A stretch of DNA of 64,000 nt from Anaerotruncus rubiinfantis (GTDB lineage: Bacteria > Bacillota > Clostridia > Oscillospirales > Ruminococcaceae). Where the stretch lies: positions 124,001 through 188,000 of the forward strand of contig NZ_FKLA01000008.1 of assembly GCF_900078395.1 (NCBI RefSeq), written 5' to 3'. Below, piece after piece: positions 1-64,000 of the stretch. Both the position numbers and the translations under genes were made by a program. The stretch's first letter is position 1; every line of letters starts with the position of its first letter. The notes under the pieces were generated by a model. That model was not told the DNA's origin. It worked only from the letters and a program-made list of their open reading frames with translations, and did no database searches.

Positions 1-2
1 AC

Positions 3-290
3 ACGCTTCTCAATCTATGTGAGGACACGCAGCGGTATCTGTACGCCTGTGTAATGCACCGGACATGTGCCGTTTGCGGAAAGCATGCGGATATCCACGA
101 ATGGGATCGCGTGGGGATGGGCCGCGACCGGGAAGATATCCACCATGAGGGCCAGCGGGTGCAGCCGCTCTGCCGGGAGTGCCACAATGAGGTGCACGCA
201 ATGGGGCAGGAGCCATTTGATAAGCTCCATCATATCACCTGGATTCGGCTGACAGAGGAGATGTGCAGGAAACTCGGGTGGAAAGCATAG
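3..290 (+). CDS. Phage HNH-family nuclease, C-terminal part (5' end outside window)
   Basis: The reading frame is open from the first bases of the window, so the N-terminus is missing. The visible part has a CxxC pair (CAVC), an H-E-W-D stretch, the GMGRDRE segment, an HHEG motif and a second CxxC pair followed by HNEVH. This arrangement is typical of the putative HNHc nucleases in the replication region of Firmicutes phages, where zinc-binding Cys pairs flank the ββα-metal nuclease. It stands immediately before the replication initiator, with 9 bases between them. Function is inferred from motifs only. Confidence 0.75.
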   Translation, partial: TLLNLCEDTQRYLYACVMHRTCAVCGKHADIHEWDRVGMGRDREDIHHEGQRVQPLCRECHNEVHAMGQEPFDKLHHITWIRLTEEMCRKLGWKA

Positions 291-299
291 GAGGACAAG

Positions 300-953
300 A
301 TGGAAAAACCGAACTATTATGCGGTGCTTCCGGCATGTGTCCGGTACGACGACCGCCTCAAACCCGCCGAAAAGCTGCTGTTCGCGGAGCTCACAAGCCT
401 ATCACAGGCAGAAGGATATTCCTGGGCCAGCAACGGTTATTTTTCGAGGCTCTATAAAGTGTCGAAGGAAACCGTCTCACGGTGGCTCAGTCATTTACAG
501 GAGTGCGGGTACATAAAAGTCAGCGTCGATCAGCAGGCAGGGAATGGCCGCAGAATTATCGTTTTTGATCCCGTTTTGGATCAGGGGGTATTGACAAAAA
601 GATCAATAGGTATTGACGAAAAGATCAAGACCCCTATTGACAAAAAGATCAACCATAATAATACAAGTATTAATAATAAAAAAGAATATATATATGGCTT
701 CGACGATTTTTGGAAAGCCTATCCGAAAAAGATTGCAAAGCAGGACGCTTTGAAAGCATATCAAAAGCTGAAAGCCGACAGCGCCTTATTGGATAAACTC
801 CTGAATGCGCTGGAGAGGCAGAAACAAAGCCCGGCTTGGAAAAAGGACGGCGGACAATATATTCCGCATCCGGCGACATGGCTGAATGGGCACAGATGGG
901 AGGATGAAATCCCAAAGAGCGAAGAAACAGGGAGGTGGCGCAGCCTTGATTAG
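300..953 (+). CDS. Phage replication initiator, winged-helix protein
   Basis: A 217-residue protein with an N-terminal helix-turn-helix of the replisome-organiser type (about residues 20-75; motif region YSWASNGYFSRLYKVSKETV). A middle linker rich in Lys, Ile and Asp is encoded by DNA iterons. The C-terminal segment (FDDFWKAYPKKIAKQDALKAY, ending in PATWLNGHRWEDE) is common in phage DnaD-like or 'helix-turn-helix' replication proteins. An AGGAGG-like site lies before the ATG. The next gene is a replicative helicase, so this protein probably opens the origin within its own gene and loads the helicase. The role is inferred from domain layout and position. Confidence 0.8.
   Translation: MEKPNYYAVLPACVRYDDRLKPAEKLLFAELTSLSQAEGYSWASNGYFSRLYKVSKETVSRWLSHLQECGYIKVSVDQQAGNGRRIIVFDPVLDQGVLTKRSIGIDEKIKTPIDKKINHNNTSINNKKEYIYGFDDFWKAYPKKIAKQDALKAYQKLKADSALLDKLLNALERQKQSPAWKKDGGQYIPHPATWLNGHRWEDEIPKSEETGRWRSLD
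589..700 (+). other. Candidate phage replication origin: three iterons plus AT-rich stretch
   Basis: Three near-identical 18-bp direct repeats of TATTGACAAAAAGATCAA occur at 589-606, 611-628 (one change) and 635-652, with start-to-start spacing of 22 and 24 bp. An almost pure A/T stretch from 653 to about 695 follows. The repeats lie inside the initiator gene and encode the linker residues. Iterons plus a DNA-unwinding element inside the initiator gene is the layout of lambda ori and many Firmicutes phage origins. Confidence 0.75.
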
Positions 954-2163
954 CCCAAACAAAGAAGCGGAGCAGGCGGTGATCGGAGCAATCATCATGA
1001 GCCCGGAAACGGTTCTGCCGGAGGCGGTTTTACAGATTGGCCTGGAAGATTTTCAGATCGTGGAGTATCGCAACGTCTATGCGGCCTGTAAGGCGCTTTA
1101 TGACCTCAATAAGCCGGTGGATGTGCTCACGGTGCTGGGGAGGCTGGATGAGGCGTACAAGCCCCTGATAGCCGAAGCGTGCGCGGCGGCCCCGACCGTC
1201 AAAAACTTTCAAAGCTATATCGGGCTGGTGAAAAGCTCGGCACGCCGGATTCGGGCATACCGAGAAGCACAGTCCCTGGAAGCGGCCCTGCAGGAAGGAG
1301 AAGAACTCGATGAATGCCGGACGCTTGCGGTGCGGGCGAACGAAGCACTCAATGAGACGGATGCAAAGACTGAGCTTTCCGCAAAGGATCTGTTCCTGCG
1401 TTTCTACGAAACCAAGATGAAGCCAAAAACCTATATCAAGACCGGGATTTCACGGCTTGACCGGCTTACATACATTGACCGGGGGGACTATGTGATCGTC
1501 GGCGCACGGCCTTCGGCGGGTAAGACGGCGCTGACTTTGCAGCTGATGCTTACAATGGCACGAACAATGAATGTGGTTTATTTCAGTCTGGAAACGTCCG
1601 GCATGAAGCTGATGGATCGGATTGTGGCGAACTTCACGAGTACGCCGCTGTCATCGATTAAGGAAGGAACCGTGACTGACTGGTCAAGGATCGCGGAGGC
1701 ATACGACCGTTTCAAAAACCTGCGGCTATTTGTCGTGGAGGCGGCGGGCTGGACGGTGGCGCAGATTCGCGCGAAGGCGGTGCAGCTGCGGGCAGACGTG
1801 ATCTTTATCGATTATCTTTCGCTCATAAAAAGCGAAGGGAAGGGGCTTTATGAGCGGGTCACGAACATCTCGATGGATCTGCACACGATGGCGCAGCAGT
1901 CGAAAATAACGGTTGTGGCGCTGTCCCAGCTCAACCGGGAGGGAAAAGGCGAGCCGGACATGACAAGCCTTCGAGAATCCGGGCAGATTGAACAGGACGC
2001 GGACGTGATATTACTGTTACACGAGACTGACCGGGAACAGCAAAACTCAGACCGCAAGCTCATTATCGCAAAAAACAAAGAAGGTTCAACAGGATACATC
2101 ACCCTTTCGTTTACAGGGGAGTTCCAGCGGTTCTGCGAGTACGAGACGAGGTACGAAGAATGA
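946..2163 (+). CDS. Replicative DNA helicase, DnaB family
   Basis: The N-terminal domain begins NKEAEQAVIGAII, as in DnaB. The RecA-like ATPase domain has Walker A GARPSAGKT at about residues 186-194 and a Walker B-like IFIDYLSLI, with SQLNREG and a DADVILLLH region further on, as in DnaB. I chose the TTG at 946 because GGAGG at 931-935 is correctly spaced and the family N-terminus starts there; an in-frame ATG at 886 lies deep in the previous gene. That gives 405 residues and an 8-base overlap with the initiator gene. It unwinds DNA at the phage fork and is probably loaded by the preceding protein. Confidence 0.9.
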   Translation: MISPNKEAEQAVIGAIIMSPETVLPEAVLQIGLEDFQIVEYRNVYAACKALYDLNKPVDVLTVLGRLDEAYKPLIAEACAAAPTVKNFQSYIGLVKSSARRIRAYREAQSLEAALQEGEELDECRTLAVRANEALNETDAKTELSAKDLFLRFYETKMKPKTYIKTGISRLDRLTYIDRGDYVIVGARPSAGKTALTLQLMLTMARTMNVVYFSLETSGMKLMDRIVANFTSTPLSSIKEGTVTDWSRIAEAYDRFKNLRLFVVEAAGWTVAQIRAKAVQLRADVIFIDYLSLIKSEGKGLYERVTNISMDLHTMAQQSKITVVALSQLNREGKGEPDMTSLRESGQIEQDADVILLLHETDREQQNSDRKLIIAKNKEGSTGYITLSFTGEFQRFCEYETRYEE

Positions 2164-2480
2164 ACAGCCGCCAAAAAGGAGCCGCAGGGGAGCGGGAGCT
2201 TGCCCGGAAACTGCGTGACCTGGGATATGATTGCAGACGCGGTCAGCAGTACAGCGGAGCCAATGGGGATGCTGATGTTGTGGGCCTGCCGGGAATCCAT
2301 ATCGAGTGCAAACGGGTCGAGCGGCTTTGCATTGAGGACGCTATAGCGCAGGCGAAGCGGGACGCACGGGAAGGCGAAATGCCTGTTGTAATGCACCGCA
2401 AGAATCACTGTGAGTGGTTGGTAACAATGCCACTTGACCAGTGGATCGAAATTTACCGAGAATGGGAGGCGGGACAATGA
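2160..2480 (+). CDS. Holliday-junction-resolvase-like PD-(D/E)XK nuclease
   Basis: A 106-residue protein. The N-terminal GAAGERELARKLRDLGY segment, the central GDADVVGLPGIHIECKR (the D...ExK catalytic pattern of the PD-(D/E)XK fold) and a later Gln-containing helix (AIAQAKRDA) match archaeal Hjc-like and phage resolvase families. Its ATG overlaps the helicase stop as ATGA, so the two are translationally coupled. It probably resolves branched recombination or replication intermediates before packaging. Confidence 0.72.
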   Translation: MNSRQKGAAGERELARKLRDLGYDCRRGQQYSGANGDADVVGLPGIHIECKRVERLCIEDAIAQAKRDAREGEMPVVMHRKNHCEWLVTMPLDQWIEIYREWEAGQ

Positions 2481-2731
2481 AAAATGCTTACGCTGTAAAG
2501 TTGCAGCAACGAAAGGCAGCGGAACTTCATGAGGCGACGACGGAGGGCTTCGACTTTGCCTTAAACCTATGCGCCGTGGCTCTGAACAATATATTTGGTT
2601 TTGGCGACGAGCGGCTCACGCGGCTTGAAAATGAAGTGACCCGGATACTAGAAGAAGATTTCGCGAGTGACATGGAAAAGGCCTCTTACGGGCTTAAAAA
2701 CCGCGTAAAACAGATCCGGAGAATCTCATGA
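2477..2731 (+). CDS. Small phage protein of unknown function
   Basis: The start is the ATG that overlaps the preceding stop (ATGA), with GGGAGG upstream, giving 84 residues. The protein is predicted mostly helical, with a conserved-looking core LNLCAVALNNIFGFGDERLTR, and has no recognisable catalytic motif. It is translated as part of the replication operon. I do not recognise a function. Confidence 0.6.
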   Translation: MKNAYAVKLQQRKAAELHEATTEGFDFALNLCAVALNNIFGFGDERLTRLENEVTRILEEDFASDMEKASYGLKNRVKQIRRIS

Positions 2732-2753
2732 AACGCCATAAACCGAAACCGAG

Positions 2754-3383
2754 GTGATAAAAACGCTGGAACTAAATCAACTTTACAACATGGATTGCAT
2801 GGATGGGATGCGGGAATTCCCGGACAAATATTTTGAACTGGCGATTGTAGATCCGCCCTATAGAGATGAATCGGAGAATTGCCCCACAAAAGATATGCGG
2901 AAACACGGGACAATGAAAGCTTTCGGAAAAAAGCCAGACGCAAAATATTTTGATGAGTTGTTTCGCATAAGTCAAAATCAAATCATATGGGGCGCAAACA
3001 ATTTTAAATTACCAGAATACAAAGGATTCGTTGTCTGGAAAAAACAAACGATATCCGAGAAATTTACCATGTCGATGGCGGAAGTTGCCTACATATCGGA
3101 GGGGCTTGGAACGATATCTAAAGTGTTTGAGTATCCGCCGCAGGGCAAAAAAGACGATTGTAGAATCCATCCCACGCAAAAGCCGGTAGCGCTCTACGAG
3201 TGGCTATTATCCAAATACGCAAAACCCGGAGACAAGATCCTCGACACTCACGCAGGCAGCGCGTCCAGCCTGATTGCCTGCCACAACATGGGATTTGATT
3301 ATATCGGATTTGAGATCGACCGGGATTATTACGAAAAAGCGCTGGAGCGCCTGGAGGCGGTTAAAGCGCAAATTAGGTTTTAA
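2754..3383 (+). CDS. DNA methyltransferase, N6-adenine/N4-cytosine class
   Basis: Motif IV DPPY lies near residue 35 and is preceded by the MDCMDGMREFPD segment usual in this family. The SAM-binding motif comes late (PGDKILDTHAGSASSLIACHNMGFDYIGFEID), so the order is that of beta-class enzymes, with the HPTQKP motif just before it. At 209 residues this is a compact phage type. The first possible start is GTG 2754; the true start may be slightly downstream because GAGGTG overlaps it. No restriction partner is beside it, so it probably protects phage DNA or is regulatory. Confidence 0.85.
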   Translation: MIKTLELNQLYNMDCMDGMREFPDKYFELAIVDPPYRDESENCPTKDMRKHGTMKAFGKKPDAKYFDELFRISQNQIIWGANNFKLPEYKGFVVWKKQTISEKFTMSMAEVAYISEGLGTISKVFEYPPQGKKDDCRIHPTQKPVALYEWLLSKYAKPGDKILDTHAGSASSLIACHNMGFDYIGFEIDRDYYEKALERLEAVKAQIRF

Positions 3384-3423
3384 AACCAAACCGCCCGGCG
3401 TAGCAGGGAGAAAGGGACGAGCC

Positions 3424-3879
3424 ATGAAAAAAGAATTACCACGCATTTGTTACATACTCGGCGGAGATGAAACGCCGCTGGAAATAGGCGAAAAATTTGA
3501 GGTTAGATCAGATTATGGCACACTTTATATGCGAGCCCACATAGAGGAGGATGGAACTGTATACGGCAGACCCGACGTAGCGATACCAGGATGCCATCTT
3601 TGCCAGCTCATCCAAGGCGAGCTAAAAATCATCCGCCGCCCACGCTACACCGATCAGGATATCGCAATCATGCGCGGGAGAGTGGCAGAGGGCACGCCGT
3701 GGGTTGCGCGTGACAAAGATGGATATCTGTATGCGTTCGAGAGAAAACCAGAATTACACGCGCTCGGAGCATGGTTCAGTGAAGATGATTGTTATTACAC
3801 TATCGATGAAAATTTGCTGTTGTGGATAAACTTCGGCGAGTGCGTAGACCTGAGAGAGATATTGGATGAGGTGCAATAA
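3424..3879 (+). CDS. Hypothetical phage protein, 151 aa
   Basis: The start was taken at the ATG preceded by GGGAGAAAGGGA rather than an in-frame ATG 150 bases upstream that would lie inside the methyltransferase gene. The sequence has β-rich segments and a cysteine pair (GCHLCQL) near residue 57, with a W/Y-rich C-terminus. No family recognised. It starts the run of small accessory proteins that fills 3.4-6.3 kb. Confidence 0.55.
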   Translation: MKKELPRICYILGGDETPLEIGEKFEVRSDYGTLYMRAHIEEDGTVYGRPDVAIPGCHLCQLIQGELKIIRRPRYTDQDIAIMRGRVAEGTPWVARDKDGYLYAFERKPELHALGAWFSEDDCYYTIDENLLLWINFGECVDLREILDEVQ

Positions 3880-4068
3880 ATGAAAGCAAAGTTTAACGTT
3901 GTGTGTGGCCGCGCGGTGTTCTCTTACAAAAGCGACGATATCACCCTAAATAAAGCAATTGAGTTGGTCAGGAACCCGGAAGTAATTAGCATCACGATCA
4001 CCAAGCAAACGCCAGCGCAGTATCTTAAATCACAAAAAGCTTTGAATGAGGTGGACGGGCATGAATAA
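3880..4068 (+). CDS. Small phage protein, 62 aa, unknown
   Basis: The gene starts directly after the previous stop and ends inside the next gene, as expected for tightly packed phage operons. The peptide has an N-terminal β-strand pattern (KFNVVCGRAVFSY) and a short helix; no motif is recognised. Confidence 0.5.
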   Translation: MKAKFNVVCGRAVFSYKSDDITLNKAIELVRNPEVISITITKQTPAQYLKSQKALNEVDGHE

Positions 4069-4360
4069 CCTGACAAAAGAGCAAATAGACCGGGCGATCA
4101 AAAGCTGTAAGTGTCGAATTGAATCTTATCGTGAGCATCTTAAAATGCCGAATCATCGCGGCAAGAGCAGGTGCGAGCATTCCGTCGAGATTGAGCTTGT
4201 TAAAATTGCTGCCTTACAAAATGAGCGGGAACGGCTGGAAGGGTGCAAATATTGCTTGAACGAAGACGTGCTCACTTTTGATGATGACTATAATGAGCTT
4301 GACGGAGCGCCAGCGCACTTTTGCCCCATATGTGGGCGCTATTTGCGGGAGGTGCAATAG
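4061..4360 (+). CDS. Small zinc-ribbon phage protein
   Basis: The start at 4061 is preferred over an in-frame ATG at 4046 because GAGGTGG lies just before it. It has 99 residues: a helical N-terminal half with regular charge, then C-x2-C (CKYC) and C-x2-C (CPIC) pairs at the C-terminus that would bind one zinc. It is the first of several Cys-pair proteins in this stretch. Function unknown. Confidence 0.6.
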   Translation: MNNLTKEQIDRAIKSCKCRIESYREHLKMPNHRGKSRCEHSVEIELVKIAALQNERERLEGCKYCLNEDVLTFDDDYNELDGAPAHFCPICGRYLREVQ

Positions 4361-4573
4361 ATGAAAGATTTAAAACCCTGCCCATTCTGCGGCTCAGACG
4401 ATATTAGAGCGGGTGCATTTGAAATAAGTCCTGAATGTTACATCGAATGCTGTAATTGCGGGGCGAGAATAGATGCTGAAATTCCGTGGGGAGATTCAGA
4501 TAGACAAGAGCACGATAATGCTTGCTTGAAAGCATTACGTAAACTTTGGAACAGGAGGAGCACCAATGGCTGA
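4361..4573 (+). CDS. Lar-like restriction-alleviation family protein
   Basis: The 70 residues follow the Lar pattern: LKPCPFCGS at the N-terminus, a second Cys pair (CCNCGA) in the middle and a terminal ALRKLWNRR. Members called 'Lar family restriction alleviation protein' reduce host type I restriction in a few studied phages, but most homologues are only annotated by this zinc ribbon. Start codon directly follows the previous stop. Confidence 0.65.
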   Translation: MKDLKPCPFCGSDDIRAGAFEISPECYIECCNCGARIDAEIPWGDSDRQEHDNACLKALRKLWNRRSTNG

Positions 4574-4889
4574 ATACATAGAGCGGGAAGCCGCATTGAG
4601 TATATGCCAGAAAGAATACGAAGATTGCCTAAAAATGCACGATTATTGCGGAGATTCCGTAGCGTGGAATATAGGAGGAGCAATTAAGGGCCTACCCGCC
4701 GCCGATGTCGCACCGGTGGTGTATGGGCGGTGGATTATGCACGACGACGAATTTGGACTTACATGCGAATGCTCCGAATGCCACATCGAGACATGCGGAG
4801 ATACCCCGCACTGCCCCCATTGTGGAGCGAAAATGAAATTAGTAAAATGGCCGTGGATGGACGGAGGCGAAGAAGATGCGGCTGATTGA
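4566..4889 (+). CDS. Small zinc-ribbon phage protein (IEREAAL...CPHCGAKM type)
   Basis: It opens with YIEREAALSICQKEY, has a central LPAADVAPVVYGRW and ends with two Cys pairs (CECSEC and CPHCGAKM). This layout recurs in many Clostridia phage accessory proteins. It overlaps both neighbours by a few bases. Function unknown. Confidence 0.6.
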   Translation: MAEYIEREAALSICQKEYEDCLKMHDYCGDSVAWNIGGAIKGLPAADVAPVVYGRWIMHDDEFGLTCECSECHIETCGDTPHCPHCGAKMKLVKWPWMDGGEEDAAD

Positions 4890-5208
4890 TGCAGATGCAC
4901 TTTCCCTTCAGATTCTTGACGCAACATATTACGACAACTCTGACGAAGATGTTATTTGGGAAATGGTCCAAGATGCCCCCACCATCGATCCCATCCACGC
5001 AGCGGGCGGGTGTAGGTGCGCGGAGTGCAAAAATTTTGTATATGAGCATGATCGACCAAACCGTCTGAAAAATCATCCACCTAATTTCGGCAGGTGCGGT
5101 TACCTTGATTTTGCGCATAAGGACACAGATTTTTGCAGCTATGGAGAACGAAAGGATGGCGCGAAACAAAAGGAGGCTGGAACCGATGTACACCAGCAAG
5201 ACGATTGA
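4876..5208 (+). CDS. Small Cys-rich phage protein (RLIDADAL type)
   Basis: It starts MRLIDADALSLQ, has a DAPTIDP segment and then four cysteines (CRCAEC, C...C) that could form a zinc site. The family appears repeatedly beside IEREAAL-type proteins in gut Firmicutes phages. No activity is known; operon position suggests early expression. Confidence 0.6.
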   Translation: MRLIDADALSLQILDATYYDNSDEDVIWEMVQDAPTIDPIHAAGGCRCAECKNFVYEHDRPNRLKNHPPNFGRCGYLDFAHKDTDFCSYGERKDGAKQKEAGTDVHQQDD

Positions 5209-5557
5209 GGAGTTTCTTTCCTTTCTCCGGGACAGCGCTCAGATTTATCACATCCGGCGAGCGGAACAGGAGAAACAGGAGAAAATTACCCAAGACATCC
5301 TACACTCATTAGAGCTGGACAACCTCAATTATCGGGATACCGCAAAAGCCGCCATAAGGCTCCGGGAAGCCCGTCAGAAGCGCAGAAACGCCAAAGACGC
5401 GGCGGAAGAACTTGAACCCATAGAACAATATGTCAGAAATAATCAACCGGAAATAAAGGCCTTGGAGCGGCTCCTTGGAGAAGTCAGAAAGGCAGAACGC
5501 AAACACGAAAACAGAATTTATATACCGAAATCACAAAGGGAGGCTACCCATGATTAA
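5186..5557 (+). CDS. Coiled-coil phage protein, unknown
   Basis: ATG 5186 is chosen because AGGAGG stands 9 bases before it; in-frame ATGs at 5105 and 5141 lie inside the previous gene and lack such a site. The 123 residues are very rich in Glu, Arg and Lys with heptad-like spacing, suggesting a long helix or coiled coil. No family recognised. Confidence 0.6.
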   Translation: MYTSKTIEEFLSFLRDSAQIYHIRRAEQEKQEKITQDILHSLELDNLNYRDTAKAAIRLREARQKRRNAKDAAEELEPIEQYVRNNQPEIKALERLLGEVRKAERKHENRIYIPKSQREATHD

Positions 5558-5693
5558 TGCAACATCCGATGTACTCTTTGCCCTCTCCTGCTTTATCCTT
5601 GCGGGCTTTGCAATCACAATTGGCAAGATGATCGCGGAGTTGTTGCTCGGAGGATTATTCAGCCGCCGGAAAACAGACGAGGACAAGCCATGA
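5550..5693 (+). CDS. Single-span small membrane protein
   Basis: 47 residues: a single hydrophobic stretch (about residues 8-34, LFALSCFILAGFAITIG onward) followed by a basic RRK tail. AAGGGAGG lies upstream. It sits in the early region, away from the holin, so a lysis role is unlikely. Confidence 0.5.
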   Translation: MINATSDVLFALSCFILAGFAITIGKMIAELLLGGLFSRRKTDEDKP

Positions 5694-5872
5694 TTTACCC
5701 ATGTGACACCTGCAAAAAGAGAGTATGCCCCATTTATCACAACAGAGAGTACGAGTTGAGGAGTTGTGCCGATTGGAGAGAGTGGTTTATACAGGAGTGG
5801 GGCAGCATACAGCAAGCGGCCATTAGTACCAACAAAGATGCAACTTGCAATTTGGAGGGATATATGCTATAA
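5690..5872 (+). CDS. Small Cys-rich phage protein
   Basis: 60 residues beginning MIYPCDTCKKRVCPIY, with a further Cys in RSCADWREW. The closely spaced cysteines suggest metal binding. It overlaps the previous gene by four bases (ATGA) and its stop overlaps the next start (TAATG). Confidence 0.5.
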   Translation: MIYPCDTCKKRVCPIYHNREYELRSCADWREWFIQEWGSIQQAAISTNKDATCNLEGYML

Positions 5873-5873
5873 T
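5845..5873 (+). promoter_or_regulatory. Strong-looking sigma-70 promoter inside the small-gene run
   Basis: TTGCAA (5845-5850), a 17-base spacer and TATAAT (5868-5873), with TG in the extended -10 position. It would start transcription near 5880, inside the following small gene, and drive the region containing hairpin 6051-6082 and the structured RNA. Confidence 0.5.
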
Positions 5874-6042
5874 GAAAGTAGTAGATAAAAAGAAACTATT
5901 GACTGGCGACCTGGTGCAAGAAATTGAGAATATTGTCTTGCGGGGCAATGTGGCGGAGGTCAAAAGGCTCAAACATGAAGTCGTTGTGTTTGAGAGAATA
6001 TCAGAAAGAAAAATATCGGCTCCCGTAGAGTCTCGGGAGTAA
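5872..6042 (+). CDS. Small phage protein (KKLLTGDLVQEIE type)
   Basis: 56 residues, charged, with an LLTGDLVQEIENIVLRG opening similar to small conserved proteins in other Clostridia phages. The GGAGGG site is 12 bases from the ATG, a little far. The start codon overlaps the -10 of a promoter, so transcripts from that promoter could not express it. Function unknown. Confidence 0.45.
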   Translation: MKVVDKKKLLTGDLVQEIENIVLRGNVAEVKRLKHEVVVFERISERKISAPVESRE

Positions 6043-6050
6043 CAGCCAGA

Positions 6051-6093
6051 GTGGGCTATGAGCAGAAATGCTTGTAGTCCACTTTTTTATTTT
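6051..6093 (+). terminator. 14-bp GNRA-loop hairpin with T-tract
   Basis: GTGGGCTATGAGCA (6051-6064) pairs with TGCTTGTAGTCCAC (6069-6082) across a GAAA loop, with a few G-T pairs, followed by TTTTTTATTTT. A smaller hairpin (CTCCCG/CGGGAG, 6020-6039) precedes it. It can terminate RNA started at about 5880, making a roughly 210-nt transcript. Confidence 0.65.
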
Positions 6094-6097
6094 ACTT

Positions 6098-6313
6098 ATG
6101 AAAAATCTCGAAGAACTGAAAATCGAATATCTCAACCAATTAGAGCCCATCAGGAAGCGTCGGGAGGCTTTGCAAGCGGGCTTGAAAGGCACGAACGGGA
6201 AAGAACGAGACGAACTGGAAAAGCGCATTAAAGGGCTTTACCGCTCGGAACAGAGCCTGTTATACAGTCTGTCGCAGATCCAGGCGAGCATTGACGGAAA
6301 GACAAAGTGTTGA
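6098..6313 (+). CDS. Small helical phage protein, unknown
   Basis: 71 residues, Glu/Arg/Leu-rich with an LEELKIEYLNQLEPIRKRREAL start, likely coiled coil; it resembles the small DUF1492-like regulators only in style. The start has no good ribosome site because a terminator-like hairpin precedes it, so expression may be low or the start may differ. Confidence 0.4.
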   Translation: MKNLEELKIEYLNQLEPIRKRREALQAGLKGTNGKERDELEKRIKGLYRSEQSLLYSLSQIQASIDGKTKC

Positions 6314-6860
6314 TATGCCGCAAAGGGCGCACGAGCCTGACGCGGTACGAACAAAACCAGCCGTGAGGTTTCAAAAGGCGGGTGCCTGCATCGGCCTTGT
6401 TTTTAGGAGCGGCATTTAGACATAACCGTGTGGCGGAATAGGTAGACGCTATGGTGACGGGTAGAGTGGCACCTATAACCCTGAAGGCGGTTAGGGCTTA
6501 AGTGCTCACGCTTTTCAGGCCGCAGAAATGCGCGATGGGCGTAAGATGGCAAACCACTCATGCAGGGTGCAAATCCCTGCCACGGTACATTGTACCCGAT
6601 GAACCGTATGCTCCCAGCCAGTATGCGGGGGGGGGGCCACACAAGGTTGTGCGTGATCCTGTGCTGGAGTTAAAACGCACAACGCAATTGAGCGGTGCCC
6701 AGCGCCAGGCGGCTTGCTCAAAGAAAAGCCGCCAACACGAAAGCAAAGAATCGGCGGAACCTGTGCAATGTGCAGAAGCCGCGCCCATGTTTGATTCATG
6801 GGGCTTTCGCCATTTGTACAACCTCCTTTCACCCGCTGGCATACCGGGCAAAGTATGCCC
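6314..6860 (+). ncRNA. Large highly structured non-coding RNA candidate (ornate phage RNA, ROOL/GOLLD-like or new)
   Basis: No credible gene lies here, but pairing is dense. ATGCCGC (6315-6321) pairs with GCGGCAT (6409-6415) to close a branched 5' domain. A tRNA-like domain spans 6424-6587. The 3' domain has GTTGTGCGT/ACGCACAAC (6646-6654 with 6675-6683), GGCGGCTT/AAGCCGCC (6708-6715 with 6726-6733), CCCATG/CATGGG (6784-6789 with 6797-6802) and GGCATAC/GTATGCC (6838-6844 with 6853-6859). Length, prophage setting and Firmicutes host fit the large ornate RNAs ROOL and GOLLD, but I cannot match a consensus from memory. A run of ten G (6627-6636) lies inside. Confidence 0.6.
6424..6587 (+). ncRNA. 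tRNA-Leu-like fold with the anticodon arm replaced by a branched domain
   Basis: ACCGTG (6425-6430) pairs with CACGGT (6581-6586). Then come TG and a Leu-type D arm (6433-6449, GCG...CGC with loop GG). The T arm is 6562-6567 paired with 6575-6580 around loop TGCAAAT. Six plus six pairs give the usual 12-bp acceptor/T stack. Between D and T arms lie about 112 nt, closed by GAGTGG/CCACTC (6464-6469 with 6554-6559) and holding TAACC/GGTTA and a CGCA-GAAA-TGCG hairpin. No normal anticodon arm and no CCA. GGTAC/GTACC (6584-6596) could compete with the acceptor stem. Confidence 0.6.
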
Positions 6861-6863
6861 TAA

Positions 6864-6879
6864 CTCCTAAAATAAGGAG
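6864..6879 (+). promoter_or_regulatory. Small hairpin hiding the ribosome site of the 6888 gene
   Basis: CTCCT (6864-6868) can pair with AGGAG (6875-6879) across a six-base A-rich loop. AGGAG is the ribosome site of the gene starting at 6888, so its translation could be held back unless the structure opens. Confidence 0.35.
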
Positions 6880-6887
6880 CGGAAAAA

Positions 6888-7031
6888 ATGAAGCTCGGAA
6901 AGAGAATCAGGTTCGGTTGCACGGGAAAGCATCTGCACAAACAGGCCGACAAAAAGGAGAACAAGATTAAGACAAACCGATATCTTGACAGAATTATGGA
7001 CGCGGCCGAAAAATCGGAGAAAAACGCTTAA
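6888..7031 (+). CDS. Very small basic phage protein, 47 aa
   Basis: ATG at 6888 after AAGGAG with good spacing; 47 codons to TAA. The peptide starts MKLGKRIRFGCTGKHLHKQA and is rich in Lys and Arg, so it may bind nucleic acid. It follows the structured RNA directly and could work with it, which is only an inference from position. Confidence 0.45.
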   Translation: MKLGKRIRFGCTGKHLHKQADKKENKIKTNRYLDRIMDAAEKSEKNA

Positions 7032-7097
7032 TACCCGCATAGAAAGCCAGTTTAGGGGCGGCCGAAAAAATGCAAGATCTTAACCTCGAAAAAGGCG

Positions 7098-7307
7098 GTG
7101 GCAGTCATCGACCTAGAAACACTGGAACAAGAGCGGTTGCGTATCTTACGCGAGCGCATAGAGCTGCACGAACGGCTAATCCACAAGACCGGGAAGAAGC
7201 GCAGGGAGGCAAAAGCGGAGTTGGGGGATCTTAATGCACAGTATGAGGCGGTGTGCCGGGAGATAAATCAAAAAGAAAACGCCCTCGAATCAATCGAAAG
7301 CGTTTAA
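7098..7307 (+). CDS. Small coiled-coil phage protein, 69 aa
   Basis: Starts at GTG 7098; the upstream AAAGGCGG is a weak ribosome site. The sequence is heptad-like with many Glu, Arg and Leu (RLRILRERIELHERLI), then EAKAELGDLNAQYEAVCREI. It is the last rightward gene before the reverse-strand cassette. Function unknown. Confidence 0.5.
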   Translation: MAVIDLETLEQERLRILRERIELHERLIHKTGKKRREAKAELGDLNAQYEAVCREINQKENALESIESV

Positions 7308-7315
7308 TGCTGCTC

Positions 7316-7561
7316 TTACATACTTCTGAGGCTTTGAGAAAACTCCTCAAATGAGGGCGGATCTAGCCCGAACTCATTGGAAACAAGGGTGTATGCCTTG
7401 TATTTAAGCTTAGGATCGTCAATCAAGGCTGTATACTGCCACCCATTAATTCCGAGAACATCTAGGTTGTGAGCTATAGCGGTTAAAAAGTCCTCGGGGA
7501 GTTCGTAAAAAACAGTTTCACCGGAATCAAAGTATTCAATCTTCCCGATCGGATCACACAT
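7316..7561 (-). CDS. Hypothetical protein of reverse-strand cassette, 81 aa
   Basis: AAGGGA precedes the start on the minus strand. The acidic protein begins MCDPIGKIEYFDSGETVFYEL and shows no known motif. It is the last of four minus-strand genes that appear to be run from the operator-promoters at 8265 and 8554, opposed to the phage late and early genes. Confidence 0.5.
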   Translation of the reverse strand: MCDPIGKIEYFDSGETVFYELPEDFLTAIAHNLDVLGINGWQYTALIDDPKLKYKAYTLVSNEFGLDPPSFEEFSQSLRSM

Positions 7562-7579
7562 TGCAATGTCCCTTAATTT

Positions 7580-7819
7580 TTAGTGTATGAAAACCCTGTA
7601 GATTGGATTTGGGTCGAGATTTTTTCCGGTGCAATACATATAAGCCCCCCCAGTCTGCGGCCAAGTGGCAATAGCTACAAGCACATCGTCATCGTCATAC
7701 AGTTCGATCGTGTCCTGGGTATGCCCATATTCCATTGCAATTTCTCGGATGCTGGTTTTGCTGGAGATGTATTCGCCGCGGTTGGCGGGGCCTTCATTAT
7801 CAAATCTAATAACCTTCAT
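7580..7819 (-). CDS. Hypothetical protein of reverse-strand cassette, 79 aa
   Basis: The start at 7819 (MKVIRFDNEG) has AGAGG nine bases upstream and leaves a 17-base gap to the preceding gene; a longer in-frame start would overlap it. Acidic, with a DDDDVLVAIATW segment. No family recognised. Confidence 0.5.
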   Translation of the reverse strand: MKVIRFDNEGPANRGEYISSKTSIREIAMEYGHTQDTIELYDDDDVLVAIATWPQTGGAYMYCTGKNLDPNPIYRVFIH

Positions 7820-7836
7820 AATAGACATCCTCTCAT

Positions 7837-8220
7837 TCAGCATTCGCAAGCTAAAGCGGCTTGATCTCTGCAAATAATCCCATTGTTGTTCTCGTAGATC
7901 GCCGTCCATGTAAAACCATATCCCTCATAAATACGCAGACAGTTTTTGTTTACATGATAGACAGCTTTTTTATTGCCTTTATATGCTTCAACTCTACAGA
8001 TTTCCAGTCCGGTAATTTCTTTAGCTTCGTCGGCGAATTCTTTACACCATTTTGCAGTAATCACATTTGGGATATCGCAATAGCGTGTCATTGCACCAGT
8101 GTATCCGCCGCCGGTCGGAGTAAGCGCCATAACGTGTTCAGTGTTTGATGCAATCAGATTATATAGGGCTTTGCATTTGTCCTCGTCTCGTTTGTCTATA
8201 GCGGCGATAAAATCGAACAT
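7837..8220 (-). CDS. Hypothetical protein, first gene of XRE-controlled cassette, 127 aa
   Basis: ATG 8220 follows AGGAGGG; an in-frame start at 8274 would sit inside the promoter. A soluble α/β-looking protein with TPTGGGYTGAMTRY and several Cys residues, no recognised domain. Its promoter (8265-8293) has an operator placed exactly between the -35 and -10 boxes, so the neighbouring XRE protein probably represses it. Could be a host-interaction or superinfection gene; this is a guess from context. Confidence 0.55.
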   Translation of the reverse strand: MFDFIAAIDKRDEDKCKALYNLIASNTEHVMALTPTGGGYTGAMTRYCDIPNVITAKWCKEFADEAKEITGLEICRVEAYKGNKKAVYHVNKNCLRIYEGYGFTWTAIYENNNGIICRDQAALACEC

Positions 8221-8264
8221 ATCGGGCCCTCCTATATTGTTGGTGGTGTGTTGTCTATGGCTAT

Positions 8265-8293
8265 AATATACCACGTATAAACGTGGGTGTCAA
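8265..8293 (-). promoter_or_regulatory. Repressible promoter of the 8220 gene with operator in its spacer
   Basis: On the minus strand: TTGACA (8293-8288), 17-base spacer, TATATT (8270-8265). The spacer contains the perfect palindrome CCACGT-ATAA-ACGTGG (8271-8286). Confidence 0.8.
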
Positions 8294-8334
8294 GAGATTT
8301 TGAAAATTTATTTTAGAAAAAGAAAACCGCCCGA

Positions 8335-8535
8335 TTACTCGGACGGGATTTCGATCAAGTCCTCAATTTTGCAGTGCAGGAACTTAGCAAGCCTTGCTAA
8401 AACATAGACATCACGCGGTTTATTTCTACCGCTTTCCCAATCTTCCAATGTACGCAAAGACACGCCAGAAGCGCGAGAAAGTTCAGCGCGCGACAATCCA
8501 GCGGCAATGCGCGCATCCGTAATTTTACCAGGCAT
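8335..8535 (-). CDS. Small XRE-family repressor
   Basis: 66 residues forming one HTH_3 domain: KITDARIAAGLSRAELSRASG then VSLRTLEDWESGRNKP and a C-terminal LARLAKFLHCKIEDLI. ATG 8535 follows GGAGGTG. Its own promoter at 8554-8582 carries an operator of the same type as that before the 8220 gene, pointing to autoregulation together with control of the cassette. At this size it has no ligand or cleavage domain. Confidence 0.85.
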   Translation of the reverse strand: MPGKITDARIAAGLSRAELSRASGVSLRTLEDWESGRNKPRDVYVLARLAKFLHCKIEDLIEIPSE

Positions 8536-8553
8536 GTAAACACCTCCCATAAA

Positions 8554-8582
8554 AATATATCACGTATGCGCGTGGAAGTCAA
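8554..8582 (-). promoter_or_regulatory. Autoregulated promoter of the XRE gene
   Basis: On the minus strand: TTGACT (8582-8577), 17-base spacer, TATATT (8559-8554). The spacer holds CACG-TATGCG-CGTG (8561-8574), a diverged copy of the operator at 8271-8286. Confidence 0.75.
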
Positions 8583-8600
8583 ACAGAAAGGGGTGATTTT

Positions 8601-9068
8601 GTGGGAGAAAAAAAGAATAGCGCGAAATCACCGCGCGGAAGAGCGCCGAGATTTTCAGAGCCAGAAGAAATGCAAAGGCTCATAGACGCATATTTCAAGG
8701 ACTGCGAAGGATACCCATTGACATTGCCGGACGAAAGTGGGGGAGAAAGACCAGTTTTAAATAAATACGGGAAGCCGGTAATTATAGGCGCACATCCTCC
8801 GACGGTAACGGGTTTAGCGCTTGCCTTGGGATTTATGAGCCGTCAAGCGCTGTTAAACTATCAGACGAGAGATAAATGTTTTAATGACACGATCACGCGC
8901 GCGAAGTCCAGAGTTGAGGAATACGCGGAATCGAGACTGTACGACAAAGACGGAGCGAACGGGGCAAAATTCAGCCTCGCAAACAACTTCAAGGGCTGGA
9001 AGGAAAAGCCGGACGGCGCGGAGGTTAGCCAAACTACCAGTATCAAGATAAGATTGACCGATGATTGA
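8601..9068 (+). CDS. terS: Terminase small subunit
   Basis: 155 residues. The N-terminal basic stretch is followed by FSEPEEMQRLIDAYFKDC and a helix-turn-helix-like PTVTGLALALGFMSRQALLNYQ, then a helical segment and KFSLANNFKGWKEK, as in DNA-binding small terminases of Firmicutes phages. Starts at GTG after AAAGGGG. It overlaps terL by 8 bases. It recognises phage DNA and hands it to the large subunit. Confidence 0.85.
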   Translation: MGEKKNSAKSPRGRAPRFSEPEEMQRLIDAYFKDCEGYPLTLPDESGGERPVLNKYGKPVIIGAHPPTVTGLALALGFMSRQALLNYQTRDKCFNDTITRAKSRVEEYAESRLYDKDGANGAKFSLANNFKGWKEKPDGAEVSQTTSIKIRLTDD

Positions 9069-10545
9069 TATTCAAATTTCCAGAAAAGTCTTTAATCCCG
9101 CTTTCCTGCCATATTTGGAAGATCAGCACCGTTACATGGTGTTCTATGGTGGAGCTGGATCGGGGAAAAGTTACTTTATCGCAGAGCGTTACATATACCA
9201 TATCCTCAAAGATAAGCTGCTGAATCTATTAGTGGTACGCGCGGTAGGGCGTACAAACCGAGATTCAACCTTCGCCTTATTTAAGCAGGTAATCGCCAGA
9301 TGGGGGCTTTCCGAATACTTCAAGGCCAATGAGAGCGATATGCGAATTACCTGCATTCTGAATCAAAATTCAGTTTTGTTTAAAGGACTGGACGATACTG
9401 AAAAACTGAAATCCATCACCTTTGCCAAAGGAGAATTGACGGATATCTGGATCGAAGAGGCAAGTGAGACCCTGGAAGCGGATTTCAACCAATTGGATGT
9501 GCGCTTGCGCGGCAAGGGAACGCAAAAACAGATCGTTATCTCCTTCAATCCTGTGGATGTAAACCACTGGCTGAAAAAGCGGTTTTTTGACCGTAAGGAC
9601 GACCGGGTAACTGTTTTGCACACCACCTACAAAGACAATGCTTTTTTGGATGAGGACTATAAAAAGCTCCTGGAAAGCTATAAGGAAACCGATCCGTATT
9701 ACTACGATGTTTACTGTCTGGGACAATGGGGTGTGCTGGGAAGCACAATTTTTGACGCGCAAAAGGTCAACAGAAGATTGGCGGAGATCCGTGGCCTGCG
9801 GCCCAAAGCGACCGGATATTTTGAATACCGCTATGACGGTATAAAGATTACAGAGATCCAATGGGTGGACAGTCCGGACGGATGCATCAAGATTTATGAG
9901 CCGCCAAGAGAGGGTGCGCCCTATGTAATCGGCGGAGACACCGCAGGCGAAGGATCAGACCGATTTATCGGGCAGGTGCTTGACAATACGGATGGGAGAC
10001 AGGCGGCGGTACTGTCTCACCAGTTTGACGAGGATGTTTACGCGCGGCAGATCTATTGCCTCGGGGTTTATTACAACACCGCGCTCGTTGGCATTGAAAC
10101 GAACTTTTCCACATTCCCGGTCAAAGAATTGGAGCGGCTGCAATATCCAAAACAGTATGTGCGGCAGACCGAGGACAACTACACCCACAAGCCGAAAGAC
10201 GCTTATGGATTCAAGACCACTTCTACCACCCGCCCGGTCATTATAGCTGGTTTGGTTCAGGTGGTGCGGGAATCGATAGAGTTGATGAACGACCCGGACA
10301 CACTGGGCGAGATGTTGACCTTTGTGCGTAACGAAAAGGGCAGACCGGAGGCCCAGCAGGGAGCGCACGACGATCACATTATGGCGTTGGCGATTGCGCA
10401 TTATATCAGGCCGCAGCAGGACTATACAGAACGTGAGCAAATAAAGGGCAGGGTCAAATGGACACCCGACCAGTGGGAGGACTACCAGGGGGCGAGCGAA
10501 GCGGGACGCGCCTACCTGATCGAGAAATGGGGGAATCCGTTTTGA
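9061..10545 (+). CDS. terL: Terminase large subunit, PBSX-type
   Basis: 494 residues. ATPase domain with Walker A GGAGSGKS (residues 30-37) and Walker B-like LTDIWIEEAS (about 126-135). The nuclease domain has IGGDTAGEGSD near residue 290 and a HDDHIMALAIAHY segment near the end, giving the acidic RNase H-like active site. It pumps DNA into the procapsid and cuts it. Family resemblance is to the PBSX/XtmB group. Confidence 0.95.
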   Translation: MIDIQISRKVFNPAFLPYLEDQHRYMVFYGGAGSGKSYFIAERYIYHILKDKLLNLLVVRAVGRTNRDSTFALFKQVIARWGLSEYFKANESDMRITCILNQNSVLFKGLDDTEKLKSITFAKGELTDIWIEEASETLEADFNQLDVRLRGKGTQKQIVISFNPVDVNHWLKKRFFDRKDDRVTVLHTTYKDNAFLDEDYKKLLESYKETDPYYYDVYCLGQWGVLGSTIFDAQKVNRRLAEIRGLRPKATGYFEYRYDGIKITEIQWVDSPDGCIKIYEPPREGAPYVIGGDTAGEGSDRFIGQVLDNTDGRQAAVLSHQFDEDVYARQIYCLGVYYNTALVGIETNFSTFPVKELERLQYPKQYVRQTEDNYTHKPKDAYGFKTTSTTRPVIIAGLVQVVRESIELMNDPDTLGEMLTFVRNEKGRPEAQQGAHDDHIMALAIAHYIRPQQDYTEREQIKGRVKWTPDQWEDYQGASEAGRAYLIEKWGNPF

Positions 10546-12464
10546 TATCTAAACTCTTGCGAAAGGGGGCAAACATACTGGATAAGCGAAAAGAGCAGGA
10601 CAAGCTCGGCTTGTGGCAGGAGCGGCTAAGCCGCAACAAGGCGCTGGCCCCGACCGTGCTCTACGACCAGCGGGAGGCGCTGTATGCGGGGACAAAGGAG
10701 ATTGACAGCGTCTCGGATAAACCCGCGCAGAAGGCGAGCTATGTGCGCAACATCGTGGCGGAGCTGGTGGAAGCGCAGGTGGATTCCAACATTCCGCAGC
10801 CAAAGGTAACGGCGCGGCACAAGCGCCATGAACCGCTGGCAAACCTCATTGAAAACATGCTGCGCAACGAGCTGGACAGGCTCCCATTCGAGACGCTCAA
10901 CGACGAGCAGGAGCGCACCACGCCGATCCAGGGCGGGTCATTGTTTCTTTGTGAGTGGGACAGCCGCCGGAGTACGCATAAAACAGTGGGCGAACTGGCG
11001 ATATCGCTTTTGCACCCAAAGCAGGTCATCCCACAGGCTGGGGTTACCGAGATCCGGGAGATGGATTACATCATCCTGCAGGTGGCGCAGACCAAAGAGG
11101 CGATCAAACGCCGGTATGGCGTAGATGTGACCGACGAGAGCGAAAGTGCGCCGGACACACGCGGCGCGGGGATGGACCCGGCACGGGACATGGTGACCCA
11201 GAACATCGCCTATTACCGCAACAAACAGGGCGGGATCGGGCGCTTTAGCTGGGTTAACGACGTGGTTCTGGAGGACTATGCGGACTACCAGGCGCGGCGA
11301 TTGCACAGATGTAAAAAATGCGGCGAAAACGGAGATGGGAACCAGTGTGTCTACTGCGGCTCGCGGTCATTTGAGGAAGTGACTGAGGAATATGAAACGC
11401 TGGCCGAAGATGCGGAAAGGTCGGACGGTACGGTAATCCCTATGGATTCCGGCGAAGTGGACGAATACGGCTTTCCGGTTCCTACCCGGATACCGCGCTA
11501 CAAACCGGATGCGTTCCCGCTGGTGCTGCGCCGCAACGTCTCGGTTTTCGGGCAGTTTTTGGGCGACAGCGACGTGGACAAGATCCGCGACATGCAAAAC
11601 GAGATCAAGAAGCTCGACACCAAGATCGATGAAAAGCTCACCAAGGGCGGCAGCTATGTGACGCTCCCCAAGGGCGTATATGTCCGCAAGGACGATACGG
11701 AGTTAAAGGTATTGGAGCTCGAAAACCCCGCGCAGAAGGCGATGGTGGACGTTCTGAACATACAGCCGGATGTGGGAAACGACATGGGCCGTGTGGAGAA
11801 CGCATACCAAAGCGCGCGGCAGATCATCGGGATCACCGACAGCTTCCAGGGGCGGCGGGATACAACCGCCACCAGCGGGAAGGCGAAGGAATTCGCGGCG
11901 GCACAGTCTGCCGGACGGCTCGAAAGCAAGCGGGTGATGAAGAACGCGGCCTATGCCCAGCTGTTTGAACTCATGTTCAAGTTCATGCTCGCCTATGCGG
12001 ATGAACCGCGCCCTGTGACCTCCAAGGACAGCCAGGGAAACGTCGAGTACGGTGTGTTCAACCGCTATGACTTCTTAGAGCAGGATGACGCGGGCCAATG
12101 GTATTGGGTGGATGACTTTCTGTTCAGCTGTGACACCTCCGCGCCGCTTGCCAACAACCGGGAGGCGATGTGGCAGGAAACCCGCATGAATTTCCAACAG
12201 GGCGCTTTCGGGGACCCGGCCAGCATCGACACCCTGATCCTGTTCTGGACGAAGATGGAGCTTTTACACTATCCCGGCGCGGGAGATACCAAGACCTATT
12301 TGCAAAACCAGAAGGAGGTGCAGCAGCATGGAATGCCCGAAATGCCCGGTGCAGGCCCAGATCAGCAGGGTTTATACCAAGGTGGAGGGGGACAGCTCCC
12401 CGGATACCCCAACGCGGGTCTATACGGTGCAGGAAATAACCTGCATGAACCCACAATGCCCTAA
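10542..12464 (+). CDS. Portal protein, P22-like
   Basis: About 640 residues, long as for P22-like portals. GGGGG before the TTG at 10542 is well spaced and overlaps the terL stop; ATG 10527 is the alternative start. Typical portal regions include the RNIVAELVEAQVDSN segment, a central DVDKIRDMQNEIKKLDTKI helix and QSARQIIGITD. An unusual zinc-ribbon insert has Cys pairs at about residues 257/260 and 269/272. The C-terminus is Gly/Pro/Gln-rich and overlaps the next gene. The portal is the ring through which DNA enters and leaves. Confidence 0.85.
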   Translation: MISKLLRKGANILDKRKEQDKLGLWQERLSRNKALAPTVLYDQREALYAGTKEIDSVSDKPAQKASYVRNIVAELVEAQVDSNIPQPKVTARHKRHEPLANLIENMLRNELDRLPFETLNDEQERTTPIQGGSLFLCEWDSRRSTHKTVGELAISLLHPKQVIPQAGVTEIREMDYIILQVAQTKEAIKRRYGVDVTDESESAPDTRGAGMDPARDMVTQNIAYYRNKQGGIGRFSWVNDVVLEDYADYQARRLHRCKKCGENGDGNQCVYCGSRSFEEVTEEYETLAEDAERSDGTVIPMDSGEVDEYGFPVPTRIPRYKPDAFPLVLRRNVSVFGQFLGDSDVDKIRDMQNEIKKLDTKIDEKLTKGGSYVTLPKGVYVRKDDTELKVLELENPAQKAMVDVLNIQPDVGNDMGRVENAYQSARQIIGITDSFQGRRDTTATSGKAKEFAAAQSAGRLESKRVMKNAAYAQLFELMFKFMLAYADEPRPVTSKDSQGNVEYGVFNRYDFLEQDDAGQWYWVDDFLFSCDTSAPLANNREAMWQETRMNFQQGAFGDPASIDTLILFWTKMELLHYPGAGDTKTYLQNQKEVQQHGMPEMPGAGPDQQGLYQGGGGQLPGYPNAGLYGAGNNLHEPTMP

Positions 12465-12531
12465 TTTTAACCGCGTGATCAATACGGTCATGCATCTTGA
12501 TTATGATTCCAGTGCGAAAGGTGGTGAATAG
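12328..12531 (+). CDS. Small zinc-ribbon protein overlapping the portal gene
   Basis: 67 residues with MECPKCP and CMNPQCPNF pairs, fitting one zinc site. AAGGAGGTG lies just before its ATG, a stronger site than most here, although the first 137 bases are inside the portal gene in another frame. Similar small proteins accompany portal genes in related phages. Role unknown. Confidence 0.65.
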   Translation: MECPKCPVQAQISRVYTKVEGDSSPDTPTRVYTVQEITCMNPQCPNFNRVINTVMHLDYDSSAKGGE

Positions 12532-12532
12532 C

Positions 12533-12673
12533 ATGGCGGAAAAAAGCGGATATTCCGGTAAAATCTCGAACAAGGGCGCGCAGCAGGTGAAAGCGCCGTA
12601 CCCACAGGGCGGCAGCGGCAAGAACACCGTCAAGACCGGCGGCGACCTGAGAAGCAAAAAGACCGGGAAGTAA
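12533..12673 (+). CDS. Small basic structural-region protein, 46 aa
   Basis: ATG 12533 follows AAAGGTGGTGA. The peptide is MAEKSGYSGKISNKGAQQVK, then Gly/Lys-rich to TAA. Such short basic proteins are often found between portal and scaffold in Clostridia P22-like phages. Disordered; function unknown. Confidence 0.6.
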   Translation: MAEKSGYSGKISNKGAQQVKAPYPQGGSGKNTVKTGGDLRSKKTGK

Positions 12674-12741
12674 ACCCCCGAACAGCACCCCACCAATACG
12701 CATGGGAAAAGCGCAAAAATCCCGACTGAGAAAGGACTATC

Positions 12742-13539
12742 ATGGAAGATTTTTTGAATATGGAAGGCGCAAACGAGCAGGAAGCCGCCGACCCTGCAAT
12801 GGAACCGGGCACAGAACCGGAGAATATGGACGATCCTGCCAATGAGCCGGAAGAAGGCGTAAACGAGGCTGAACCCGCCGGACAGCCGCCGGAGGAACGC
12901 GCGCAGTATGCCGCCGCCCGTCGCGAAGCGGAGACAAGGATGCGCATGATGCAGGAACGGATGGAAACCCTGGCGCGGGCGCGCGGTTTTTCCAGCTTTG
13001 AAGAGCTGGAACGGGCCGTACAGCAGCAGGAAGCGGAGCATAAGCGCCAGCAATACATAGAACAGTATGGGATCGACCCGCAGGCGATTGCGCCGGTGGT
13101 GCGCGAGGCGGTCAGCCAGAACCCTATTGTGCAGGAAGCGCGGCAGGTGATTGAGCAGAATAAGGCGCGGCAGTTTGAGGGATGGAGACAGGCGCAGGTG
13201 GACGAGCTTGTAAAACAGTTCCCGGACGCGGGCGTAAAATCCTTTTCGGATATTGCAAACCTTCCGAACGCGCAGGAAGTGCTATCACTTTGGGGCAGGG
13301 GCATCCCGCTCGCCAAGGCTTATGCAGCGGCCAACCTTGATACCATTGCCGGAAAAAAGGCGGCAGCGGCAAAGCAGGCGGCGATCAACGCGATCAACGG
13401 GCGTTCCCACATGACGGCAACCGCAGGCGGTGCAGGGGAATCTGTAGAGATTCCGCCGGACAAACTGGCGGAATTTAAACGCTGGAACCCCGGAGCGACC
13501 GATGCGGAGATTCAGAAATTTTACCAGAGACATCTATAA
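12742..13539 (+). CDS. Scaffold protein
   Basis: 265 residues. The N-terminal third is acidic and disordered (Glu/Pro/Ala-rich), a long charged helix follows (REAETRMRMMQERMETLARARGF), and the C-terminus has basic residues and ends in helical EFKRWNPGATDAEIQKFYQ. Position between portal and capsid and this composition fit the assembly scaffold, which shapes the procapsid and leaves before DNA fills it. Confidence 0.8.
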   Translation: MEDFLNMEGANEQEAADPAMEPGTEPENMDDPANEPEEGVNEAEPAGQPPEERAQYAAARREAETRMRMMQERMETLARARGFSSFEELERAVQQQEAEHKRQQYIEQYGIDPQAIAPVVREAVSQNPIVQEARQVIEQNKARQFEGWRQAQVDELVKQFPDAGVKSFSDIANLPNAQEVLSLWGRGIPLAKAYAAANLDTIAGKKAAAAKQAAINAINGRSHMTATAGGAGESVEIPPDKLAEFKRWNPGATDAEIQKFYQRHL

Positions 13540-13551
13540 GGAGATGAAAAT

Positions 13552-13935
13552 ATGGCTTTCAAACTGAGAAAATCGGACGTGCAGAGCACGCCTCCGATGG
13601 AATATCTTCCGGTGACAACGGATGAAACCTACACCGTGGGCGAAGCGCTCGTTCTGGCGAGCGGCGCTGTAACCAAATGCGGCGCGACCGCAGCTCCGGC
13701 CTTTATTGCGGCTGGATCAGAGCCTGTAAACGGCGGGCTTCCGGTGTGGCGGGTGCAGAAATACATGATCTTCGAGGTTCCGCTTTCAGCGGAGGGAACA
13801 GCTCTAAAAATTGGCGATAAGGTTACCCTGCATACCGATGGCCTGCAGGTGACCGCGACCACCACAAGCGGCGTTGCGGAGATTGCCGCGATTGACGGGA
13901 CTGCGATCGGGGACACCGTGGCAGTCCGATTCTAA
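13552..13935 (+). CDS. Capsid decoration/stabilisation protein
   Basis: 127 residues, rich in Thr, Ala, Gly and Val with β-strand patterning (VGEALVLASGAVTKCGAT; IGDKVTLHTDGLQVTAT), like DUF2190-type or head-decoration proteins. It is located just before the major capsid gene with a GGAGATG site. It likely binds the outer capsid surface. Confidence 0.65.
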   Translation: MAFKLRKSDVQSTPPMEYLPVTTDETYTVGEALVLASGAVTKCGATAAPAFIAAGSEPVNGGLPVWRVQKYMIFEVPLSAEGTALKIGDKVTLHTDGLQVTATTTSGVAEIAAIDGTAIGDTVAVRF

Positions 13936-13947
13936 GGGGGGATAGAG

Positions 13948-14946
13948 ATGGCAGGCATTACATTCAGCAAGGGGTCAGGCCTGAACGAATCCATTTACGG
14001 AAAGAGCGCCGAACCCATTATGATGTTTATTGAGAAGAAAGCGGAAGCCTTTGAACAGAAGGCGATTGCGCCGCTGATCTTCAAGGAAAGCACCTCGAAG
14101 AACTTTGCGGAAAAGATCACTTCGATGACTTCCATGAACGGCTTCCAGCCGGTAGGTGAGGGTGGTGCATATCCGAAGGACGAGATGCAGGAGGGCTTTG
14201 ACAAGATCCTTGAGCATGAGACCTGGAAGGATCAGTTCGTCATCACCCGCGAGATGGTGGAGGACGCGAAGCTCTTAGACATGAACAAAAAGCCGCTCGG
14301 CTTCGTGAACGGCTACTACCGCACCCGCGAGCAGTTCGCGGCGGCGCTTCTGGCGGGCGGCATTTCCGGAACTTCCGTGGCCTTTGGCGGGAAAAGCTTC
14401 TCAACCGCAGGCGCGGACGGGAAGGCGGTCTTTGCGACCGATCATCCGGCAAAGGTGAAGGGCGCTGCACAGTCGAACAAGTTTTCGGATGCGTTTTCGA
14501 ACGCAGCGCTCGGGAAGCTCGAAACCCGGATGCAGAACTTCACCGACGACAATAGGAATATTTTGGCGGTCACGCCCAATACCATCGTTATTCCCAACGA
14601 CGCAGGACTGAAAAACGATGTGTTCGAGGCGATCGGCGCGGACAAAGACCCGGATACCAGCAACAACGGCTTCAACTACCAGTATGGGCGTTGGAGTGTC
14701 ATTGTGTGGCCGTATCTCAACCAGTTCCTTGCTTCCGGCGTGAAGCCGTGGATTCTGATGGATTCCACCTACAATGAGGAAGTGGGCGGCGCGCTCTGGC
14801 TCGACCGCGTGAAGCTCGAGGTCAAAACCTGGGTGGACAACAACAATGACAATAACGTGTGGAACGGCTACGCGCGTTTCATTGCCGGTTTTGCGGACTG
14901 GCGGTTTGCCGCTGTCGGCGGGATCACCGGCGCGACCGCGCTTTAA
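13948..14946 (+). CDS. Major capsid protein
   Basis: 332 residues placed after scaffold and decoration genes. Segments include ESTSKNFAEKITSMTSMNGF, VITREMVEDAKLLDM, the AAALLAGGI stretch and a C-terminal YARFIAGFADWRFAAVGG, typical of HK97-fold capsid proteins of Firmicutes podo- and siphoviruses. GGGGG site before ATG. A hairpin follows the stop. Confidence 0.85.
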   Translation: MAGITFSKGSGLNESIYGKSAEPIMMFIEKKAEAFEQKAIAPLIFKESTSKNFAEKITSMTSMNGFQPVGEGGAYPKDEMQEGFDKILEHETWKDQFVITREMVEDAKLLDMNKKPLGFVNGYYRTREQFAAALLAGGISGTSVAFGGKSFSTAGADGKAVFATDHPAKVKGAAQSNKFSDAFSNAALGKLETRMQNFTDDNRNILAVTPNTIVIPNDAGLKNDVFEAIGADKDPDTSNNGFNYQYGRWSVIVWPYLNQFLASGVKPWILMDSTYNEEVGGALWLDRVKLEVKTWVDNNNDNNVWNGYARFIAGFADWRFAAVGGITGATAL

Positions 14947-14956
14947 GGCATGAGAA

Positions 14957-14983
14957 AAGGCCCGTCCGGGATGGGCGGGCCTT
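14957..14983 (+). terminator. Hairpin after the capsid gene
   Basis: AAGGCCCG (14957-14964) pairs with CGGGCCTT (14976-14983). No T-tract follows, so it may be weak or serve as an RNA-stabilising end. Confidence 0.5.
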
Positions 14984-14988
14984 GCACC

Positions 14989-15018
14989 TTGACAGCCGAA
15001 TATCAGACTGGGTATAAT
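14989..15018 (+). promoter_or_regulatory. Consensus promoter of the toxin-like mRNA
   Basis: TTGACA (14989-14994), 18-base spacer, TATAAT (15013-15018), both boxes perfect. Transcription would start near 15025, about 60 bases before the small hydrophobic reading frame. Confidence 0.85.
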
Positions 15019-15085
15019 GATCGCAGGCACTGTCGATCCCAGCGGCAGGCGGTTAAGTCTTAGCCCCTGAAAGGGGGCGTTGCTT

Positions 15086-15157
15086 ATGGATTATGGTTGG
15101 ATCATCCTTGTGCTGATCGCAGCAACCGGATACATACTCGCAATAAAAAAGAAGTAG
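15086..15157 (+). CDS. Type I toxin-like hydrophobic peptide, 23 aa
   Basis: The peptide is MDYGWIILVLIAATGYILAI followed by KKK: one membrane span with a basic tail, like Fst/TxpA-type toxins in build. AAAGGGGG lies before the ATG but GCCCCT upstream can pair with AGGGGGC, hiding the ribosome site. It has its own promoter (14989-15018), ends in a two-way terminator and faces a convergent antisense promoter. The toxin role is inferred from this architecture; the peptide family itself is not recognised. Confidence 0.65.
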   Translation: MDYGWIILVLIAATGYILAIKKK

Positions 15158-15236
15158 CCGCCCACACGTCCAAATGTAGCGGCTACTCTTTGTAACTCTA
15201 CTGGGGCGTAACCGTCTGTCGGCAGTGCCCTTTTGT
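15146..15236 (-). ncRNA. Antisense RNA to the toxin-like mRNA
   Basis: Predicted from the perfect promoter at 15271-15243 and a terminator formed by GTAGCCGC/GCGGCTAC (15154-15186) with T-tract on the minus strand, giving about 90 nt. Near its 5' end it contains ACGCCCC (complement of 15203-15209), which can pair with GGGGCGT (15074-15080) covering the toxin ribosome site. The shared 3' end is fully complementary to the toxin mRNA. Confidence 0.7.
15154..15191. terminator. Bidirectional terminator between toxin-like mRNA and antisense RNA
   Basis: GTAGCCGC (15154-15161) pairs with GCGGCTAC (15179-15186). TCTTT follows on the plus strand and TTCTTTTTTAT on the minus strand. Confidence 0.75.
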
Positions 15237-15242
15237 ATCTTT

Positions 15243-15271
15243 ATTATACCGTGGCATATGAGAAGTGTCAA
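15243..15271 (-). promoter_or_regulatory. Consensus promoter of the antisense RNA
   Basis: On the minus strand: TTGACA (15271-15266), 17-base spacer, TATAAT (15248-15243), both perfect. It points at the toxin gene. Confidence 0.85.
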
Positions 15272-15310
15272 GCCGTCAGTCTGATATTCAGGCTGACGGC
15301 TTTTCTATTT
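15271..15310 (+). terminator. Strong terminator before the head-completion gene
   Basis: A 14-bp stem (15271-15284 with 15288-15301, one G-T pair) around a 3-base loop, followed by TTTTCTATTT. It closes the toxin-antisense cassette, so the genes to the right need read-through or antitermination. Confidence 0.85.
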
Positions 15311-15329
15311 GGATTGGGAGGAAATGTGG

Positions 15330-15935
15330 ATGACCTGGAAAGAAATCAAAATAGCGGCCCTGCAGCGGATGTTTGCCATTCCTGGCGACGATATCGTGAT
15401 GGACGATACCACCCAGCCGTATTTGCTTTCAATGCCCGCTGCGGCGAACGAAGCGCTGCAGCTTTTGTCCACGGCGGGAAAGTTCCTCATCAAATACCAT
15501 GAGCTTGAGCAGGACGGGACGCAGGCAGGCATCCAGCGCTACGACCTGCGGGCGCTCTGCGACGATTATTATTCGGTGAAGGACAACCAGATCTTTGTGG
15601 AGGACGAAAACGGCTACCGACAGGAAACCGGCTTTGTGTTTGAAGGGGACAGTATCCTTGTCCTGCCCGGCGAGCGGGCGGGAAAGTGGCGAATCTACTA
15701 TAACGCCTATCCGGCAGAGATCACGAAGGACACGGTGGACGACTACGAATTGCCGCTTGACCCCGAGGTGGCGGTGCTCATCCCGCTTTATATCGTGTCA
15801 CAGCTCTACAAGGACGATGACATCTCCCAGTCCGTGCAGTTTCGCAACGAGTTCGAGACGGCACGGGAGGAACTGCGTGGGGCGGTTACCCCGGTGGTGC
15901 AGACCGAATTTTTGAGCGCAAGGGGCTGGTGGTAG
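15330..15935 (+). CDS. Head completion / tail-accessory protein (gp4-like position)
   Basis: 201 residues. ATG 15330 is chosen because GGGAGG is 8 bases or so upstream; an in-frame ATG at 15309 precedes that site. The protein begins MTWKEIKIAALQRMFAIPGDD and contains an LPLDPEVAVLIPLYIVSQLYKDDD helix as in head-tail connector proteins. Between capsid and gp10-like genes, this is the place of P22 gp4 or an equivalent adaptor. Confidence 0.6.
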   Translation: MTWKEIKIAALQRMFAIPGDDIVMDDTTQPYLLSMPAAANEALQLLSTAGKFLIKYHELEQDGTQAGIQRYDLRALCDDYYSVKDNQIFVEDENGYRQETGFVFEGDSILVLPGERAGKWRIYYNAYPAEITKDTVDDYELPLDPEVAVLIPLYIVSQLYKDDDISQSVQFRNEFETAREELRGAVTPVVQTEFLSARGWW

Positions 15936-15936
15936 T

Positions 15937-18039
15937 ATGGCGCAGTTCAAAATCCCGAGCGGGCCGGATATCTCGATCCTCAATATTGAAAACCTCAAGG
16001 GGGTAGACCTCTACAACTCCCCGTCGAACGTGGAGAACTACCGCAGCCCGGACGCGCCCAACATGATCCGGGACGTGCCGGGCAAGGTGCGCAAGCGGAT
16101 GGGCTACCACCTGACGGAAACCTACGACGGGCGGATTAACGGGGTGCATAAGCTCGTGGACGACAGCGGCGAGCACATCATCATCCACGCCGGGACAAAG
16201 CTCTACCTGAACGGTGAGGCCATTTATACGGAAATGAACGATGTCCGTTCCAAGGCGTACCAGCTGAAAAAGAAGCTCTATATTCTGGATGGAAAGAAAT
16301 TTCTGGCCTACGGCGAGTTTGAGGAAGAAGGCGTGAAGGCCTATGCCGTGAAGCCGGTTTCCGAAAAGGCCTATGTCCCAAAGATCATCATATCCCGCGA
16401 CCCGGAGGGCGGGGGAACGGCGCTGGAACCAATCAACCTGCTCGGCTCCAAATGGACGGAGAGCTTCTATGGAAAGTCTAGCGTGACCAAGTACCAGCTC
16501 AGTTATGGGAATCTCGACGAAACGAAGGTAACGGCGAAGAAGATGACCTCCTCCGGGGTATGGAAGGATCTCGCGGAAACCACCGATTTCACCGTTGACC
16601 GGGAAAAAGGGATCGTCACCTTCACATCCGCGCCCGGCGCAACGCCTGTAACCGGCCAAGATAATGTGGAGATCACCGCCTCCCGGCTGTGGGGGGAATA
16701 TGAATATAAGACCGAGAACTTCACCGGAACGGGGAGCCAGAAGGATTTCGTCCTGACAACCGCAATTGGCGATGAGAAACTGACCGCGACCGTGGGAGAT
16801 AAAAAGTATACGGAGGGCGACGGCTTTACCGTGAAGCGCACCACCAAGACCGTGACCTTCACCGCCGCGCCCGCCTCTGGCGCCGCCGTGAAAATCACCT
16901 ACAAGGCGTTTTCCTATGCCTACGCGGATAAGATTAACCACTGCGATATCGCGGTGCTCTACGGCGTGAACGGCGCGTCCGACCGGCTGTTTGTGACAGG
17001 CAATCCCAAATATCCAAATTACGACTGGTATTCTGAGATGAACGACCCGACCTATTTCGGGGATCTCTGGTATTCGGTTATCGGGCAGGACAGCTCCCGG
17101 ATTCTCGGCTATTCCATTGTGAACGACCGGCTGGCGGCGCACAAGGACGAAGGGGACGACGGGCGAAACATTGTCCTGCGGTATGGGTCACTGCAAAACG
17201 AAAAGGCGGCTTTCCCAATTGTGGGGGCGCTGCAAGGCGCGGGGGCGCTCGGAAAGTACACCTTCGCATATATTTCCTCCGAACCGGTGTTTTTGACGCG
17301 GCTTGGGGTATATGCGATTACGCCCGCCGACATCACCGGCGAACGTTATGCGCAGAACCGGAGCTTTTATATCAACAAGGCATTGCAGGAGGAAGCGAAT
17401 CCGGAAGAGGCGTATGGATTTGCTTACAAGGATTTCTACCTGCTTTCCCTGAACGGGACGGTATATCTTCTGGACGGGTTACAAAAGACCTATGAGAAGA
17501 ACCAGCCATATTCGGTCTACCAGTACGAGTGCTATTACTGGACAGGGATCAATGCGCGTATCCTGTGGGAACAGGACGGGGCGCTTTGCTTCGGCACGGG
17601 CGACGGAAAGATCATGAAATTCTACACCGACCCGGAGGCGCAGGAAAGCTACAACGACAACGGACAGGCGATTATTTCCCATTGGGATCTTCCGGATATC
17701 GACGGGAAGTATTTCTATAAGAACAAGACCTTCCGGTATATCGCGGTGCGGCTGGCTTCTGCCATTGCGACCGGCGTAAGGATCAAGGTGCAGAAAAAGG
17801 GTATCTGGTATGATCTGTGGGATTCCGGGGGCAAAGCGCGGTATTTCGACTTTGGGTATATCGATTTTGGGAAACTGTCTTTCTCATCCGACCGCACGCC
17901 GCGCACCCTGGGTCGAAAAATCAAGATCAAAAAGGTGGATAAGGCGCGGTTTCGGCTGGAAAACAACGAACTGAACGAACCGTTCGGAATTTACAATATC
18001 GCGCTCGAATTCGTGGAAGATAAGAACTATAAGGGGTAG
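15937..18039 (+). CDS. Tail hub / DNA-stabilisation protein, P22 gp10-like
   Basis: 700 residues; β-rich throughout, beginning with a LKGVDLYNSPSNVENYRSPDAPNM segment and Y/G repeats that look like propeller blades (KLYLNGEAIYTEM; DRLAAHKDEGDD; GTVYLLDGLQKTYEKNQPYS). This start and length are usual for the short-tail nozzle or 'stabilisation' protein of podoviruses. It supports the short-tail assignment because no tape-measure gene exists. Confidence 0.7.
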   Translation: MAQFKIPSGPDISILNIENLKGVDLYNSPSNVENYRSPDAPNMIRDVPGKVRKRMGYHLTETYDGRINGVHKLVDDSGEHIIIHAGTKLYLNGEAIYTEMNDVRSKAYQLKKKLYILDGKKFLAYGEFEEEGVKAYAVKPVSEKAYVPKIIISRDPEGGGTALEPINLLGSKWTESFYGKSSVTKYQLSYGNLDETKVTAKKMTSSGVWKDLAETTDFTVDREKGIVTFTSAPGATPVTGQDNVEITASRLWGEYEYKTENFTGTGSQKDFVLTTAIGDEKLTATVGDKKYTEGDGFTVKRTTKTVTFTAAPASGAAVKITYKAFSYAYADKINHCDIAVLYGVNGASDRLFVTGNPKYPNYDWYSEMNDPTYFGDLWYSVIGQDSSRILGYSIVNDRLAAHKDEGDDGRNIVLRYGSLQNEKAAFPIVGALQGAGALGKYTFAYISSEPVFLTRLGVYAITPADITGERYAQNRSFYINKALQEEANPEEAYGFAYKDFYLLSLNGTVYLLDGLQKTYEKNQPYSVYQYECYYWTGINARILWEQDGALCFGTGDGKIMKFYTDPEAQESYNDNGQAIISHWDLPDIDGKYFYKNKTFRYIAVRLASAIATGVRIKVQKKGIWYDLWDSGGKARYFDFGYIDFGKLSFSSDRTPRTLGRKIKIKKVDKARFRLENNELNEPFGIYNIALEFVEDKNYKG

Positions 18040-18086
18040 GGCACGCTGCCCACCGCTTCGGCGGATTTGGGATAAGGAGTGGTGAA

Positions 18087-19574
18087 ATGGCGATTGCAGA
18101 TAGGAAGATCACAGATGAACAAATAACCACATACGGTGTAGTTTCGCAGCCGGATGTTCTTTCAGGAACCCCAGCGGCTAATAAGGCTGTATTTGACAAA
18201 CTGATAAGGGATTCTATCAAAGCAAACTATAACGGGCTGATTGACGCGCTCACGTCCACGACTGGCGCAAATGAAATCGGAGCACAGGTCACGGGCATAA
18301 CCGGCCAGACGGTGCAGCTCATTTTGTCGGCTTTAAAGGTGCTGGTTGACGACTGCTACACCAAAGCGGAAGCCGACGCGGAGATCGGGACAGAAACCAA
18401 TACGCTGGTGCAGGATATCACTATCAATATGGATACGGGAGTAATCACAGTCACCAAAAAGGACGGAACCAGTGTAAGCACTGACACGGGAATTGAAAAA
18501 ATAGCGCTGGACGTTTACCTGGACGGGACGGATTTTGTTCTCGTACTGGAAGATGGAACCCAGCAGCGGGTGAGCCTTTCATCCTTCATTGACACCTACA
18601 CTTTTTCCAATACCGATACCATTGCCTTTACCGTTACGGGGACGGGCAACAATAAGGGCGTGTCGGCCACTGTGCGAAACAACAGTATCACTTTGGCAAT
18701 GCTGGCAGTGGACGCGGTGACGGAGATCCAGACGAATGCAACGGCGGCACAGCAGAGTGCGGCAGCAGCACAGGCAAGCAAGGAAGCGGCAGCGGCTTCG
18801 GCCAATACAGCGCAGGCTGGGGCGAATACGGCAACCTCCAAAGCCTCCGAAGCGTCCACAAACGCGGTACTTTCCCAGAGCTACGCAAAGGGTGGCACAG
18901 GGACGCGGACGGGCGAGGACACCGACAATGCGAAGTTCTATAAGGAACAGGCCGCGCAGGTGTCCAGCACGGCGGTTGCGGCGGCGCAGACAGCGACCAG
19001 TGAGGCGAACCGGGCAAAGAGCGAGGCGGACCGGGCGGCGGAGATTGTGGGCGGGGATTACGCGACAAGGACAGAGCTGGAAACCGGCCTTGCGGGGAAA
19101 GTGGATGTTGTAACCGGCAAGGGCCTGTCCACGAACGACTACACCACCGCCGAAAAGGAAAAACTCGCGGGGATTGCAGAGAACGCGAACAACTATGTCC
19201 ATCCGGCCACGCACAGCGCACAGATGATTGACGAGACGGATACGAGGATGTTTGTCACGCCCGCTGAAAAAGCGGATTGGAATGGCAAGGCTGACCCATC
19301 CGACCTCATCACCGTAACCCTCCCCGTGGCCTCATGGGTCAAGGACAGCACCCGCGAGATGTGGACGCAGGCGGTAACGCATAGCTCCATTGTGGACGAT
19401 GTGCGCATTGGGATCAGCGTGGACGACGACACACAGCTTGCCCTTATGGACGCGGGCGTAACCTTACGGATTGACAATAACAATGGCACAGCTACGGCAA
19501 AAGCATTTGGAGCGATCCCAGAGAGTAACATCACGGTGCAGCTGACCTTAACGCCTGTGGAGGTGGTAGCGTGA
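18087..19574 (+). CDS. Tail fibre / appendage protein
   Basis: 495 residues. N-terminal part likely binds the tail; a middle alanine-rich coiled coil (about residues 215-330, AAQQSAAAAQASKEAAAAS) and repeated phrases such as YTKAEADAEIGT, TAEKEKLAGIAENANNY and VTPAEKADWNGKAD are hallmarks of phage fibre shafts. The C-terminus is β-rich. Ends overlapping the next fibre-like gene by 4 bases. Confidence 0.8.
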   Translation: MAIADRKITDEQITTYGVVSQPDVLSGTPAANKAVFDKLIRDSIKANYNGLIDALTSTTGANEIGAQVTGITGQTVQLILSALKVLVDDCYTKAEADAEIGTETNTLVQDITINMDTGVITVTKKDGTSVSTDTGIEKIALDVYLDGTDFVLVLEDGTQQRVSLSSFIDTYTFSNTDTIAFTVTGTGNNKGVSATVRNNSITLAMLAVDAVTEIQTNATAAQQSAAAAQASKEAAAASANTAQAGANTATSKASEASTNAVLSQSYAKGGTGTRTGEDTDNAKFYKEQAAQVSSTAVAAAQTATSEANRAKSEADRAAEIVGGDYATRTELETGLAGKVDVVTGKGLSTNDYTTAEKEKLAGIAENANNYVHPATHSAQMIDETDTRMFVTPAEKADWNGKADPSDLITVTLPVASWVKDSTREMWTQAVTHSSIVDDVRIGISVDDDTQLALMDAGVTLRIDNNNGTATAKAFGAIPESNITVQLTLTPVEVVA

Positions 19575-20617
19575 TCTACGGCGAAGAACTAGGCGCGGGC
19601 GGGATCAGTACAAAGACGATCCCACCGCAGGGGCTTAATTTGACCTTAAAGGGCGGTAACGGCAGGATCGACTGCACCTTTACCGGGATCACCTCACAGT
19701 GGCTGTATCTCGGGCAGTATTACCGGCTCATTGCAAAACCCGGCAGTGCGCCGACCTCCCCAATGGACGGCGTACAGATTAAGGACGTGCAGGTCGGGGC
19801 AATCGGGGATGCGGTTATCTCCGCGAGCATCGAGGGGCTTACCAATGGGGTGCAGTATTATGTGCGGCTCTATGTGAGAGGTGAGAATGGCTGGCAGACC
19901 AGCGTGGACGCGGTGGGGACGGCTACGCCGGTGGCGGGGATCGCGATTAGCACTTTGGCGGTGGGGTCAGAGGTCAAGCTAAATCTCGGTGGCGTGCCAT
20001 ATAATCATTTGGTTGTACATCAGGGGAATCCGGACGCGACGCTGTACGACGCGAGTTGTGACGGAGCATGGTGCATGATTAAAGATATCTACGAAAAAAG
20101 AGCATGGGGAGACCTTTCTGCCACCAATTATGCAAAAAGTGCGGTTCACGAATACCTTAATACCACCTATTTGGGGCTGTTTAATAGTGGAATTCAGAAC
20201 GCCATTAAGCAGGTTAAAATTCCATACGCAAGGAGCTTGTCCCAAACATCGGTTAATTCAGGTGAAAACGGGTTACTTACAAAGGTTTTTTTGCCAGCCT
20301 CATTTGAGCTAGGGCTAAATAGTAGCGAATGGAACATATCATTGGATGGAAAAAAGCTAAATTATTTTTTATCAGGATCTAGTGAAGTTGCAAGGCAGAA
20401 AAGGGTAGCCTACTTTAATGGGGTTAAAACTATGTGGTGGACAAGAAGTTCCAATTCCGATTATTCTCGCCCAGTTGCACCTGCTGAGAATGGCAGTCTT
20501 GCCAGCACAGACAGAACAAGTGTAATTGGAGTTCGTTCCATAATTATTTTTCCGTCAGATTTTCTCCTCGCCCCAGAACCCAACCCGGACGGCAGCTATA
20601 GCCCGCTCACAGCATAA
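19571..20617 (+). CDS. Receptor-binding-like protein with variable C-terminal domain (copy 1)
   Basis: 348 residues. A fibronectin-like N-terminal half (LNLTLKGGNGRIDCTFTG; TNGVQYYVRLYVRGENGW) is joined by a conserved hinge AGIAISTLAVGSEV to a C-terminal domain with YLNTTY, MWWTRSS and a GVRSIIIFPSD end, resembling the DUF6273 lectin-like fold of gut Clostridia. It is paralogous to the next gene. Bases about 20080-20560, coding the variable domain, are much AT-richer than the N-terminal half. Confidence 0.65.
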   Translation: MIYGEELGAGGISTKTIPPQGLNLTLKGGNGRIDCTFTGITSQWLYLGQYYRLIAKPGSAPTSPMDGVQIKDVQVGAIGDAVISASIEGLTNGVQYYVRLYVRGENGWQTSVDAVGTATPVAGIAISTLAVGSEVKLNLGGVPYNHLVVHQGNPDATLYDASCDGAWCMIKDIYEKRAWGDLSATNYAKSAVHEYLNTTYLGLFNSGIQNAIKQVKIPYARSLSQTSVNSGENGLLTKVFLPASFELGLNSSEWNISLDGKKLNYFLSGSSEVARQKRVAYFNGVKTMWWTRSSNSDYSRPVAPAENGSLASTDRTSVIGVRSIIIFPSDFLLAPEPNPDGSYSPLTA

Positions 20618-20629
20618 GGAGGTGATCCC

Positions 20630-21661
20630 ATGTCAGACATAAAAGGCAAGGCCCTATCCTTTGGCGGGATTAACACCCGCGACCTTGCGCCGCAGGTGGA
20701 GAACCTCACGCTCAAAGGCGGGGACGGCAAAATAGACGCAACCTTTAGCGCGGTGGATGCGGCATACGCCTCACTGGTCAAATACTACGTCGTGACCGCC
20801 AACACCCACATGCCCGGCGGCCCATCGGACGGCGTGTCGGTCATGGTAATGCCGGGAACGGGGACGCTCTCATGTGTTCTGTCGGGGCTGGAAAATGGTG
20901 TGATCCATCATGTGCGGGTATTTATCCGGTGTACCTACGGCTGGCAGACAAGCCCTATGGCCTATGGGGTGTGTACGCCTATGGCGGGGATCGCGATTAG
21001 CACCTTGGCGGTGGGGAGTGAAGTCAAGATCAACCTTGACGGAGTGGCTTACAATCATTTGATCGTACAGCAAGGGAACCCGGATGCGGCGCTTTATGAC
21101 GCGAGCTGTGACGGGATATGGTTGTTGATGAAGGATATTTATGAAATGCAGCAGTGGCATAGCGCCAATATCAACGACTATGCCGACAGTACAATTCACA
21201 GCTATCTGAACAGCACCTTTGTCGCCAAGCTTGATGCTAACATTCAAGTTGCCATAAAACAGGTGAAAATCCCTTATCGTGCCGGCGCTGGCACCAGCAA
21301 AAGCGTTACGAGCGGTGCTAATGGTCTGCCCGCAAAAGTGTTTTTGCTGAGTTCTACGGAAGTCAGCTTTAACCACAGCTATATGCCTACCCGTGAAGGC
21401 GCAGAGCTGTCCTACTTCGCAGGTTGTGCAGACAACAGTTCCGACAGCAAGCGTATTGCAACACTGAACGGTTCCACAATGCACTGGTGGCTCCGCTCCC
21501 CGGCCATCATCGACTCCACGTACGCCTCGTACGTCGGCTATGGCGACTGGCAAAACTCCAAGTGTTCCAACTCTGGCGGCGTCCGCCCTGCGTTTATCCT
21601 TCCTTCCGACCTACTTCTCGCCCCCGCTCCCAATCCCGATGGCTCTTACAGCCCACTTTAA
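20630..21661 (+). CDS. Receptor-binding-like protein with variable C-terminal domain (copy 2)
   Basis: 343 residues with the same layout as its neighbour: fibronectin-like half, hinge AGIAISTLAVGSEV, then a domain with MHWWLRSP and GGVRPAFILPSD, classical for DUF6273-type domains, and the ending LLLAPAPNPDGSYSPL. A 22-base block is identical in the two genes (19932-19953 and 20982-21003). Probably a second adhesin on the tail. Confidence 0.65.
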   Translation: MSDIKGKALSFGGINTRDLAPQVENLTLKGGDGKIDATFSAVDAAYASLVKYYVVTANTHMPGGPSDGVSVMVMPGTGTLSCVLSGLENGVIHHVRVFIRCTYGWQTSPMAYGVCTPMAGIAISTLAVGSEVKINLDGVAYNHLIVQQGNPDAALYDASCDGIWLLMKDIYEMQQWHSANINDYADSTIHSYLNSTFVAKLDANIQVAIKQVKIPYRAGAGTSKSVTSGANGLPAKVFLLSSTEVSFNHSYMPTREGAELSYFAGCADNSSDSKRIATLNGSTMHWWLRSPAIIDSTYASYVGYGDWQNSKCSNSGGVRPAFILPSDLLLAPAPNPDGSYSPL

Positions 21662-21670
21662 GGAGGCAAT

Positions 21671-22081
21671 ATGATCTACATAGACAACACGCAATACCCC
21701 GACGCAATCGCGTCCGTCACAATGGCGCGAATCAATGACCAAAGCGAGGAGATACTCATCCTTGCATTCCCGGCCACGGATCACGACGCAATCCGTGCCC
21801 TGCTCGACCCGGCGCAAGAAATCCGCGACGAAAAGGAAACCACCATAAGCCGGTACATCCCGCGCATCTGCTATGATATCGCGGACATGGACGGCAGGAC
21901 GTGGGCCAAAATCCGTTTGCGCAGCCGCAGCACCGGGGACAACCCAGCGTATTATCAGGCGCGGTCCGTGGATGCGGAACAGCGATACACCGACGCAGAC
22001 CTTGCTCGGCTGGAGGCCGAACAGCGGGCAACCGATATGGATTTACAGCTATTGGAGGTGCAGAGCAATGAGCAAATATGA
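21671..22081 (+). CDS. Hypothetical tail-region protein, 136 aa
   Basis: GGAGG before ATG. N-terminal β-rich part, C-terminal charged helix (SVDAEQRYTDADLARLEAEQRATDMDLQLLEV) that may be a coiled coil; likely a fibre-associated or trimerising part. No family recognised. Confidence 0.5.
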   Translation: MIYIDNTQYPDAIASVTMARINDQSEEILILAFPATDHDAIRALLDPAQEIRDEKETTISRYIPRICYDIADMDGRTWAKIRLRSRSTGDNPAYYQARSVDAEQRYTDADLARLEAEQRATDMDLQLLEVQSNEQI

Positions 22082-22319
22082 CGATATCGCACAGCGCTAC
22101 GCAGATGGCGGTGTGCGGGATGATCAACTGGACGGCACCGGGGCAGAGACAGGCAGCGTCTATCTGACCCGCAATTATGTCGCCCTGGGCGCAATCACGC
22201 AGGAACAGGCCAACGCGATCCGAGCGGGAGCGGTTGATCCGCAGGTAGCCGATCTGCAAGCGCAGCTCGAGACGCAGCAACAGATCAATGAGATTATCAC
22301 GGGAGGCGAGACGGTATGA
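22068..22319 (+). CDS. Small XkdX-like tail-region protein, 83 aa
   Basis: ATG 22068 after GGAGGTG. Starts MSKYDDIAQRYADGGVRDDQL and has YVALGAITQEQANAIRAGAV, the short motif seen in XkdX-like proteins where the segment 'G.IT.EQ...I' is common. Ends overlapping the next gene by 4 bases. Confidence 0.5.
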   Translation: MSKYDDIAQRYADGGVRDDQLDGTGAETGSVYLTRNYVALGAITQEQANAIRAGAVDPQVADLQAQLETQQQINEIITGGETV

Positions 22320-22801
22320 TTACCACAATCGAACAGGCGCGGGAGTACCGCGCAAAGATAGAGGCAACGACTGTGTACGCTCCGCCGGAGGTCGCCGTCA
22401 AGGAGCCGAGCCTTTATCCGGTCTGGTCGCCGGATGCGGTCAATTACTATGACGGGACGGACGGCAAGCATCCTCAGAGTAAAGTGCGCGGTCGCATACA
22501 CCCGGACAGGCTCTATAAGTGTACGGCCCCGCATACATCGCAAGAGAGCTGGGAGCCGGATGCGACTCCCGCCCTCTGGACGGTGATCGACGAGACGCAC
22601 GCGGGGACTGTGGATGACCCCATCCCGGCAGCACGCGGCATGGAGTATACCTATGGTCTGTACTACCTCGACGGCGAGGATGGCAACATCTATCTCTGCG
22701 AGCGCAGCGGGGCTACGCTGGGCGACAAGATTACCCTGCAATATCTGCCGCATGAGCTGGTGGGGCAGTATTTTACACTTTACACACCCGAGACTGTATA
22801 A
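22316..22801 (+). CDS. Tail-region protein with CBM5/12-like carbohydrate-binding module
   Basis: 161 residues. The section LYKCTAPHTSQESWEPDATPALW matches the chitin-binding-type module (carbohydrate-binding families 5 and 12: Y.C...H.S...W.P...P.LW). The C-terminus (YLDGEDGNIYLCERSG) is β-rich. It would help binding to the host surface glycan or peptidoglycan. Located just before holin and lysin. Confidence 0.7.
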   Translation: MITTIEQAREYRAKIEATTVYAPPEVAVKEPSLYPVWSPDAVNYYDGTDGKHPQSKVRGRIHPDRLYKCTAPHTSQESWEPDATPALWTVIDETHAGTVDDPIPAARGMEYTYGLYYLDGEDGNIYLCERSGATLGDKITLQYLPHELVGQYFTLYTPETV

Positions 22802-22812
22802 GGAGGATCAAG

Positions 22813-23106
22813 ATGGATTTTAAAGAGTTTTTCACATGGGAATATATCGCAACCTTTGCGGGGTGCATGGCCTGCACCGGCGTAATCACCCAGTTTATTA
22901 AGAACTGGCTGGACAGTCTCGTACATATCCCGACGCAGCTACTTGCCTACCTTGTGGCCCTTGTGGTGCTGCTGGCGGCGCAGGGCTTCACGGGGGCGCT
23001 CACGCCGTCGATGGCGGCGCTTGACCTGCTTAACGCTGTGCTGATCGCCACGGCGGCCAGCGGAGCCTACGATGGGATCAAGCGGATTGGTGGCGGCAAT
23101 GGCTGA
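22813..23106 (+). CDS. Holin
   Basis: 97 residues with hydrophobic helices at about residues 9-28 (YIATFAGCMACTGVITQF), 40-60 (LLAYLVALVVLLAAQGF) and 68-85, and polar ends. AGGAGG before ATG. It precedes and overlaps the lysozyme gene, so it is the likely pore former that times lysis. Confidence 0.8.
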   Translation: MDFKEFFTWEYIATFAGCMACTGVITQFIKNWLDSLVHIPTQLLAYLVALVVLLAAQGFTGALTPSMAALDLLNAVLIATAASGAYDGIKRIGGGNG

Positions 23107-23884
23107 CGTTGTGGCGCGCGGGATCGATATTTCCTCCCATCAGGGCGAGATCGACTTTGCGAAGGTCAGGGCGGCGGGATACTCCTACGTCATCATCAAG
23201 GCGGGACAGGGCTTGCGGGAATTCCAGACCTTCCGGGGGAAGTACCTGCCCGCCGTACTCGCCGCCGGTCTCGACTGGGGCGCGTACTGGTGGAGCGACG
23301 CGGTGACTGTGGACGAAGCCAGACGGGAGGCGGAGGTCTTTGTGGCGGCACTCGGGAAGCTGAGGCCGACCTATCCGGTCTATATGGATCAGGAATATGC
23401 TTCGCCCTGTGGTCAGTGGGGGCTGAATCAGGGAAAACAGACCCGCACCGATATGGCGGCGGCGTTCCTGCAAACGCTCGAACAGGCCGGATACTATGCG
23501 GGACTCTATGCCTCAAAGGACTGGTTGGAACATTGGGTAAATGCGGACAAGCTCAAAAACTACGATAAGTGGGTGGCGCAGTACGCGGCAAAATGCACCT
23601 ATGGCGGGGCTTATGGGATGTGGCAGCACCACGGAGATGTGCCGGGGTTCGTGGGCCGCTGCCCGGGGATCAGCGTACCGGTTGACCTCAACGACTGCTA
23701 CCGGGATTACCCGGCGATTATCAAGGCAAACGGCCTCAACGGATGGGGCGCGCAGGAGCCGTCTGGCGAGATGGTGCCGCGCGGTGAATACGAATCCATG
23801 AAAGCCGAGCGGGACGCTTTGCAAACGAAATATGACGGGCTGGTAGCCGATATACAGGCGGTGATCAGCAAATACAGGGGGTAA
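23099..23884 (+). CDS. Endolysin, GH25 lysozyme
   Basis: 261 residues. GH25 motifs: RGIDISSHQGEIDF at the N-terminus (catalytic-site Asp), SYVIIKAGQG, the YPVYMDQEY segment with catalytic Asp and Glu near residues 96-98, and a VAQYAAKC...MWQ region, all typical of muramidases cutting the NAM-NAG bond. After a linker (about residue 220) a charged coiled coil ends the protein. No recognisable cell-wall-binding repeats. Start ATG 23099 overlaps the holin end. Confidence 0.92.
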   Translation: MADVVARGIDISSHQGEIDFAKVRAAGYSYVIIKAGQGLREFQTFRGKYLPAVLAAGLDWGAYWWSDAVTVDEARREAEVFVAALGKLRPTYPVYMDQEYASPCGQWGLNQGKQTRTDMAAAFLQTLEQAGYYAGLYASKDWLEHWVNADKLKNYDKWVAQYAAKCTYGGAYGMWQHHGDVPGFVGRCPGISVPVDLNDCYRDYPAIIKANGLNGWGAQEPSGEMVPRGEYESMKAERDALQTKYDGLVADIQAVISKYRG

Positions 23885-23888
23885 TAGG

Positions 23889-24191
23889 ATGGATGATTTA
23901 GCCGTAAGACTGGCCGAAGTAGACCAGCGGGGAAAGTCTAATTCCCATCGGATAGACGACCTTGAAAAGCGGGCGGACACCTTGCAGGAGCTGACAACCT
24001 CAGTGAAGCTGCTGGCGGCGAACATGGAACGGATGGCGTCGGAACAGATGAAACAGGGGGACAGGCTCACAGCGCTGGAAAAGCAGCCGGGGGAACGCTG
24101 GAACAGCATGACAAGGACAATCTTCACCAGCGCAGTATCCACCCTGTCAGGCGGGCTTGTGGGGGCGCTGGTGGCAATGATGATTAGATAG
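23889..24191 (+). CDS. XhlA/BhlA-like membrane protein
   Basis: 100 residues: an N-terminal coiled-coil region (VRLAEVDQRGKSNSHRIDDLEKR) and one C-terminal span (about residues 78-98). This is the topology of haemolysin XhlA and similar lysis partners of holins. It follows the lysozyme gene. Confidence 0.65.
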   Translation: MDDLAVRLAEVDQRGKSNSHRIDDLEKRADTLQELTTSVKLLAANMERMASEQMKQGDRLTALEKQPGERWNSMTRTIFTSAVSTLSGGLVGALVAMMIR

Positions 24192-24201
24192 GGGTGATAT
24201 C

Positions 24202-25983
24202 ATGGCGAAGGGAAAAGCGGGCAATACCAAAACCGAGGGTGGAAAAAGTTATGTTCAGACTTCCAGTGGCCTATGGGTAAGCGCGGACAGTGATTCCGGG
24301 AAAAAATGGTCGAGCAGTTCTTCCGGGAACAAGTCCAGTTCGTCAAAATCCAGCTCCTCCAGTAGCTCAAAGTCGTCTAAACCCGGAGTCAATCCGGGAC
24401 AGATCAAAACCGAGCGCGGCAAGACCTACGTACAGGGCGCGAATGGCGGCTGGTACAGCATGGATGACAAGTACGGGCAGAATGTATATAACAAGTACAA
24501 TAACGGCTCTTCCGGCGGAAGTTCCGGCAAGGGAGGATATACCCAGAGAACGCAGGTTGCCGGATCTTATATTGATAACTCCGGGAACAGTAAGAATGCA
24601 GCGAATAACAAAGGCGGATACAACGGATACACGGTTTTCAAAAATGAGAAGGGCGAGTGGGGAACCGGAAAAGAGGGCTACGAGTATACCGGCGCAAGAA
24701 CCGGAACGGGAAAAGACCCGGTTGCGAGACTAAAGAACGGCGCGATGGTTGGGCTTTCCTACATAAGCCGTAACCCGGACAAGGATTATTATTCGCTCGA
24801 CTACGTAGCGCCGAATACCGCGAAGAACCGTTCGCAGATTTCGGACAGTGCGAAAGCCTATGTCGACTGGAACTACGGGACAGACTTTGGCAACAGCGAT
24901 TACCGTTACCCCTACGGTTCGGACGAATACAACTGGGTTTATGACAATCTCGTCGCGGGCCGGGGCATGAGCGGCGGAGCGCTCCCGATTGACAGCCCGG
25001 AATATCAGGCGATATGGGGAAGCGGGAGCTTCAACCAGGCGGCGTATGATTCTTTACTTGCGCAGGGGAGGATTGCGGGGAAATGGGACGGCAGCGCGAA
25101 CGGCGCAACGAACTATCCGGCGGGCTATGACAGCAAAGGAAAGGCGAATCCTATGACGGGATATGATGATTCTTATTTGAATCAGGCGATGCGGGCGGCA
25201 CTTGACGCAAATGAAGCCGCAACCAGAAGGGCGACAGCCGCTTACGACGGATACCGGGACGATATCAACAGCAATGCGGAAGATGCAGCGCGGCAGGCGT
25301 TTATCGCCATGCAGCAGAATAAAGTGAACCTGCCGCAGCAGATGGCGGCGATGGGAAACTCAGGCGGCCTCACCGAAAGCGCCCTGCTGGGACTGCAAAC
25401 TGGATACGAAAACGACCGCAACTCGATCATGAAGGGCGCGAATTCCGACCTTGCTGCGCTTGACCGGCAGATAGCAGAGTTGGAAGCGCAGGGCGATATG
25501 AACCGCGCGCAGATCATTGCGGACTATCGCAACCGGCAGTATGAGGCGCAGATGAGGGCGGCGGAGCTGGCAGCACAGCAAGCATTCCAACAGCAGCAGG
25601 CGCAGGAGGAATTCGAGCGGCAGAAGGAATTGTTGGCATACCGGAATAGCCTGACTGGATCGGGCGGCTCTGGGGGCAATTCGGGATTGAGCACAACGGA
25701 CAAATGGCTTTATGATAATGGCATGGTTGATAATGACTATATTATGTCGAAGCTTGGTATTGTGCCGTCCGCAGGCGGGATGCAAACTTTATCTCCAGAA
25801 GGCGCTGCATTTGATTCCGCCATGCAAAGAAATCTTACCGGAAGGCAGGCTGGTTATGTGAGCGATCAGCAATTGGCAAACGATATCAAGTACGCGATAG
25901 AAAGCGCGCTGAATCAGGGCCAGATTTCACAAAGTGATGCAAGGATTTTGGCGAACATGTACGGAATTCCGGCAGTGGGGTGA
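24202..25983 (+). CDS. Putative internal virion / ejection protein
   Basis: 593 residues. Poly-Ser stretch near residues 35-60, two repeated phrases (GGKSYVQTSSGLWVS and RGKTYVQGANGGWYS), Gly/Tyr/Asn-rich middle, long Ala/Gln-rich helix (about 390-480: AAELAAQQAFQQQQAQEEF). The last part has an amphipathic pattern. Location next to the 1723-residue protein and these helices suggest an ejection protein, but no family was recognised; 'internal virion' is inference. Confidence 0.5.
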   Translation: MAKGKAGNTKTEGGKSYVQTSSGLWVSADSDSGKKWSSSSSGNKSSSSKSSSSSSSKSSKPGVNPGQIKTERGKTYVQGANGGWYSMDDKYGQNVYNKYNNGSSGGSSGKGGYTQRTQVAGSYIDNSGNSKNAANNKGGYNGYTVFKNEKGEWGTGKEGYEYTGARTGTGKDPVARLKNGAMVGLSYISRNPDKDYYSLDYVAPNTAKNRSQISDSAKAYVDWNYGTDFGNSDYRYPYGSDEYNWVYDNLVAGRGMSGGALPIDSPEYQAIWGSGSFNQAAYDSLLAQGRIAGKWDGSANGATNYPAGYDSKGKANPMTGYDDSYLNQAMRAALDANEAATRRATAAYDGYRDDINSNAEDAARQAFIAMQQNKVNLPQQMAAMGNSGGLTESALLGLQTGYENDRNSIMKGANSDLAALDRQIAELEAQGDMNRAQIIADYRNRQYEAQMRAAELAAQQAFQQQQAQEEFERQKELLAYRNSLTGSGGSGGNSGLSTTDKWLYDNGMVDNDYIMSKLGIVPSAGGMQTLSPEGAAFDSAMQRNLTGRQAGYVSDQQLANDIKYAIESALNQGQISQSDARILANMYGIPAVG

Positions 25984-25987
25984 CGCT

Positions 25988-28900
25988 ATGGCAAGGTATG
26001 AAATCCCAGAGGAATACAGAAAAAATCTTCAAATTAATTTGAGCGGAAATAAGCCGGTTCTTCAGAAAGATCCGGCTTTTCTCCCATATAAAAATACTGC
26101 CCCGGCGGTTGCGGCAAAATCTCCAGCACCCACAATGGCGGACTTCAAGAAATATGATTACGCGCAGTCTAAGGACATCCTCCCCAGAAAACAATCCACC
26201 ATCCAGTGGGGAGGCAAGACGGACGACCTCACGAATCTGCCCTTCAAGAACACAAGAGCGGTCGACGATTATCTTGTGAATCAGGGCTTCATGCAGCAGA
26301 AGGCAAACCGGCCCGTACTGTCAGCGCCGAGCGGGAATTCTGTGTTGCCAATCAAAAAGCCAACGGCATTGGAGCGCGTAGACAGCTTTATAAAATCCAC
26401 GGGCTCCGGAGCCATGAACGCGGTTTCCGGGATTTTCGATTATATGGGAAATCTGCCGGTGAAAACAGCACAGGAAAGAGTTTCCGCACGGGACGACTAT
26501 TTCCGGATGTGGGAGCAAGCGAAAGCGAATCCCGCGCTTCTGCGTGACAAAGAATTCCAGAGCAGATTATTGCAGGCGCAGTTAACAGCTTCTTCGGGAT
26601 ATAACTGGATGGATGATACGCTCGCGCAGTTTGATCCTACGGCCTCCTCAACCGCAAGTCAGATGTTGCAGGAACAGCAGGCAAAGAGCGCGCAGAAACT
26701 CAAAGAGGGCATGAGCCCCGCAGCCAGCGCCGTGACGGATGTTGCGCTTGCAGGCACAGATATGGCCCTGAAATTTGGGCTATCAAGCGCAATGGGCGTG
26801 CCCTTCCTTGCCTTTATGGGCGCTGACAGCGGCGCACAGGCGGGACAAAACGCTTTGAATGAAGGTTACAGCGCCAGCCAATCGGCAACGATGGCGGCGG
26901 GCGCGGGCGCAATCACGGCAGGGGTGGAATCGTTCGGTGGTATCGCGGGCAAATGGGGTGATAAGCTGATCGGCGCACTGGTGAAGTCACCGGCAGGTAA
27001 AGCCATTGTTGGGAAACTTCCGTCGAATGTGATGGAATACCTATCGAAGCTTTCAGCGTCCAAAGTCGGCCAGATTGCGGGTGATGCGCTTTCGGAAGGC
27101 GCGGAGGAATTCACGGAGTACGGCGCACAGCTTTTCTTGGAAAATCTTGTGCTGGACAAGGATACGCCTTATGACATCAAGCAGGCTCTGTATAACGCGG
27201 GGATCGGCGGCGCGGTAGGCGGGCTTTTCGGCGGCGGGCGCGTATTTGCACAGGATATCCTGCCGCGTGCGGATACCCGAGATTCGGCCAATTCCGGTTC
27301 AGACATTGCGTCGGAGATGAAGCCGGGGTATAATCAGGTTGGAGGTGAAATGGATGGAAGAACAGAAGAAACGGCCGGGCTTTACGCTCGAAGAACTGAA
27401 GGAGATCGCACGCAATTCGACAATGACGCAGGAAGAAGCGGCCGAACTGTTGAGTCAGCATGTAAGGAAATACTATGGACTCGACTCGCCGAAAAAGGAA
27501 CCTTCGGAGAACGGCCGGGAATAAGAGAAGAAGGGGCAAGCTTTGCCCGCCGGGTATCTCAGGAAGGGATGGAAACCGGAATTGTGGGCGCCACCGCCTA
27601 TGCGTACCGGCCCGCATCCATTGAGAGTGCCAATGCCGAAGCGCGGCAGACAATGGAATTCTTCCAGCAGAGAGGGATCGACGCGGTTTTGGTGGACGGA
27701 GCGCTCCAAACGAATTCGGATGGGTACACCCTGGAGAGTCCCAACGCGGCGACCGGCCCGGATGGAAAGCTGTATGTTTCCAACCAACTGGGAATGTCTG
27801 CAGTAGAGACAGGGTATCATGAGCTGTTCCATCACCAGCTTCGGCGCAAGGATGCCGCAGCACTTCAGTTTCGGGAAACCTTAAATGAAAGCTATGACCC
27901 CGCATCACCGGCTTTTCGAAAATTGGTGGAGGATATTTCCGACGGCTACTTTTACGGCAACGACTCCCGTGTGATCGATCAAAGCGCGGGCCGAATCGTG
28001 GAAGAGTTGGATGCCTTTTTCTGCGGCTTTGTAGAGAGTGAAAACAAGACAATGGTGGAAGCCTATATGCAGGCGGTGAAGGACCCCGATGCGGTATCGG
28101 AAGCCTACATAGCTATGCGGGAAGCAGAGGCGGCGCATGCGGATTATACCAAGCGTCCTCCATCCAACAGCGCGGCGTCGGGATACGGCCAGAACACGGT
28201 TGGCGCGGCGGAAAGCGGCGGACGCATGACCAACGCGCAGCTCGTGGAGGAATATGGAGCGCTTCGCAAGGGCGAGCAGCCGCGCGCACGGGAAATTGAC
28301 CTTGCGGCCCAGACGAGAGAAGGAAAGACCTCACGTTTTGCGCAGAACGCGGCGGAAAGCGCGGCACTGGGCGACGCCCAGGCGGAGGCGATCGAACAGG
28401 AAGTTGCTTCCGGCACCTTTGCCTATGTCCCGATTGCGGATCAGTCGGCGGTCGATACGGCAAGCGGGCGGATCTCGCAATATGGATATGAGCAGACTTT
28501 AAATGACTTCGATTCGCTTCTGCGCAGCGACAAGCGGATCGGGAAGAACGATATCGCGCTGGGCGAACTGCTGATCCAAGAGGCGGCAAAGCGCGGCGAT
28601 ACGGACACGGTGGTAAAACTGGTGGCGGATGTGGCGGCGCTCGGCACCGAGATGGGCCAGAACGTGCAGGCGCTTCGCATCTTGAAACGGTTGTCGCCGG
28701 AAGGGCGGCTGATGGCTTCCCAGCGGATGGTGCAGCGGATCAATGAGCAGCACCGAGGGAAGAAGGGCTGGAAGGACGTCGCAATCCCGAAAGAGAACGT
28801 GCAGGATCTTCTTTCGCAGACCACGCCGGATGGGATGGACGCGGCCAACGACCGCATCCTGCAGGTGGTGGCGAATCAGATGCCTTCCTCCTGGGTGGAC

Positions 28901-31159
28901 AAATGGAACGCCTGGCGGTATCTGGCAATGCTCGGGAATGTGCGCACGCAGGGCCGAAATCTGGCGGGCAACACCGTTTTTGTCCCGGCCAGAAAATTCA
29001 AAAATCTTATTGCGGCGGGTCTGGAAAGCGCCCTTCCCATGAAGGAACGGTCGAAGGCGATTCTCAACCGCAGAGCGGCGGATGACCGGGCGCTCATCGA
29101 GTTCGCAAAGGGCGACTATGCCAATGTGCGCGACGCGATTCTTGGGACGGGGAAGATGAACGCCGCAAGCCAGCTCGACCAGAAACGCACGATCTTCAAA
29201 AATAACGGCGATTGGGGAACCAGGGCGGACGACGGGATTCTTCCGCGCAAAGTCCGTGCGGCCACGGACAAACTGTGGAGCGGTGTAGAAGGATACCGCA
29301 AGCTGACCGACTGGGCGATGGACCAAGGCGACGCCATTTTTGCGAAAAGCGCCTATGCGGAAAGTCTGGCCTCCTACATGAAGGCAAACGGGCTGAAACC
29401 CGCCGATATGGTAAACCAGTTTGGCGGCGAAACGGAGGCGGCGGTTCAGGCGCGCAATTACGCAGTTCTGGAGGCGCAGAAGGCGACCTACCGCGATGCA
29501 TCCAAAGTGGCGACTGCATTAAGCAAATTCAGCAGAACCAACAAGGCGACTGCCCTGCTTACCGAAGGTATCCTGCCGTTCAAGAAAACGCCCATGAACG
29601 TGCTGAAGCGCGGATATGAATACAGCCCGGTCAGCTTCCTCACCACCTTTACCAAAGGCGCATACGACCTGAAAACAGGGAAGATTACCGCGACCGAGTG
29701 GATCGACAGGCTGGCTTCCGGGCTTTCCGGCACGGGGATTCTGGCGCTCGGGTGGGCGCTCACCAAATTAGGTGTCCTGACCGGCGGCGCGCTGGAGGAC
29801 AAGAAAGAGCAGGAACTGAACGAGTTGCAGGGCGTGCAGAATTATTCCGTGGTGCTTCCCGGCGACATCTATTATGATGTGAGCTGGATGGCGCCGGTGT
29901 CGATCCCGCTGTTTATCGGTTCGGAGATTGCCAATATGCAGGAGCGGGAAGGCAGGGAAATCGGGATCACCGAATTCATGGACGCTGCGAACAAGCTCGC
30001 GGAACCGATGCTGGAAATGTCCATGCTGGACGGGCTGCAAAGCACGATACAGGCGGCGGGGTATTCCAACAGTCCAGTCGGTGCGATTGCGGGCAACGCG
30101 GTCGGCAGTTACTTCGGACAGGCGATCCCAACTATATTCGGACAGGCGGCGCGAACCATCGATCCGGTGCGGCGCGGTGTCTATGTGGACAAAAATGAGG
30201 ACATGCCCGCAGCATTCCAGCGGTTCTTCCAAAGCAACATCAAGGCGAAGCTTCCGTTTGCCAATCAGAGTTTACAGCCACGGTTGGACGCATGGGGCAG
30301 GGAAAGCGCGCCGAAATCTTTGCCGCTGCGGGCGCTTGAGAACTTTGTTTCGCCGGGATATATCTCGATGGGGCAGACCACGCCAGCGGATAAGGCAGTG
30401 ACAGAGCTTTACGCGGCGACCGGTGAAAACTCTATCCTGCCGTCCAAGGTTTCAAAATATGTGACCGTCGACGGGGAGAAGATCAACTACACCGGCGACC
30501 AGTACACGCAGATCCAGCGAAAACGCGGACAATCCGCGAATGAACTGATTGCCAAACTCGCGGAACTGCCGGTTTATCAGGAGCTTGACAATGCCGGGAG
30601 AGTGGACGCAATGGAGGATATTTATAAATACACCCGGCAGATGGCAATTGCGGATGTGATCCCAGGGTATGAGCCGGACACCTGGGTGACAGACGCTTAC
30701 GAAGCCGAGAAATCCGGGCTGGAGCTTGCCTCTTATCTGGCGTGGCGCGCCTCCTACGGCGAACTGAAACCCGATAAGGATCGGAATGGGAAAACGACAT
30801 ACAGCGCATCCGACAAATTCCGGGATCTGCTGAATATGGACCGTTCCCTGACAGCGGCGCAGAAGGCGCGGCTTGAGCAGGACTTCACCGGCGCGGACAA
30901 TCCTAGGGATTACAGCAGCGGAAACGCCTTCGTTCTCTCGGGACTGACCGACAGCCAGCAGGAGAAATATTCCGGGCGGCTGGCGAAAACCCTCACGCCG
31001 CAGGAATACGCGAAGGCATTAAAAGCGATAGGCGGATCGGTCAGGGATAAAAAGACCGGGAAGGCCCGACAGAAAAACAGGCAGGAGAAGATCGATTCGC
31101 TTGTGGCCGCTGGTTACAGCAGGCAGAGGGCGGCGCAGATCTATAACCTTGTGAAGTGA
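25988..31159 (+). CDS. Giant virion protein with HExxH metallopeptidase motif
   Basis: 1723 residues; ATG 25988 after GGGGTG. The N-terminal third contains Ala/Gly-rich hydrophobic segments (ASAVTDVALAGTDMALKFGLSSAMG; TMAAGAGAITAGVESFGGI), a zincin motif HELFH at 611-615 in a GYHELFHHQLRR context, then long helical regions and further hydrophobic stretches near residues 1225-1300 (SGTGILALGWALTKLG). This matches huge virion proteins of podoviruses that enter the host with DNA. The peptidase may cut virion or host proteins, and the hydrophobic parts may form a channel. Confidence 0.6.
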   Translation: MARYEIPEEYRKNLQINLSGNKPVLQKDPAFLPYKNTAPAVAAKSPAPTMADFKKYDYAQSKDILPRKQSTIQWGGKTDDLTNLPFKNTRAVDDYLVNQGFMQQKANRPVLSAPSGNSVLPIKKPTALERVDSFIKSTGSGAMNAVSGIFDYMGNLPVKTAQERVSARDDYFRMWEQAKANPALLRDKEFQSRLLQAQLTASSGYNWMDDTLAQFDPTASSTASQMLQEQQAKSAQKLKEGMSPAASAVTDVALAGTDMALKFGLSSAMGVPFLAFMGADSGAQAGQNALNEGYSASQSATMAAGAGAITAGVESFGGIAGKWGDKLIGALVKSPAGKAIVGKLPSNVMEYLSKLSASKVGQIAGDALSEGAEEFTEYGAQLFLENLVLDKDTPYDIKQALYNAGIGGAVGGLFGGGRVFAQDILPRADTRDSANSGSDIASEMKPGYNQVGGEMDGRTEETAGLYARRTEGDRTQFDNDAGRSGRTVESACKEILWTRLAEKGTFGERPGIREEGASFARRVSQEGMETGIVGATAYAYRPASIESANAEARQTMEFFQQRGIDAVLVDGALQTNSDGYTLESPNAATGPDGKLYVSNQLGMSAVETGYHELFHHQLRRKDAAALQFRETLNESYDPASPAFRKLVEDISDGYFYGNDSRVIDQSAGRIVEELDAFFCGFVESENKTMVEAYMQAVKDPDAVSEAYIAMREAEAAHADYTKRPPSNSAASGYGQNTVGAAESGGRMTNAQLVEEYGALRKGEQPRAREIDLAAQTREGKTSRFAQNAAESAALGDAQAEAIEQEVASGTFAYVPIADQSAVDTASGRISQYGYEQTLNDFDSLLRSDKRIGKNDIALGELLIQEAAKRGDTDTVVKLVADVAALGTEMGQNVQALRILKRLSPEGRLMASQRMVQRINEQHRGKKGWKDVAIPKENVQDLLSQTTPDGMDAANDRILQVVANQMPSSWVDKWNAWRYLAMLGNVRTQGRNLAGNTVFVPARKFKNLIAAGLESALPMKERSKAILNRRAADDRALIEFAKGDYANVRDAILGTGKMNAASQLDQKRTIFKNNGDWGTRADDGILPRKVRAATDKLWSGVEGYRKLTDWAMDQGDAIFAKSAYAESLASYMKANGLKPADMVNQFGGETEAAVQARNYAVLEAQKATYRDASKVATALSKFSRTNKATALLTEGILPFKKTPMNVLKRGYEYSPVSFLTTFTKGAYDLKTGKITATEWIDRLASGLSGTGILALGWALTKLGVLTGGALEDKKEQELNELQGVQNYSVVLPGDIYYDVSWMAPVSIPLFIGSEIANMQEREGREIGITEFMDAANKLAEPMLEMSMLDGLQSTIQAAGYSNSPVGAIAGNAVGSYFGQAIPTIFGQAARTIDPVRRGVYVDKNEDMPAAFQRFFQSNIKAKLPFANQSLQPRLDAWGRESAPKSLPLRALENFVSPGYISMGQTTPADKAVTELYAATGENSILPSKVSKYVTVDGEKINYTGDQYTQIQRKRGQSANELIAKLAELPVYQELDNAGRVDAMEDIYKYTRQMAIADVIPGYEPDTWVTDAYEAEKSGLELASYLAWRASYGELKPDKDRNGKTTYSASDKFRDLLNMDRSLTAAQKARLEQDFTGADNPRDYSSGNAFVLSGLTDSQQEKYSGRLAKTLTPQEYAKALKAIGGSVRDKKTGKARQKNRQEKIDSLVAAGYSRQRAAQIYNLVK

Positions 31160-31163
31160 AAAA

Positions 31164-31198
31164 GGCGGGGCAGGGTATTCCTGCCTCGCCAAAGTTTT
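31164..31198 (+). terminator. Terminator of the phage late operon
   Basis: GGCGGGGCAGG (31164-31174) pairs with CCTGCCTCGCC (31180-31190) with one bulge or mismatch, then AAAGTTTTA. It ends the long structural transcript. Confidence 0.75.
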
Positions 31199-31319
31199 AC
31201 AGCATAATCATTAATATGGTAAGTATAATATAGACACTTCGCCAAATGTATTCTAAATATATGGTAATATTATGCAATTTAAGATATAATTTAGATCACA
31301 TACGGTGGAGGTGAATGGC

Positions 31320-32207
31320 ATGGATTCTGTTCAACAATCATATAGATTTACATTTAAGTTTGAAGGAGAAGGGCATGCTGTACCCTTGGATACGCTTTGT
31401 TCCGTATTGACACAATTCAATAAGTTATCTATCCATGCTGAAAAGAATGTAAAATGTCAATATTCCGTTATTGCTCATGAGCCTGGTAGCTTCGAAGTGG
31501 AATTACTTGCAAACGCTGTAATCCCAACAACTATGTTCGTCCAGCAGAATCTTAATTATATTTTAGAAAAGCTTAAAACTATAAAGGAATGGATAGAAGT
31601 AAAGCGTTTTTTATTGGGCCAAAAACCTCAAGAGACATCTAGAGACGGATCACAAGTTCAGGTTACTAATGCGAAAGGGGATGTGATGGTGACAAGTATA
31701 TCGGGATTGCAAGTTTTGAATAACGCAAGTATTTCAAACTCAATAATTGTATTAGGACGTTCTTTGGCCGATGGTGATTTGCAAGGATTCCAGATGCTTG
31801 ATGAAGAAAGGCTCCCCCTTTTAAAAGTTGACAAAGGCGAAATTCCTTATTTGGCTGCGGGGAATATTCGATCTGATGAAGAGAACATAACTGTTCAGGT
31901 TCAAAAAAAAGCAAAGCTTCTAGTGAGAAAATTTATAGCCGTGGGAAACGAACGCTGGGAATTCACTTATATAAAATCGTTTAAAGCAAGAATACTTGAT
32001 GACGATTGGCTTAAGGCATACCAAGGGGGAAGGATCGAGTGCAGAGGCGGCTCCAGCTTGCTCGCCGATTTGCGTGCTGAATTTCAAAATGACGAAGATG
32101 GACTGCCAATAGATTCCACTGCTAAATATTTTGTAACAAAAGTGCACGCAGTAATTCCCCCTGATAATGAAGAATATGAAGAAAAAGATCAACAGATTAT
32201 TGCCTGA
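31320..32207 (+). CDS. Low-GC accessory protein, unknown function, 295 aa
   Basis: ATG 31320 follows GGAGGTGA; an upstream GTG overlaps that site. The soluble α/β protein begins MDSVQQSYRFTFKFEGEGHAVPLDTLCSVLTQFNKLS, has a hydrophobic middle helix and an acidic end. Base composition is clearly AT-richer than the late genes, and it is bounded by terminators at 31164 and 32312, as in moron genes. I do not recognise a family. Confidence 0.6.
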   Translation: MDSVQQSYRFTFKFEGEGHAVPLDTLCSVLTQFNKLSIHAEKNVKCQYSVIAHEPGSFEVELLANAVIPTTMFVQQNLNYILEKLKTIKEWIEVKRFLLGQKPQETSRDGSQVQVTNAKGDVMVTSISGLQVLNNASISNSIIVLGRSLADGDLQGFQMLDEERLPLLKVDKGEIPYLAAGNIRSDEENITVQVQKKAKLLVRKFIAVGNERWEFTYIKSFKARILDDDWLKAYQGGRIECRGGSSLLADLRAEFQNDEDGLPIDSTAKYFVTKVHAVIPPDNEEYEEKDQQIIA

Positions 32208-32311
32208 ATCTATATAATAATCTAAATATAAAAGCTGTGCGGGCAAACCCTACAAGGATTCGATATATAATATAAGGATACCCTCCATCCGAGGCGGCCT
32301 TCTTTACGCAA

Positions 32312-32341
32312 AAATGCCACTCTTACAAAAGAGTGGCATTT
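32312..32341. terminator. Bidirectional terminator between convergent accessory genes
   Basis: AAATGCCACTCTT (32312-32324) pairs perfectly with AAGAGTGGCATTT (32329-32341) around ACAA. Confidence 0.85.
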
Positions 32342-32352
32342 ATCGTTTCAAA

Positions 32353-32742
32353 CTATTTTATGTAACTTAAATAGATATTGAGAGACATCAAAAGGGGACA
32401 AAAATCACAAATGAAAGCAGTTATTTTTTGAATATTTTCTATTTGATTGCTTGAATGCCGAGATATAAGGCCACAAAAGGATAGCAATGGAGGCACGCAA
32501 AGAGCAAAAGTAATTATTAAAATGACCCATCGTAAAATACTTATTGAAAGAAAGTGGCAGATTAGCGTAGCAATAAAATAGACTAATCCAGTAGAAAAAA
32601 GATTGTTACCGTCATTAACGATTTCTTCTTTAAAATGCATTGAATAAACAGATGATATATCATATCGCTTTATTACTATTGCATGAATTATTATAATTAA
32701 GAGCCATGATATGATCCACATCCAAAATATTTGTAATTTCAT
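32353..32742 (-). CDS. Small multi-span membrane protein, 129 aa
   Basis: AAGGAGGA before the ATG at 32742. Four hydrophobic segments: IFWMWIISWLLIIIIHAIVI, GLVYFIATLICHFLSISI, WVILIITFALCVPPLLSF and a weaker C-terminal CDFCPLLMSLNIYL. AT-rich like its neighbours. Membrane proteins in prophage accessory regions sometimes block superinfection; no evidence beyond topology is seen here. Confidence 0.6.
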   Translation of the reverse strand: MKLQIFWMWIISWLLIIIIHAIVIKRYDISSVYSMHFKEEIVNDGNNLFSTGLVYFIATLICHFLSISILRWVILIITFALCVPPLLSFCGLISRHSSNQIENIQKITAFICDFCPLLMSLNIYLSYIK

Positions 32743-32911
32743 AGTATCCTCCTTATCCACTTTCTCTTACTGTATATGGATATGAGAGTGGATCATGTCG
32801 ATTTTTGTCGGTTCTCCTTATCTTTTATAATAGGTTTCATTATAGCTTGCCGCAATAGCACATATCACAAGCTGCATATATCAAGAAATAAATGTCTTGT
32901 CAGATAGTCAA

Positions 32912-32940
32912 TTGAACACATTGGAAAATTACGGTATTCT
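32912..32940 (+). promoter_or_regulatory. Promoter of the XRE regulator at 32965
   Basis: TTGAAC (32912-32917), 17-base spacer, TATTCT (32935-32940), 25 bases before the start codon. Confidence 0.55.
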
Positions 32941-32964
32941 TAACCTCAGAGGGGGTGCCGAATA

Positions 32965-33336
32965 TTGTATATTCTTGTCGTAATTGGTCGGAACATAAAA
33001 TTTTACAGGGATAAGTTTGAAATCACGCAGGAAGAACTCGCATTCCGAGCTGATGTCAGCGTATCATACCTATGCAAACTGGAAAACGGAAAGCAGAATG
33101 TAACGGTAGATATCCTCGACCGGATTGCCTGTGGCCTTGGTATTTTTACCTATCAGCTTTTCATGGAAAGTATGGAGGACACTGGAAACATCAGCGAGAT
33201 GACCAATGCAAGAATGGCCCGATACAAGGATCGGATCGATTCTATGCCTCCTGGTCAACAAAAGAAAACAATTCAGCTAATGGATGTAGTTACCTCTTTA
33301 ACATGGAATGTACGAGAGGACGAAGAAGTTAAGTAA
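32965..33336 (+). CDS. XRE-family transcriptional regulator
   Basis: 123 residues. HTH_3 domain at about residues 8-65: NIKFYRDKFEITQEELAFRADVSVSYLCKLENGKQNVTVDILDRIACGLG. The C-terminal 55 residues are helical and probably mediate dimerisation. Starts at TTG 32965 with AGAGGGGGTG upstream. Candidate prophage repressor or regulator of the low-GC region. No peptidase domain, so it would not be LexA-like. Confidence 0.8.
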   Translation: MYILVVIGRNIKFYRDKFEITQEELAFRADVSVSYLCKLENGKQNVTVDILDRIACGLGIFTYQLFMESMEDTGNISEMTNARMARYKDRIDSMPPGQQKKTIQLMDVVTSLTWNVREDEEVK

Positions 33337-33388
33337 TGCAAAGCGGAAATAAAGTCTCCCTTTCCCAGATCCGCGTGCATATATACCA

Positions 33389-33427
33389 AAAGGCGGGGTG
33401 AGCTTTTGCTTTCCCGCCTTTCTTTTT
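33389..33427 (+). terminator. Terminator after the XRE gene
   Basis: AAAGGCGGG (33389-33397) pairs with CCCGCCTTT (33413-33421), followed by CTTTTTATT. Confidence 0.8.
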
Positions 33428-33545
33428 ATTGCATCGATATTTACAATAGGGTACAATAAACAGAAGGCTATTTTTATCATAGCCTTATTTTGTGTTACCT
33501 CTTTGCACTTGATAGACTCTATTTCTTTATCCATATCATATCACT

Positions 33546-33596
33546 ATCTAGGGATAGATTTCAATCGGCAAAACGTACAAAAATCTAGGGATAGAT
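33546..33596 (+). repeat. Two 14-bp direct repeats, probable operator of the RHH gene
   Basis: ATCTAGGGATAGAT occurs at 33546-33559 and 33583-33596, 37 bases apart start to start. The first copy lies within CTATC-TAGG-GATAG. They stand just before the ribbon-helix-helix gene at 33620. Confidence 0.6.
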
Positions 33597-33619
33597 AAAG
33601 CTGAAATTGGAGGCGGATT

Positions 33620-33808
33620 ATGGCAAAGACAGCAAAACAACAGGAAGCGGCCAATAAATATTTAAAAGAAAATGTGGAAGAGATAAAAGTATATGTCCCA
33701 AAGGGACAAAGAGAAATTATCAAGGAGTTTGCCAGACAGCACGGGGAGAGTACCAATAGCTTTATAAACCGCATCATTCGAGAAGCGATGAAAAAGGAAA
33801 CTCAATAG
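33620..33808 (+). CDS. Ribbon-helix-helix (Arc/CopG-like) DNA-binding protein
   Basis: 62 residues. β-strand EEIKVYVPKGQREIIKEF followed by two helices ending SFINRIIREAMKKE, the standard RHH pattern. GGAGG precedes the ATG. Arc-like proteins bind tandem operators as dimers, which agrees with the repeats at 33546-33596 and suggests self-regulation. Confidence 0.8.
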   Translation: MAKTAKQQEAANKYLKENVEEIKVYVPKGQREIIKEFARQHGESTNSFINRIIREAMKKETQ

Positions 33809-33843
33809 ATTAATCGGGGCTGAATTACTCAGCCCCGATTGCC

Positions 33844-34050
33844 TTATTCCATATAGGTTCTGGTGGCCTCTACGCCAACCGCTAAACCATGCATGAAAGC
33901 GATTCGGTGACAGATAACCCCAAAGTGTTTCATGATTTCTTCCGGCGATGCATTCGTTGGTGGGGATGGCATCTGTTGGACAATCAGTGGAAAGTCTGTT
34001 TCAAAATCCTCTCGGATAATTCTGGCGAGTTTTTCAGTCAACTCCGTCAT
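33844..34050 (-). CDS. Hypothetical protein, 68 aa
   Basis: Small acidic helical protein (MTELTEKLARIIREDFETDF...VICHRIAFMHGLAVGVE). Its start overlaps the end of the XRE gene at 34034 by 17 bases, so the two are co-transcribed; such pairs are usual at prophage lysogeny ends. Function unknown. Confidence 0.55.
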   Translation of the reverse strand: MTELTEKLARIIREDFETDFPLIVQQMPSPPTNASPEEIMKHFGVICHRIAFMHGLAVGVEATRTYME

Positions 34051-34264
34051 GGTCTGTATCCTCCTTTAGTAATTCGTAAGGCTTCACATCAAGCGCTTTG
34101 GCAATTCCCACAATGCTTTGCAGTGTCGGATTGCCATTGCCATTTTCAATCCGGTTCAGCGACTTGACGCTGAGATCGGAATGGTACGCTAGATGCTCTT
34201 GACTTAGATGTTTCTCCTGCCTTAATTGCTTGATTTTACTCCCTAAGATGTCATTGGCATACAC
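34034..34264 (-). CDS. XRE-family regulator, prophage lysogeny end
   Basis: HTH_3 domain covers most of the protein: GSKIKQLRQEKHLSQEHLAYHSDLSVKSLNRIENGNGNPTLQSIVGIAKALDV. AAGGA before the GTG at 34264 supports this start (76 residues); a GTG 33 bases upstream is possible. A palindrome at 34343-34361 lies upstream and may be its operator. It is the last prophage gene before the attachment site. Confidence 0.75.
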   Translation of the reverse strand: MYANDILGSKIKQLRQEKHLSQEHLAYHSDLSVKSLNRIENGNGNPTLQSIVGIAKALDVKPYELLKEDTDHDGVD

Positions 34265-34342
34265 GTTATTCCCGTCCTTAATCTGTATTTTTAACACATA
34301 TCAAGGACTATGGAGATGCACCAGAAGGATATTCACGCATGA

Positions 34343-34361
34343 TGTCACCCTTTCGGTGACA
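34343..34361. promoter_or_regulatory. Palindrome upstream of the XRE gene, possible operator
   Basis: TGTCACC (34343-34349), 5-base centre, GGTGACA (34355-34361), perfect arms and no T-tract. It lies about 80 bases upstream of the minus-strand XRE gene, between it and the att site. Confidence 0.45.
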
Positions 34362-34450
34362 CCTACACTCATAAAGAATGATTTATTCGGTACCTGTGTC
34401 GTAAAACTGTCGTATTAGTCGAATAAACCTGCATTATAAGCGGAATAATT

Positions 34451-34500
34451 CAGCACTTTGACTGCTGCATTCGCTGGTTCGAATCCAGCTGGCCCAGCCA
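34451..34500 (+). tRNA. 3' part of tRNA-Gln(UUG): prophage attachment site
   Basis: The anticodon arm CAGCA-CTTTGAC-TGCTG (34451-34467) gives anticodon TTG. Then come variable bases, a T arm with GGTTCGAATCC, the 3' acceptor strand TGGCCCA, and GCCA. The matching 5' acceptor strand TGGGCCA and a normal D arm are missing in the bases before it. A tRNA 3' half at a prophage end is the usual trace of integration; the whole tRNA should lie at the other end, left of the window. Confidence 0.8.
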
Positions 34501-34501
34501 G

Positions 34502-34540
34502 ACAACCCCCGCACGTATCGCGTGCGGGGGTTGTTTTTTG
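34502..34540 (+). terminator. Terminator behind the tRNA-Gln remnant
   Basis: ACAACCCCCGCACG (34502-34515) pairs perfectly with CGTGCGGGGGTTGT (34521-34534), then TTTTT. Confidence 0.9.
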
Positions 34541-34554
34541 ATGGCGCAGGCCTT

Positions 34555-35289
34555 TCAGCATTTTTTTGCGGACACCAGCAGCATCATCGGGCGGCGCAGT
34601 TCGTCGCGCATGCCGGGTACGGCGTCAAGCAGGCGTTCGTCCGGCTTGGGCTCCACGATCTCCCGGATAGAAAAGCCGCGGCGCAGCAAAGTGTTAAGAT
34701 AGGTGGATAGGGTTTTGTGATATTTAGGAACCTCCTCCCCCAGAAAAACTGCTTTGCGCCCGCCTTCCGAAAAATAGCGGTCCACCGGCCAATACGCGGG
34801 TTTTCCCTGTCCGTCATAAATCCAGTCCTGGCTGCCGTAAGCGGTAAAAACTGGATGCTCGACCGAAAAGACAAACGCTCCGCCCGCGCCTAGGAACGCA
34901 TATACTTTCCCACAGATGAGGTCAAAATCGGGCGTGTAGTGAAACGCCAGGGAACTCAGGACGATGTCAAAGCTGCCCGGCGCATAGTCGAGATCTTCCA
35001 TGGCAACCTGCCGGTAGGAAACAGTCGGGGACTTGGTTTTCTCCCGGGCGACGGCGAGCATTTTTTCGGAGATATCCGTCCCGACCACCTGGCTGGCGCC
35101 GTGCTCGGCGGCATAAATGCAGTGCCAGCCGAATCCGCAGCCGATGTCCAACACTCGCTTTCCGGAAAAGTCCGGCAGCATCCGCTTCAGCTCATGCCAT
35201 TCACCGGCAGCGCTGAGCCCTTCCACCGAACGGGGGAACCGGCTGTATTTTTCAAAAAATGTATCGCTGTCATATGGATTTTCCTTCAT
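34555..35289 (-). CDS. Class I SAM-dependent methyltransferase
   Basis: 244 residues. Motif I VLDIGCGFGWHCIYAAEHGA (about residues 45-65), motif II VGTDIS, and the SSLAFHYTPD motif of Methyltransf_11-type enzymes. AAGGAG before ATG 35289. The substrate is a small molecule not evident from sequence. First host gene after the prophage; ends near the prophage terminator. Confidence 0.85.
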   Translation of the reverse strand: MKENPYDSDTFFEKYSRFPRSVEGLSAAGEWHELKRMLPDFSGKRVLDIGCGFGWHCIYAAEHGASQVVGTDISEKMLAVAREKTKSPTVSYRQVAMEDLDYAPGSFDIVLSSLAFHYTPDFDLICGKVYAFLGAGGAFVFSVEHPVFTAYGSQDWIYDGQGKPAYWPVDRYFSEGGRKAVFLGEEVPKYHKTLSTYLNTLLRRGFSIREIVEPKPDERLLDAVPGMRDELRRPMMLLVSAKKC

Positions 35290-35310
35290 GATTGGCACTC
35301 CTTCATAAAT

Positions 35311-35344
35311 AAAACCGGATGGATGGCGTTATCCATCCGGTTTT
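35311..35344. terminator. Terminator-like hairpin upstream of the methyltransferase gene
   Basis: AAAACCGGATGGAT (35311-35324) pairs with ATCCATCCGGTTTT (35331-35344). Confidence 0.75.
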
Positions 35345-35493
35345 GCGTGGTATCTTTCGATTGGCCGGGTTCCAAACAGTGGATTATCGCGATTCATGTT
35401 TGAAAGCGGAGTTTTTCCCGCTGGGACACAAGGCCGGGATATCCTTTCTCCGCGTAGTTTATCACAAAGGCTGCCGCAGCGTCAACGGACAAG

Positions 35494-35521
35494 AAGGGGA
35501 GCCCCATATGGGGCTCCCCTT
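35494..35521 (-). terminator. Terminator of the CarD-like gene
   Basis: AAGGGGAGCCCC (35494-35505) pairs perfectly with GGGGCTCCCCTT (35510-35521) around ATAT; only a short T stretch follows on the minus strand. Confidence 0.65.
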
Positions 35522-35543
35522 CCGGATGTTCTGCTCGTCATAT

Positions 35544-36092
35544 TTATGCGCTTTTAGATGCCTGCCTGGCACATTCGGGCGCGTTCGGGCCGAGTGCGTC
35601 CAGGATATGCCGGAGCACCGCATCGCGCGGGATTCCCAGTGCGATGGCGAGCTCGCCACAAAGCAATTCCTCGGCACGCTTCCGGTAGTGTTCATCGATC
35701 CTGCCGGGCTTTTTCCCATGCTTTTCCGCCGCCTGGTTCTTCTGGTAAATTGTTTTGATCAGCCGGATAAGGTCCCCGCAGTCATGTGTCTGGATGGCGG
35801 ACTGGTAATGCTCCGAAAGTATCTGCTGATTTTTGGCGCCGGGGTTCCCCGCGGAATCTTCCCGAATGGAGGGGATCTCCCGGATGAGCTGTTCCGCCTC
35901 GGATTTGGAAATGACCGGGCGCATGAATACTTTGGTATCCACAGGGGTGTAGATCACTTCGGTTCCATAGGCCGGAACAAGGGTATAATAGGACTTGTTC
36001 GGATCGGCATAGGAGGCGTCCGGGCGTCCGATCGCGGCGATTCTGCAGACACCGCTGGTGCCATAGATGATGTAATTTCCAACCTGATACAT
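35544..36092 (-). CDS. CarD-family transcriptional regulator
   Basis: 182 residues. N-terminal CarD/CdnL RNA-polymerase-interaction domain: MYQVGNYIIYGTSGVCRIAAI...YYTLVPAYGTEVIYTPVDT, then a C-terminal helical bundle with LIRLIKTIYQKNQAAEKHGKKPGRIDE. GGGGGA precedes ATG 36092. The family binds RNA polymerase β and steadies open promoter complexes. A small conserved gene lies upstream on the same strand. Confidence 0.9.
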   Translation of the reverse strand: MYQVGNYIIYGTSGVCRIAAIGRPDASYADPNKSYYTLVPAYGTEVIYTPVDTKVFMRPVISKSEAEQLIREIPSIREDSAGNPGAKNQQILSEHYQSAIQTHDCGDLIRLIKTIYQKNQAAEKHGKKPGRIDEHYRKRAEELLCGELAIALGIPRDAVLRHILDALGPNAPECARQASKSA

Positions 36093-36105
36093 CTTTGTCC
36101 CCCGA

Positions 36106-36345
36106 TCAATTGAGATAGCTGCCACAGCTGTAGGAATTGTACTGCTTGCCGACCTTGACCAGGATTGACCCGTCAGGCAAGGTCAGCTCCTCCCGGATTT
36201 TATATTTGACGCGGCGGCGCTCCAAGGTCATCTTGTAGTTTTCCAAATCTTTTTTCACCAGCTCGGCCGCTTCAGAATGTGGGAGGTCTTCTTTGAGCGC
36301 AAAGTGAATGGTCTGTTCCAAACAGGCGTGCTGAATTCTTTTCAT
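36106..36345 (-). CDS. Conserved hypothetical protein, 79 aa
   Basis: AGGAGG before ATG. Basic helical N-terminus (KRIQHACLEQTIHFAL), charged middle and a C-terminal LVKVGKQYNSYSCGSYLN. Similar small proteins are common in Clostridia but uncharacterised. Thirteen bases from the CarD-like gene, so probably co-transcribed. Confidence 0.6.
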   Translation of the reverse strand: MKRIQHACLEQTIHFALKEDLPHSEAAELVKKDLENYKMTLERRRVKYKIREELTLPDGSILVKVGKQYNSYSCGSYLN

Positions 36346-36577
36346 GGGAATCCTCCTTTTCTGTTATTTTTATTTTACCATTAAAAAAAGCTCCGCCGCA
36401 AACGGAAATCCTTTCACATGCGAAAATTCGTGTATTTCGCGCAGGATAGGCGGGGATTTATTTTGTACAAAATGAGCAGATCGGAACAGCTTCGGGCACG
36501 GTAAATGGAAAACCGGGAAAAAGAACCCTCCGCCGCCGCTCCACATAGGATGAAAGGAACCATAATGGGAGGGATTT

Positions 36578-37390
36578 ATGATGATCTATGTGAAATCCAC
36601 AGATGGAGTTAAGATAGCAACTTATGATTTAAATCCAAAGGGGAACGAAACGGTATTCCTGGTACATGGATGGCCGCTTTCACACAAAATGTATGAATAC
36701 CAGGAGCAGCTCCTGGTGAACCGGGGCTACCGGGTCGTGGAGATTGACCTGCGGGGCTTCGGCGCGTCCGATGTCCCGGCGGATGGTTACAACTACGACC
36801 GGATGGCTGAGGATATCTACAACGTTGTCTGCGCGCTGAAGCTGAAAAGCTTTGTGCTGGTCGGCTTCTCGATGGGCGGCGCGATTGTCCTGCGCTACAT
36901 GCGCAGGTTTCACGGATACGGTGTCAAAAAACTGATTTTACTCGCGGCCGCCGCGCCTAGCTGGACCCAGCGGCCGGGATTTCCTTACGGACTGAGCCGG
37001 GAGTATGTGAATGGTCTCATCGAGCAGGCCGCGTCCGACCGGCCGCAGCTTGCCCACACCTTCAGCCATGAACAGCTGTTTGCGAGCCCGCAGAGCGAAG
37101 CGGTAAAAGACTGGTTCGAGGATATCTCCCTTTCCGCGTCCGGCATCGGCACTGTTTCGGCGGCGGTTGCCCTGCGTGACGAGGACGGAAGGCAGGACCT
37201 TGCTTTCGTAAAAGTGCCAACGGTGATCATCCACGGCGCCAAGGATGTGGTCGTTTCGTCCGAGCTCGCCAGGGCGCAGCACGCCGGAATCGCCGGCTCG
37301 CGGCTCTGTACGCTTGCGGACAGCGGACACGGCATTGTTTACGACGAGTTGTGCCGGTTTAACCAGGTCTTTTTGGAGGCGCTGCGGTAA
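36578..37390 (+). CDS. Alpha/beta hydrolase
   Basis: 270 residues. Oxyanion region FLVHGWPLS (about residues 28-36), nucleophile elbow GFSMGG (about 95-100), acid Asp in IIHGAKDVVV and His in LADSGHGIVYDE: a complete Ser-Asp-His triad of the haloperoxidase/esterase-like branch. GGGAGG precedes the ATG pair. Stands alone with its own terminator. Confidence 0.9.
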   Translation: MMIYVKSTDGVKIATYDLNPKGNETVFLVHGWPLSHKMYEYQEQLLVNRGYRVVEIDLRGFGASDVPADGYNYDRMAEDIYNVVCALKLKSFVLVGFSMGGAIVLRYMRRFHGYGVKKLILLAAAAPSWTQRPGFPYGLSREYVNGLIEQAASDRPQLAHTFSHEQLFASPQSEAVKDWFEDISLSASGIGTVSAAVALRDEDGRQDLAFVKVPTVIIHGAKDVVVSSELARAQHAGIAGSRLCTLADSGHGIVYDELCRFNQVFLEALR

Positions 37391-37407
37391 GGCGGCGGAA
37401 AAATTTT

Positions 37408-37449
37408 AAAAAGCCGTCCCGCGCGAAATACGCGAGGGACGGCTTTTTT
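37408..37449 (+). terminator. Terminator of the hydrolase gene
   Basis: AAAAAGCCGTCCC pairs with GGGACGGCTTTTT around an inner CGCG/CGCG hairpin, then T residues. Confidence 0.9.
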
Positions 37450-37557
37450 GCTGGAATCCAGTGCAATAAAAATATTGATTTTAGACAGCGCAGAATGGTA
37501 TCATAGAAAAAACGATGAAGTCACCTGCATTGTGAAAATTGGACGAGGGGCTGCAAA

Positions 37558-38229
37558 ATGGAAAATAAGGCGTATGAAAAGGTCATCCTGCACATCAAGG
37601 GACGGATACTGGAAGGCTCCCTGCGGCAGGGGGAGAAGCTCCCGCCCGAGCGGGAACTGGCCGAGCAGCTCGGCGTGGGGCGCAATTCGGTGCGGGAAGC
37701 GCTGCGCACGCTCGAAATCATTGGCGTGATCTCCAGCACCCAAGGCGCTGGAAATTTCGTTTCGGCCAGTTTTGAAAAGAGCCTGGTCGAGCTGATGACC
37801 ATGATGTTCCTTTTGCAGAAAACCGACTACCGTCAGATCAGTGAGCTGCGGCAGGGGATCGAAACGCAGGCGGCGCTGCTCGCGCTCGAACGGATTGACG
37901 CGCCTACGGTCACACGGCTTTCAGAGATCGCCGGGGCGCTCGGCGCGGGCGGCAGCGAGGAACGCAACGTTGTGCTGGATAAGCAGCTGCACTACACGAT
38001 CGCGCAGGCCTCGGGCAACCAGCTGATCGTCGAGATCTTGCAGGCGCTTTCGGATGTGATGGATCTCTTTATCAGCGATCTGCGCCGGGAAATCCTCACG
38101 AGCGATCTGAGCCGCGACCAGCTCCAGCATTCCCACGAGGGGATGGTGCGCGGGCTTTTGCTGCGCGACCGTCAGATTCTCCTGCAGGCAATTGGGGAGC
38201 ATTTCCGACTGATCACGGAGCATCTGTAA
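37558..38229 (+). CDS. FadR-type GntR regulator, probable lactate-operon regulator
   Basis: 223 residues. wHTH at the N-terminus (GEKLPPERELAEQLGVGRNSVREALRTLEIIGVISSTQGAGNFV) and an FCD ligand domain with H...D/E pattern (ISELRQGIETQAALLALERI; DKQLHYTIAQASGN; HEGMVRGLLLRD). It lies before an etfB-etfA-lctD operon, as LctA lies before lctBCD in acetogens. Two sites at 38363-38379 and 38407-38423 match the AATTGGTnnnACCAATT operator of the PdhR/LldR branch, so it probably represses that operon until lactate is present. Confidence 0.85.
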   Translation: MENKAYEKVILHIKGRILEGSLRQGEKLPPERELAEQLGVGRNSVREALRTLEIIGVISSTQGAGNFVSASFEKSLVELMTMMFLLQKTDYRQISELRQGIETQAALLALERIDAPTVTRLSEIAGALGAGGSEERNVVLDKQLHYTIAQASGNQLIVEILQALSDVMDLFISDLRREILTSDLSRDQLQHSHEGMVRGLLLRDRQILLQAIGEHFRLITEHL

Positions 38230-38248
38230 GGGAATAGGCGAATACATT

Positions 38249-38278
38249 GACCGGTTCGGCAAAGAACCGGTCTTTTTA
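38249..38278 (+). terminator. Terminator of the GntR gene
   Basis: GACCGGTTC (38249-38257) pairs with GAACCGGTC (38264-38272), followed by TTTTT. Confidence 0.9.
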
Positions 38279-38321
38279 TTGGATGGTTTTCATAAAATTT
38301 TAGCGGTCAAACAAAAAAGAA

Positions 38322-38423
38322 TGGACATTGCGCTGAGCGAGGTGTATGATATAAAAAATGGAAATTGGTGTGACCAATTGCGTGTGTGTAGAAAAGTTTT
38401 GTCCAAAGTGGTAGCACCAATTT
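38322..38423 (+). promoter_or_regulatory. Promoter and two LldR/PdhR-type operators of the lactate operon
   Basis: TGGACA (38322-38327), 17-base spacer, TATGAT (38345-38350). AATTGGT-GTG-ACCAATT (38363-38379) is a perfect 17-bp palindrome right after the start point. A second weaker site, GTGGT-AGC-ACCAATT, is at 38408-38422. Blocking positions downstream of the promoter fit repression by the GntR protein. Confidence 0.7.
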
Positions 38424-38448
38424 GGATGGTGTGAAAGGAGCGGTTCCC

Positions 38449-39237
38449 ATGAAGATCTTGGTGTGCATCAAACAGGTGCCCCAGACCAACAAGGTCGAGG
38501 TGGACCCGGTGACCGGTGTGCTCAGGCGCGACGGCGCCGACGCAAAGATGAACCCTTACGACCTCTATGCGCTTGAGACGGCGCTGCGCCTGCGGGAGGA
38601 ACTGGGCGGCACGGTGGAGGTCCTGACAATGGGCCCGCCGCAGGCCCAGGCGGTTATCCGGGAGGCCTATGCGATGGGCGCCGACGCGGGCGCGCTTGTT
38701 TCTGACCGGCGGTTTGGCGGCGCGGATGTGCTCGCGACCAGTTATACGCTTTCACAGGCCATCCGCAGGCTTGGGCAGTTCGACCTCATTCTCTGCGGCA
38801 AGCAGACGACTGACGGCGACACCGCGCAGGTGGGGCCGGAAGTGTCCGAATGGCTCGGTATGCCGAGTGTGGCGAATGTGCGGCGGATTCCCGCCTGTGA
38901 TGAAACGGGGGTCACCGTCGAGATGGAGGTTCCCGGCGCGATCGAAACGGTCCGGGTGCCCTTCCCATGCCTGCTTTCGGTCGACAAGGACATCTACCAG
39001 CCCCGTCTGCCTTCCTTTGTGAAAAAGCACGAGAGCAGGCAGCGTCCGGTGACGATGCTGTCGCTTGGCGATATGGAGGACCGGGACCCCCGCCATTACG
39101 GCCTGGACGGCTCGCCCACCCAGGTGCAGCGGATCTTCCCTCCAGAGGCAAACGACCACCGGGAGCTTTGGAAGGACACCGGCGCGGCGCTTTGTGAACG
39201 GCTGTTCGAAAAGCTGCGGGAAGAAAAATTTATTTAA
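38449..39237 (+). CDS. etfB: Electron transfer flavoprotein, beta subunit (lactate dehydrogenase complex)
   Basis: 262 residues. Starts MKILVCIKQVPQTNKVEVDP with AAAGGAG upstream. Family motifs: NPYDLYALETALRL, LTMGPPQAQAVIREAYAMGAD and the LCGKQTTDGDTAQVGPEVSEWLG signature, which binds the AMP or FAD cofactor. It forms the ETF with the next gene and passes electrons between lactate, NAD+ and ferredoxin. The operon corresponds to LctB of the electron-confurcating lactate dehydrogenase of Acetobacterium woodii. Confidence 0.93.
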   Translation: MKILVCIKQVPQTNKVEVDPVTGVLRRDGADAKMNPYDLYALETALRLREELGGTVEVLTMGPPQAQAVIREAYAMGADAGALVSDRRFGGADVLATSYTLSQAIRRLGQFDLILCGKQTTDGDTAQVGPEVSEWLGMPSVANVRRIPACDETGVTVEMEVPGAIETVRVPFPCLLSVDKDIYQPRLPSFVKKHESRQRPVTMLSLGDMEDRDPRHYGLDGSPTQVQRIFPPEANDHRELWKDTGAALCERLFEKLREEKFI

Positions 39238-39252
39238 AAGGAGGGATCGGGA

Positions 39253-40452
39253 ATGGCAAGGCTGGTCATCGACCACAACAAGGTAACGGATGTGGAGGCG
39301 TTTTTGAAACTCTGCCCCTTCGGCGCGCTTGAAGCGCGCGAGGGACGCATTGAGGCGAACGCCGCATGTAAACTCTGCAAGCTCTGCATCAAAAACGGCC
39401 CGCCCGGCGCCGCGTTCCTGCTGGAGGAGCAGGAGACGCCGAAAGCGGATAAAGCGAGCTGGAACGGCATCGCGGTCTACGTAGACCATAACGGCGGGGA
39501 TATCCATCCGGTCACCTTCGAACTGATCGGCAAGGCGCGGGAGCTGGCCGAGAAGGTTCATCAGCCGGTGTTCGCGGTCTTTCTGGGCAGCGGGATCACC
39601 TCAAAGGCAAAGGAACTGCTGCACTATGGGGTGGATGAGGTTTACGTCTACGACCATCCGGCGCTCGGACGCTTCCGGATCGAAGCATACGCCGGCGCGT
39701 TTGAAACGTTCATCAAGCGGGTGCGGCCTTCGTCGATCCTGGTCGGCGCAACCACCGTCGGTCGGCAGCTCGCCCCGCGGGTCGCGGCGCGGATGCGCAC
39801 TGGCCTGACCGCCGACTGCACCGTGCTCGATATCCGGGAGAATACCGATCTTGTGCAGATCCGCCCGGCGTTCGGCGGCAATATCATGGCGCAGATCCTC
39901 ACCCCGAACCACCGTCCGCAGATGGCGACGGTGCGCTACAAGGTGATGAACGCGCCCGAACGCAGCGAAGCCGAAAGCGGCCGGATCATCTCCTGCGCCG
40001 CGCCGGAGGAGTGCCTCCAGAGCGCGGTGGAGGTGCTCGGTGTGGCCCCGAAGCCCCCGGAGCAGTATATCGAAGCAGCCGACGTGCTGGTTGCGGCTGG
40101 CCGCGGGGTCAAGAAACCGGAGGATCTCTCGATGTTGGAGGAGCTCGCGGAGCTGCTCGGCGGACAGCTCGCCTGCACCCGCCCGATGGCCGAATGCGGC
40201 TGGGTGGAACCGAAACGGCAGGTCGGGCTTTCCGGGCGCACAGTGCGTCCGCGGCTGATCATCACCTGCGGGGTGTCGGGCGCAATCCAGTTTGTGGCCG
40301 GTATGCAGAACGCCGATACGATCATCGCGATCAACAAGGACGAAAAGGCGCCGATTTTCAAGGTGGCGCATTACGGGCTGGTGGGGGACCTCTATGAAAT
40401 CCTGCCCGCACTCATCGCAAAAATCAAGGCGGAAAGGGGGATTGGAGCATGA
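39253..40452 (+). CDS. etfA: Electron transfer flavoprotein, alpha subunit with N-terminal FeS segment
   Basis: 399 residues. Residues 1-60 hold Cys21, Cys39, Cys42 and Cys45 (LCPFGAL, CKLCKLC), a [4Fe-4S]-like site as seen in LctC-type ETF alpha. The ETF domain follows, with the C-terminal FAD signature region [26 protein letters not shown] near residues 320-350 and [16 protein letters not shown]. Start codon follows AGGAGGG; stop overlaps lctD (ATGA). With EtfB it makes the bifurcating/confurcating flavin centre. Confidence 0.92.
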
Positions 40453-41852
40453 GTTACAAAACTTTGGACGCGGCCGATATCGCATATCTGCAAACGCTGA
40501 TCGGCGACGGTGAAAGGGTCCTGCTCGGGGACGGTATCAACGAGGAATACAGCCACGACGAACTTTCCGGCACCGAAAGTTATCCGGATGTCGTGATCCG
40601 GGCGTGCTCCACCGAGGAGGTTTCCGCCGTGATGCGGTACGCCTATGAACAGAATATCCCGGTCACACCGCGCGGCGCGGGTACCGGACTGGTCGGCGCA
40701 TCGGTCGCGGTCGAACATGGGATCATGCTCGACCTGAGCCTGATGAACCGCTTCCTCGAACTGGACGGGGAGAACCTCACCCTGACAGTCGAGCCGGGCG
40801 TGCTGCTGATGGAGCTTTCCGCCTATGTGGAGGAGCGTGGCTTTTTCTATCCGCCCGACCCGGGCGAGAAATCCGCCACCATCGGCGGCAACATCTCCAC
40901 CAACGCGGGCGGCATGCGCGCGGTCAAATACGGTGTGACCCGCGACTATGTGCGCGGGCTGGAGGTGGTGCTTCCGGATGGAACGGTTGTCACGCTTGGC
41001 GGCAAGGTGGTCAAGAACTCCTCCGGATACGCGCTCAAGGAGCTGATCATCGGCTCGGAAGGGACGCTTGGAATCGTGACCAAAGCGGTGCTGAAGCTGC
41101 TGCCGCTGCCGCAGAAAACGGTCAGCCTGCTGGTGCCGTTTCCATCGCTCGAACAGGCGATCGGCGCGGTGCCGAAGATCATCCAGTCCAAGGCGGTCCC
41201 GACCGCGATCGAGTTCATGGAGCGGGAGGTCATCCTTGACGCGGAGGAGTATCTCGGCAAGAAGTTTCCGGACCACTCGTCCGACGCTTATCTGCTGCTC
41301 AAATTCGACGGCGCGGACACGGCGGACATTGAGAAAAACTACGACGCGGTGGCCTGGCTCTGCCTGAAGGAGGGCGCGCTCGATGTGCTCATCTCGGATA
41401 CCGAGGAGCGGGACGAATCTATCTGGAAGGCGCGCGGGGCGTTTCTCGAAGCGATCAAGAATTCCACCACCTACATGGATGAGGTGGACGTGGTGGTGCC
41501 GCGCGGCTGTGTAAACGAGCTGGTGGAATACATCCACCGGCTCCAGAAGGAGGCGGGTGTGCGCATCAAGAGCTTTGGTCACGCGGGCGACGGCAACCTG
41601 CACGCCTATATTCTCAAGGACGGCCTGCCGGACAGGGAATGGGAAGAGAAGATGTCCGGTGCGATGGAAAAGATCTATGCGAAAGCGCGGGCGCTTTCCG
41701 GGCAGGTATCGGGCGAGCATGGAATTGGCTATGCAAAGCGCGCCTATCTGAAAGAATCGCTTGACCCAGCGGTGCTTGGGCTGATGCGCGGGGTCAAGCG
41801 CGCGTTCGACCCGAAGAATATCCTGAACCCCCACAAGGTGTGCGAAGACTGA
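40449..41852 (+). CDS. lctD: FAD-linked lactate dehydrogenase subunit (GlcD/LctD family)
   Basis: 467 residues. FAD_binding_4 domain: [13 protein letters not shown] and [21 protein letters not shown], then [26 protein letters not shown]-terminal FAD-oxidase domain with [12 protein letters not shown] and [14 protein letters not shown] carrying the metal and substrate His residues. It oxidises D- or L-lactate (stereospecificity not visible) to pyruvate and gives electrons to EtfAB. No lactate permease or racemase gene follows. Confidence 0.9.
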
Positions 41853-41870
41853 CCGGCCATACGGCATAAA

Positions 41871-41898
41871 AAATCCCCCTGCATACGCAGGGGGATTT
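41871..41898. terminator. Bidirectional terminator after lctD
   Basis: AAATCCCCCTGC (41871-41882) pairs with GCAGGGGGATTT (41887-41898) around ATAC; serves both lctD and the opposed small gene. Confidence 0.85.
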
Positions 41899-41912
41899 CT
41901 GTTATGGCCCAT

Positions 41913-42140
41913 TCAGAAGCCGCTGTAACGTTTGAACTTACCGCGGACGGTGTCGTAATCGAGCCCCATTTCAGCCGCAGCCTGCGCCATGGCTTCCTGC
42001 TGGAGGTTCGACTGCCTGAGGTAAAGCTCCCGGCGGGTCTGTTTGAGATCGGCCAGCTGCTGTTTGGTGGCGACGATATCCCGTTCAATCTGTTCGATCT
42101 GCGCATTGGTGGTTTTGAGTTCTTCTTTCAGCTCCGGCAT
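41913..42140 (-). CDS. Small coiled-coil protein, 75 aa
   Basis: AAAGGAGA before ATG 42140. Residues 1-50 are a heptad-like charged helix (KEELKTTNAQIEQIERDIVATKQQLADLK) and the end has EMGLDYDTVRGKFKRYSGF. Possibly a small structural or regulatory protein; not recognised. Confidence 0.55.
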   Translation of the reverse strand: MPELKEELKTTNAQIEQIERDIVATKQQLADLKQTRRELYLRQSNLQQEAMAQAAAEMGLDYDTVRGKFKRYSGF

Positions 42141-42267
42141 AAGAACATCTCCTTTCTGCCGGCTGGCCTGCATGCGTTTCTCTGTATTTTCATTATAGCA
42201 TGGATGCAATTGAAAGAATATAATTTTTTTCAACAAATATAAGTAATTTTATAAAAAATGCTCAAAA

Positions 42268-43155
42268 TCAAATGTCGACGCCAAGCACATTCTTGACGAG
42301 CAGTCCGACCACGAACGACAGCGCTGCAACGCCGAGGCTGATACAGGCCATCTCCAGAAAACGGCTTTTGAATTTGAGATCCTTGGCGACCGAGATGTAG
42401 TAGTTGAACAGGGCGATGATGAGCACGACGATCACCAACATGGTGCCCAGGGCGTAAAGATATTGGCTGGCTGGGAATATGAGATAGGGAAGCACCAGCA
42501 GCGCGACGGTGAGCAGATAGGCGATACCGGTGTAAATGCAGGATTTGAACGCGTCTGGCCGGCCTTCGCTTTTGGCGGAAAGGAATTCGCTCGAGGCCAT
42601 CGACAGGGTTGCCGAGATGCCGGTGATGAGGCCCGAAAGAGCGATGATACGGGTGTTCTGCATTGCCAGGGTGAGTCCGGCGAGCGTACCGGTCAATTCA
42701 ACCAGCGCGTCGTTGAGGCCCAGCACCATCGATCCAACATACCGCAGCCGTTCCTCGTCCAGCATCTCCATCAGCGCCTGCTCATGCGCATCCTCCTGCT
42801 CCCGGATCTGAACACTCTCCGGCACCTCTTCAGCCAGTTTGTCGTAACTGACCTGCGCGAGCGCCTCACCGTTTTCCATCATTTTGAGGGTGAAGGTGAA
42901 CCCCAGCAGACTGGCCATCAGGCCGTGCCACCAGACCTTCAGCTTTTGCGGCTTCATCTCGAGCCCGCTGTAGGTTTTCCAGATTTCATAATGGCGCAGC
43001 TCTTCAGAACTCAGGCGCAGAAGGGTTTCCTTATTTTTGCCTTCCTTCATCCGGGAGGCAATTTTTTTATAAATTTCACTTTCGGTCAGCTCGTTTTGCT
43101 GCATTGTTTTGATAAAAGCCAAAGATTCTGCGGAAATTTCTTTGTTCCTGCCCAT
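42268..43155 (-). CDS. Ferritin-like/VIT1 (CCC1) fusion membrane protein
   Basis: 295 residues; GAGG before ATG 43155. The N-terminal half is a rubrerythrin-like domain with E...ExxH pattern (IYKKIASRM...SSEELRHYEIWKTY; EVPESVQIREQEDAHEQALMEMLDEERL). The C-terminal VIT1 domain has GLNDALVELTGTLAGLTLAM and five predicted spans to residue 295. The family moves Fe2+ or Mn2+, with the diiron part loading metal. Confidence 0.85.
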   Translation of the reverse strand: MGRNKEISAESLAFIKTMQQNELTESEIYKKIASRMKEGKNKETLLRLSSEELRHYEIWKTYSGLEMKPQKLKVWWHGLMASLLGFTFTLKMMENGEALAQVSYDKLAEEVPESVQIREQEDAHEQALMEMLDEERLRYVGSMVLGLNDALVELTGTLAGLTLAMQNTRIIALSGLITGISATLSMASSEFLSAKSEGRPDAFKSCIYTGIAYLLTVALLVLPYLIFPASQYLYALGTMLVIVVLIIALFNYYISVAKDLKFKSRFLEMACISLGVAALSFVVGLLVKNVLGVDI

Positions 43156-43218
43156 TTGTTGCACCTCGTTAACAGTTTGATCAGCTTCATCTTATCACAT
43201 TTTTTGCTGCTATACAAT

Positions 43219-43262
43219 GAAAAAAGGGGGGCCTGTGCGGCTTCCATCCGCACAGGCCCCCC
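43219..43262 (-). terminator. Terminator of the XRE/ImmA-like regulator gene
   Basis: A 15-bp perfect stem (43226-43240 with 43248-43262) followed by a T-tract on the minus strand. Confidence 0.88.
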
Positions 43263-43289
43263 AGGTTAAAAGGAAAGGCGTAATCGATT

Positions 43290-44300
43290 TTACATAAAAA
43301 AGCTTCCAAAGTCATTGGGCAGCAGCCCTTCCGCCTTGGCCCTTGCAACTTTGGCCGCATACGCGGAAGGGTCTTCGAAGAAACAGAGCATCGAGGAAAT
43401 GCGGCTTTCCCTGCGCATAAAGCTGTTTTGGTTCAGATACATCAAGAAGTTGTTGTAGTAACTTTCCGAGATGATCCCGAGCTCCTTGAGCCGCAGCATA
43501 ATATTTCTGCGCGCAATGCCGTATTTCTGTTTCGCGCGGTCGAGCTCCTCCTCCAGGATATGGCTGCGCCGTGTCCCAAATTCCTGTTCCACCAGCACCT
43601 TTGGGAACAAAAGCTCCCGGGCAAAATAGGACAGGACAGCAGCTTCCTCCTCCGGCTCGCAGATCAGATAGGCCCGCCCCAACTCCTGCAGCAGCAGCAA
43701 GCGGAATTCGTCCTGGAATGGGATCGGCGTATAAAAGAGGAATCGCAGGTCCCGGGAATGTTCGACGCCGGAGAAATTGATGTGCCCAAACGCGTACGGC
43801 AGAGAAAAGAGAAGCCAGTCGTGGCTCTCCAGCAGGTTGCAGACGCTGGGGATGGCGTAACTGCCAATGCCCCAGAGCCGGCGGACTTCGTCGCAGACGC
43901 TGCGGATTTCCCGGGGTTCGTCGAGATGCACACGGGTTTGGGTGTACGGCACGGGGTGCCGCTGATCGTTGAGCACGTCGATGACACTGAGGTAACGTTC
44001 CAGCTCGATCTGTACATAGGCCTTGAGTTCTGCCATCCGGGCTGCGGGGAGCGGTTCCAGAGTGGTGGAGATGACCGGGTCGAAATCCGCCCAGTCGTCC
44101 TGATGGAAAAATTCCACCGGCATCCCAAGGGCGGAGGACAGAGCGGAGATCGCTTGCGGGCTGAGAGCGGTTTTGCCGGTTTCGTAATTGGAGAGGGCCG
44201 CTTTCGTGATGGGGGCGGAAAGTTCGGTCATCCGCTCCGCAAGCTGTTGCAGGGAAAGGCTGTTGGCCTGTCGTGCCAGGCGGATTCGATTTGCAATCAT
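43290..44300 (-). CDS. XRE regulator with degenerate ImmA/IrrE-like domain
   Basis: 336 residues. HTH at residues 3-60 (NRIRLARQANSLSLQQLAERM; ITKAALSNYETGKTALS). The second domain follows the ImmA/IrrE plan (FRLLLLQELGRAYL...EEEAAVLSYFARELLFPKVLV), but the metallopeptidase HExxH is QELGR at residues 205-209, so both zinc His residues are lost. It is divergent from the crotonase-TRAP operon and likely controls it, with the domain acting as a sensor rather than a protease. GTTTCA-type palindromes in the spacer are candidate operators. Confidence 0.75.
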   Translation of the reverse strand: MIANRIRLARQANSLSLQQLAERMTELSAPITKAALSNYETGKTALSPQAISALSSALGMPVEFFHQDDWADFDPVISTTLEPLPAARMAELKAYVQIELERYLSVIDVLNDQRHPVPYTQTRVHLDEPREIRSVCDEVRRLWGIGSYAIPSVCNLLESHDWLLFSLPYAFGHINFSGVEHSRDLRFLFYTPIPFQDEFRLLLLQELGRAYLICEPEEEAAVLSYFARELLFPKVLVEQEFGTRRSHILEEELDRAKQKYGIARRNIMLRLKELGIISESYYNNFLMYLNQNSFMRRESRISSMLCFFEDPSAYAAKVARAKAEGLLPNDFGSFFM

Positions 44301-44730
44301 AATATCCCGTTCCTATTATGTCTTTCGGATTTGTAAATTTCTCATGGATTACATCGCTTTCAACCGGGCGTCCGCGTTTATTATAGCATAGTTTCATCCG
44401 GTTTCACAAGCAAAAATGGGAATTCAATCGTATCTGCTTGCAAGATGTAGTATAAACAAAATAAAAAAATTTGTCAAATAGCAATTTTGCAAAAAAGGAG
44501 TCCTCTTCAGCGTTTTTTCTGATATTTGAGGGTGAAACATAGTTTCATTTAGCGTTTTATATAAAAAAGAATTAATTTTTTATAAAAATAAACGAATCCA
44601 TATTTAATAACTTGACATTTATAAAAAATTAGTTTAGTTTTGAGCTAAGGGAAGCTTGCGGGCGTGCCGGATATAAGGCGCGGTCCGGCCGTGGGATTTT
44701 CCCTGTTGCAAAAACGTGAGGAGTGGCTCC
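44301..44730. promoter_or_regulatory. AT-rich divergent control region of catabolic cluster 1
   Basis: No gene. A palindrome TGAAAC-ATA-GTTTCA (44533-44547) and CATAGTTTCAT (44387-44397, with a further GTTTCA at 44401-44406) look like operators. TTGACA (44612-44617), 17-base spacer and TAGTTT (44635-44640) can serve the crotonase operon. The rest is AT-rich with no clear terminator. Confidence 0.55.
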
Positions 44731-45474
44731 ATGGAAGGAAAAAAGCAAGTCTATTCAAAAGTGGAAAACAACGTAATGACCATTACGATCGACAACCCGG
44801 AGACCAAAAACGGTTTGACTTGGGAAGGGATTGGGCAGCTTGCGGATTGTTTTGAAATCCTAATCCGCGACGAAACTATCCGCGTCGCGGTCATCACCGG
44901 AAACGACAAATATTTCTACACCGGTGGACGGGTGGACCCCACAGTTCCCGGCGAGAAGGAAAAGTATGCGGATGCGATCGCACGCTACAGCTCCCTGGCG
45001 TCCAAGAATACAAAGCCATTGATCGCCGCGATTTCCGGCGACTGCCTGAAAGCGGGCATGGGGATGATCGCAAGCTGCGATTTTGCCATTGCGCGGGAAG
45101 GCGTGAAATTCGGTTTCCCTGAGATCCGCATGGGCGGCGTACCGATGATGGTCATGGTGGAAACGATCGACTGTATGCCGAAAAAACGCGCGCTGGAAGC
45201 ATATCTCACCGGGTGGGATTTTTCGGCCGAGGACGCCTACATGATGGGGCTCGTCAACCGGGTCGTCCCCAAGGAGCAGTTTGGGGAAACGGTTGAGAAA
45301 TTTGTCCGCGTGTTCCTGGACACGCCCTCCCCGTTGATCGAAATGACGAGAAGGGCCTATGAAACCCTGGCCGAGACACCGGATCCCAAAGAACGTGAGA
45401 AGTTTGCCATGGAGATGCTCCGTTCCGAGGTGCTGACCACCATGGCGAAAACCGAAACAGAATATAATGTATAG
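44731..45474 (+). CDS. Enoyl-CoA hydratase/isomerase (crotonase) family protein
   Basis: 247 residues; GAGGAG before ATG 44731. Crotonase core: VAVITGNDKYFYTGGRVDPT (oxyanion loop region), ISGDCLKAGMGMIASCDFAIAREGVKFGFPEIRMGGVP, and LTGWDFSAEDAYMMGLVNRVV. The family acts on acyl-CoA, by hydration, isomerisation or ring opening. First gene of the TRAP operon, so an imported acid may be activated to a CoA ester, though no CoA ligase is beside it. Confidence 0.88.
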   Translation: MEGKKQVYSKVENNVMTITIDNPETKNGLTWEGIGQLADCFEILIRDETIRVAVITGNDKYFYTGGRVDPTVPGEKEKYADAIARYSSLASKNTKPLIAAISGDCLKAGMGMIASCDFAIAREGVKFGFPEIRMGGVPMMVMVETIDCMPKKRALEAYLTGWDFSAEDAYMMGLVNRVVPKEQFGETVEKFVRVFLDTPSPLIEMTRRAYETLAETPDPKEREKFAMEMLRSEVLTTMAKTETEYNV

Positions 45475-45545
45475 CCCGCACCAAAACAAATGGAAAAAGC
45501 GATCACAGCTTTTGTGATTGTTTGGATATGAAAGGAGCAAGAAAG

Positions 45546-46625
45546 ATGAAAAAAACACTCGCGATGGTTCTTTGCCTGAGCATGATGCTGAGCGTTCTGG
45601 CTGGCTGCGGAAATTCCGGCGGCAGTGCGCCCGCAAGTTCCCAGTCCAATGCCCCCGCAAGCAGCGCGGCGTCCGGCTCTGCACCGGAAGCCCCGGCAGA
45701 GGAGGCAATTACCTTAAAGATGGGTTCCACCTCCCCGGTCGGCACCTTCCATGAGACAATTGCAAACACCTTTGCGCAGAAGGCGAACGAGGTTTCCGGC
45801 GGCCTGATCACCGTGAACGTGAACATGGGGGGCGTGCTGGGCAACACCCTGTCCCATTATTCGCAGATGGCACAGGGGGATCTCGATTTCTTCATGGCCG
45901 CGCTGGACACCTCCTCCGGTCTGAAGGAGGGCGGAGACATGGCTGTTGTTCTGGTCCCGTTCCTGTTTGATGATGAAACCCACTACAATAAATTCCTGGA
46001 GTCCGACCTGCTGGGCGGTATGGTTGGAAAGATCGAAAGCGCAAACGGCCTGAAATATCTGGGGGCGCTTTCCCGCCAGATGCCGCGCGGCCTTTCCACC
46101 ACCAACACACCCGTCCGGTCGGTTGCGGATGTAAAGAATCTGAAGATCCGCACCCCGGAAGCGACCGCGATGACCACCATCTGGTCCGCCTGGGGCGCAA
46201 ACCCGACCATCATCTCCGGCGGCGAGATGTACTCCGCCCTGCAGTCCGGTCTGGCCGACGGGCAGGACAACGATGTCATCAACACCTCCACCAGTGCGCT
46301 TTACGAAATCCAGAAATATTATATGGAACTCAATTACATCTATCAGAACCTGTTCCTGTGGGCTTCTGCCAAGACCTTCGGTGAACTGAGCGAACAGCAG
46401 CAGGCCTGGATCAACGAAGCGGTTGCCGCGACCTATGCCGCCATGGACCAGGAGCTGAACAGCATGTATGAGACCGAAAAGCAGAAGATGATCGACAACG
46501 GCATGGAATTCATTGATGCGGATCTGGATTCCTTCCGGGAGGCCACAGAAGCCGCTGTCGGCGAATTTGAAGGAACCCTCTACACTGCGGGTCTGTACGA
46601 CGAGATCCGTGCTCTGGCAGGCTGA
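45546..46625 (+). CDS. dctP: TRAP transporter solute-binding lipoprotein, DctP family (cluster 1)
   Basis: 359 residues with a lipoprotein signal (MKKTLAMVLCLSMMLSVLAGC, Cys21 lipidated) and a Ser/Ala-rich linker. DctP domain with the ligand-binding Arg in NLKIRTPEA and the GGEMYSALQSGLADGQ segment typical of family members binding C4-dicarboxylate or sugar acids. Outer face of the membrane; delivers substrate to the DctQM pair. Confidence 0.93.
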   Translation: MKKTLAMVLCLSMMLSVLAGCGNSGGSAPASSQSNAPASSAASGSAPEAPAEEAITLKMGSTSPVGTFHETIANTFAQKANEVSGGLITVNVNMGGVLGNTLSHYSQMAQGDLDFFMAALDTSSGLKEGGDMAVVLVPFLFDDETHYNKFLESDLLGGMVGKIESANGLKYLGALSRQMPRGLSTTNTPVRSVADVKNLKIRTPEATAMTTIWSAWGANPTIISGGEMYSALQSGLADGQDNDVINTSTSALYEIQKYYMELNYIYQNLFLWASAKTFGELSEQQQAWINEAVAATYAAMDQELNSMYETEKQKMIDNGMEFIDADLDSFREATEAAVGEFEGTLYTAGLYDEIRALAG

Positions 46626-46650
46626 AAAGGGCCTTACATAAAGGTAATGG

Positions 46651-46688
46651 AAAACGGCGGACCGTCCGGGATGGCCGGCCGCCGTTTT
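46651..46688 (+). terminator. Hairpin between dctP and dctQ (attenuator or stabiliser)
   Basis: AAAACGGCGG (46651-46660) pairs with CCGCCGTTTT (46679-46688) and inner GC pairs extend it. It may lower dctQM expression relative to the abundant binding protein. Confidence 0.6.
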
Positions 46689-46717
46689 CCGCATCTACAT
46701 CGATTGAGGATTGATTT

Positions 46718-47218
46718 ATGGAAAAGTATAGAAAAGTCCGCAAGGACATCTGCAATGTCTTCCGCTGGATTATGGCCGCCTGCCTGTTTGTGCTGGTGGT
46801 GCTTGCCACTGTGCAGGTGGTGACCCGGTATTTTGTGGCGGTGACCATCGTATGGGTGGAGGAGCTGTCCATCTACCTCATGACCTGGATGTGCGCGATC
46901 GGCGTCGCGTGGGTTTGGCTGGAAAATTGCAGCCACATCAAGATGGACGTTCTTGACAACATCCTTTCCCGCCGGACGATCCGCCTGATGGACGCGGGGA
47001 TCGATATCGTCACCGCGGCTATGGGGTTTGCCACGGTAAAGATTGGCCTGCGCACCTGGCAGACGAATCACGGCATGGTCATGTCGGTGATCAATCTGGA
47101 TGAAGGCAACCGGTACCTGCCGGTGATTGTGGGCGGCGCGCTTTTGCTGTTTGCCGCGCTTTATATGCTGGTTGAGCATATCTATCTTTTGACGAAAAAG
47201 GGGGAAAGCGAAGCATGA
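46718..47218 (+). CDS. dctQ: TRAP transporter small membrane subunit (cluster 1)
   Basis: 166 residues, four hydrophobic segments (IMAACLFVLVVLATVQVVTRY; ELSIYLMTWMCAIGVAWVWL; a GFATVKIGL part; VGGALLLFAALYMLVEHIYL). WVEELSIYLMTW is the DctQ signature area. Overlaps dctM by ATGA. Partner of DctM in the sodium-driven importer. Confidence 0.9.
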   Translation: MEKYRKVRKDICNVFRWIMAACLFVLVVLATVQVVTRYFVAVTIVWVEELSIYLMTWMCAIGVAWVWLENCSHIKMDVLDNILSRRTIRLMDAGIDIVTAAMGFATVKIGLRTWQTNHGMVMSVINLDEGNRYLPVIVGGALLLFAALYMLVEHIYLLTKKGESEA

Positions 47219-48507
47219 TTATCAAAGCGGTGCTGCTGTTCGGGATCATGTTCCTGTTCTTGTGCCTGCGCTTCCCGGTATTCGCCTCCCTCGGAATGGC
47301 GGTTGCGGGCATCTTCTTTCTCTTCCCGGATTCTATCCCGGTGGCGGTCATCGGGCAGGGCCTCATCTCCGGGATGAACAGCTATAATTTCTGCGCCATC
47401 CTGTTTTACTTCCTGCTTGGGGAAGTGATGAACTACGGCGGCATGAGCGACCGTCTCGTCAATTTCGGCAAGGCGGCCATCGGACATATCCGCGGCAGCC
47501 TCAGCCATATCAACATTCTGGCTTCGGTGGTGTTTGCGGGGGTGTCTGGCAGCGCCACGGCCGATACCGCGGCCATCGGTTCGCTGATGATCCCGATGAT
47601 GAAAAAGGATGGCTACGACGGTGAATACGCGGCGGCGGTCACCGGCGCGTCCTCCTGCATCGGGCCGATCATCCCGCCTTCCGGCGGCCTGGTCCTGATG
47701 GGGGTATACCTGTCCTGCTCGATCAACAAGCTGTTCCTGGGCGGCATGCTGCCAGGGCTTCTGATGGGCGCGTTCCAGCTTGTGGTCTCCTACATGATTT
47801 CGGTCAAGCGCAACTATCCCAAGGAAGCATGGCGCGGCTGGAAATACTTTTTCCAGACGGCGCGATCCTCCTTTTTCGCTTTTATGCTTCCGGCAATCGT
47901 CGTCTATTGCCTGGTCGCGGGGGTCGGCACAGTGATCGAGATCGGCGCGATCGCGGTGGTGTGCGCTGTGATCATCTCAAGCTTCATCTACCACGGCATG
48001 AATATAAAGCAGTTTATGAACTGTTTCGCGCGCGCTTCAATGATGGCGGCGAAGGTGCTTCCGTGCCTTGCGGTAGCGGGAGTGTTCACCTGGATCATCA
48101 GTTCGATCGGCGTTTCCAACGCATTGAAAACGCTGCTGATGGATGTCACCGACAGTCCGGTGGTGGCGCTGACACTGATCCTGCTGGTATTCTTCCTGTT
48201 TGGTATGATTCTTGATGTCAACGTCATCCAAATGGTCATCGTCCCAGCGATGGTGCCGATTGTCCGGGCGTTTGGGATTGATCCCATCCAGTTTGGCGTG
48301 GTGGGGATGCTGGTCTGCCAGATGGGACTTATCACGCCGCCGGTTGGGACGCTGATCTACATCACGGCCAGCATTGCGGACGCGAATCCTCTGAAGGTGG
48401 CGAAGGAACTGATGCCGTTCATCCTGGCGCTGATTGTGCTTGTGACCCTGATGATCCTGTTCCCGGGCATCACGACCTGGTTCCCGAACCTGATCTATTC
48501 GGCTTGA
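47215..48507 (+). CDS. dctM: TRAP transporter large permease (cluster 1)
   Basis: 430 residues with about 12 spans. DctM motifs: FPVFASLGMAVAGIF at the N-terminus, GSATADTAAIGSLMIPMMKK, GASSCIGPIIPPSG and near the end QFGVVGMLVCQMGLITPPVGTLIY. This is the symport channel subunit; substrate is not predictable from the permease. Confidence 0.93.
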   Translation: MIIKAVLLFGIMFLFLCLRFPVFASLGMAVAGIFFLFPDSIPVAVIGQGLISGMNSYNFCAILFYFLLGEVMNYGGMSDRLVNFGKAAIGHIRGSLSHINILASVVFAGVSGSATADTAAIGSLMIPMMKKDGYDGEYAAAVTGASSCIGPIIPPSGGLVLMGVYLSCSINKLFLGGMLPGLLMGAFQLVVSYMISVKRNYPKEAWRGWKYFFQTARSSFFAFMLPAIVVYCLVAGVGTVIEIGAIAVVCAVIISSFIYHGMNIKQFMNCFARASMMAAKVLPCLAVAGVFTWIISSIGVSNALKTLLMDVTDSPVVALTLILLVFFLFGMILDVNVIQMVIVPAMVPIVRAFGIDPIQFGVVGMLVCQMGLITPPVGTLIYITASIADANPLKVAKELMPFILALIVLVTLMILFPGITTWFPNLIYSA

Positions 48508-48519
48508 CGGGGGGATACA

Positions 48520-49566
48520 ATGCAGTATATGGGTAAATACGTCCCGCTGGGATGCACCGGTCTGAAGGTGTCAAGGATTGCCTTTGGCTGCGGCTTCCGG
48601 GGAATTTACGACGAAAATGAAGCGGCCAGCACCATACGGATGGCGATCGACTGCGGGGTGAACTTCATCGACTGCGCGAATATCTATAAGCTGCGCAGCG
48701 GTATCCATGCGGAGACCGCATTGGGAAAGGCGGTCCAAGGGCTTCGGGATAAGGTGATCATCACCTCCAAGTTCGGCGCGCAGATCGATGAACGCCACCC
48801 GACTTTGAATGGTTCGGGAGCGTCCCGGTACCACATGGTGCGGGCGGTGGAGGATTCACTCAGACGGTTCTCTACGGATTATATCGACGTATATCTCCTG
48901 CACATGCCGGACAGCGAAACGGCATACGAGGAAACAATGCGGGCGTTCGAGCAGCTCTGCCGTGACGGGAAGATCCGCTACGCGGGGCTCTGCAACCACA
49001 ATGCCTGGCAGATCACTGCGATGCAGGAGATCCATAAACGGTATGGGGGATGCCCCATTTCGGTGATCCAGAACCCATATAACCTTTTGAACCGATCGGC
49101 GGAGGAGGAGCTTTTTCCGGCGGCGGCTTACGGACGGCTCGGCGTCATGGCCTACAGCCCGCTGGGGGCGGGGCTTTTGGGCGGAGCTTTTGCGGATGGA
49201 CGGCCCGCGCCGGAAAAATCCACCTGGGGCTATGATCCCGTTTACAGGGAATATATGAAGCGGGTGTTCCCGGGACGCATTGCGCATATTGTGGATGCGG
49301 TGGCCGGTATGGCGCGGCGGTATGGCGTTTCCTCCGCGGTGATCGCAACCGCGTGGGTGCTGCAGAATTCGCAGGTGACCTGCGCCATCTCCGGCGCGGA
49401 CACCATGGCGGAATTTGCTGATTCGCTCAAAGCCGCCTCGTTGGAGCTGCGCTCGGAGGACCGCGCCGAACTCGACCGTTTGAGCTACGGGATGCGGGAG
49501 GTCTTTTCCCACCCGGAGGTTCAGAAAAAGACCGCAGTCTATCAAGAAATGAAATCAGAGGAGTAA
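48520..49566 (+). CDS. Aldo/keto reductase (cluster 1)
   Basis: 348 residues. All four tetrad residues are present: Asp51, Tyr56 (FIDCANIY), Lys84 (TSKFG) and His128 (VYLLHMPD). NADPH-dependent reduction or oxidation of a carbonyl or alcohol. Embedded in the TRAP operon, so it likely processes the imported compound. The counterpart in cluster 2 lacks most of these residues. Confidence 0.88.
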   Translation: MQYMGKYVPLGCTGLKVSRIAFGCGFRGIYDENEAASTIRMAIDCGVNFIDCANIYKLRSGIHAETALGKAVQGLRDKVIITSKFGAQIDERHPTLNGSGASRYHMVRAVEDSLRRFSTDYIDVYLLHMPDSETAYEETMRAFEQLCRDGKIRYAGLCNHNAWQITAMQEIHKRYGGCPISVIQNPYNLLNRSAEEELFPAAAYGRLGVMAYSPLGAGLLGGAFADGRPAPEKSTWGYDPVYREYMKRVFPGRIAHIVDAVAGMARRYGVSSAVIATAWVLQNSQVTCAISGADTMAEFADSLKAASLELRSEDRAELDRLSYGMREVFSHPEVQKKTAVYQEMKSEE

Positions 49567-49571
49567 TCGAG

Positions 49572-50492
49572 ATGCTTTATGAGAATAATCAAACAAAAAA
49601 GGGCTTTCTGGAACTGATGGAGGAAGGCCCGCTGATGGCGCCGTGCGTCTATGACTGCGTATCCGCGCGCCTGGTGGAGAACGCGGGCTTCAAAGCCATG
49701 TGCCTGTCGGGCGGCGAGCTTGCCGCCAGCCTCTGTGGGTTCCCGGACATTGGCCTTGTGACGCTCGATGAACTGGTGGGGGCGGTGGAGCGGATCTCCT
49801 CCTGCACGAGCATCCCGATGATCGTCGACATCGATACCGGTTTCGGCAATGAGATCAATCTGATCCGCACCTGCAAACGGGTGGCGAAAGCGGGCGCCAA
49901 AGCGGTGCACCTGGAGGACCAGACCTTCCCGAAACGCTGTGGGCATCTGCGCGGTAAGGAGGTCATCCCGCACGAGGATTACATCAGCAAGGTGAAGGCT
50001 GCCGCCTACGCGTTGGAGGGAACCGGATGCGTGCTGATCGCGCGCACCGACTCCTATCATCTGCTCGGCAAAGAGGAGGCCATCAGCCGCTGCAACGACG
50101 CGATTGACGCGGGCGCGGCCATTACCTTTGTCGAAGGGACGGGTTCGATCGCGGACATCATCGAAATCGGACAGCGGGTCAAGGGCCCCAAGATGTTCGC
50201 GATGGCGTCGGCCGGTGCGAGCCCGAAGGTGAGCGTCGCGCAGCTGCACGGCTGGGGCTACGGCCTCATGACCATGCACTATGCCATGGCGGGCGCGCTG
50301 ATGGGGATCGAGGAATACGGCAGGCTCTGCTATGAGGCGATGAGCGACATCCCGGTTACCGAGGACCCGCGCGTGGATTCAAGCCCGATCTATCTGTTTG
50401 AGCTCTTTGGACTGCACGAGTGGCTGAGACTCGGCAACCGGTTCAACAGCGCCATCAGCGACGCCGAGGAATTGGGAAAAGAGGACGAATGA
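49572..50492 (+). CDS. Isocitrate lyase/PEP mutase family lyase
   Basis: 306 residues. TIM-barrel lyase pattern: MAPCVYDCVSARLVENAGF, MIVDIDTGFGNEINLIRT, and catalytic region EDQTFPKRCGHLRGK with the KRCGH motif, then IARTDSYHLLGKEEAI. Closest in layout to methylisocitrate lyase/oxaloacetate decarboxylase-type proteins. It probably splits a C-C bond of a 2-hydroxy or 2-oxo acid produced by the operon. Last gene before the terminator. Confidence 0.85.
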   Translation: MLYENNQTKKGFLELMEEGPLMAPCVYDCVSARLVENAGFKAMCLSGGELAASLCGFPDIGLVTLDELVGAVERISSCTSIPMIVDIDTGFGNEINLIRTCKRVAKAGAKAVHLEDQTFPKRCGHLRGKEVIPHEDYISKVKAAAYALEGTGCVLIARTDSYHLLGKEEAISRCNDAIDAGAAITFVEGTGSIADIIEIGQRVKGPKMFAMASAGASPKVSVAQLHGWGYGLMTMHYAMAGALMGIEEYGRLCYEAMSDIPVTEDPRVDSSPIYLFELFGLHEWLRLGNRFNSAISDAEELGKEDE

Positions 50493-50500
50493 CAAACGAT

Positions 50501-50536
50501 AAAGGCCCGGCAATCCCATGGGATTGCCGGGCCTTT
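50501..50536 (+). terminator. Terminator of catabolic cluster 1
   Basis: AAAGGCCCGGCAATCC pairs with GGATTGCCGGGCCTTT around CATG; serves also the opposed gene at 50551. Confidence 0.88.
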
Positions 50537-50550
50537 TCACATTAAAAATA

Positions 50551-51714
50551 TCAAACAGCCCCGAAGCTGCTGTCGAACCCGTCAAAATCGCCAAATCCGC
50601 TGAAATCGGAGGAACCGCTGTCGCCGGTGTCAAAGGGATACATGTCGTAGTCGCCGCCTTCCTGCAATTCATCAAGAAAGAAGAGCGGATCATCAAAGAG
50701 CTGGTCGCCCGGCTCCATCCCGAAGACTTCGGCGCCCTCCGGCGTGAGGTAGCCCTGGTTATCGATCTCGTAACGGTAGTCGAAGAGCTCTTCGCCGCTC
50801 AGGAAAAGGGAGAGCGGGAAATAGCTGAGTTCAGAGATCATCACCCCAAAAACGAACGGATCCTCCTCGTAAACACCTTCATGGGTGCGGCTGAACAAGC
50901 CGGAGACATAGATGTAAGCGCCGTCTGAAACGAGAGAATCCCGGTGAACAGTCACGGCGAACTCGTCATCGGGCCATAGCATGCTGGAAAGGGTTTCTTC
51001 CGCCGCCGGTACGAGAAAGTAATCATAAACCTCATCCACCGTATAGGAATAGGCGTTATCCCCGGCCTGACCCGGGAGATTCCAGTCGTCCGGGAGCGGT
51101 TCTGCCGGCTCGCTGATGGAAAATTCCGGCTCCACCGTGAGGTCGGGTTCCCGTTCGGGGGTGGCGCTGGCGAAGGAGAACAGACCGATGACCGCTGTCA
51201 GGATAAACGGAATCAGTGCGACCCCCGCGATGACCAGAGCGATCAGGCAGCCTTTGCGGCTGCCGTCGCCGCGGGTTTTATGCGGATTGTAATAGTCATA
51301 GCTCTGCTTGTGGCCGGGGCCGGAATAGCCCGCCGGAGCGCGGTAATAGTTTCCGCGCTCCTTCTCAAAAACACTCTGGTCGAATTCATCCGAGATATCG
51401 TACCGGTCGCGGTTCGCGTTGGCCTGTTCGTCACGTTTTTCCTGTTCGGCGCGCTCCCGGTTGCGGATACGTACGGTACAGATGGCGCAGGTGTCTGAAG
51501 TGGAGCTGCCCGGCAGCTCCTTGCCGCATTCAGAGCAGCGCTTTTTGGGCATGCCCGGCCGAATGCAGCCGTCATCCGGCTGTTCGGCCGGCGCAGCGGA
51601 GGGCGCGGATTCGCGGGGCTCATCGCCAGAGGGTTCCTCCTCGATCTTTACGCCGCAGTAGGAGCAGTAGACGCTGTCCTCGACAATCTCGCTGCCGCAT
51701 TTTCTACAGAACAT
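50551..51714 (-). CDS. Zinc-ribbon membrane protein, unknown function
   Basis: 387 residues. N-terminal double zinc ribbon (FCRKCGSE...YCSYCGVK; RCSECGKE...TCAICT), charged linker, one membrane span at about residues 158-183 (GCLIALVIAGVALIPFILTAVIG), then a β-rich extracytoplasmic domain and a Gly/Asp/Phe-rich tail. Such double-ribbon anchors are usual in Clostridia surface or stress proteins. AAGGGG before ATG. Not assigned to a pathway. Confidence 0.7.
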   Translation of the reverse strand: MFCRKCGSEIVEDSVYCSYCGVKIEEEPSGDEPRESAPSAAPAEQPDDGCIRPGMPKKRCSECGKELPGSSTSDTCAICTVRIRNRERAEQEKRDEQANANRDRYDISDEFDQSVFEKERGNYYRAPAGYSGPGHKQSYDYYNPHKTRGDGSRKGCLIALVIAGVALIPFILTAVIGLFSFASATPEREPDLTVEPEFSISEPAEPLPDDWNLPGQAGDNAYSYTVDEVYDYFLVPAAEETLSSMLWPDDEFAVTVHRDSLVSDGAYIYVSGLFSRTHEGVYEEDPFVFGVMISELSYFPLSLFLSGEELFDYRYEIDNQGYLTPEGAEVFGMEPGDQLFDDPLFFLDELQEGGDYDMYPFDTGDSGSSDFSGFGDFDGFDSSFGAV

Positions 51715-51750
51715 AGGTTACCCCTTCCTGCTTCCCGGCGCGGGAAGCGA

Positions 51751-52401
51751 TCAATCATTCGGCCGGCCGACACAGAGCTGCAGCGCGACCTCGGCCGCGG
51801 TGGCGGCGTCGGGCGTATAACGGTCCGCGCCGATCGTATCGCAATAGGCTTGTGTGACCGGCGCACCGCCGATCATGACCTTGACCCGGTCTGCGAGCGG
51901 GGAGCTTTTCACAAGCGCAACCACGTTTTTCATCTCATTCATGGTGGTGGTCAGCAGCGCCGAGCAGGCGATGATCTGCGCCTGATGTTCCTCGGCGGCG
52001 GAAAGGTACTTTTCCGCGGACACGTCGACCCCGAGATCGATCACCTTGAGCCCTTTGCCTTCGAGCATCATCTTCACAAGGTTTTTGCCGATGTCGTGCA
52101 GGTCCCCTTTGACCGTTCCAATGACGACCGTGCCTTTATTCTCCATTCCGCCGCTGGCGAGCAGGGGCCGCAGCAGATCGATCCCCGCGTTCATGGCGCG
52201 CGCGGCGATGAGCACCTCGGGGATAAAGACCTGATTCAGCTTGAACTTTTCCCCGATGACATTCATCCCGGCGAGCAGGCCGCCGTCCAGAATCTCTTGC
52301 GGAGGAATCCCGGCTTCAATCGCTTTATTGACAGCATCTTTGACGGCGGGCGCGCGGCCCTGCTGCAGAAATTTACTGATTTCCTCCAAAATAGCGGACA
52401 T
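51751..52401 (-). CDS. Corrinoid (B12)-binding methyl-carrier protein
   Basis: 216 residues. Helical cap domain (residues 1-85) and B12-binding domain with DLHDIGKN (the DxHxxG His-on motif, about residues 100-107), then VIDLGVDV, SALLTTTM and VMIGGAPVT. This is the MtbC/MtaC-like carrier of methyl groups. No methyltransferase is adjacent, so its partner must be elsewhere. GGGAGG before ATG. Confidence 0.9.
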   Translation of the reverse strand: MSAILEEISKFLQQGRAPAVKDAVNKAIEAGIPPQEILDGGLLAGMNVIGEKFKLNQVFIPEVLIAARAMNAGIDLLRPLLASGGMENKGTVVIGTVKGDLHDIGKNLVKMMLEGKGLKVIDLGVDVSAEKYLSAAEEHQAQIIACSALLTTTMNEMKNVVALVKSSPLADRVKVMIGGAPVTQAYCDTIGADRYTPDAATAAEVALQLCVGRPND

Positions 52402-52722
52402 GATTCTGCCTCCCTGTGGCCGGCCCTGGCCGGCTGTTTAAAACAACGTATCGCAAATGATACATATTTATACGTGCCAGCTTTCATCATACCTTATTTT
52501 CCTGTTTTTTTCAAGCGCCTGAAGGGAGCGGCAAAGGGGAAGAATCTTCCGGCATTTCCAGCGCGGCAGGCTTTTTTCCAGCGGCTGCAAGCGGGGGGAG
52601 GGGGATGTTTCCAATAATATGAAAGGACGGTAAAAAAATTGTGACATTCATAAAATGTTCACAACCAGCCGTTATCATGGTTGATGAGCCGCAAGGCGAA
52701 CCAAGGAAAAGGAGGGCGATCA
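52402..52722. other. Intergenic region, promoters of diverging genes
   Basis: 321 bases between the corrinoid protein (minus) and the M23 peptidase (plus). It has an AT-rich part around 52450-52510 and a purine-rich G stretch near 52590-52605. No clear promoter, RNA or repeat stands out on reading. Confidence 0.4.
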
Positions 52723-53526
52723 ATGGAAAAACCTGCGGTCAAGATCCGAAAGACGACAGCAGGGAAAATGACAGAATCAAGCGGGATATTTGGAAAGCTG
52801 CTGTGGATGGCGTGTATGGCGGCCGCGGTGTTCCTGTTTTATGCCGTGGCCCCGGGTATGAAAGCCGAAGCCCGCGCTCAGGTTGTGCGGGAAACGCGCG
52901 CTGTAACATTCACGGAGAAGATCCCCTTTCGCACCGATTACATCGAACTGCCGAATTATTACCGCGGCTATACCGAACACGTCAGCGACGGTGTCATGGG
53001 TGAAAAGGAGACAACCTTCCAGGTGGTCTATGAAGGAGGCATCCCGGTGCGGATTGTCTCGGTCCAGTCAAGGGAACTGGCCAAGCCGGTCAACGAAGTG
53101 GTGCGGCGGGGTGCGAAGGTGCTCGAAAGCCGGACTGTGGACGGCGGCGCCTCGAAGGTATCCTTTGCAAACCCTCTCAAAGGGCGCGGATGGCTTTCCG
53201 CTGATTTTTATGACTATCATGGACACAACGGAATCGACATCGCAGCGCCACGCGGCACACCGGTCTATGCGGCCGCCGAAGGGAAAGTTTCGCTTGCCGG
53301 GTGGTATGGGGAATACGGCCGGTGCGTCATCATCGACCATGCGGATGGTTCCCAGACCCTGTACGGCCACAACAGCGCCCTGATGGTTTCCGCCGGGCAG
53401 ACGGTGAAACAGGGCCAGAAGATCGCGGAAGTCGGCTCGACTGGGAATTCGACCGGGAACCACTTACATCTGGAGCTGCGGGTGGGCAGCCGTTTTTTGG
53501 ACCCGCTCATATACTTAGACCAATAA
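52723..53526 (+). CDS. M23 peptidase with G5-like domain
   Basis: 267 residues; AAGGAGGG before ATG 52723. One N-terminal span (about residues 23-44), a G5-type domain (about 60-140), and M23 zinc peptidase with His168-x3-Asp172 (HNGID) and His247-x-His249 (HLHLEL). All Zn ligands are present, so it should be active. It is membrane-anchored and cuts peptidoglycan cross-bridges, perhaps in growth or sporulation. An alternative start at 52681 would lack the ribosome site. Confidence 0.85.
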   Translation: MEKPAVKIRKTTAGKMTESSGIFGKLLWMACMAAAVFLFYAVAPGMKAEARAQVVRETRAVTFTEKIPFRTDYIELPNYYRGYTEHVSDGVMGEKETTFQVVYEGGIPVRIVSVQSRELAKPVNEVVRRGAKVLESRTVDGGASKVSFANPLKGRGWLSADFYDYHGHNGIDIAAPRGTPVYAAAEGKVSLAGWYGEYGRCVIIDHADGSQTLYGHNSALMVSAGQTVKQGQKIAEVGSTGNSTGNHLHLELRVGSRFLDPLIYLDQ

Positions 53527-53562
53527 AAATCGACCGCTGCTGGGAGCAGCGGTCGATTTTTT
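53526..53562. terminator. Bidirectional terminator between M23 and GntR genes
   Basis: AAATCGACCGCTGCT pairs with AGCAGCGGTCGATTT (53528-53559) with a T-run on the plus side. Confidence 0.88.
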
Positions 53563-54290
53563 TATTTATTTTCCGATTTATTTTCCGAGGCGGCCTTTTT
53601 CTGGTTCTCGGAAACGATTTTGCGGAACAGCTCCATCGACTCACGGATATGGTACCGGCAGTAGGCGCCGGCCATCTCGGAATCACGCTGCTTGATCATC
53701 TGAAGCATCCGGTAATGGTAGGTGACGCCGATCTGGTACTTCTTGCGGTTGATTTCATGGGACAGGATGTTCTGGTGGGTGAGCATGCTGTCGCGCAGGT
53801 ATTCCATGACCTTGGAAATGAACTGGTTTTTGCAGCCGCGCGCGATTTTCAGGTGGAATTCGTTGGCGAAATAATCGTAGCGCTCCTTATTTTTGTAATT
53901 TTGAAGCATCTGATAATAGCACTCCTCGAGATCGCGGATCTCCTCCTCGGTGGCGCGTTCGGCGAAGAGTTCGGTACAGTAGGAATCCATAATGTGTCGG
54001 AATTCCATCAGTTCCAGCATGTCCTCGGTCTTCATGAGAAAACAACGGATCCCTTCAAGCGAGACGTTGTCCGGATCTTCGACATAGGTGCCGGACCCCT
54101 TGACTTTTTTGAGGACGGAAATCGCGGAAAGGCTTGCAATTGCATCCCGGACGGCGATCCGGCTCACATCCAGATGGGCGCAGAACTCGCTTTCCGACCA
54201 GATTTTGTCCCCTGGCTTCCAAACGCCGGACTGGATATTGTTGATGATGTAATCGCTGACTTCCTGGCTCGCGTTGTTATTGTAAGACAT
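53562..54290 (-). CDS. FadR-type GntR regulator of catabolic cluster 2
   Basis: 242 residues. wHTH: GDKIWSESEFCAHLDVSRIAVRDAIASLSAISVLKKVKGSGTYV; FCD-type ligand domain with EFRHIMDSYC, ANEFHLKIARGCKNQF and TYHYRMLQMI. Divergent from the TRAP-aldolase operon and so probably its regulator, responding to a sugar acid. Lys-rich tail of 20 residues. AAGGAG before ATG. Confidence 0.88.
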   Translation of the reverse strand: MSYNNNASQEVSDYIINNIQSGVWKPGDKIWSESEFCAHLDVSRIAVRDAIASLSAISVLKKVKGSGTYVEDPDNVSLEGIRCFLMKTEDMLELMEFRHIMDSYCTELFAERATEEEIRDLEECYYQMLQNYKNKERYDYFANEFHLKIARGCKNQFISKVMEYLRDSMLTHQNILSHEINRKKYQIGVTYHYRMLQMIKQRDSEMAGAYCRYHIRESMELFRKIVSENQKKAASENKSENK

Positions 54291-54680
54291 ACCGATACTC
54301 CTTTGCTTGCTGGATAAGCTTGGGCTGATTTGCAGTCCACATCAACCCAAGCTTATCATATCATAAATCTTGCCGCGCGTACAGAGTGCATCGAAATAAT
54401 AATACAACTTTATTATAAAAGAAATATTACAGGCTGGCAATTGAAAGTTTGTACAGGAGATGGGCTGGGGTTTTGTGAAAACCCCATAAAATATGACATG
54501 TACACATGCGCAAGACCGCGATATACATAAATTTACCCTAAAAATCTTATAGGATGTGACAAAATAAGCGAAATTCGGTTGACTACAAAACAAAGTTATA
54601 ATATTATTTACTTGAATAAGCGAGATGTAAAAACGTCAGCTTATATGATTAATTCCAAGAAGTAGATTAGGAGGATCATT
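54291..54680. promoter_or_regulatory. Divergent control region of catabolic cluster 2
   Basis: Inverted repeat GATAAGCTTGGG / CCCAAGCTTATC (54313-54324 with 54346-54357) stands before the GntR gene. A promoter TTGACT (54579-54584), 17 bases, TATTAT (54602-54607) serves dctP. Two AATAAGCGA repeats (54563-54571 and 54615-54623) flank it and share ATAAGC with the inverted repeat, so they may be half-sites of the GntR protein. No gene seen. Confidence 0.55.
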
Positions 54681-55766
54681 ATGAAAAAGAGAACCCTCGC
54701 AATCATCTGTACACTGGCCATGATGGTATCCCTCGCAGCCTGCGGAGGCAGCAGCGCGCCCGCTTCATCCGCCGCGCCGGCGGCGTCCACCGCTCCCGCG
54801 GCGAGCGCTCCCGCTGAGAGCGAAGCCCCGGCTGATGACGGCGAAACCTACACCCTGCTGTTCGGTCACACCCTCACCGAGCAGGACCCGTTCCACGGCG
54901 CGTACCTGAAATGGGCGGAAGCCGTCAGCGAGAAGACCAACGGCAAACTGGTCATCGATGTCTATCCAAACAGCCAGCTGGGTGTTGAGGAAGATGTCCT
55001 TGAGCAGATGAAACAGGGCACCAACGTTGGCTGGCAGACCGACGCCGCGCGTCTGGGTAACTATGTCAATGAATTCTCTGTCCTGCTTGCCCCGTATTTC
55101 CTCGAGAGCCTCGACGAAGTCAAGCAGCTGGTCGAAGGTTCCCCGACAATCGACGGCTGGGAGCAGAAACTGGAAGCCGACCACAACATCAAGGTTATCT
55201 CCTTCGCTTATGTCCAGGGCTACCGCAACATCTTCTCGAACAAGAAAGGCACCAGCCCTGCCGAACTCAAAGGCATGCAGATCCGCACCGCGGGCGCTCC
55301 GATCTGGGTCTCCGGCGTCAACTCCCTCGGATGCACCGCTGTTTCCCTTGCTTACGGTGAAATGTATAACGGCATCCAGACCAAGGTTGTCGACGGATGC
55401 GAGCTGCCGTACATCGCCGCGAACAACCTGAAAATTCAGGAAGTTGCGAAGTACATCCTTGAAACCCAGCACTTCTTCCAGAACAACTTCATGGTCTGCT
55501 CCGCTGAGTGGTTCGACGCTCTGCCGGAAGAGTACCAGAAGATCCTGACCGAGGAGTGCGACAAAGCGGGCCTCGAAGTTTCCGAACAGATGGCGAAAGA
55601 CACCGACGCCGCAAAACAGGCCATGATCGACGCCGGCATGGAATATGTCCCGTATGAAGAGATGGACATCGCCGCGTTCAAAGAAGCCAGCAAGAAAGCC
55701 TACGAGGAACTGAACCTTATGGAAGCACGCGATGCGATCTTCGCGGAGCTTGGCCGCACAGCTTAA
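54681..55766 (+). CDS. dctP: TRAP transporter solute-binding lipoprotein, DctP family (cluster 2)
   Basis: 361 residues. Lipoprotein signal MKKRTLAIICTLAMMVSLAAC (Cys21) and Ala/Ser/Pro linker. DctP fold with ligand Arg in GMQIRTAGAP and AYGEMYNGIQTKVVDGCE. Its codons are strongly biased to C-ending forms more than neighbours, suggesting high expression. GGAGG before ATG. Confidence 0.93.
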   Translation: MKKRTLAIICTLAMMVSLAACGGSSAPASSAAPAASTAPAASAPAESEAPADDGETYTLLFGHTLTEQDPFHGAYLKWAEAVSEKTNGKLVIDVYPNSQLGVEEDVLEQMKQGTNVGWQTDAARLGNYVNEFSVLLAPYFLESLDEVKQLVEGSPTIDGWEQKLEADHNIKVISFAYVQGYRNIFSNKKGTSPAELKGMQIRTAGAPIWVSGVNSLGCTAVSLAYGEMYNGIQTKVVDGCELPYIAANNLKIQEVAKYILETQHFFQNNFMVCSAEWFDALPEEYQKILTEECDKAGLEVSEQMAKDTDAAKQAMIDAGMEYVPYEEMDIAAFKEASKKAYEELNLMEARDAIFAELGRTA

Positions 55767-55806
55767 ATGAACAATCGCTATCGCGCGAAAGAAAAGGGCG
55801 GAGAAT

Positions 55807-56289
55807 ATGAAGAAGTTTTACGAAGGTTTCTGTAAGGTGGAACTGGTTGTGGCGATTTTCGGCCTGGTGACCAGTGTTGCCGTCATCTTTATCTCGGCAA
55901 TGTTGCGCACTCTTGGAAATCCGATCAACTGGGGAACCGACATTGCGCTGCTCCTGTTCACCTGGAGTACTTTCCTTGGCGCTGACATCGCTTTCCGGGC
56001 AGGAAAGCTGGTCAACGTGGATATCCTCTTCAACCGGATGGGCGGAAAGCCGCAAAAGGCATTGAAACTAGTCATTTACCTGATCTGCCTTGTATTTCTG
56101 ATCGCGATGGTTTATCTGGGTGCAATCCAATCAGTAAAAACCTGGTATCGCGCATTCCAGGGAATTCCTTTCCTCAGCTACACTTGGGTTACCCTGAGCG
56201 TGCCGGTGTGTTGTGCGTCCATGGTGGTCACCACATTGATCAAAATGTATCACACGGTGAAAGACGAGGACGAACGCACAGTCTTTTGA
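55807..56289 (+). CDS. dctQ: TRAP transporter small membrane subunit (cluster 2)
   Basis: 160 residues with four spans (VELVVAIFGLVTSVAVIFI; NWGTDIALLLFTWSTFLGADIAF; LKLVIYLICLVFLIAMVYLG; SYTWVTLSVPVCCASMVVTT). W-x(2-3)-DI and FTWSTFLGADIAF are DctQ features. Pairs with DctM. Confidence 0.88.
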   Translation: MKKFYEGFCKVELVVAIFGLVTSVAVIFISAMLRTLGNPINWGTDIALLLFTWSTFLGADIAFRAGKLVNVDILFNRMGGKPQKALKLVIYLICLVFLIAMVYLGAIQSVKTWYRAFQGIPFLSYTWVTLSVPVCCASMVVTTLIKMYHTVKDEDERTVF

Positions 56290-56308
56290 CATTTTTGAGT
56301 TGAAATGT

Positions 56309-56340
56309 TGCGGCAGGCCGGTCCCAACCGGCCTGCCGCA
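56309..56340 (+). other. Perfect 14-bp hairpin between dctQ and dctM
   Basis: TGCGGCAGGCCGGT (56309-56322) pairs with ACCGGCCTGCCGCA (56327-56340) around CCCA, no T-tract. It looks like an RNA stabiliser or translational spacer before the ribosome site AGGAGG of dctM. Confidence 0.7.
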
Positions 56341-56363
56341 AGAAATGAAGAGGAGGAATTTGC

Positions 56364-57647
56364 TTGGTAGTAGTAGTGATTACCTTTATCATACTGCTTG
56401 CAATTGGAACACCCGTTGGATTTTCCATTGCGATCTCTGGAACGACTTTTTTCCTGCAGCATCCCGAATTCCCAATTACCACAATCGTTCAGCTGCCGAT
56501 CTCCCAAACACAGAACATCACCCTGCTTGCGGTGCCGCTGTTTGTTTTCGCCGGCAGCCTGATGAACTCTTCCGGTATCACCGACCGGCTGATCAAGCTT
56601 TCCATGCTGCTGTGCGGACACATGCGCGGCGGTATGGCGCAGGTGAGCGTTGTGCTTTCCACTCTGATGGGCGGCGTTTCCGGCTCCTCGAACGCGGACG
56701 CGGCGATGGAATCCCGTATCCTGGGCCCTGAAATGAAACGCCAGGGTTACCCGGTGGGCTACACCGGGGCTGTCATCGGCTACACTTCATTGATCACCTC
56801 GACCATCCCGCCGGGAGTTGGTATGATCCTGTACGGCACGGTGGGTGAGGTTTCGATCGGACGGCTGTTCGCCGCAGGACTGGCGGCGGGCGTCCTCATG
56901 ATGGTCATTCTGATGACCACCGTTTCGATCACTTCGCATATCCGCGGATTCAAACCCGCGCGTGAAAAGCGCGCGAGCTTCAAAGAGATCCTCTACTCCC
57001 TGGGCGACACCATCTGGGCGCTGATCTTCCCGATCCTGCTGCTGGTTGGTATCCGCATGGGACTGTTTACCCCGTCCGAAGTCGGCGCGTGCGCCTGTGT
57101 CTACGCGCTGGTGGTTGGATTCTTCATCTACAAAGAATTGACAATTCCAAAGCTGATTGCAACACTGAAAGAAGCGATTGTGGACGTCGGTGCGATCATG
57201 TTCATGATTTCGATGTCCGGTATCTTCGGTTACGGTATCCCGATCGACAAGATCCCGCAGAAGATCACCAACTTCATCACCGGGATCACTTCCGAGCCGA
57301 TGGTCGTTATGGCGATCGTTGTTGTGTTCCTGCTTTTGTTCGGTATGTTCATGGAGGGCTCGGTCGTCATCCTGCTGCTCACTCCCATTCTGCTGCCGCT
57401 TATTAAGAACTTCGGATTTGACCCGATCTTTTTCGGTATCATTATGTCGGTTGTCGTCACCACCGGTATCCTGACCCCTCCGGTCGGCGTTGCGATGTAC
57501 ACGATATGCGGTGTGCTCGACTGTAAGATGCCGGAGTTCCTGAAGGAGAGTATTCCGTTTTTGGTCGCGGTGCTGATAGAGGTGGTCGTCCTGACGATAT
57601 TCCCGGACATCATCCTGTGGGCGCCGAAACTGATGTACGGAACGTAA
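56364..57647 (+). CDS. dctM: TRAP transporter large permease (cluster 2)
   Basis: 427 residues, about 12 spans. Starts at TTG 56364 with AGGAGG upstream. GSSNADAAMESRILGPEMKRQGYP, SLITSTIPPGVGMI and FGIIMSVVVTTGILTPPVGVAMY are DctM motifs. Sodium-driven import of the same substrate as the DctP next door. Confidence 0.92.
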   Translation: MVVVVITFIILLAIGTPVGFSIAISGTTFFLQHPEFPITTIVQLPISQTQNITLLAVPLFVFAGSLMNSSGITDRLIKLSMLLCGHMRGGMAQVSVVLSTLMGGVSGSSNADAAMESRILGPEMKRQGYPVGYTGAVIGYTSLITSTIPPGVGMILYGTVGEVSIGRLFAAGLAAGVLMMVILMTTVSITSHIRGFKPAREKRASFKEILYSLGDTIWALIFPILLLVGIRMGLFTPSEVGACACVYALVVGFFIYKELTIPKLIATLKEAIVDVGAIMFMISMSGIFGYGIPIDKIPQKITNFITGITSEPMVVMAIVVVFLLLFGMFMEGSVVILLLTPILLPLIKNFGFDPIFFGIIMSVVVTTGILTPPVGVAMYTICGVLDCKMPEFLKESIPFLVAVLIEVVVLTIFPDIILWAPKLMYGT

Positions 57648-57686
57648 CCCATTTGCCTTCACTTTTACGATAGGAGGATTACCGCT

Positions 57687-58640
57687 ATGAAATATATTCC
57701 GCTTGGGAAAACCGGCATCGAGATTTCGGTGCTGGGCATGGGCGGGCATGAATACCTGCCAACCGGGAAATCCCGCGGCTTCAACGAGGATTTTTCGAAG
57801 AGCACCACACCTGGCGTGATCTTTGACGGTTTCGGCAACGAGAACCGGCTCAAAGTGCTCAAAGAGTCCTACGATCTTGGGATCAACTTTTACGACGTGA
57901 CCCAGGATTCCGAGAAGGAAGCGCTCGGGCGCAACCTGAAGCAGATGCCCCCGCCGCGTGAAATTTACATCCAGACCCGCCCGGAGGGGATGGTTTACAC
58001 CTATGACGAGAATAACGTCAAGATGGGCAACCTCGAGCTGCTGCGCGCCGAAGCGCAGCGCATCCTGAAGCTGTTGCAGCGGGACACCATTGACTTTTTC
58101 AACATCGCGCCGATGAAGTGCGCGTTTGACAACGATCCGGAATACCTCGAAAAACTCGGCCGCAACATCGCTGCCCTCAAGCAGGAAGGCCTCATCCGCT
58201 TTGCGTGTGCGGATACCTTCTCCGGTGAGGAAACCTATCTCAAAATGATCGAATCCGGTTATTTTGACGTGGTCTACATCAACTACAATTTTGCCGATTA
58301 CCAGGCGAACCGCAAGGTCCTCAAAGCTGCAAAAGAGCAGGGGATGGGAGTTGTCGACCGCGAGGCCTATATGAAGGGCCAGCTGTTCCATATGGCCAAG
58401 GAAGCGGGAATCACTGAGACCGGCGCGCTGGCTGACGCCGCGCTGCGGTGGTGCCTGGCCCAGGATGGGATTGACATGGTTGTTTACGGCACGGGCAAGC
58501 CGCACCATCTGCGCAGCGCCGCGGAAGCGTTTGACAAGCCGTTCACCGAAGCGGATCAGAAACTGATCGGCCAGATCAAAACCACCAAACTTTATCAGGA
58601 ATACGAATCGGCCAAGACCGCAGAGTTCCTGCAGAAGTGA
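57687..58640 (+). CDS. Aldo/keto-reductase-fold protein with altered catalytic residues (cluster 2)
   Basis: 317 residues. The AKR barrel is recognisable (PLGKTGIEISVLGMGGHEYLP; INFYDVTQDSEKEALG; KTTKLYQ). Relative to the usual Asp-Tyr-Lys-His tetrad, Asp70 is kept but the Tyr place is Ser75, Lys place Arg98 (IQTRPEG) and the His place Ala141 (FFNIAPMK). It is therefore unlikely to be a standard reductase and may do another reaction or regulate. GGAGG before ATG. Confidence 0.72.
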   Translation: MKYIPLGKTGIEISVLGMGGHEYLPTGKSRGFNEDFSKSTTPGVIFDGFGNENRLKVLKESYDLGINFYDVTQDSEKEALGRNLKQMPPPREIYIQTRPEGMVYTYDENNVKMGNLELLRAEAQRILKLLQRDTIDFFNIAPMKCAFDNDPEYLEKLGRNIAALKQEGLIRFACADTFSGEETYLKMIESGYFDVVYINYNFADYQANRKVLKAAKEQGMGVVDREAYMKGQLFHMAKEAGITETGALADAALRWCLAQDGIDMVVYGTGKPHHLRSAAEAFDKPFTEADQKLIGQIKTTKLYQEYESAKTAEFLQK

Positions 58641-58661
58641 CCGGAAGAACGGAGCGTAATT

Positions 58662-59444
58662 ATGGAAGAACTGTATCACAATGAAGTCAAGCGGAAACTG
58701 AAGGAAAAGGGCAAGGTTTCCGCGGCGTGGCTTCATATGGCAAGCAATGTCTCGGCTGAAATCATGGCAAACGCAGGGTTTGACGTTCTGGTGATCGATG
58801 TGGAGCATTCTCCTGTCGATTACCAGACGGTCCTCAGCATGTGCCAGGCGATCAAAGCCACGGGCGCCGCGCCGTTCGCGCGCGCGCCGTGGAACGATCT
58901 GATCTCCCTCAAGCGGATTATGGACTGCGGCGTCATGGGCGTTTCGGTCCCGTATGTCAACACCAAGGAAGAAGCGGTCGAAGCGGTTTCCCGCTGCAAG
59001 TATCCGCCGTTCGGCGTCCGCGGCATTGCGGGCAGCCCGCGCGCGGCCGGTTACGGAATGAACCGCGGACAATACCTGAGCCGCGCAAACGACGAGAACC
59101 TCGTGATGGTCGCGATCGAAACCCCGACCGGGATCGACAACCTCCCCGGCATCATGGAGGTGGAGGAGCTTGACGGCATCTTCATCGGCCCGATGGATCT
59201 CTCGACCTCGATGGGCAAGATGGGCCAGATAAACGATCCGGAGGTTCAAGCGGCCATCAAGCGGATTGAGGACATCGTCATCCCGTCGAAGAAATTCCTG
59301 GCCACTGTGGCCAACGACTTTGATGGGGCCAAGAAGCTTTATGACAAAGGCTACAACCTCATCATCATGATGTCGGATGTGGTGGATCTGTCGAAGCTGG
59401 CTAAAAAACGCGCGGATGAATTCCGGGCATGCTACGGGAAGTAA
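58662..59444 (+). CDS. HpcH/HpaI-family aldolase
   Basis: 260 residues. Class II pyruvate-aldolase marks: FDVLVIDVEHSPVDY (Asp/Glu/His metal area), ARAPWNDLISLKRIMDCG, FGVRGIAGSPRAAGYG and IETPTGIDNLPGI with GIFIGPMDLSTSMG. It should split a 2-oxo-acid (often 2-keto-3-deoxy sugar acid) to pyruvate and an aldehyde using a divalent metal. Confidence 0.9.
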   Translation: MEELYHNEVKRKLKEKGKVSAAWLHMASNVSAEIMANAGFDVLVIDVEHSPVDYQTVLSMCQAIKATGAAPFARAPWNDLISLKRIMDCGVMGVSVPYVNTKEEAVEAVSRCKYPPFGVRGIAGSPRAAGYGMNRGQYLSRANDENLVMVAIETPTGIDNLPGIMEVEELDGIFIGPMDLSTSMGKMGQINDPEVQAAIKRIEDIVIPSKKFLATVANDFDGAKKLYDKGYNLIIMMSDVVDLSKLAKKRADEFRACYGK

Positions 59445-59456
59445 GGAGGAACGGAT

Positions 59457-60134
59457 ATGGCAATCAATGCACCCTCCCTGGCCAACTGCGACCTGCTTCA
59501 TATGGGGGACCAGGTTGACCAGCTGATTGAAGGCGGCGTGGATTTTGTGCATATCGACCTTGCGGACGGGAATTATGTACCGAACATCCTGTTCCCGCTT
59601 TCCATTGTCAAAACCATCCATCAAAAATATCCCCAGCTCACGCTGGACGTCCACCTGATGGTGACCGACCCGTTCCAGTATGTCGAACGGATGGCGGCTG
59701 ACGGCGCGGATTACCTGAGCTTCCATCTGGACAGCACCAATTTTTCCCGGCGGCTGTTAAAACGCATCCGCGACAATGGCATGAAGGCGGGCGTCATCAT
59801 CAATCCTTCGCAGCCGATTTCACTTTTGGAGCCGCTGGTGCGCTTTTGCGATATGGTGGTTCTGATGTCGGTCGAACCGGGCTATGCCGGCCAGGTGTTC
59901 ATGCCGGACGCCATCGGCAGGCTCGAAGAGCTGTGCGAGCTGCGCAGAAGCACCGGGACCGATTTTCTCATCTCGGTGGACGGCGCGATCGATTACCCCA
60001 ATTCAGTACGGAGCGTCGAAATCGGCGCGGATATTCTGATTACAGGCGTTTATACGGTATTCAACCAGCCGGACGGCCTCGCGGTCGCCTGCAGGCGGTT
60101 CCAGAAGGAAATGGATCAGCACGCAATCAGATAG
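59457..60134 (+). CDS. Ribulose-phosphate 3-epimerase-family protein
   Basis: 225 residues. Starts with APSLANCDLLHMGDQVDQLI; the catalytic acids of the fold are kept (HIDLADGNYVP, LDVHLM, SVDGAIDYPNSV) and the EPGYAGQVFM loop binds phosphate in true epimerases. In this cluster the substrate may be a phosphorylated or unphosphorylated sugar acid; no kinase gene is near. GGAGG before ATG. Confidence 0.82.
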   Translation: MAINAPSLANCDLLHMGDQVDQLIEGGVDFVHIDLADGNYVPNILFPLSIVKTIHQKYPQLTLDVHLMVTDPFQYVERMAADGADYLSFHLDSTNFSRRLLKRIRDNGMKAGVIINPSQPISLLEPLVRFCDMVVLMSVEPGYAGQVFMPDAIGRLEELCELRRSTGTDFLISVDGAIDYPNSVRSVEIGADILITGVYTVFNQPDGLAVACRRFQKEMDQHAIR

Positions 60135-60147
60135 GAGGCATTCTGTC

Positions 60148-60855
60148 ATGAAATTGCTTTCGTTGCCTCAGGACGAGGCGTTTATCAAAGACGTCATCTC
60201 TAAAATTGACTATTCCAACGCATTGATTCCAAATTGCACCCAGGAACTGCTCGAAAAAACCTGCGACGAAGCACTGCTTTATGGCTTTGCGGCAGTGGCG
60301 GTGTTCCCGGTCATGGGCGCGTATGTAGCCGAGCGGCTGAAGGGCTCCAAAGTTCATGCGCAGGTGGCGGTCGGTTTCCCGATGGGCAACCACATGACCG
60401 CGACCAAGCTGAAGGAGGCCGAGCTCGCGCTCGAATCGGGCGTCAATGAGATTGATATGGTGATGAACCTGCACAAGTTCTTCAGCGAGGACTATGCGTT
60501 CGTCGGGAATGAAGTGCGCCAGATGGCGGATTTGGCCGCCGGTTACGGTGTGGAAATCAAGCTGATCATCGAGACTGGCTATCTCACCGATGAGCAGAAG
60601 CTGACCGCAGGGCAGATTGCGGTCGATAACGGCGCAAAATTCATCAAGACCTGCACCGGTTTTGGCCCGGGGCGCGCCACGGTGCATGATATCGGACTCC
60701 TGCTGAATGCGTTCGGCGACAAGGTCAAAATCAAAGCGAGCGGCGGCATCGCCTCGCTCGACGATGCGGCAGGCTTTGTCGCGATGGGCGCAAGCCGAAG
60801 CGCGGGCCGCCACAATATCATCGACCAGCTCGAAAAGATGGGTTATAAGCCCTGA
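60148..60855 (+). CDS. deoC: Deoxyribose-phosphate aldolase family protein
   Basis: 235 residues. DERA marks: GVNEIDMVMNLHKF, the Schiff-base Lys167 in FIKTCTGFG and the KASGGI second Lys. So the class I chemistry is intact. In this operon it may act on a chain-shortened sugar rather than deoxyribose 5-phosphate because no nucleoside gene is near. AGGAGG before ATG. Confidence 0.85.
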   Translation: MKLLSLPQDEAFIKDVISKIDYSNALIPNCTQELLEKTCDEALLYGFAAVAVFPVMGAYVAERLKGSKVHAQVAVGFPMGNHMTATKLKEAELALESGVNEIDMVMNLHKFFSEDYAFVGNEVRQMADLAAGYGVEIKLIIETGYLTDEQKLTAGQIAVDNGAKFIKTCTGFGPGRATVHDIGLLLNAFGDKVKIKASGGIASLDDAAGFVAMGASRSAGRHNIIDQLEKMGYKP

Positions 60856-60879
60856 ACATCTGCTGGGAAGGAGACCTCC

Positions 60880-61617
60880 ATGGGCAAAAAAGACATGTTG
60901 GTCGTGAGCGCTCACGCGGCGGACTACTGTACCCGCGCGGGCGGCACGATCGCACGCTACATCCGGGACGGATGGAACGTCCACATCATTGCGCTCACTT
61001 ATGGTTCGCGCGGGGAATCGGGCGACTACTGGCGCAACACCACCGGCGGTACGGTGGAGGAATGCTCTAAAATCCGTCACGAGGAATCTCAGGCGGCCGC
61101 GGATTTTCTGGGTGCCACAATCGAATTTTACGCTTATAACGATTATCCGCTGACCATGGATGAGGAACGCATCCGGCTGCTCACCAAGCGGATTCTGGAA
61201 ATCCGGCCGGAACTGATCCTTACCCACTGGATCAGCGACCCGCTCAATCTGGATCATGAGATCACGGGAAAAGCGGTGGTACGCGCGCTCAGCAGCGCCG
61301 CGCAGATCGGGGCGTTCCCGGATACGCCGGCGCATTATTTCCCCAATGTCTATTTCTTTGAAAGCACCGTCCCGCATTCGGAGTTTAATGAGTTCCGTGC
61401 CGATACCTACATTGAGATCGACGACGTCTATGAAATCAAGATGCAGGCGGTCGCAAAGTTTGCCTGTCAGCCGCACCTGGGCGGATATTACACCCATTTT
61501 GCCACCCACAGAGGCTTTCAGGCCAAGGATTGGGCCAAACGTGGGATTCAGTATGCGGAAGGCTTCAAACGGTACCTCCCTTATGTGGGGACGCAGTTTC
61601 CTTTGACAAAACGGTAA
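60880..61617 (+). CDS. PIG-L/LmbE-family deacetylase, variant motif
   Basis: 245 residues. N-terminal VVSAHAADYCTRAGGTIA is the family's Zn segment, where AHPDD(E) is changed to AHAADY: His12 and Asp15 stay, the first Asp is Ala14. The rest is typical (HIIALTYGSRGE; THWISDPLNLDHEITGKAV; YFFESTVPHSEF). Members remove N-acetyl from amino sugars; activity here is uncertain because of the loss. Confidence 0.78.
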   Translation: MGKKDMLVVSAHAADYCTRAGGTIARYIRDGWNVHIIALTYGSRGESGDYWRNTTGGTVEECSKIRHEESQAAADFLGATIEFYAYNDYPLTMDEERIRLLTKRILEIRPELILTHWISDPLNLDHEITGKAVVRALSSAAQIGAFPDTPAHYFPNVYFFESTVPHSEFNEFRADTYIEIDDVYEIKMQAVAKFACQPHLGGYYTHFATHRGFQAKDWAKRGIQYAEGFKRYLPYVGTQFPLTKR

Positions 61618-61644
61618 ACGCAGCAACAAAAGGAGTGAAAATCG

Positions 61645-62541
61645 ATGCGAGAAAGCATTCACAAATATTTCAAAGTAGGAACGATCCAGTGGATGAGCCA
61701 CCCTGGGCGTGAGCTTCTGGAAAGCCTGAAGACGATCGCATGCGACGAATTTTTCGATGCGGTGGAAGTGTGCAAAGTCGGGGATGACGAGACGCGCGCG
61801 AAAGCGAAGGCGCTTTTGGAGCAGAGCCACCTGAAGGTGTGCTATGGAGCGCAGCCGCGGCTGCTGGGGCCGAAGCTGAACCCGAACGACCTGGACGAAG
61901 AGGGGCGCAAAAAGGCGGAGGCCACCCTGATTGAAGCGGTGGACGAAGCGGAATACCTGGGTGCGAAAGGCATCGCGTTCCTGGCGGGCAAATGGGAGGC
62001 GGCGCATAAGGAGGAAGCGTATGCGCAGCTTCTGAAAACGACCCGCGCGGTGTGCGATTACGCGGAGGCAAAAGGCATGATGGTGGAGCTCGAGGTATTC
62101 GATTACGACATGGACAAAGCTGCGCTGATCGGGCCGGCGCCGCTGGCGGCGCGGTTCGCGGCGGATATGCGGCTGACGCACAGCAACTTCGGCCTGATGG
62201 TGGACCTGAGCCATTTCCCGACCACCTACGAGACGAGCAAATTCGTGGTGCGCACGCTGCGGCCGTACATCACGCATTTCCACATAGGGAACGCGGTGGT
62301 GAAGGAAGGATGCCCGGCATACGGAGACAAGCATCCGCGGTTCGGATTCCCGAACAGCGCGAACGACACGGAGGAGCTGGTGGATTTCTTCACGGTGCTG
62401 AAGGAAGAAGGCTTCTTCAACCCGGCCGACCCGTATGTGCTGTCGTTTGAGGTGTCGCCGTTTGGGGACGAGGACGCGGATATCATCCTTGCGAACACGA
62501 AGCGTGTGATCAACCGCGCGTGGGCAATGGTGGAAGACTGA
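61645..62541 (+). CDS. Sugar isomerase/epimerase-like TIM-barrel protein
   Basis: 298 residues of the xylose-isomerase-like/AP endonuclease 2 family: VGTIQWMSHPG at the start, FFDAVEVCKVGDD, a VELEVFDYDMDK strand with metal Glu, MVDLSHFPTTYETSK, ITHFHIGNAVVKEGCPAYGDKHPRFG and LSFEVSPFG near the end give a metal-binding set of Glu, Asp, His and Glu. Probably interconverts a ketose and aldose in the pathway. Confidence 0.82.
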   Translation: MRESIHKYFKVGTIQWMSHPGRELLESLKTIACDEFFDAVEVCKVGDDETRAKAKALLEQSHLKVCYGAQPRLLGPKLNPNDLDEEGRKKAEATLIEAVDEAEYLGAKGIAFLAGKWEAAHKEEAYAQLLKTTRAVCDYAEAKGMMVELEVFDYDMDKAALIGPAPLAARFAADMRLTHSNFGLMVDLSHFPTTYETSKFVVRTLRPYITHFHIGNAVVKEGCPAYGDKHPRFGFPNSANDTEELVDFFTVLKEEGFFNPADPYVLSFEVSPFGDEDADIILANTKRVINRAWAMVED

Positions 62542-62569
62542 GGCGTTTGCCGGATAAGGAGGAACTTTT

Positions 62570-63526
62570 ATGAAAATCGTGATATTGGACGGCTACACCG
62601 AGAATCCGGGCGACCTTTCATGGGGGGAACTGGAAGCGCTCGGAGAACTGACGGTCTATGACCGGACGCCGGCGGAGAAGATCGCGGAGCGGATTGGGGA
62701 CGCGGACGCGGTTTACACGAACAAAACCCCGATCAGCCGGGAGACGCTGGAGAAATGCCCGCATGTGAAGTTCATCGGGGTGCTGGCGACCGGCTACAAC
62801 ATCGTGGATGTTGGGGCGGCGAAAGAACGCGGGATACCGGTGTGCAACATCCCGACCTACGGGACCGACGCGGTGGGACAGTTCGCGATCGCGCTGCTTC
62901 TGGAAATCTGCCATCACATCGGGCACCACAACAAGGCGGTGCACGAGGGCAGATGGGAGCATAACGACGACTGGTGCTTCTGGGATTACCCGCTGATCGA
63001 GCTTGCGGGCAAAACGATGGGGATCATCGGGTTTGGGCGGATCGGTCAGGCGACGGGGCGGATCGCGAAGGCGCTGGGGATGAAGGTGATCGCGTACGAT
63101 TCGTATCCGAATGAGAGCGGAAAAGCGCTGGCGGAATATGTGGATCTGGAAACGGTGCTGAAAACCTCGGATGTGATCGCGCTGCACTGCCCGCTGTTCC
63201 CGGAGACGCAGGGGATCATCAGCAGGGAAAACATCGCGAAGATGAAGGATGGGGTGATCATCCTGAACAACTCGCGGGGTCCGCTCATCGTGGAGCAGGA
63301 CCTGGCGGACGCGTTAAACAGCGGGAAGGTTTACGCGGCGGGGCTGGATGTGGTATCGACCGAGCCGATCAAGGGGGACAACCCGCTTTTGGGGGCGAAG
63401 AACTGCATCATCACGCCGCACATCAGCTGGGCGCCCAAGGAGAGCCGCCAACGTCTGATGGATATCGCCGTCGACAACTTCCGGCAGTTCCTCGCGGGCA
63501 GACCGGTCAATGTTGTAAATCCGTAA
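62570..63526 (+). CDS. D-2-hydroxyacid dehydrogenase
   Basis: 318 residues. NAD-binding Rossmann motif GIIGFGRIGQATGRIAKALGMKVIAYD and the Arg/Glu/His catalytic set around NNSRGPLIVEQDLADAL, LDVVSTEPIKGDNP and CIITPHISWAPKES. Closest by layout to glycerate dehydrogenase/hydroxypyruvate reductase. Acts on a 2-oxo or 2-hydroxy acid such as hydroxypyruvate, a likely aldolase product partner. Last gene of cluster 2. Confidence 0.9.
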   Translation: MKIVILDGYTENPGDLSWGELEALGELTVYDRTPAEKIAERIGDADAVYTNKTPISRETLEKCPHVKFIGVLATGYNIVDVGAAKERGIPVCNIPTYGTDAVGQFAIALLLEICHHIGHHNKAVHEGRWEHNDDWCFWDYPLIELAGKTMGIIGFGRIGQATGRIAKALGMKVIAYDSYPNESGKALAEYVDLETVLKTSDVIALHCPLFPETQGIISRENIAKMKDGVIILNNSRGPLIVEQDLADALNSGKVYAAGLDVVSTEPIKGDNPLLGAKNCIITPHISWAPKESRQRLMDIAVDNFRQFLAGRPVNVVNP

Positions 63527-63544
63527 AATTTCATTTCTTCCATG

Positions 63545-63575
63545 AAAAGCCCCGGTGCAAAGCACCGGGGCTTTT
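63545..63575 (+). terminator. Terminator of catabolic cluster 2
   Basis: AAAAGCCCCGGTGC (63545-63558) pairs with GCACCGGGGCTTTT (63562-63575). Confidence 0.92.
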
Positions 63576-63608
63576 CTGCCGTTTCGGCGCATTTCTTTCG
63601 TGTAATCC

Positions 63609-63637
63609 TTGAATTTATGCCCAATAATCGATATAAT
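63609..63637 (+). promoter_or_regulatory. Promoter of valS
   Basis: TTGAAT (63609-63614), 17-base spacer, TATAAT (63632-63637). Only about 35 bases of leader follow before the ATG, too short for a T-box leader. Confidence 0.75.
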
Positions 63638-63678
63638 ATAAGGTATTGTACCAGCCTATTGGATTTGGAGGAAATAGA

Positions 63679-64000
63679 ATGCGCAAGGAACTCGAAAAGG
63701 TCTACGACCCCAAGCAGGTTGAAGACCGAACCTATCAATTCTGGCTCGACGGGAACTATTTTCACGCCGAACGGGATCCCGATAAGGAGCCGTATACCAT
63801 CGTCATCCCACCGCCAAACATCACCGGCCAGCTGCACATGGGACACGCACTCGACGAGACGCTGCAGGATATCCTGATCCGTTTTCGGCGGATGCAGGGC
63901 CGCGCCGCGCTCTGGCTGCCCGGCACCGACCACGCGTCGATCGCCACCGAGGCAAAAATCGTGGAGGCGATGCGTAAGGAAGGCCTCACCAAGGAGATGC
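63679..64000 (+). CDS. valS: Valyl-tRNA synthetase, N-terminal part (cut by window end)
   Basis: 107 residues visible. [20 protein letters not shown] contains the HIGH-type motif (HMGH), then [25 protein letters not shown], the class I signature of ValRS. GGAGG before ATG 63679. It charges tRNA-Val with valine. Confidence 0.97.

Follow-up and report, generated by a model that had tools for sequence, protein, structure and literature searches.

The 164-nt unit at positions 6424-6587 (+ strand) of the window, which is the whole 64,000-nt stretch of DNA analyzed here, is with a probability of about 0.7 one of a family of phage RNAs that combine a constant tRNA-Leu-like frame with a structured central domain open to exchange, that is, a natural tRNA scaffold. 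The carriers comprise hundreds of viral contigs and, above all, phages of Firmicutes, including the Bacillus subtilis phage phi3T, and in the named phages looked at the RNA lies mostly in unannotated DNA. A description of this large family could not be found in the open-licence PMC literature, as judged by titles and the starts of abstracts. A sequence-only reading of the same DNA had suggested a new class of RNA with a tRNA part, and for the module this suggestion is supported by its wide distribution, its strong covariation and the lack of an Rfam match where tested.

The module and its surroundings in the window

The window is part of a phage genome that encodes a DnaB-like helicase (886-2163), a DNA methyltransferase (2754-3383) and the small (8601-9068) and large (9061-10545) terminase subunits, and the same phage is present in one viral record with 100% identity over 751 nt. 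The tRNA-Leu-like module sits exactly where it had been read, at 6424-6587, as indicated by a match of 58.7 bits (E 1.7e-13) to model R1, which was trained on 75 relatives that do not include the window's own copy; neither ARAGORN nor Rfam makes a call on it. The 5' strand of the acceptor stem, AACCGTG (6424-6430), faces the 3' strand at 6581-6587, which is assigned by covariation and the R1 match. Residues 6425-6430 pair with 6581-6586 in a helix that covaries in the family, and the outermost A-A is unpaired. Together with the 6-bp stem of the T arm (6562-6580; loop TGCAAAT with G at position 55), in which four variable pairs covary, this helix forms the claimed 12-bp acceptor/T stack as 6 + 6 pairs. 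U8-G9 and the D arm, TGGCGGAATAGGTAGACGC, occupy 6431-6449, with the stem at 6433-6435/6447-6449 and the GG of the D loop, also correctly read, at 6441-6442. This D arm is identical to that of some tRNA-Leu genes, such as an annotated cyanophage tRNA-Leu, and the R1 alignment of the window pairs its D stem with a later CGC. The anticodon arm is indeed replaced: an exchangeable central domain at 6450-6559, of a type common to other loci, takes the place of the anticodon and variable arms. The domain is closed by helix P3 (GAGTGG at 6464-6469 with CCACTC at 6554-6559) and may contain an internal helix, P4 (6480-6485 with 6514-6519), and an AU linker, the U48 equivalent, stands at 6560-6561 before the T arm.

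The folding energy of the tRNA-like part alone is not exceptional relative to shuffles (z -1.20; 20 of 200 as good), nor is that of 6314-6423 (z -1.73; 12 of 200 as good). The whole 557-nt stretch has a modest folding advantage over shuffles (z -2.11; 3 of 100 as good), and 6588-6870 (+ strand) is a separate, strongly folding stretch (z -3.05; 0 of 200) that is possibly a second RNA. This stretch contains a run of ten G and both of the perfect stems that had been pointed out, one of 9 bp (6646-6654/6675-6683) and one of 8 bp (6708-6715/6726-6733); 2.3% of 300 shuffles attain two such stems, as do 3 of 226 pieces of equal size taken from the window. Only a weak match to named phages (78.6% over 51 nt) was obtained with 6588-6870, and only a 30-nt match, to locus L364, among the collected family loci besides the same phage. 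Because the conserved unit is the 164-nt module, the only part shared by the relatives, and the downstream part has no detected relatives, the single ornate RNA of about 550 nt that had been proposed is not supported. Membership in ROOL or GOLLD, the other proposal, finds no support either: Rfam 15 yields no family at the gathering score in the window, and the six matches obtained in 6000-7100 at E up to 10 are all far under the cut-offs and do not include ROOL or GOLLD. The hairpin at 6584-6596, which had been regarded as a possible switch competing with the acceptor stem, does not appear to be conserved, in that a like hairpin is present in 3 of 338 family RNAs versus 2 with shuffled downstream sequence.

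There is precedent for a second RNA beside the module, since DUF3800-VIII and mcrA RNAs lie near relatives. In two Listeria phages, an mcrA RNA (RF03010) lies 91 nt downstream of the tRNA-like RNA (L453 1475-1525 and L454 1384-1434). A stretch of about 1.7 kb without annotated genes in a phi3T hybrid, between a yonN-like gene and yonK (L452 2456-4180), looks like an RNA island; it contains the tRNA-like RNA and a DUF3800-VIII RNA, and another phi3T record annotates hypothetical proteins there. Both of these Rfam RNAs presumably stem from a survey of 224 candidate structured RNAs. A structured RNA as a general feature downstream of the family was considered and rejected: the mean z is -0.77 for the 200 nt downstream, -0.91 upstream and -0.35 at random places, and z is below -2 in 17, 22 and 16 of 100 cases, respectively. 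Small hairpins at 6837-6860 of the window and at 4952-4981 of L364 resemble each other, with compensating changes in the stem (the stretch of the window compared with L364 is 6830-6859), and this similarity may be due to chance; the hairpin is downstream of the tRNA-like RNA in the window and upstream of it in L364.

Family members and the paired frame

In a blastn search of named phages with a 751-nt query, 22-25 nt of the D arm were matched in several Lactobacillales and cyanobacterial phages, mostly within unannotated DNA, and two Serratia phages matched weakly at another part of the query. A comparison of six matched loci reveals a common build, consisting of the acceptor, GTGGCGGAATAGGTAGACGC, a centre that differs in length and sequence, GGTGCAAATCC and the acceptor again. 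Exact pattern scans of IMG/VR for the D arm, a gap and the T arm gave 80 matches with gaps of 20-50, at least 120 with gaps of 51-81 and at least 120 with gaps of 82-112. Scanning one genome per species yielded 58 contigs, of which 51 are from Firmicutes by record title (Lactobacillaceae, Leuconostoc, Paenibacillus, relatives of Bacillus, Listeria, Clostridia and others); the remaining seven are metagenome bins labelled as other phyla. The D-arm match in cyanophage S-CBP1 (26.8 bits) was not counted as a member, and the other cyanophage D-arm matches were excluded whether annotated as tRNA-Leu or not. Across all loci, the 388 matches located away from contig ends represent 338 distinct RNAs, a set that the window copy enters through its twin, L001.

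The constant frame of these RNAs consists of a 7-bp acceptor stem, U8, a D arm of the tRNA-Leu type, the AU linker and a T arm with a 6-bp stem and the loop UGCAAAU (G55). Of the acceptor pairs, the six inner ones are present in 321-334 of the 338 RNAs and the outermost one in 294; G-C is almost invariable at the innermost pair, and the other acceptor pairs take all four Watson-Crick types. Outward of the acceptor, the next two positions are paired in 194 and 189 of the 338. The four variable T-stem pairs form in 324-337 RNAs, and when the two fixed T-stem G-C pairs are included, all 12 inner pairs are present in 283 of the 338 and the 13th as well in 256. The corresponding stack of an ordinary tRNA has 12 pairs, arranged 7 + 5. 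Position U8, which lay outside the search pattern, is T in all 338 sequences, and the AU linker has U directly before the T stem in 336 and A in 310, with the 58 genome loci among the 338 having been chosen for ATG at this place.

The covariation analysis that had been called for reveals a strong signal in the acceptor and T stems of the module, and this signal is repeated in a second set of 48 members. In 75 diverse members found by the pattern, 97.6% of the cells in these stems are paired, as compared with 35.7-45.0% in slid controls. Double changes are observed in 299 cells versus a shuffle mean of 87, and the covariation score is 0.656 versus 0.161, with none of these three values (paired share, double changes and score) attained in 500 shuffles; the number of pairs with any double change is 11 versus 9.3, which 25 of 500 shuffles reach.

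The D arm and T loop are fixed by the search pattern in the 338 RNAs, so their invariance there is uninformative, and R1 was therefore built and run on genomes and named phages. At E up to 1e-7, matches were obtained in 29 of 251 Lactobacillaceae genomes and in 12 of 299 genomes belonging to the same phylum as a Lachnospiraceae genome. Eight of the latter 12 are tRNA-Leu-like sequences of 81-87 nt with 42.5-46.2 bits and a TTC T loop (L427-L434), and the other four are family-like RNAs, two of which are long-centre variants with a canonical T loop (L424 and L426). Three long-centre relatives with the canonical TTC loop (L393, L424 and L426) possibly bridge tRNA-Leu and the family. In the alignment of 48 RNAs found by R1 (A4, from which L389, L391, L392, L394, L426-L434 and L457 were left out), which is fitted to R1 and so leans towards the model, 98.0% of the cells are paired, with 222 double-change cells versus 61 and a score of 0.750 versus 0.171. 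Pairs with a double change number 12 versus 9.6 (1 of 500 shuffles), and further pair types 42 versus 37.3 (9 of 500 shuffles). All three D-stem pairs show double changes in this set; the 19-nt string from U8 through the D arm, TGGCGGAATAGGTAGACGC, is exact in 24 of the 48 members, and the D stem covaries in others. Position 55 of the T loop is G in 46 and U in 2 of the 48; R1 was trained on pattern-found RNAs and so favours them, and a loop with U55 would not have been hidden, because R1 also reports canonical tRNAs.

The central domain and its exchange

The centres are 27-116 nt long, within the limits of the search pattern. A closing helix of at least 5 bp is located near the 3' end of the centre in 61% of 331 inserts versus 35% of shuffled ones, and it abuts the AU linker in 140 of 203 inserts versus 376 of 1152 shuffled. 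A pseudoknot between the strand before the closing helix and the enclosed loop is found in 34% versus 21% of shuffled inserts at a higher cut-off (177 cases). Taken singly, the inserts have no marked folding advantage over shuffles (mean z -0.52 for 100 RNAs), and clustering at 66% identity divides the inserts into 224 clusters, 175 of which are singletons.

Nine IMG/VR stretches, including that of the window's own phage, hold the centre type of the window; they were found by a pattern that included the 5' part of the centre. The type is common to L257, L323, L468, L470, L471 and L465. A block like GATGGGCGTTAGATGGCAA near the 3' end of the centre, outside the search pattern, is shared with few changes. 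The alignment for this type uses 7 of 10 rows, without L466, which comes from the window's phage, and L467 and L469, which repeat L257 and L468, respectively. P3 is paired in all seven, with double changes at four of its six pairs, and the two possible inner helices, P4 and one other, pair in 54.8% and 60.0% of cells as aligned; for the whole structure, 35 double-change cells are observed versus 13.5 in shuffles (0 of 500 as high). In L465 (400-590), the window's centre type and the T arm are present without a recognisable 5' part of acceptor and D arm, as in a decayed or recombined copy. In a second centre type, represented by 16 sequences, two helices and a possible 4-bp pseudoknot are 97-98% paired; the helices covary, and in the pseudoknot changes are confined to one side and two cells are broken. 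Judged by such sequence comparisons, the central domains are structured. Complementarity of the centres to the surrounding phage DNA is at chance (longest shared words of 9.71 nt on average versus 9.66 nt for shuffled inserts), and local antisense action is therefore not supported.

A comparison of closely related phages reveals that the centre is exchanged while the frame around it is kept. L007 and L245 have the same flanks and acceptor in the stretch compared and differ in sequence between the D arm and the T arm; the same swap is observed in L032/L266 and L060/L157, and in L214/L269 with more differences in the flanks. Conversely, a 60-nt centre is identical in L007 and L088, which differ in acceptors and flanks, and among 205 RNA pairs whose centres are at least 70% identical, 110 have unrelated flanks. 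Where both 100-nt flanks are identical to 80% or more (44 pairs), the centres are below 60% identity in 22, at 60-80% in 4 and at or above 80% in 18, where random insert pairs have a mean identity of 50% and 95% of them fall below 61%. With 300-nt flanks above 75%, 21 pairs remain, with centres at or below 55% in 12, at or above 93% in 7 and between these values in 2; the pairs in these counts are not independent of each other. Between yonN and yonK, the centre of phi3T differs from that of BUCT082, BUCT083 and SPbetaL7, which have the same acceptor. The central domain thus behaves, by alignment, as a cassette that is swapped wholesale between otherwise near-identical phages. No match was obtained in SPBc2 and Goe12 at the place where phi3T has the RNA, nor in 16 other loci with a related terminase, several of which are fragments that possibly do not reach the place; these absences indicate that the RNA is dispensable.

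The exchange of the centre with intact arms, the patchy presence and the changing location are suggestive of a determinant of specificity that is subject to diversifying selection. A non-coding RNA with a constant and a variable part and with cassette exchange is unusual, and this build points to a target under such selection. The centre may determine specificity or act as the effector, and an arms race, most likely with host defence or rival phages, may have shaped it, a possibility that falls clearly short of an even chance; exchange, patchiness and location make a role in conflict our best guess. Slightly more tentative still is the broader proposal that phages own a modular RNA system of constant frame and interchangeable specificity domains, which would be traded like immune-receptor alleles and used against host defences or rivals, with the host tRNA machinery serving as maker and carrier.

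The elbow itself might instead act as a decoy that titrates or blocks a tRNA-handling protein, such as a defence nuclease, a modification enzyme or LeuRS, with a centre that varies because it is free of constraint or escapes recognition. Strong conservation of the D arm and T loop extends to the 48 members found by R1, and extra canonical T-arm hairpins are present within 10 of 324 centres versus a shuffle mean of 0.3; covarying helices in the centres and identical centres in unrelated phages, however, are unexpected for an unconstrained spacer, and the decoy is considered unlikely.

Genomic setting, probable end maturation and known systems

As determined with mechanical ORFs, the next ORF is on the same strand as the RNA in 243 of 315 cases downstream and in 245 of 311 upstream. 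Among 120 of the 280 upstream neighbours compared with PHROGs, a transcriptional regulator (26), a transcriptional activator (22) and an Alt-like activator (12) are among the families found, which may overlap one another. Among 118 of the 289 downstream neighbours (120 minus two duplicates), the most frequent terminase small subunit family is matched by 7 and several HNH families by 7 each. The annotated order in Sha1 is RinA, the RNA, HNH and the terminase small subunit. A conserved partner gene was not seen among the neighbours scanned, and a tie to terminase was rejected in view of the 16 loci without a match. Terminator-like sites within 150 nt are present downstream of 53 of 268 RNAs, as compared with 29 upstream, 16 downstream when the opposite strand is read and 9 at random places. 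Hexamers resembling TATAAT are weakly enriched 10-19 nt upstream (41 versus 25 on the reverse strand), and an own promoter was rejected, as full -35/-10 pairs show no peak upstream of the same 268 RNAs.

An ARAGORN call lies within 600 nt of 77 of the 338 RNAs, and the copies in Lenus, phiSHEF16 and EfV12-phi1 stand among tRNA genes. In L386 a true tRNA begins 4 nt past the RNA, in phiSHEF16 a tmRNA ends 2 nt ahead of it, and in EfV12-phi1 a tmRNA lies about 800 nt upstream. Copies are at most 600 nt apart at seven loci, with spacers of 2 nt (L179), 6 nt (L136, L284 and L380, which share one kind of array), 19 nt (L212), 114 nt and 460 nt; R1 finds three copies each in L284 (2363-2778) and L136 (11363-11737). 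Some centres in the L284 and L136 arrays hold extra T-arm-like hairpins.

The short spacers of 2-6 nt and the direct adjacency to true tRNAs suggest end processing of the tRNA type. Position 55 of an ordinary tRNA is a modified U, and the G55 of the family, together with the 12-13-bp acceptor/T stack, in which the T stem accounts for 6 bp, and the lack of an anticodon, would keep the RNA out of translation. Maturation like that of a tRNA is the simplest reading, because the spacers are so short and the elbow, which is recognised by RNase P and RNase Z (PMC4810234), is retained. Host RNase P would cut the 5' end and RNase Z or exonucleases the 3' end, freeing the RNA from the transcript, and the tRNA fold would then protect the excised RNA. 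The tandem arrays with these short spacers make recruitment of RNase P by the module, which had been raised before, plausible.

A DNA element in place of an RNA, whether a site of recombination or attachment that folds in single-stranded form or an anchor of homology at which cassettes are exchanged, would account for the conserved arms that bound the exchange in the pairs compared. The acceptor and variable T-stem pairs, however, contain 152 G-U versus 35 A-C, and this large excess marks the + strand as RNA; the orientation of the downstream ORFs, the nearby tRNAs and the 2-6-nt spacers also argue against such an element, which is regarded as very improbable.

The family RNA has the acceptor, D and T arms of a tRNA with the elbow nucleotides, yet G55 replaces U55 in all but two of the 48 model-found members, and a recognisable anticodon arm and a CCA end or conserved discriminator are lacking: position 73 is A in 181, T in 95, C in 33 and G in 29 of the 338 RNAs, and CCA follows in 2. 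ARAGORN finds neither a tRNA nor a tmRNA in the 64-kb window, and its calls overlap none of the 338 RNAs. Its intron modes call none of 150 sampled RNAs, and one mode makes a single call when the inserts of the 150 are shuffled; an intron-containing tRNA-Leu, in which removal of the intron would restore the anticodon arm, is not supported in this sample. In an Rfam scan of 20 loci the family RNA was matched in none, though true tRNAs nearby were matched. No tmRNA call on the family was made by Rfam or ARAGORN, and no tag frame was found. On the + strand, a frame runs open through the RNA in 53 of the 338 and is absent in the other 285; at least one such frame is open on the minus strand in 204. 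A mechanical ORF of at least 60 aa on either strand overlaps 142 RNAs, and the insert lengths are spread across the three remainders (99, 116 and 123), which indicates no reading frame.

These properties bear on a further alternative, in which the RNA is charged by LeuRS for a non-translational purpose or acts like tmRNA. LeuRS does not need the anticodon, and the A15-U48 combination, a tRNA-Leu feature, fits this alternative, as does the D arm of the tRNA-Leu type. LeuRS is also in contact with the elbow (PMC4810234). The low frequencies of A73 and CCA, however, make LeuRS recruitment doubtful, and with it the synthetase recruitment that had been suggested; in addition, most of the RNAs have no open + strand frame, and the probability of a leucylated RNA is very small. 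A packaging RNA for terminase in the sense of the phi29 pRNA, a phage packaging RNA, would suit the frequent location between a late activator and terminase or HNH genes, but copies among tRNA genes (Lenus, phiSHEF16 and EfV12-phi1) and in the yonN-yonK region of phi3T, and the related-terminase loci without a match, render it extremely improbable.

The natural scaffold, the preferred reading, can be compared with several known systems. In tmRNA (RF00023), the anticodon arm of a tRNA frame of the tRNA-Ala type is likewise replaced by another domain, and tmRNA is found near the family RNA in phiSHEF16 and EfV12-phi1; the family RNA, however, is far smaller, has a tRNA-Leu rather than a tRNA-Ala frame and has no tag frame. 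The rnaC (species 1) and rnaD (species 2) of T4 are also stable phage RNAs beside tRNA genes, but the acceptor or D arm of the family is not recognised there, and identity was rejected, as the only R1 matches in the 7-kb T4 region are to tRNA-Ser and to a piece of the T arm of tRNA-Pro. A T-arm-like hairpin with the loop TTCGAAT is present at the end of rnaC (L384 2909-3047). cabRNA was also considered as an identity and rejected.

ROOL and GOLLD are described as phage RNAs of unknown function, often near tRNA islands, but many GOLLD members exceed 800 nt and both RNAs form cages (PMC12286853), whereas the family RNA has no Rfam match. The vrRNAs of VIPR are phage RNAs with hypervariable parts that act in inter-phage conflict; they differ in their GGY/NN repeats and partner protein, identity was rejected, and the word tRNA does not occur in the main text of that report (PMC13142463). 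Some long non-coding RNAs are reported to recruit RNase P through tRNA mimicry for end maturation (PMC4810234); these are different RNAs, for which no exchangeable centre is known. With phi3T among the carriers, phage RNA-based interference becomes directly testable in B. subtilis, and natural tRNA-scaffolded RNAs are on offer. The same build is that of engineered tRNA scaffolds, which keep the acceptor, D and T arms and use the anticodon arm as the insertion site (PMC3753655); these are man-made from true tRNA, whereas the phage RNA is distinguished by G55, a T stem of 6 bp, a conserved D arm of its own and cassette exchange in nature.
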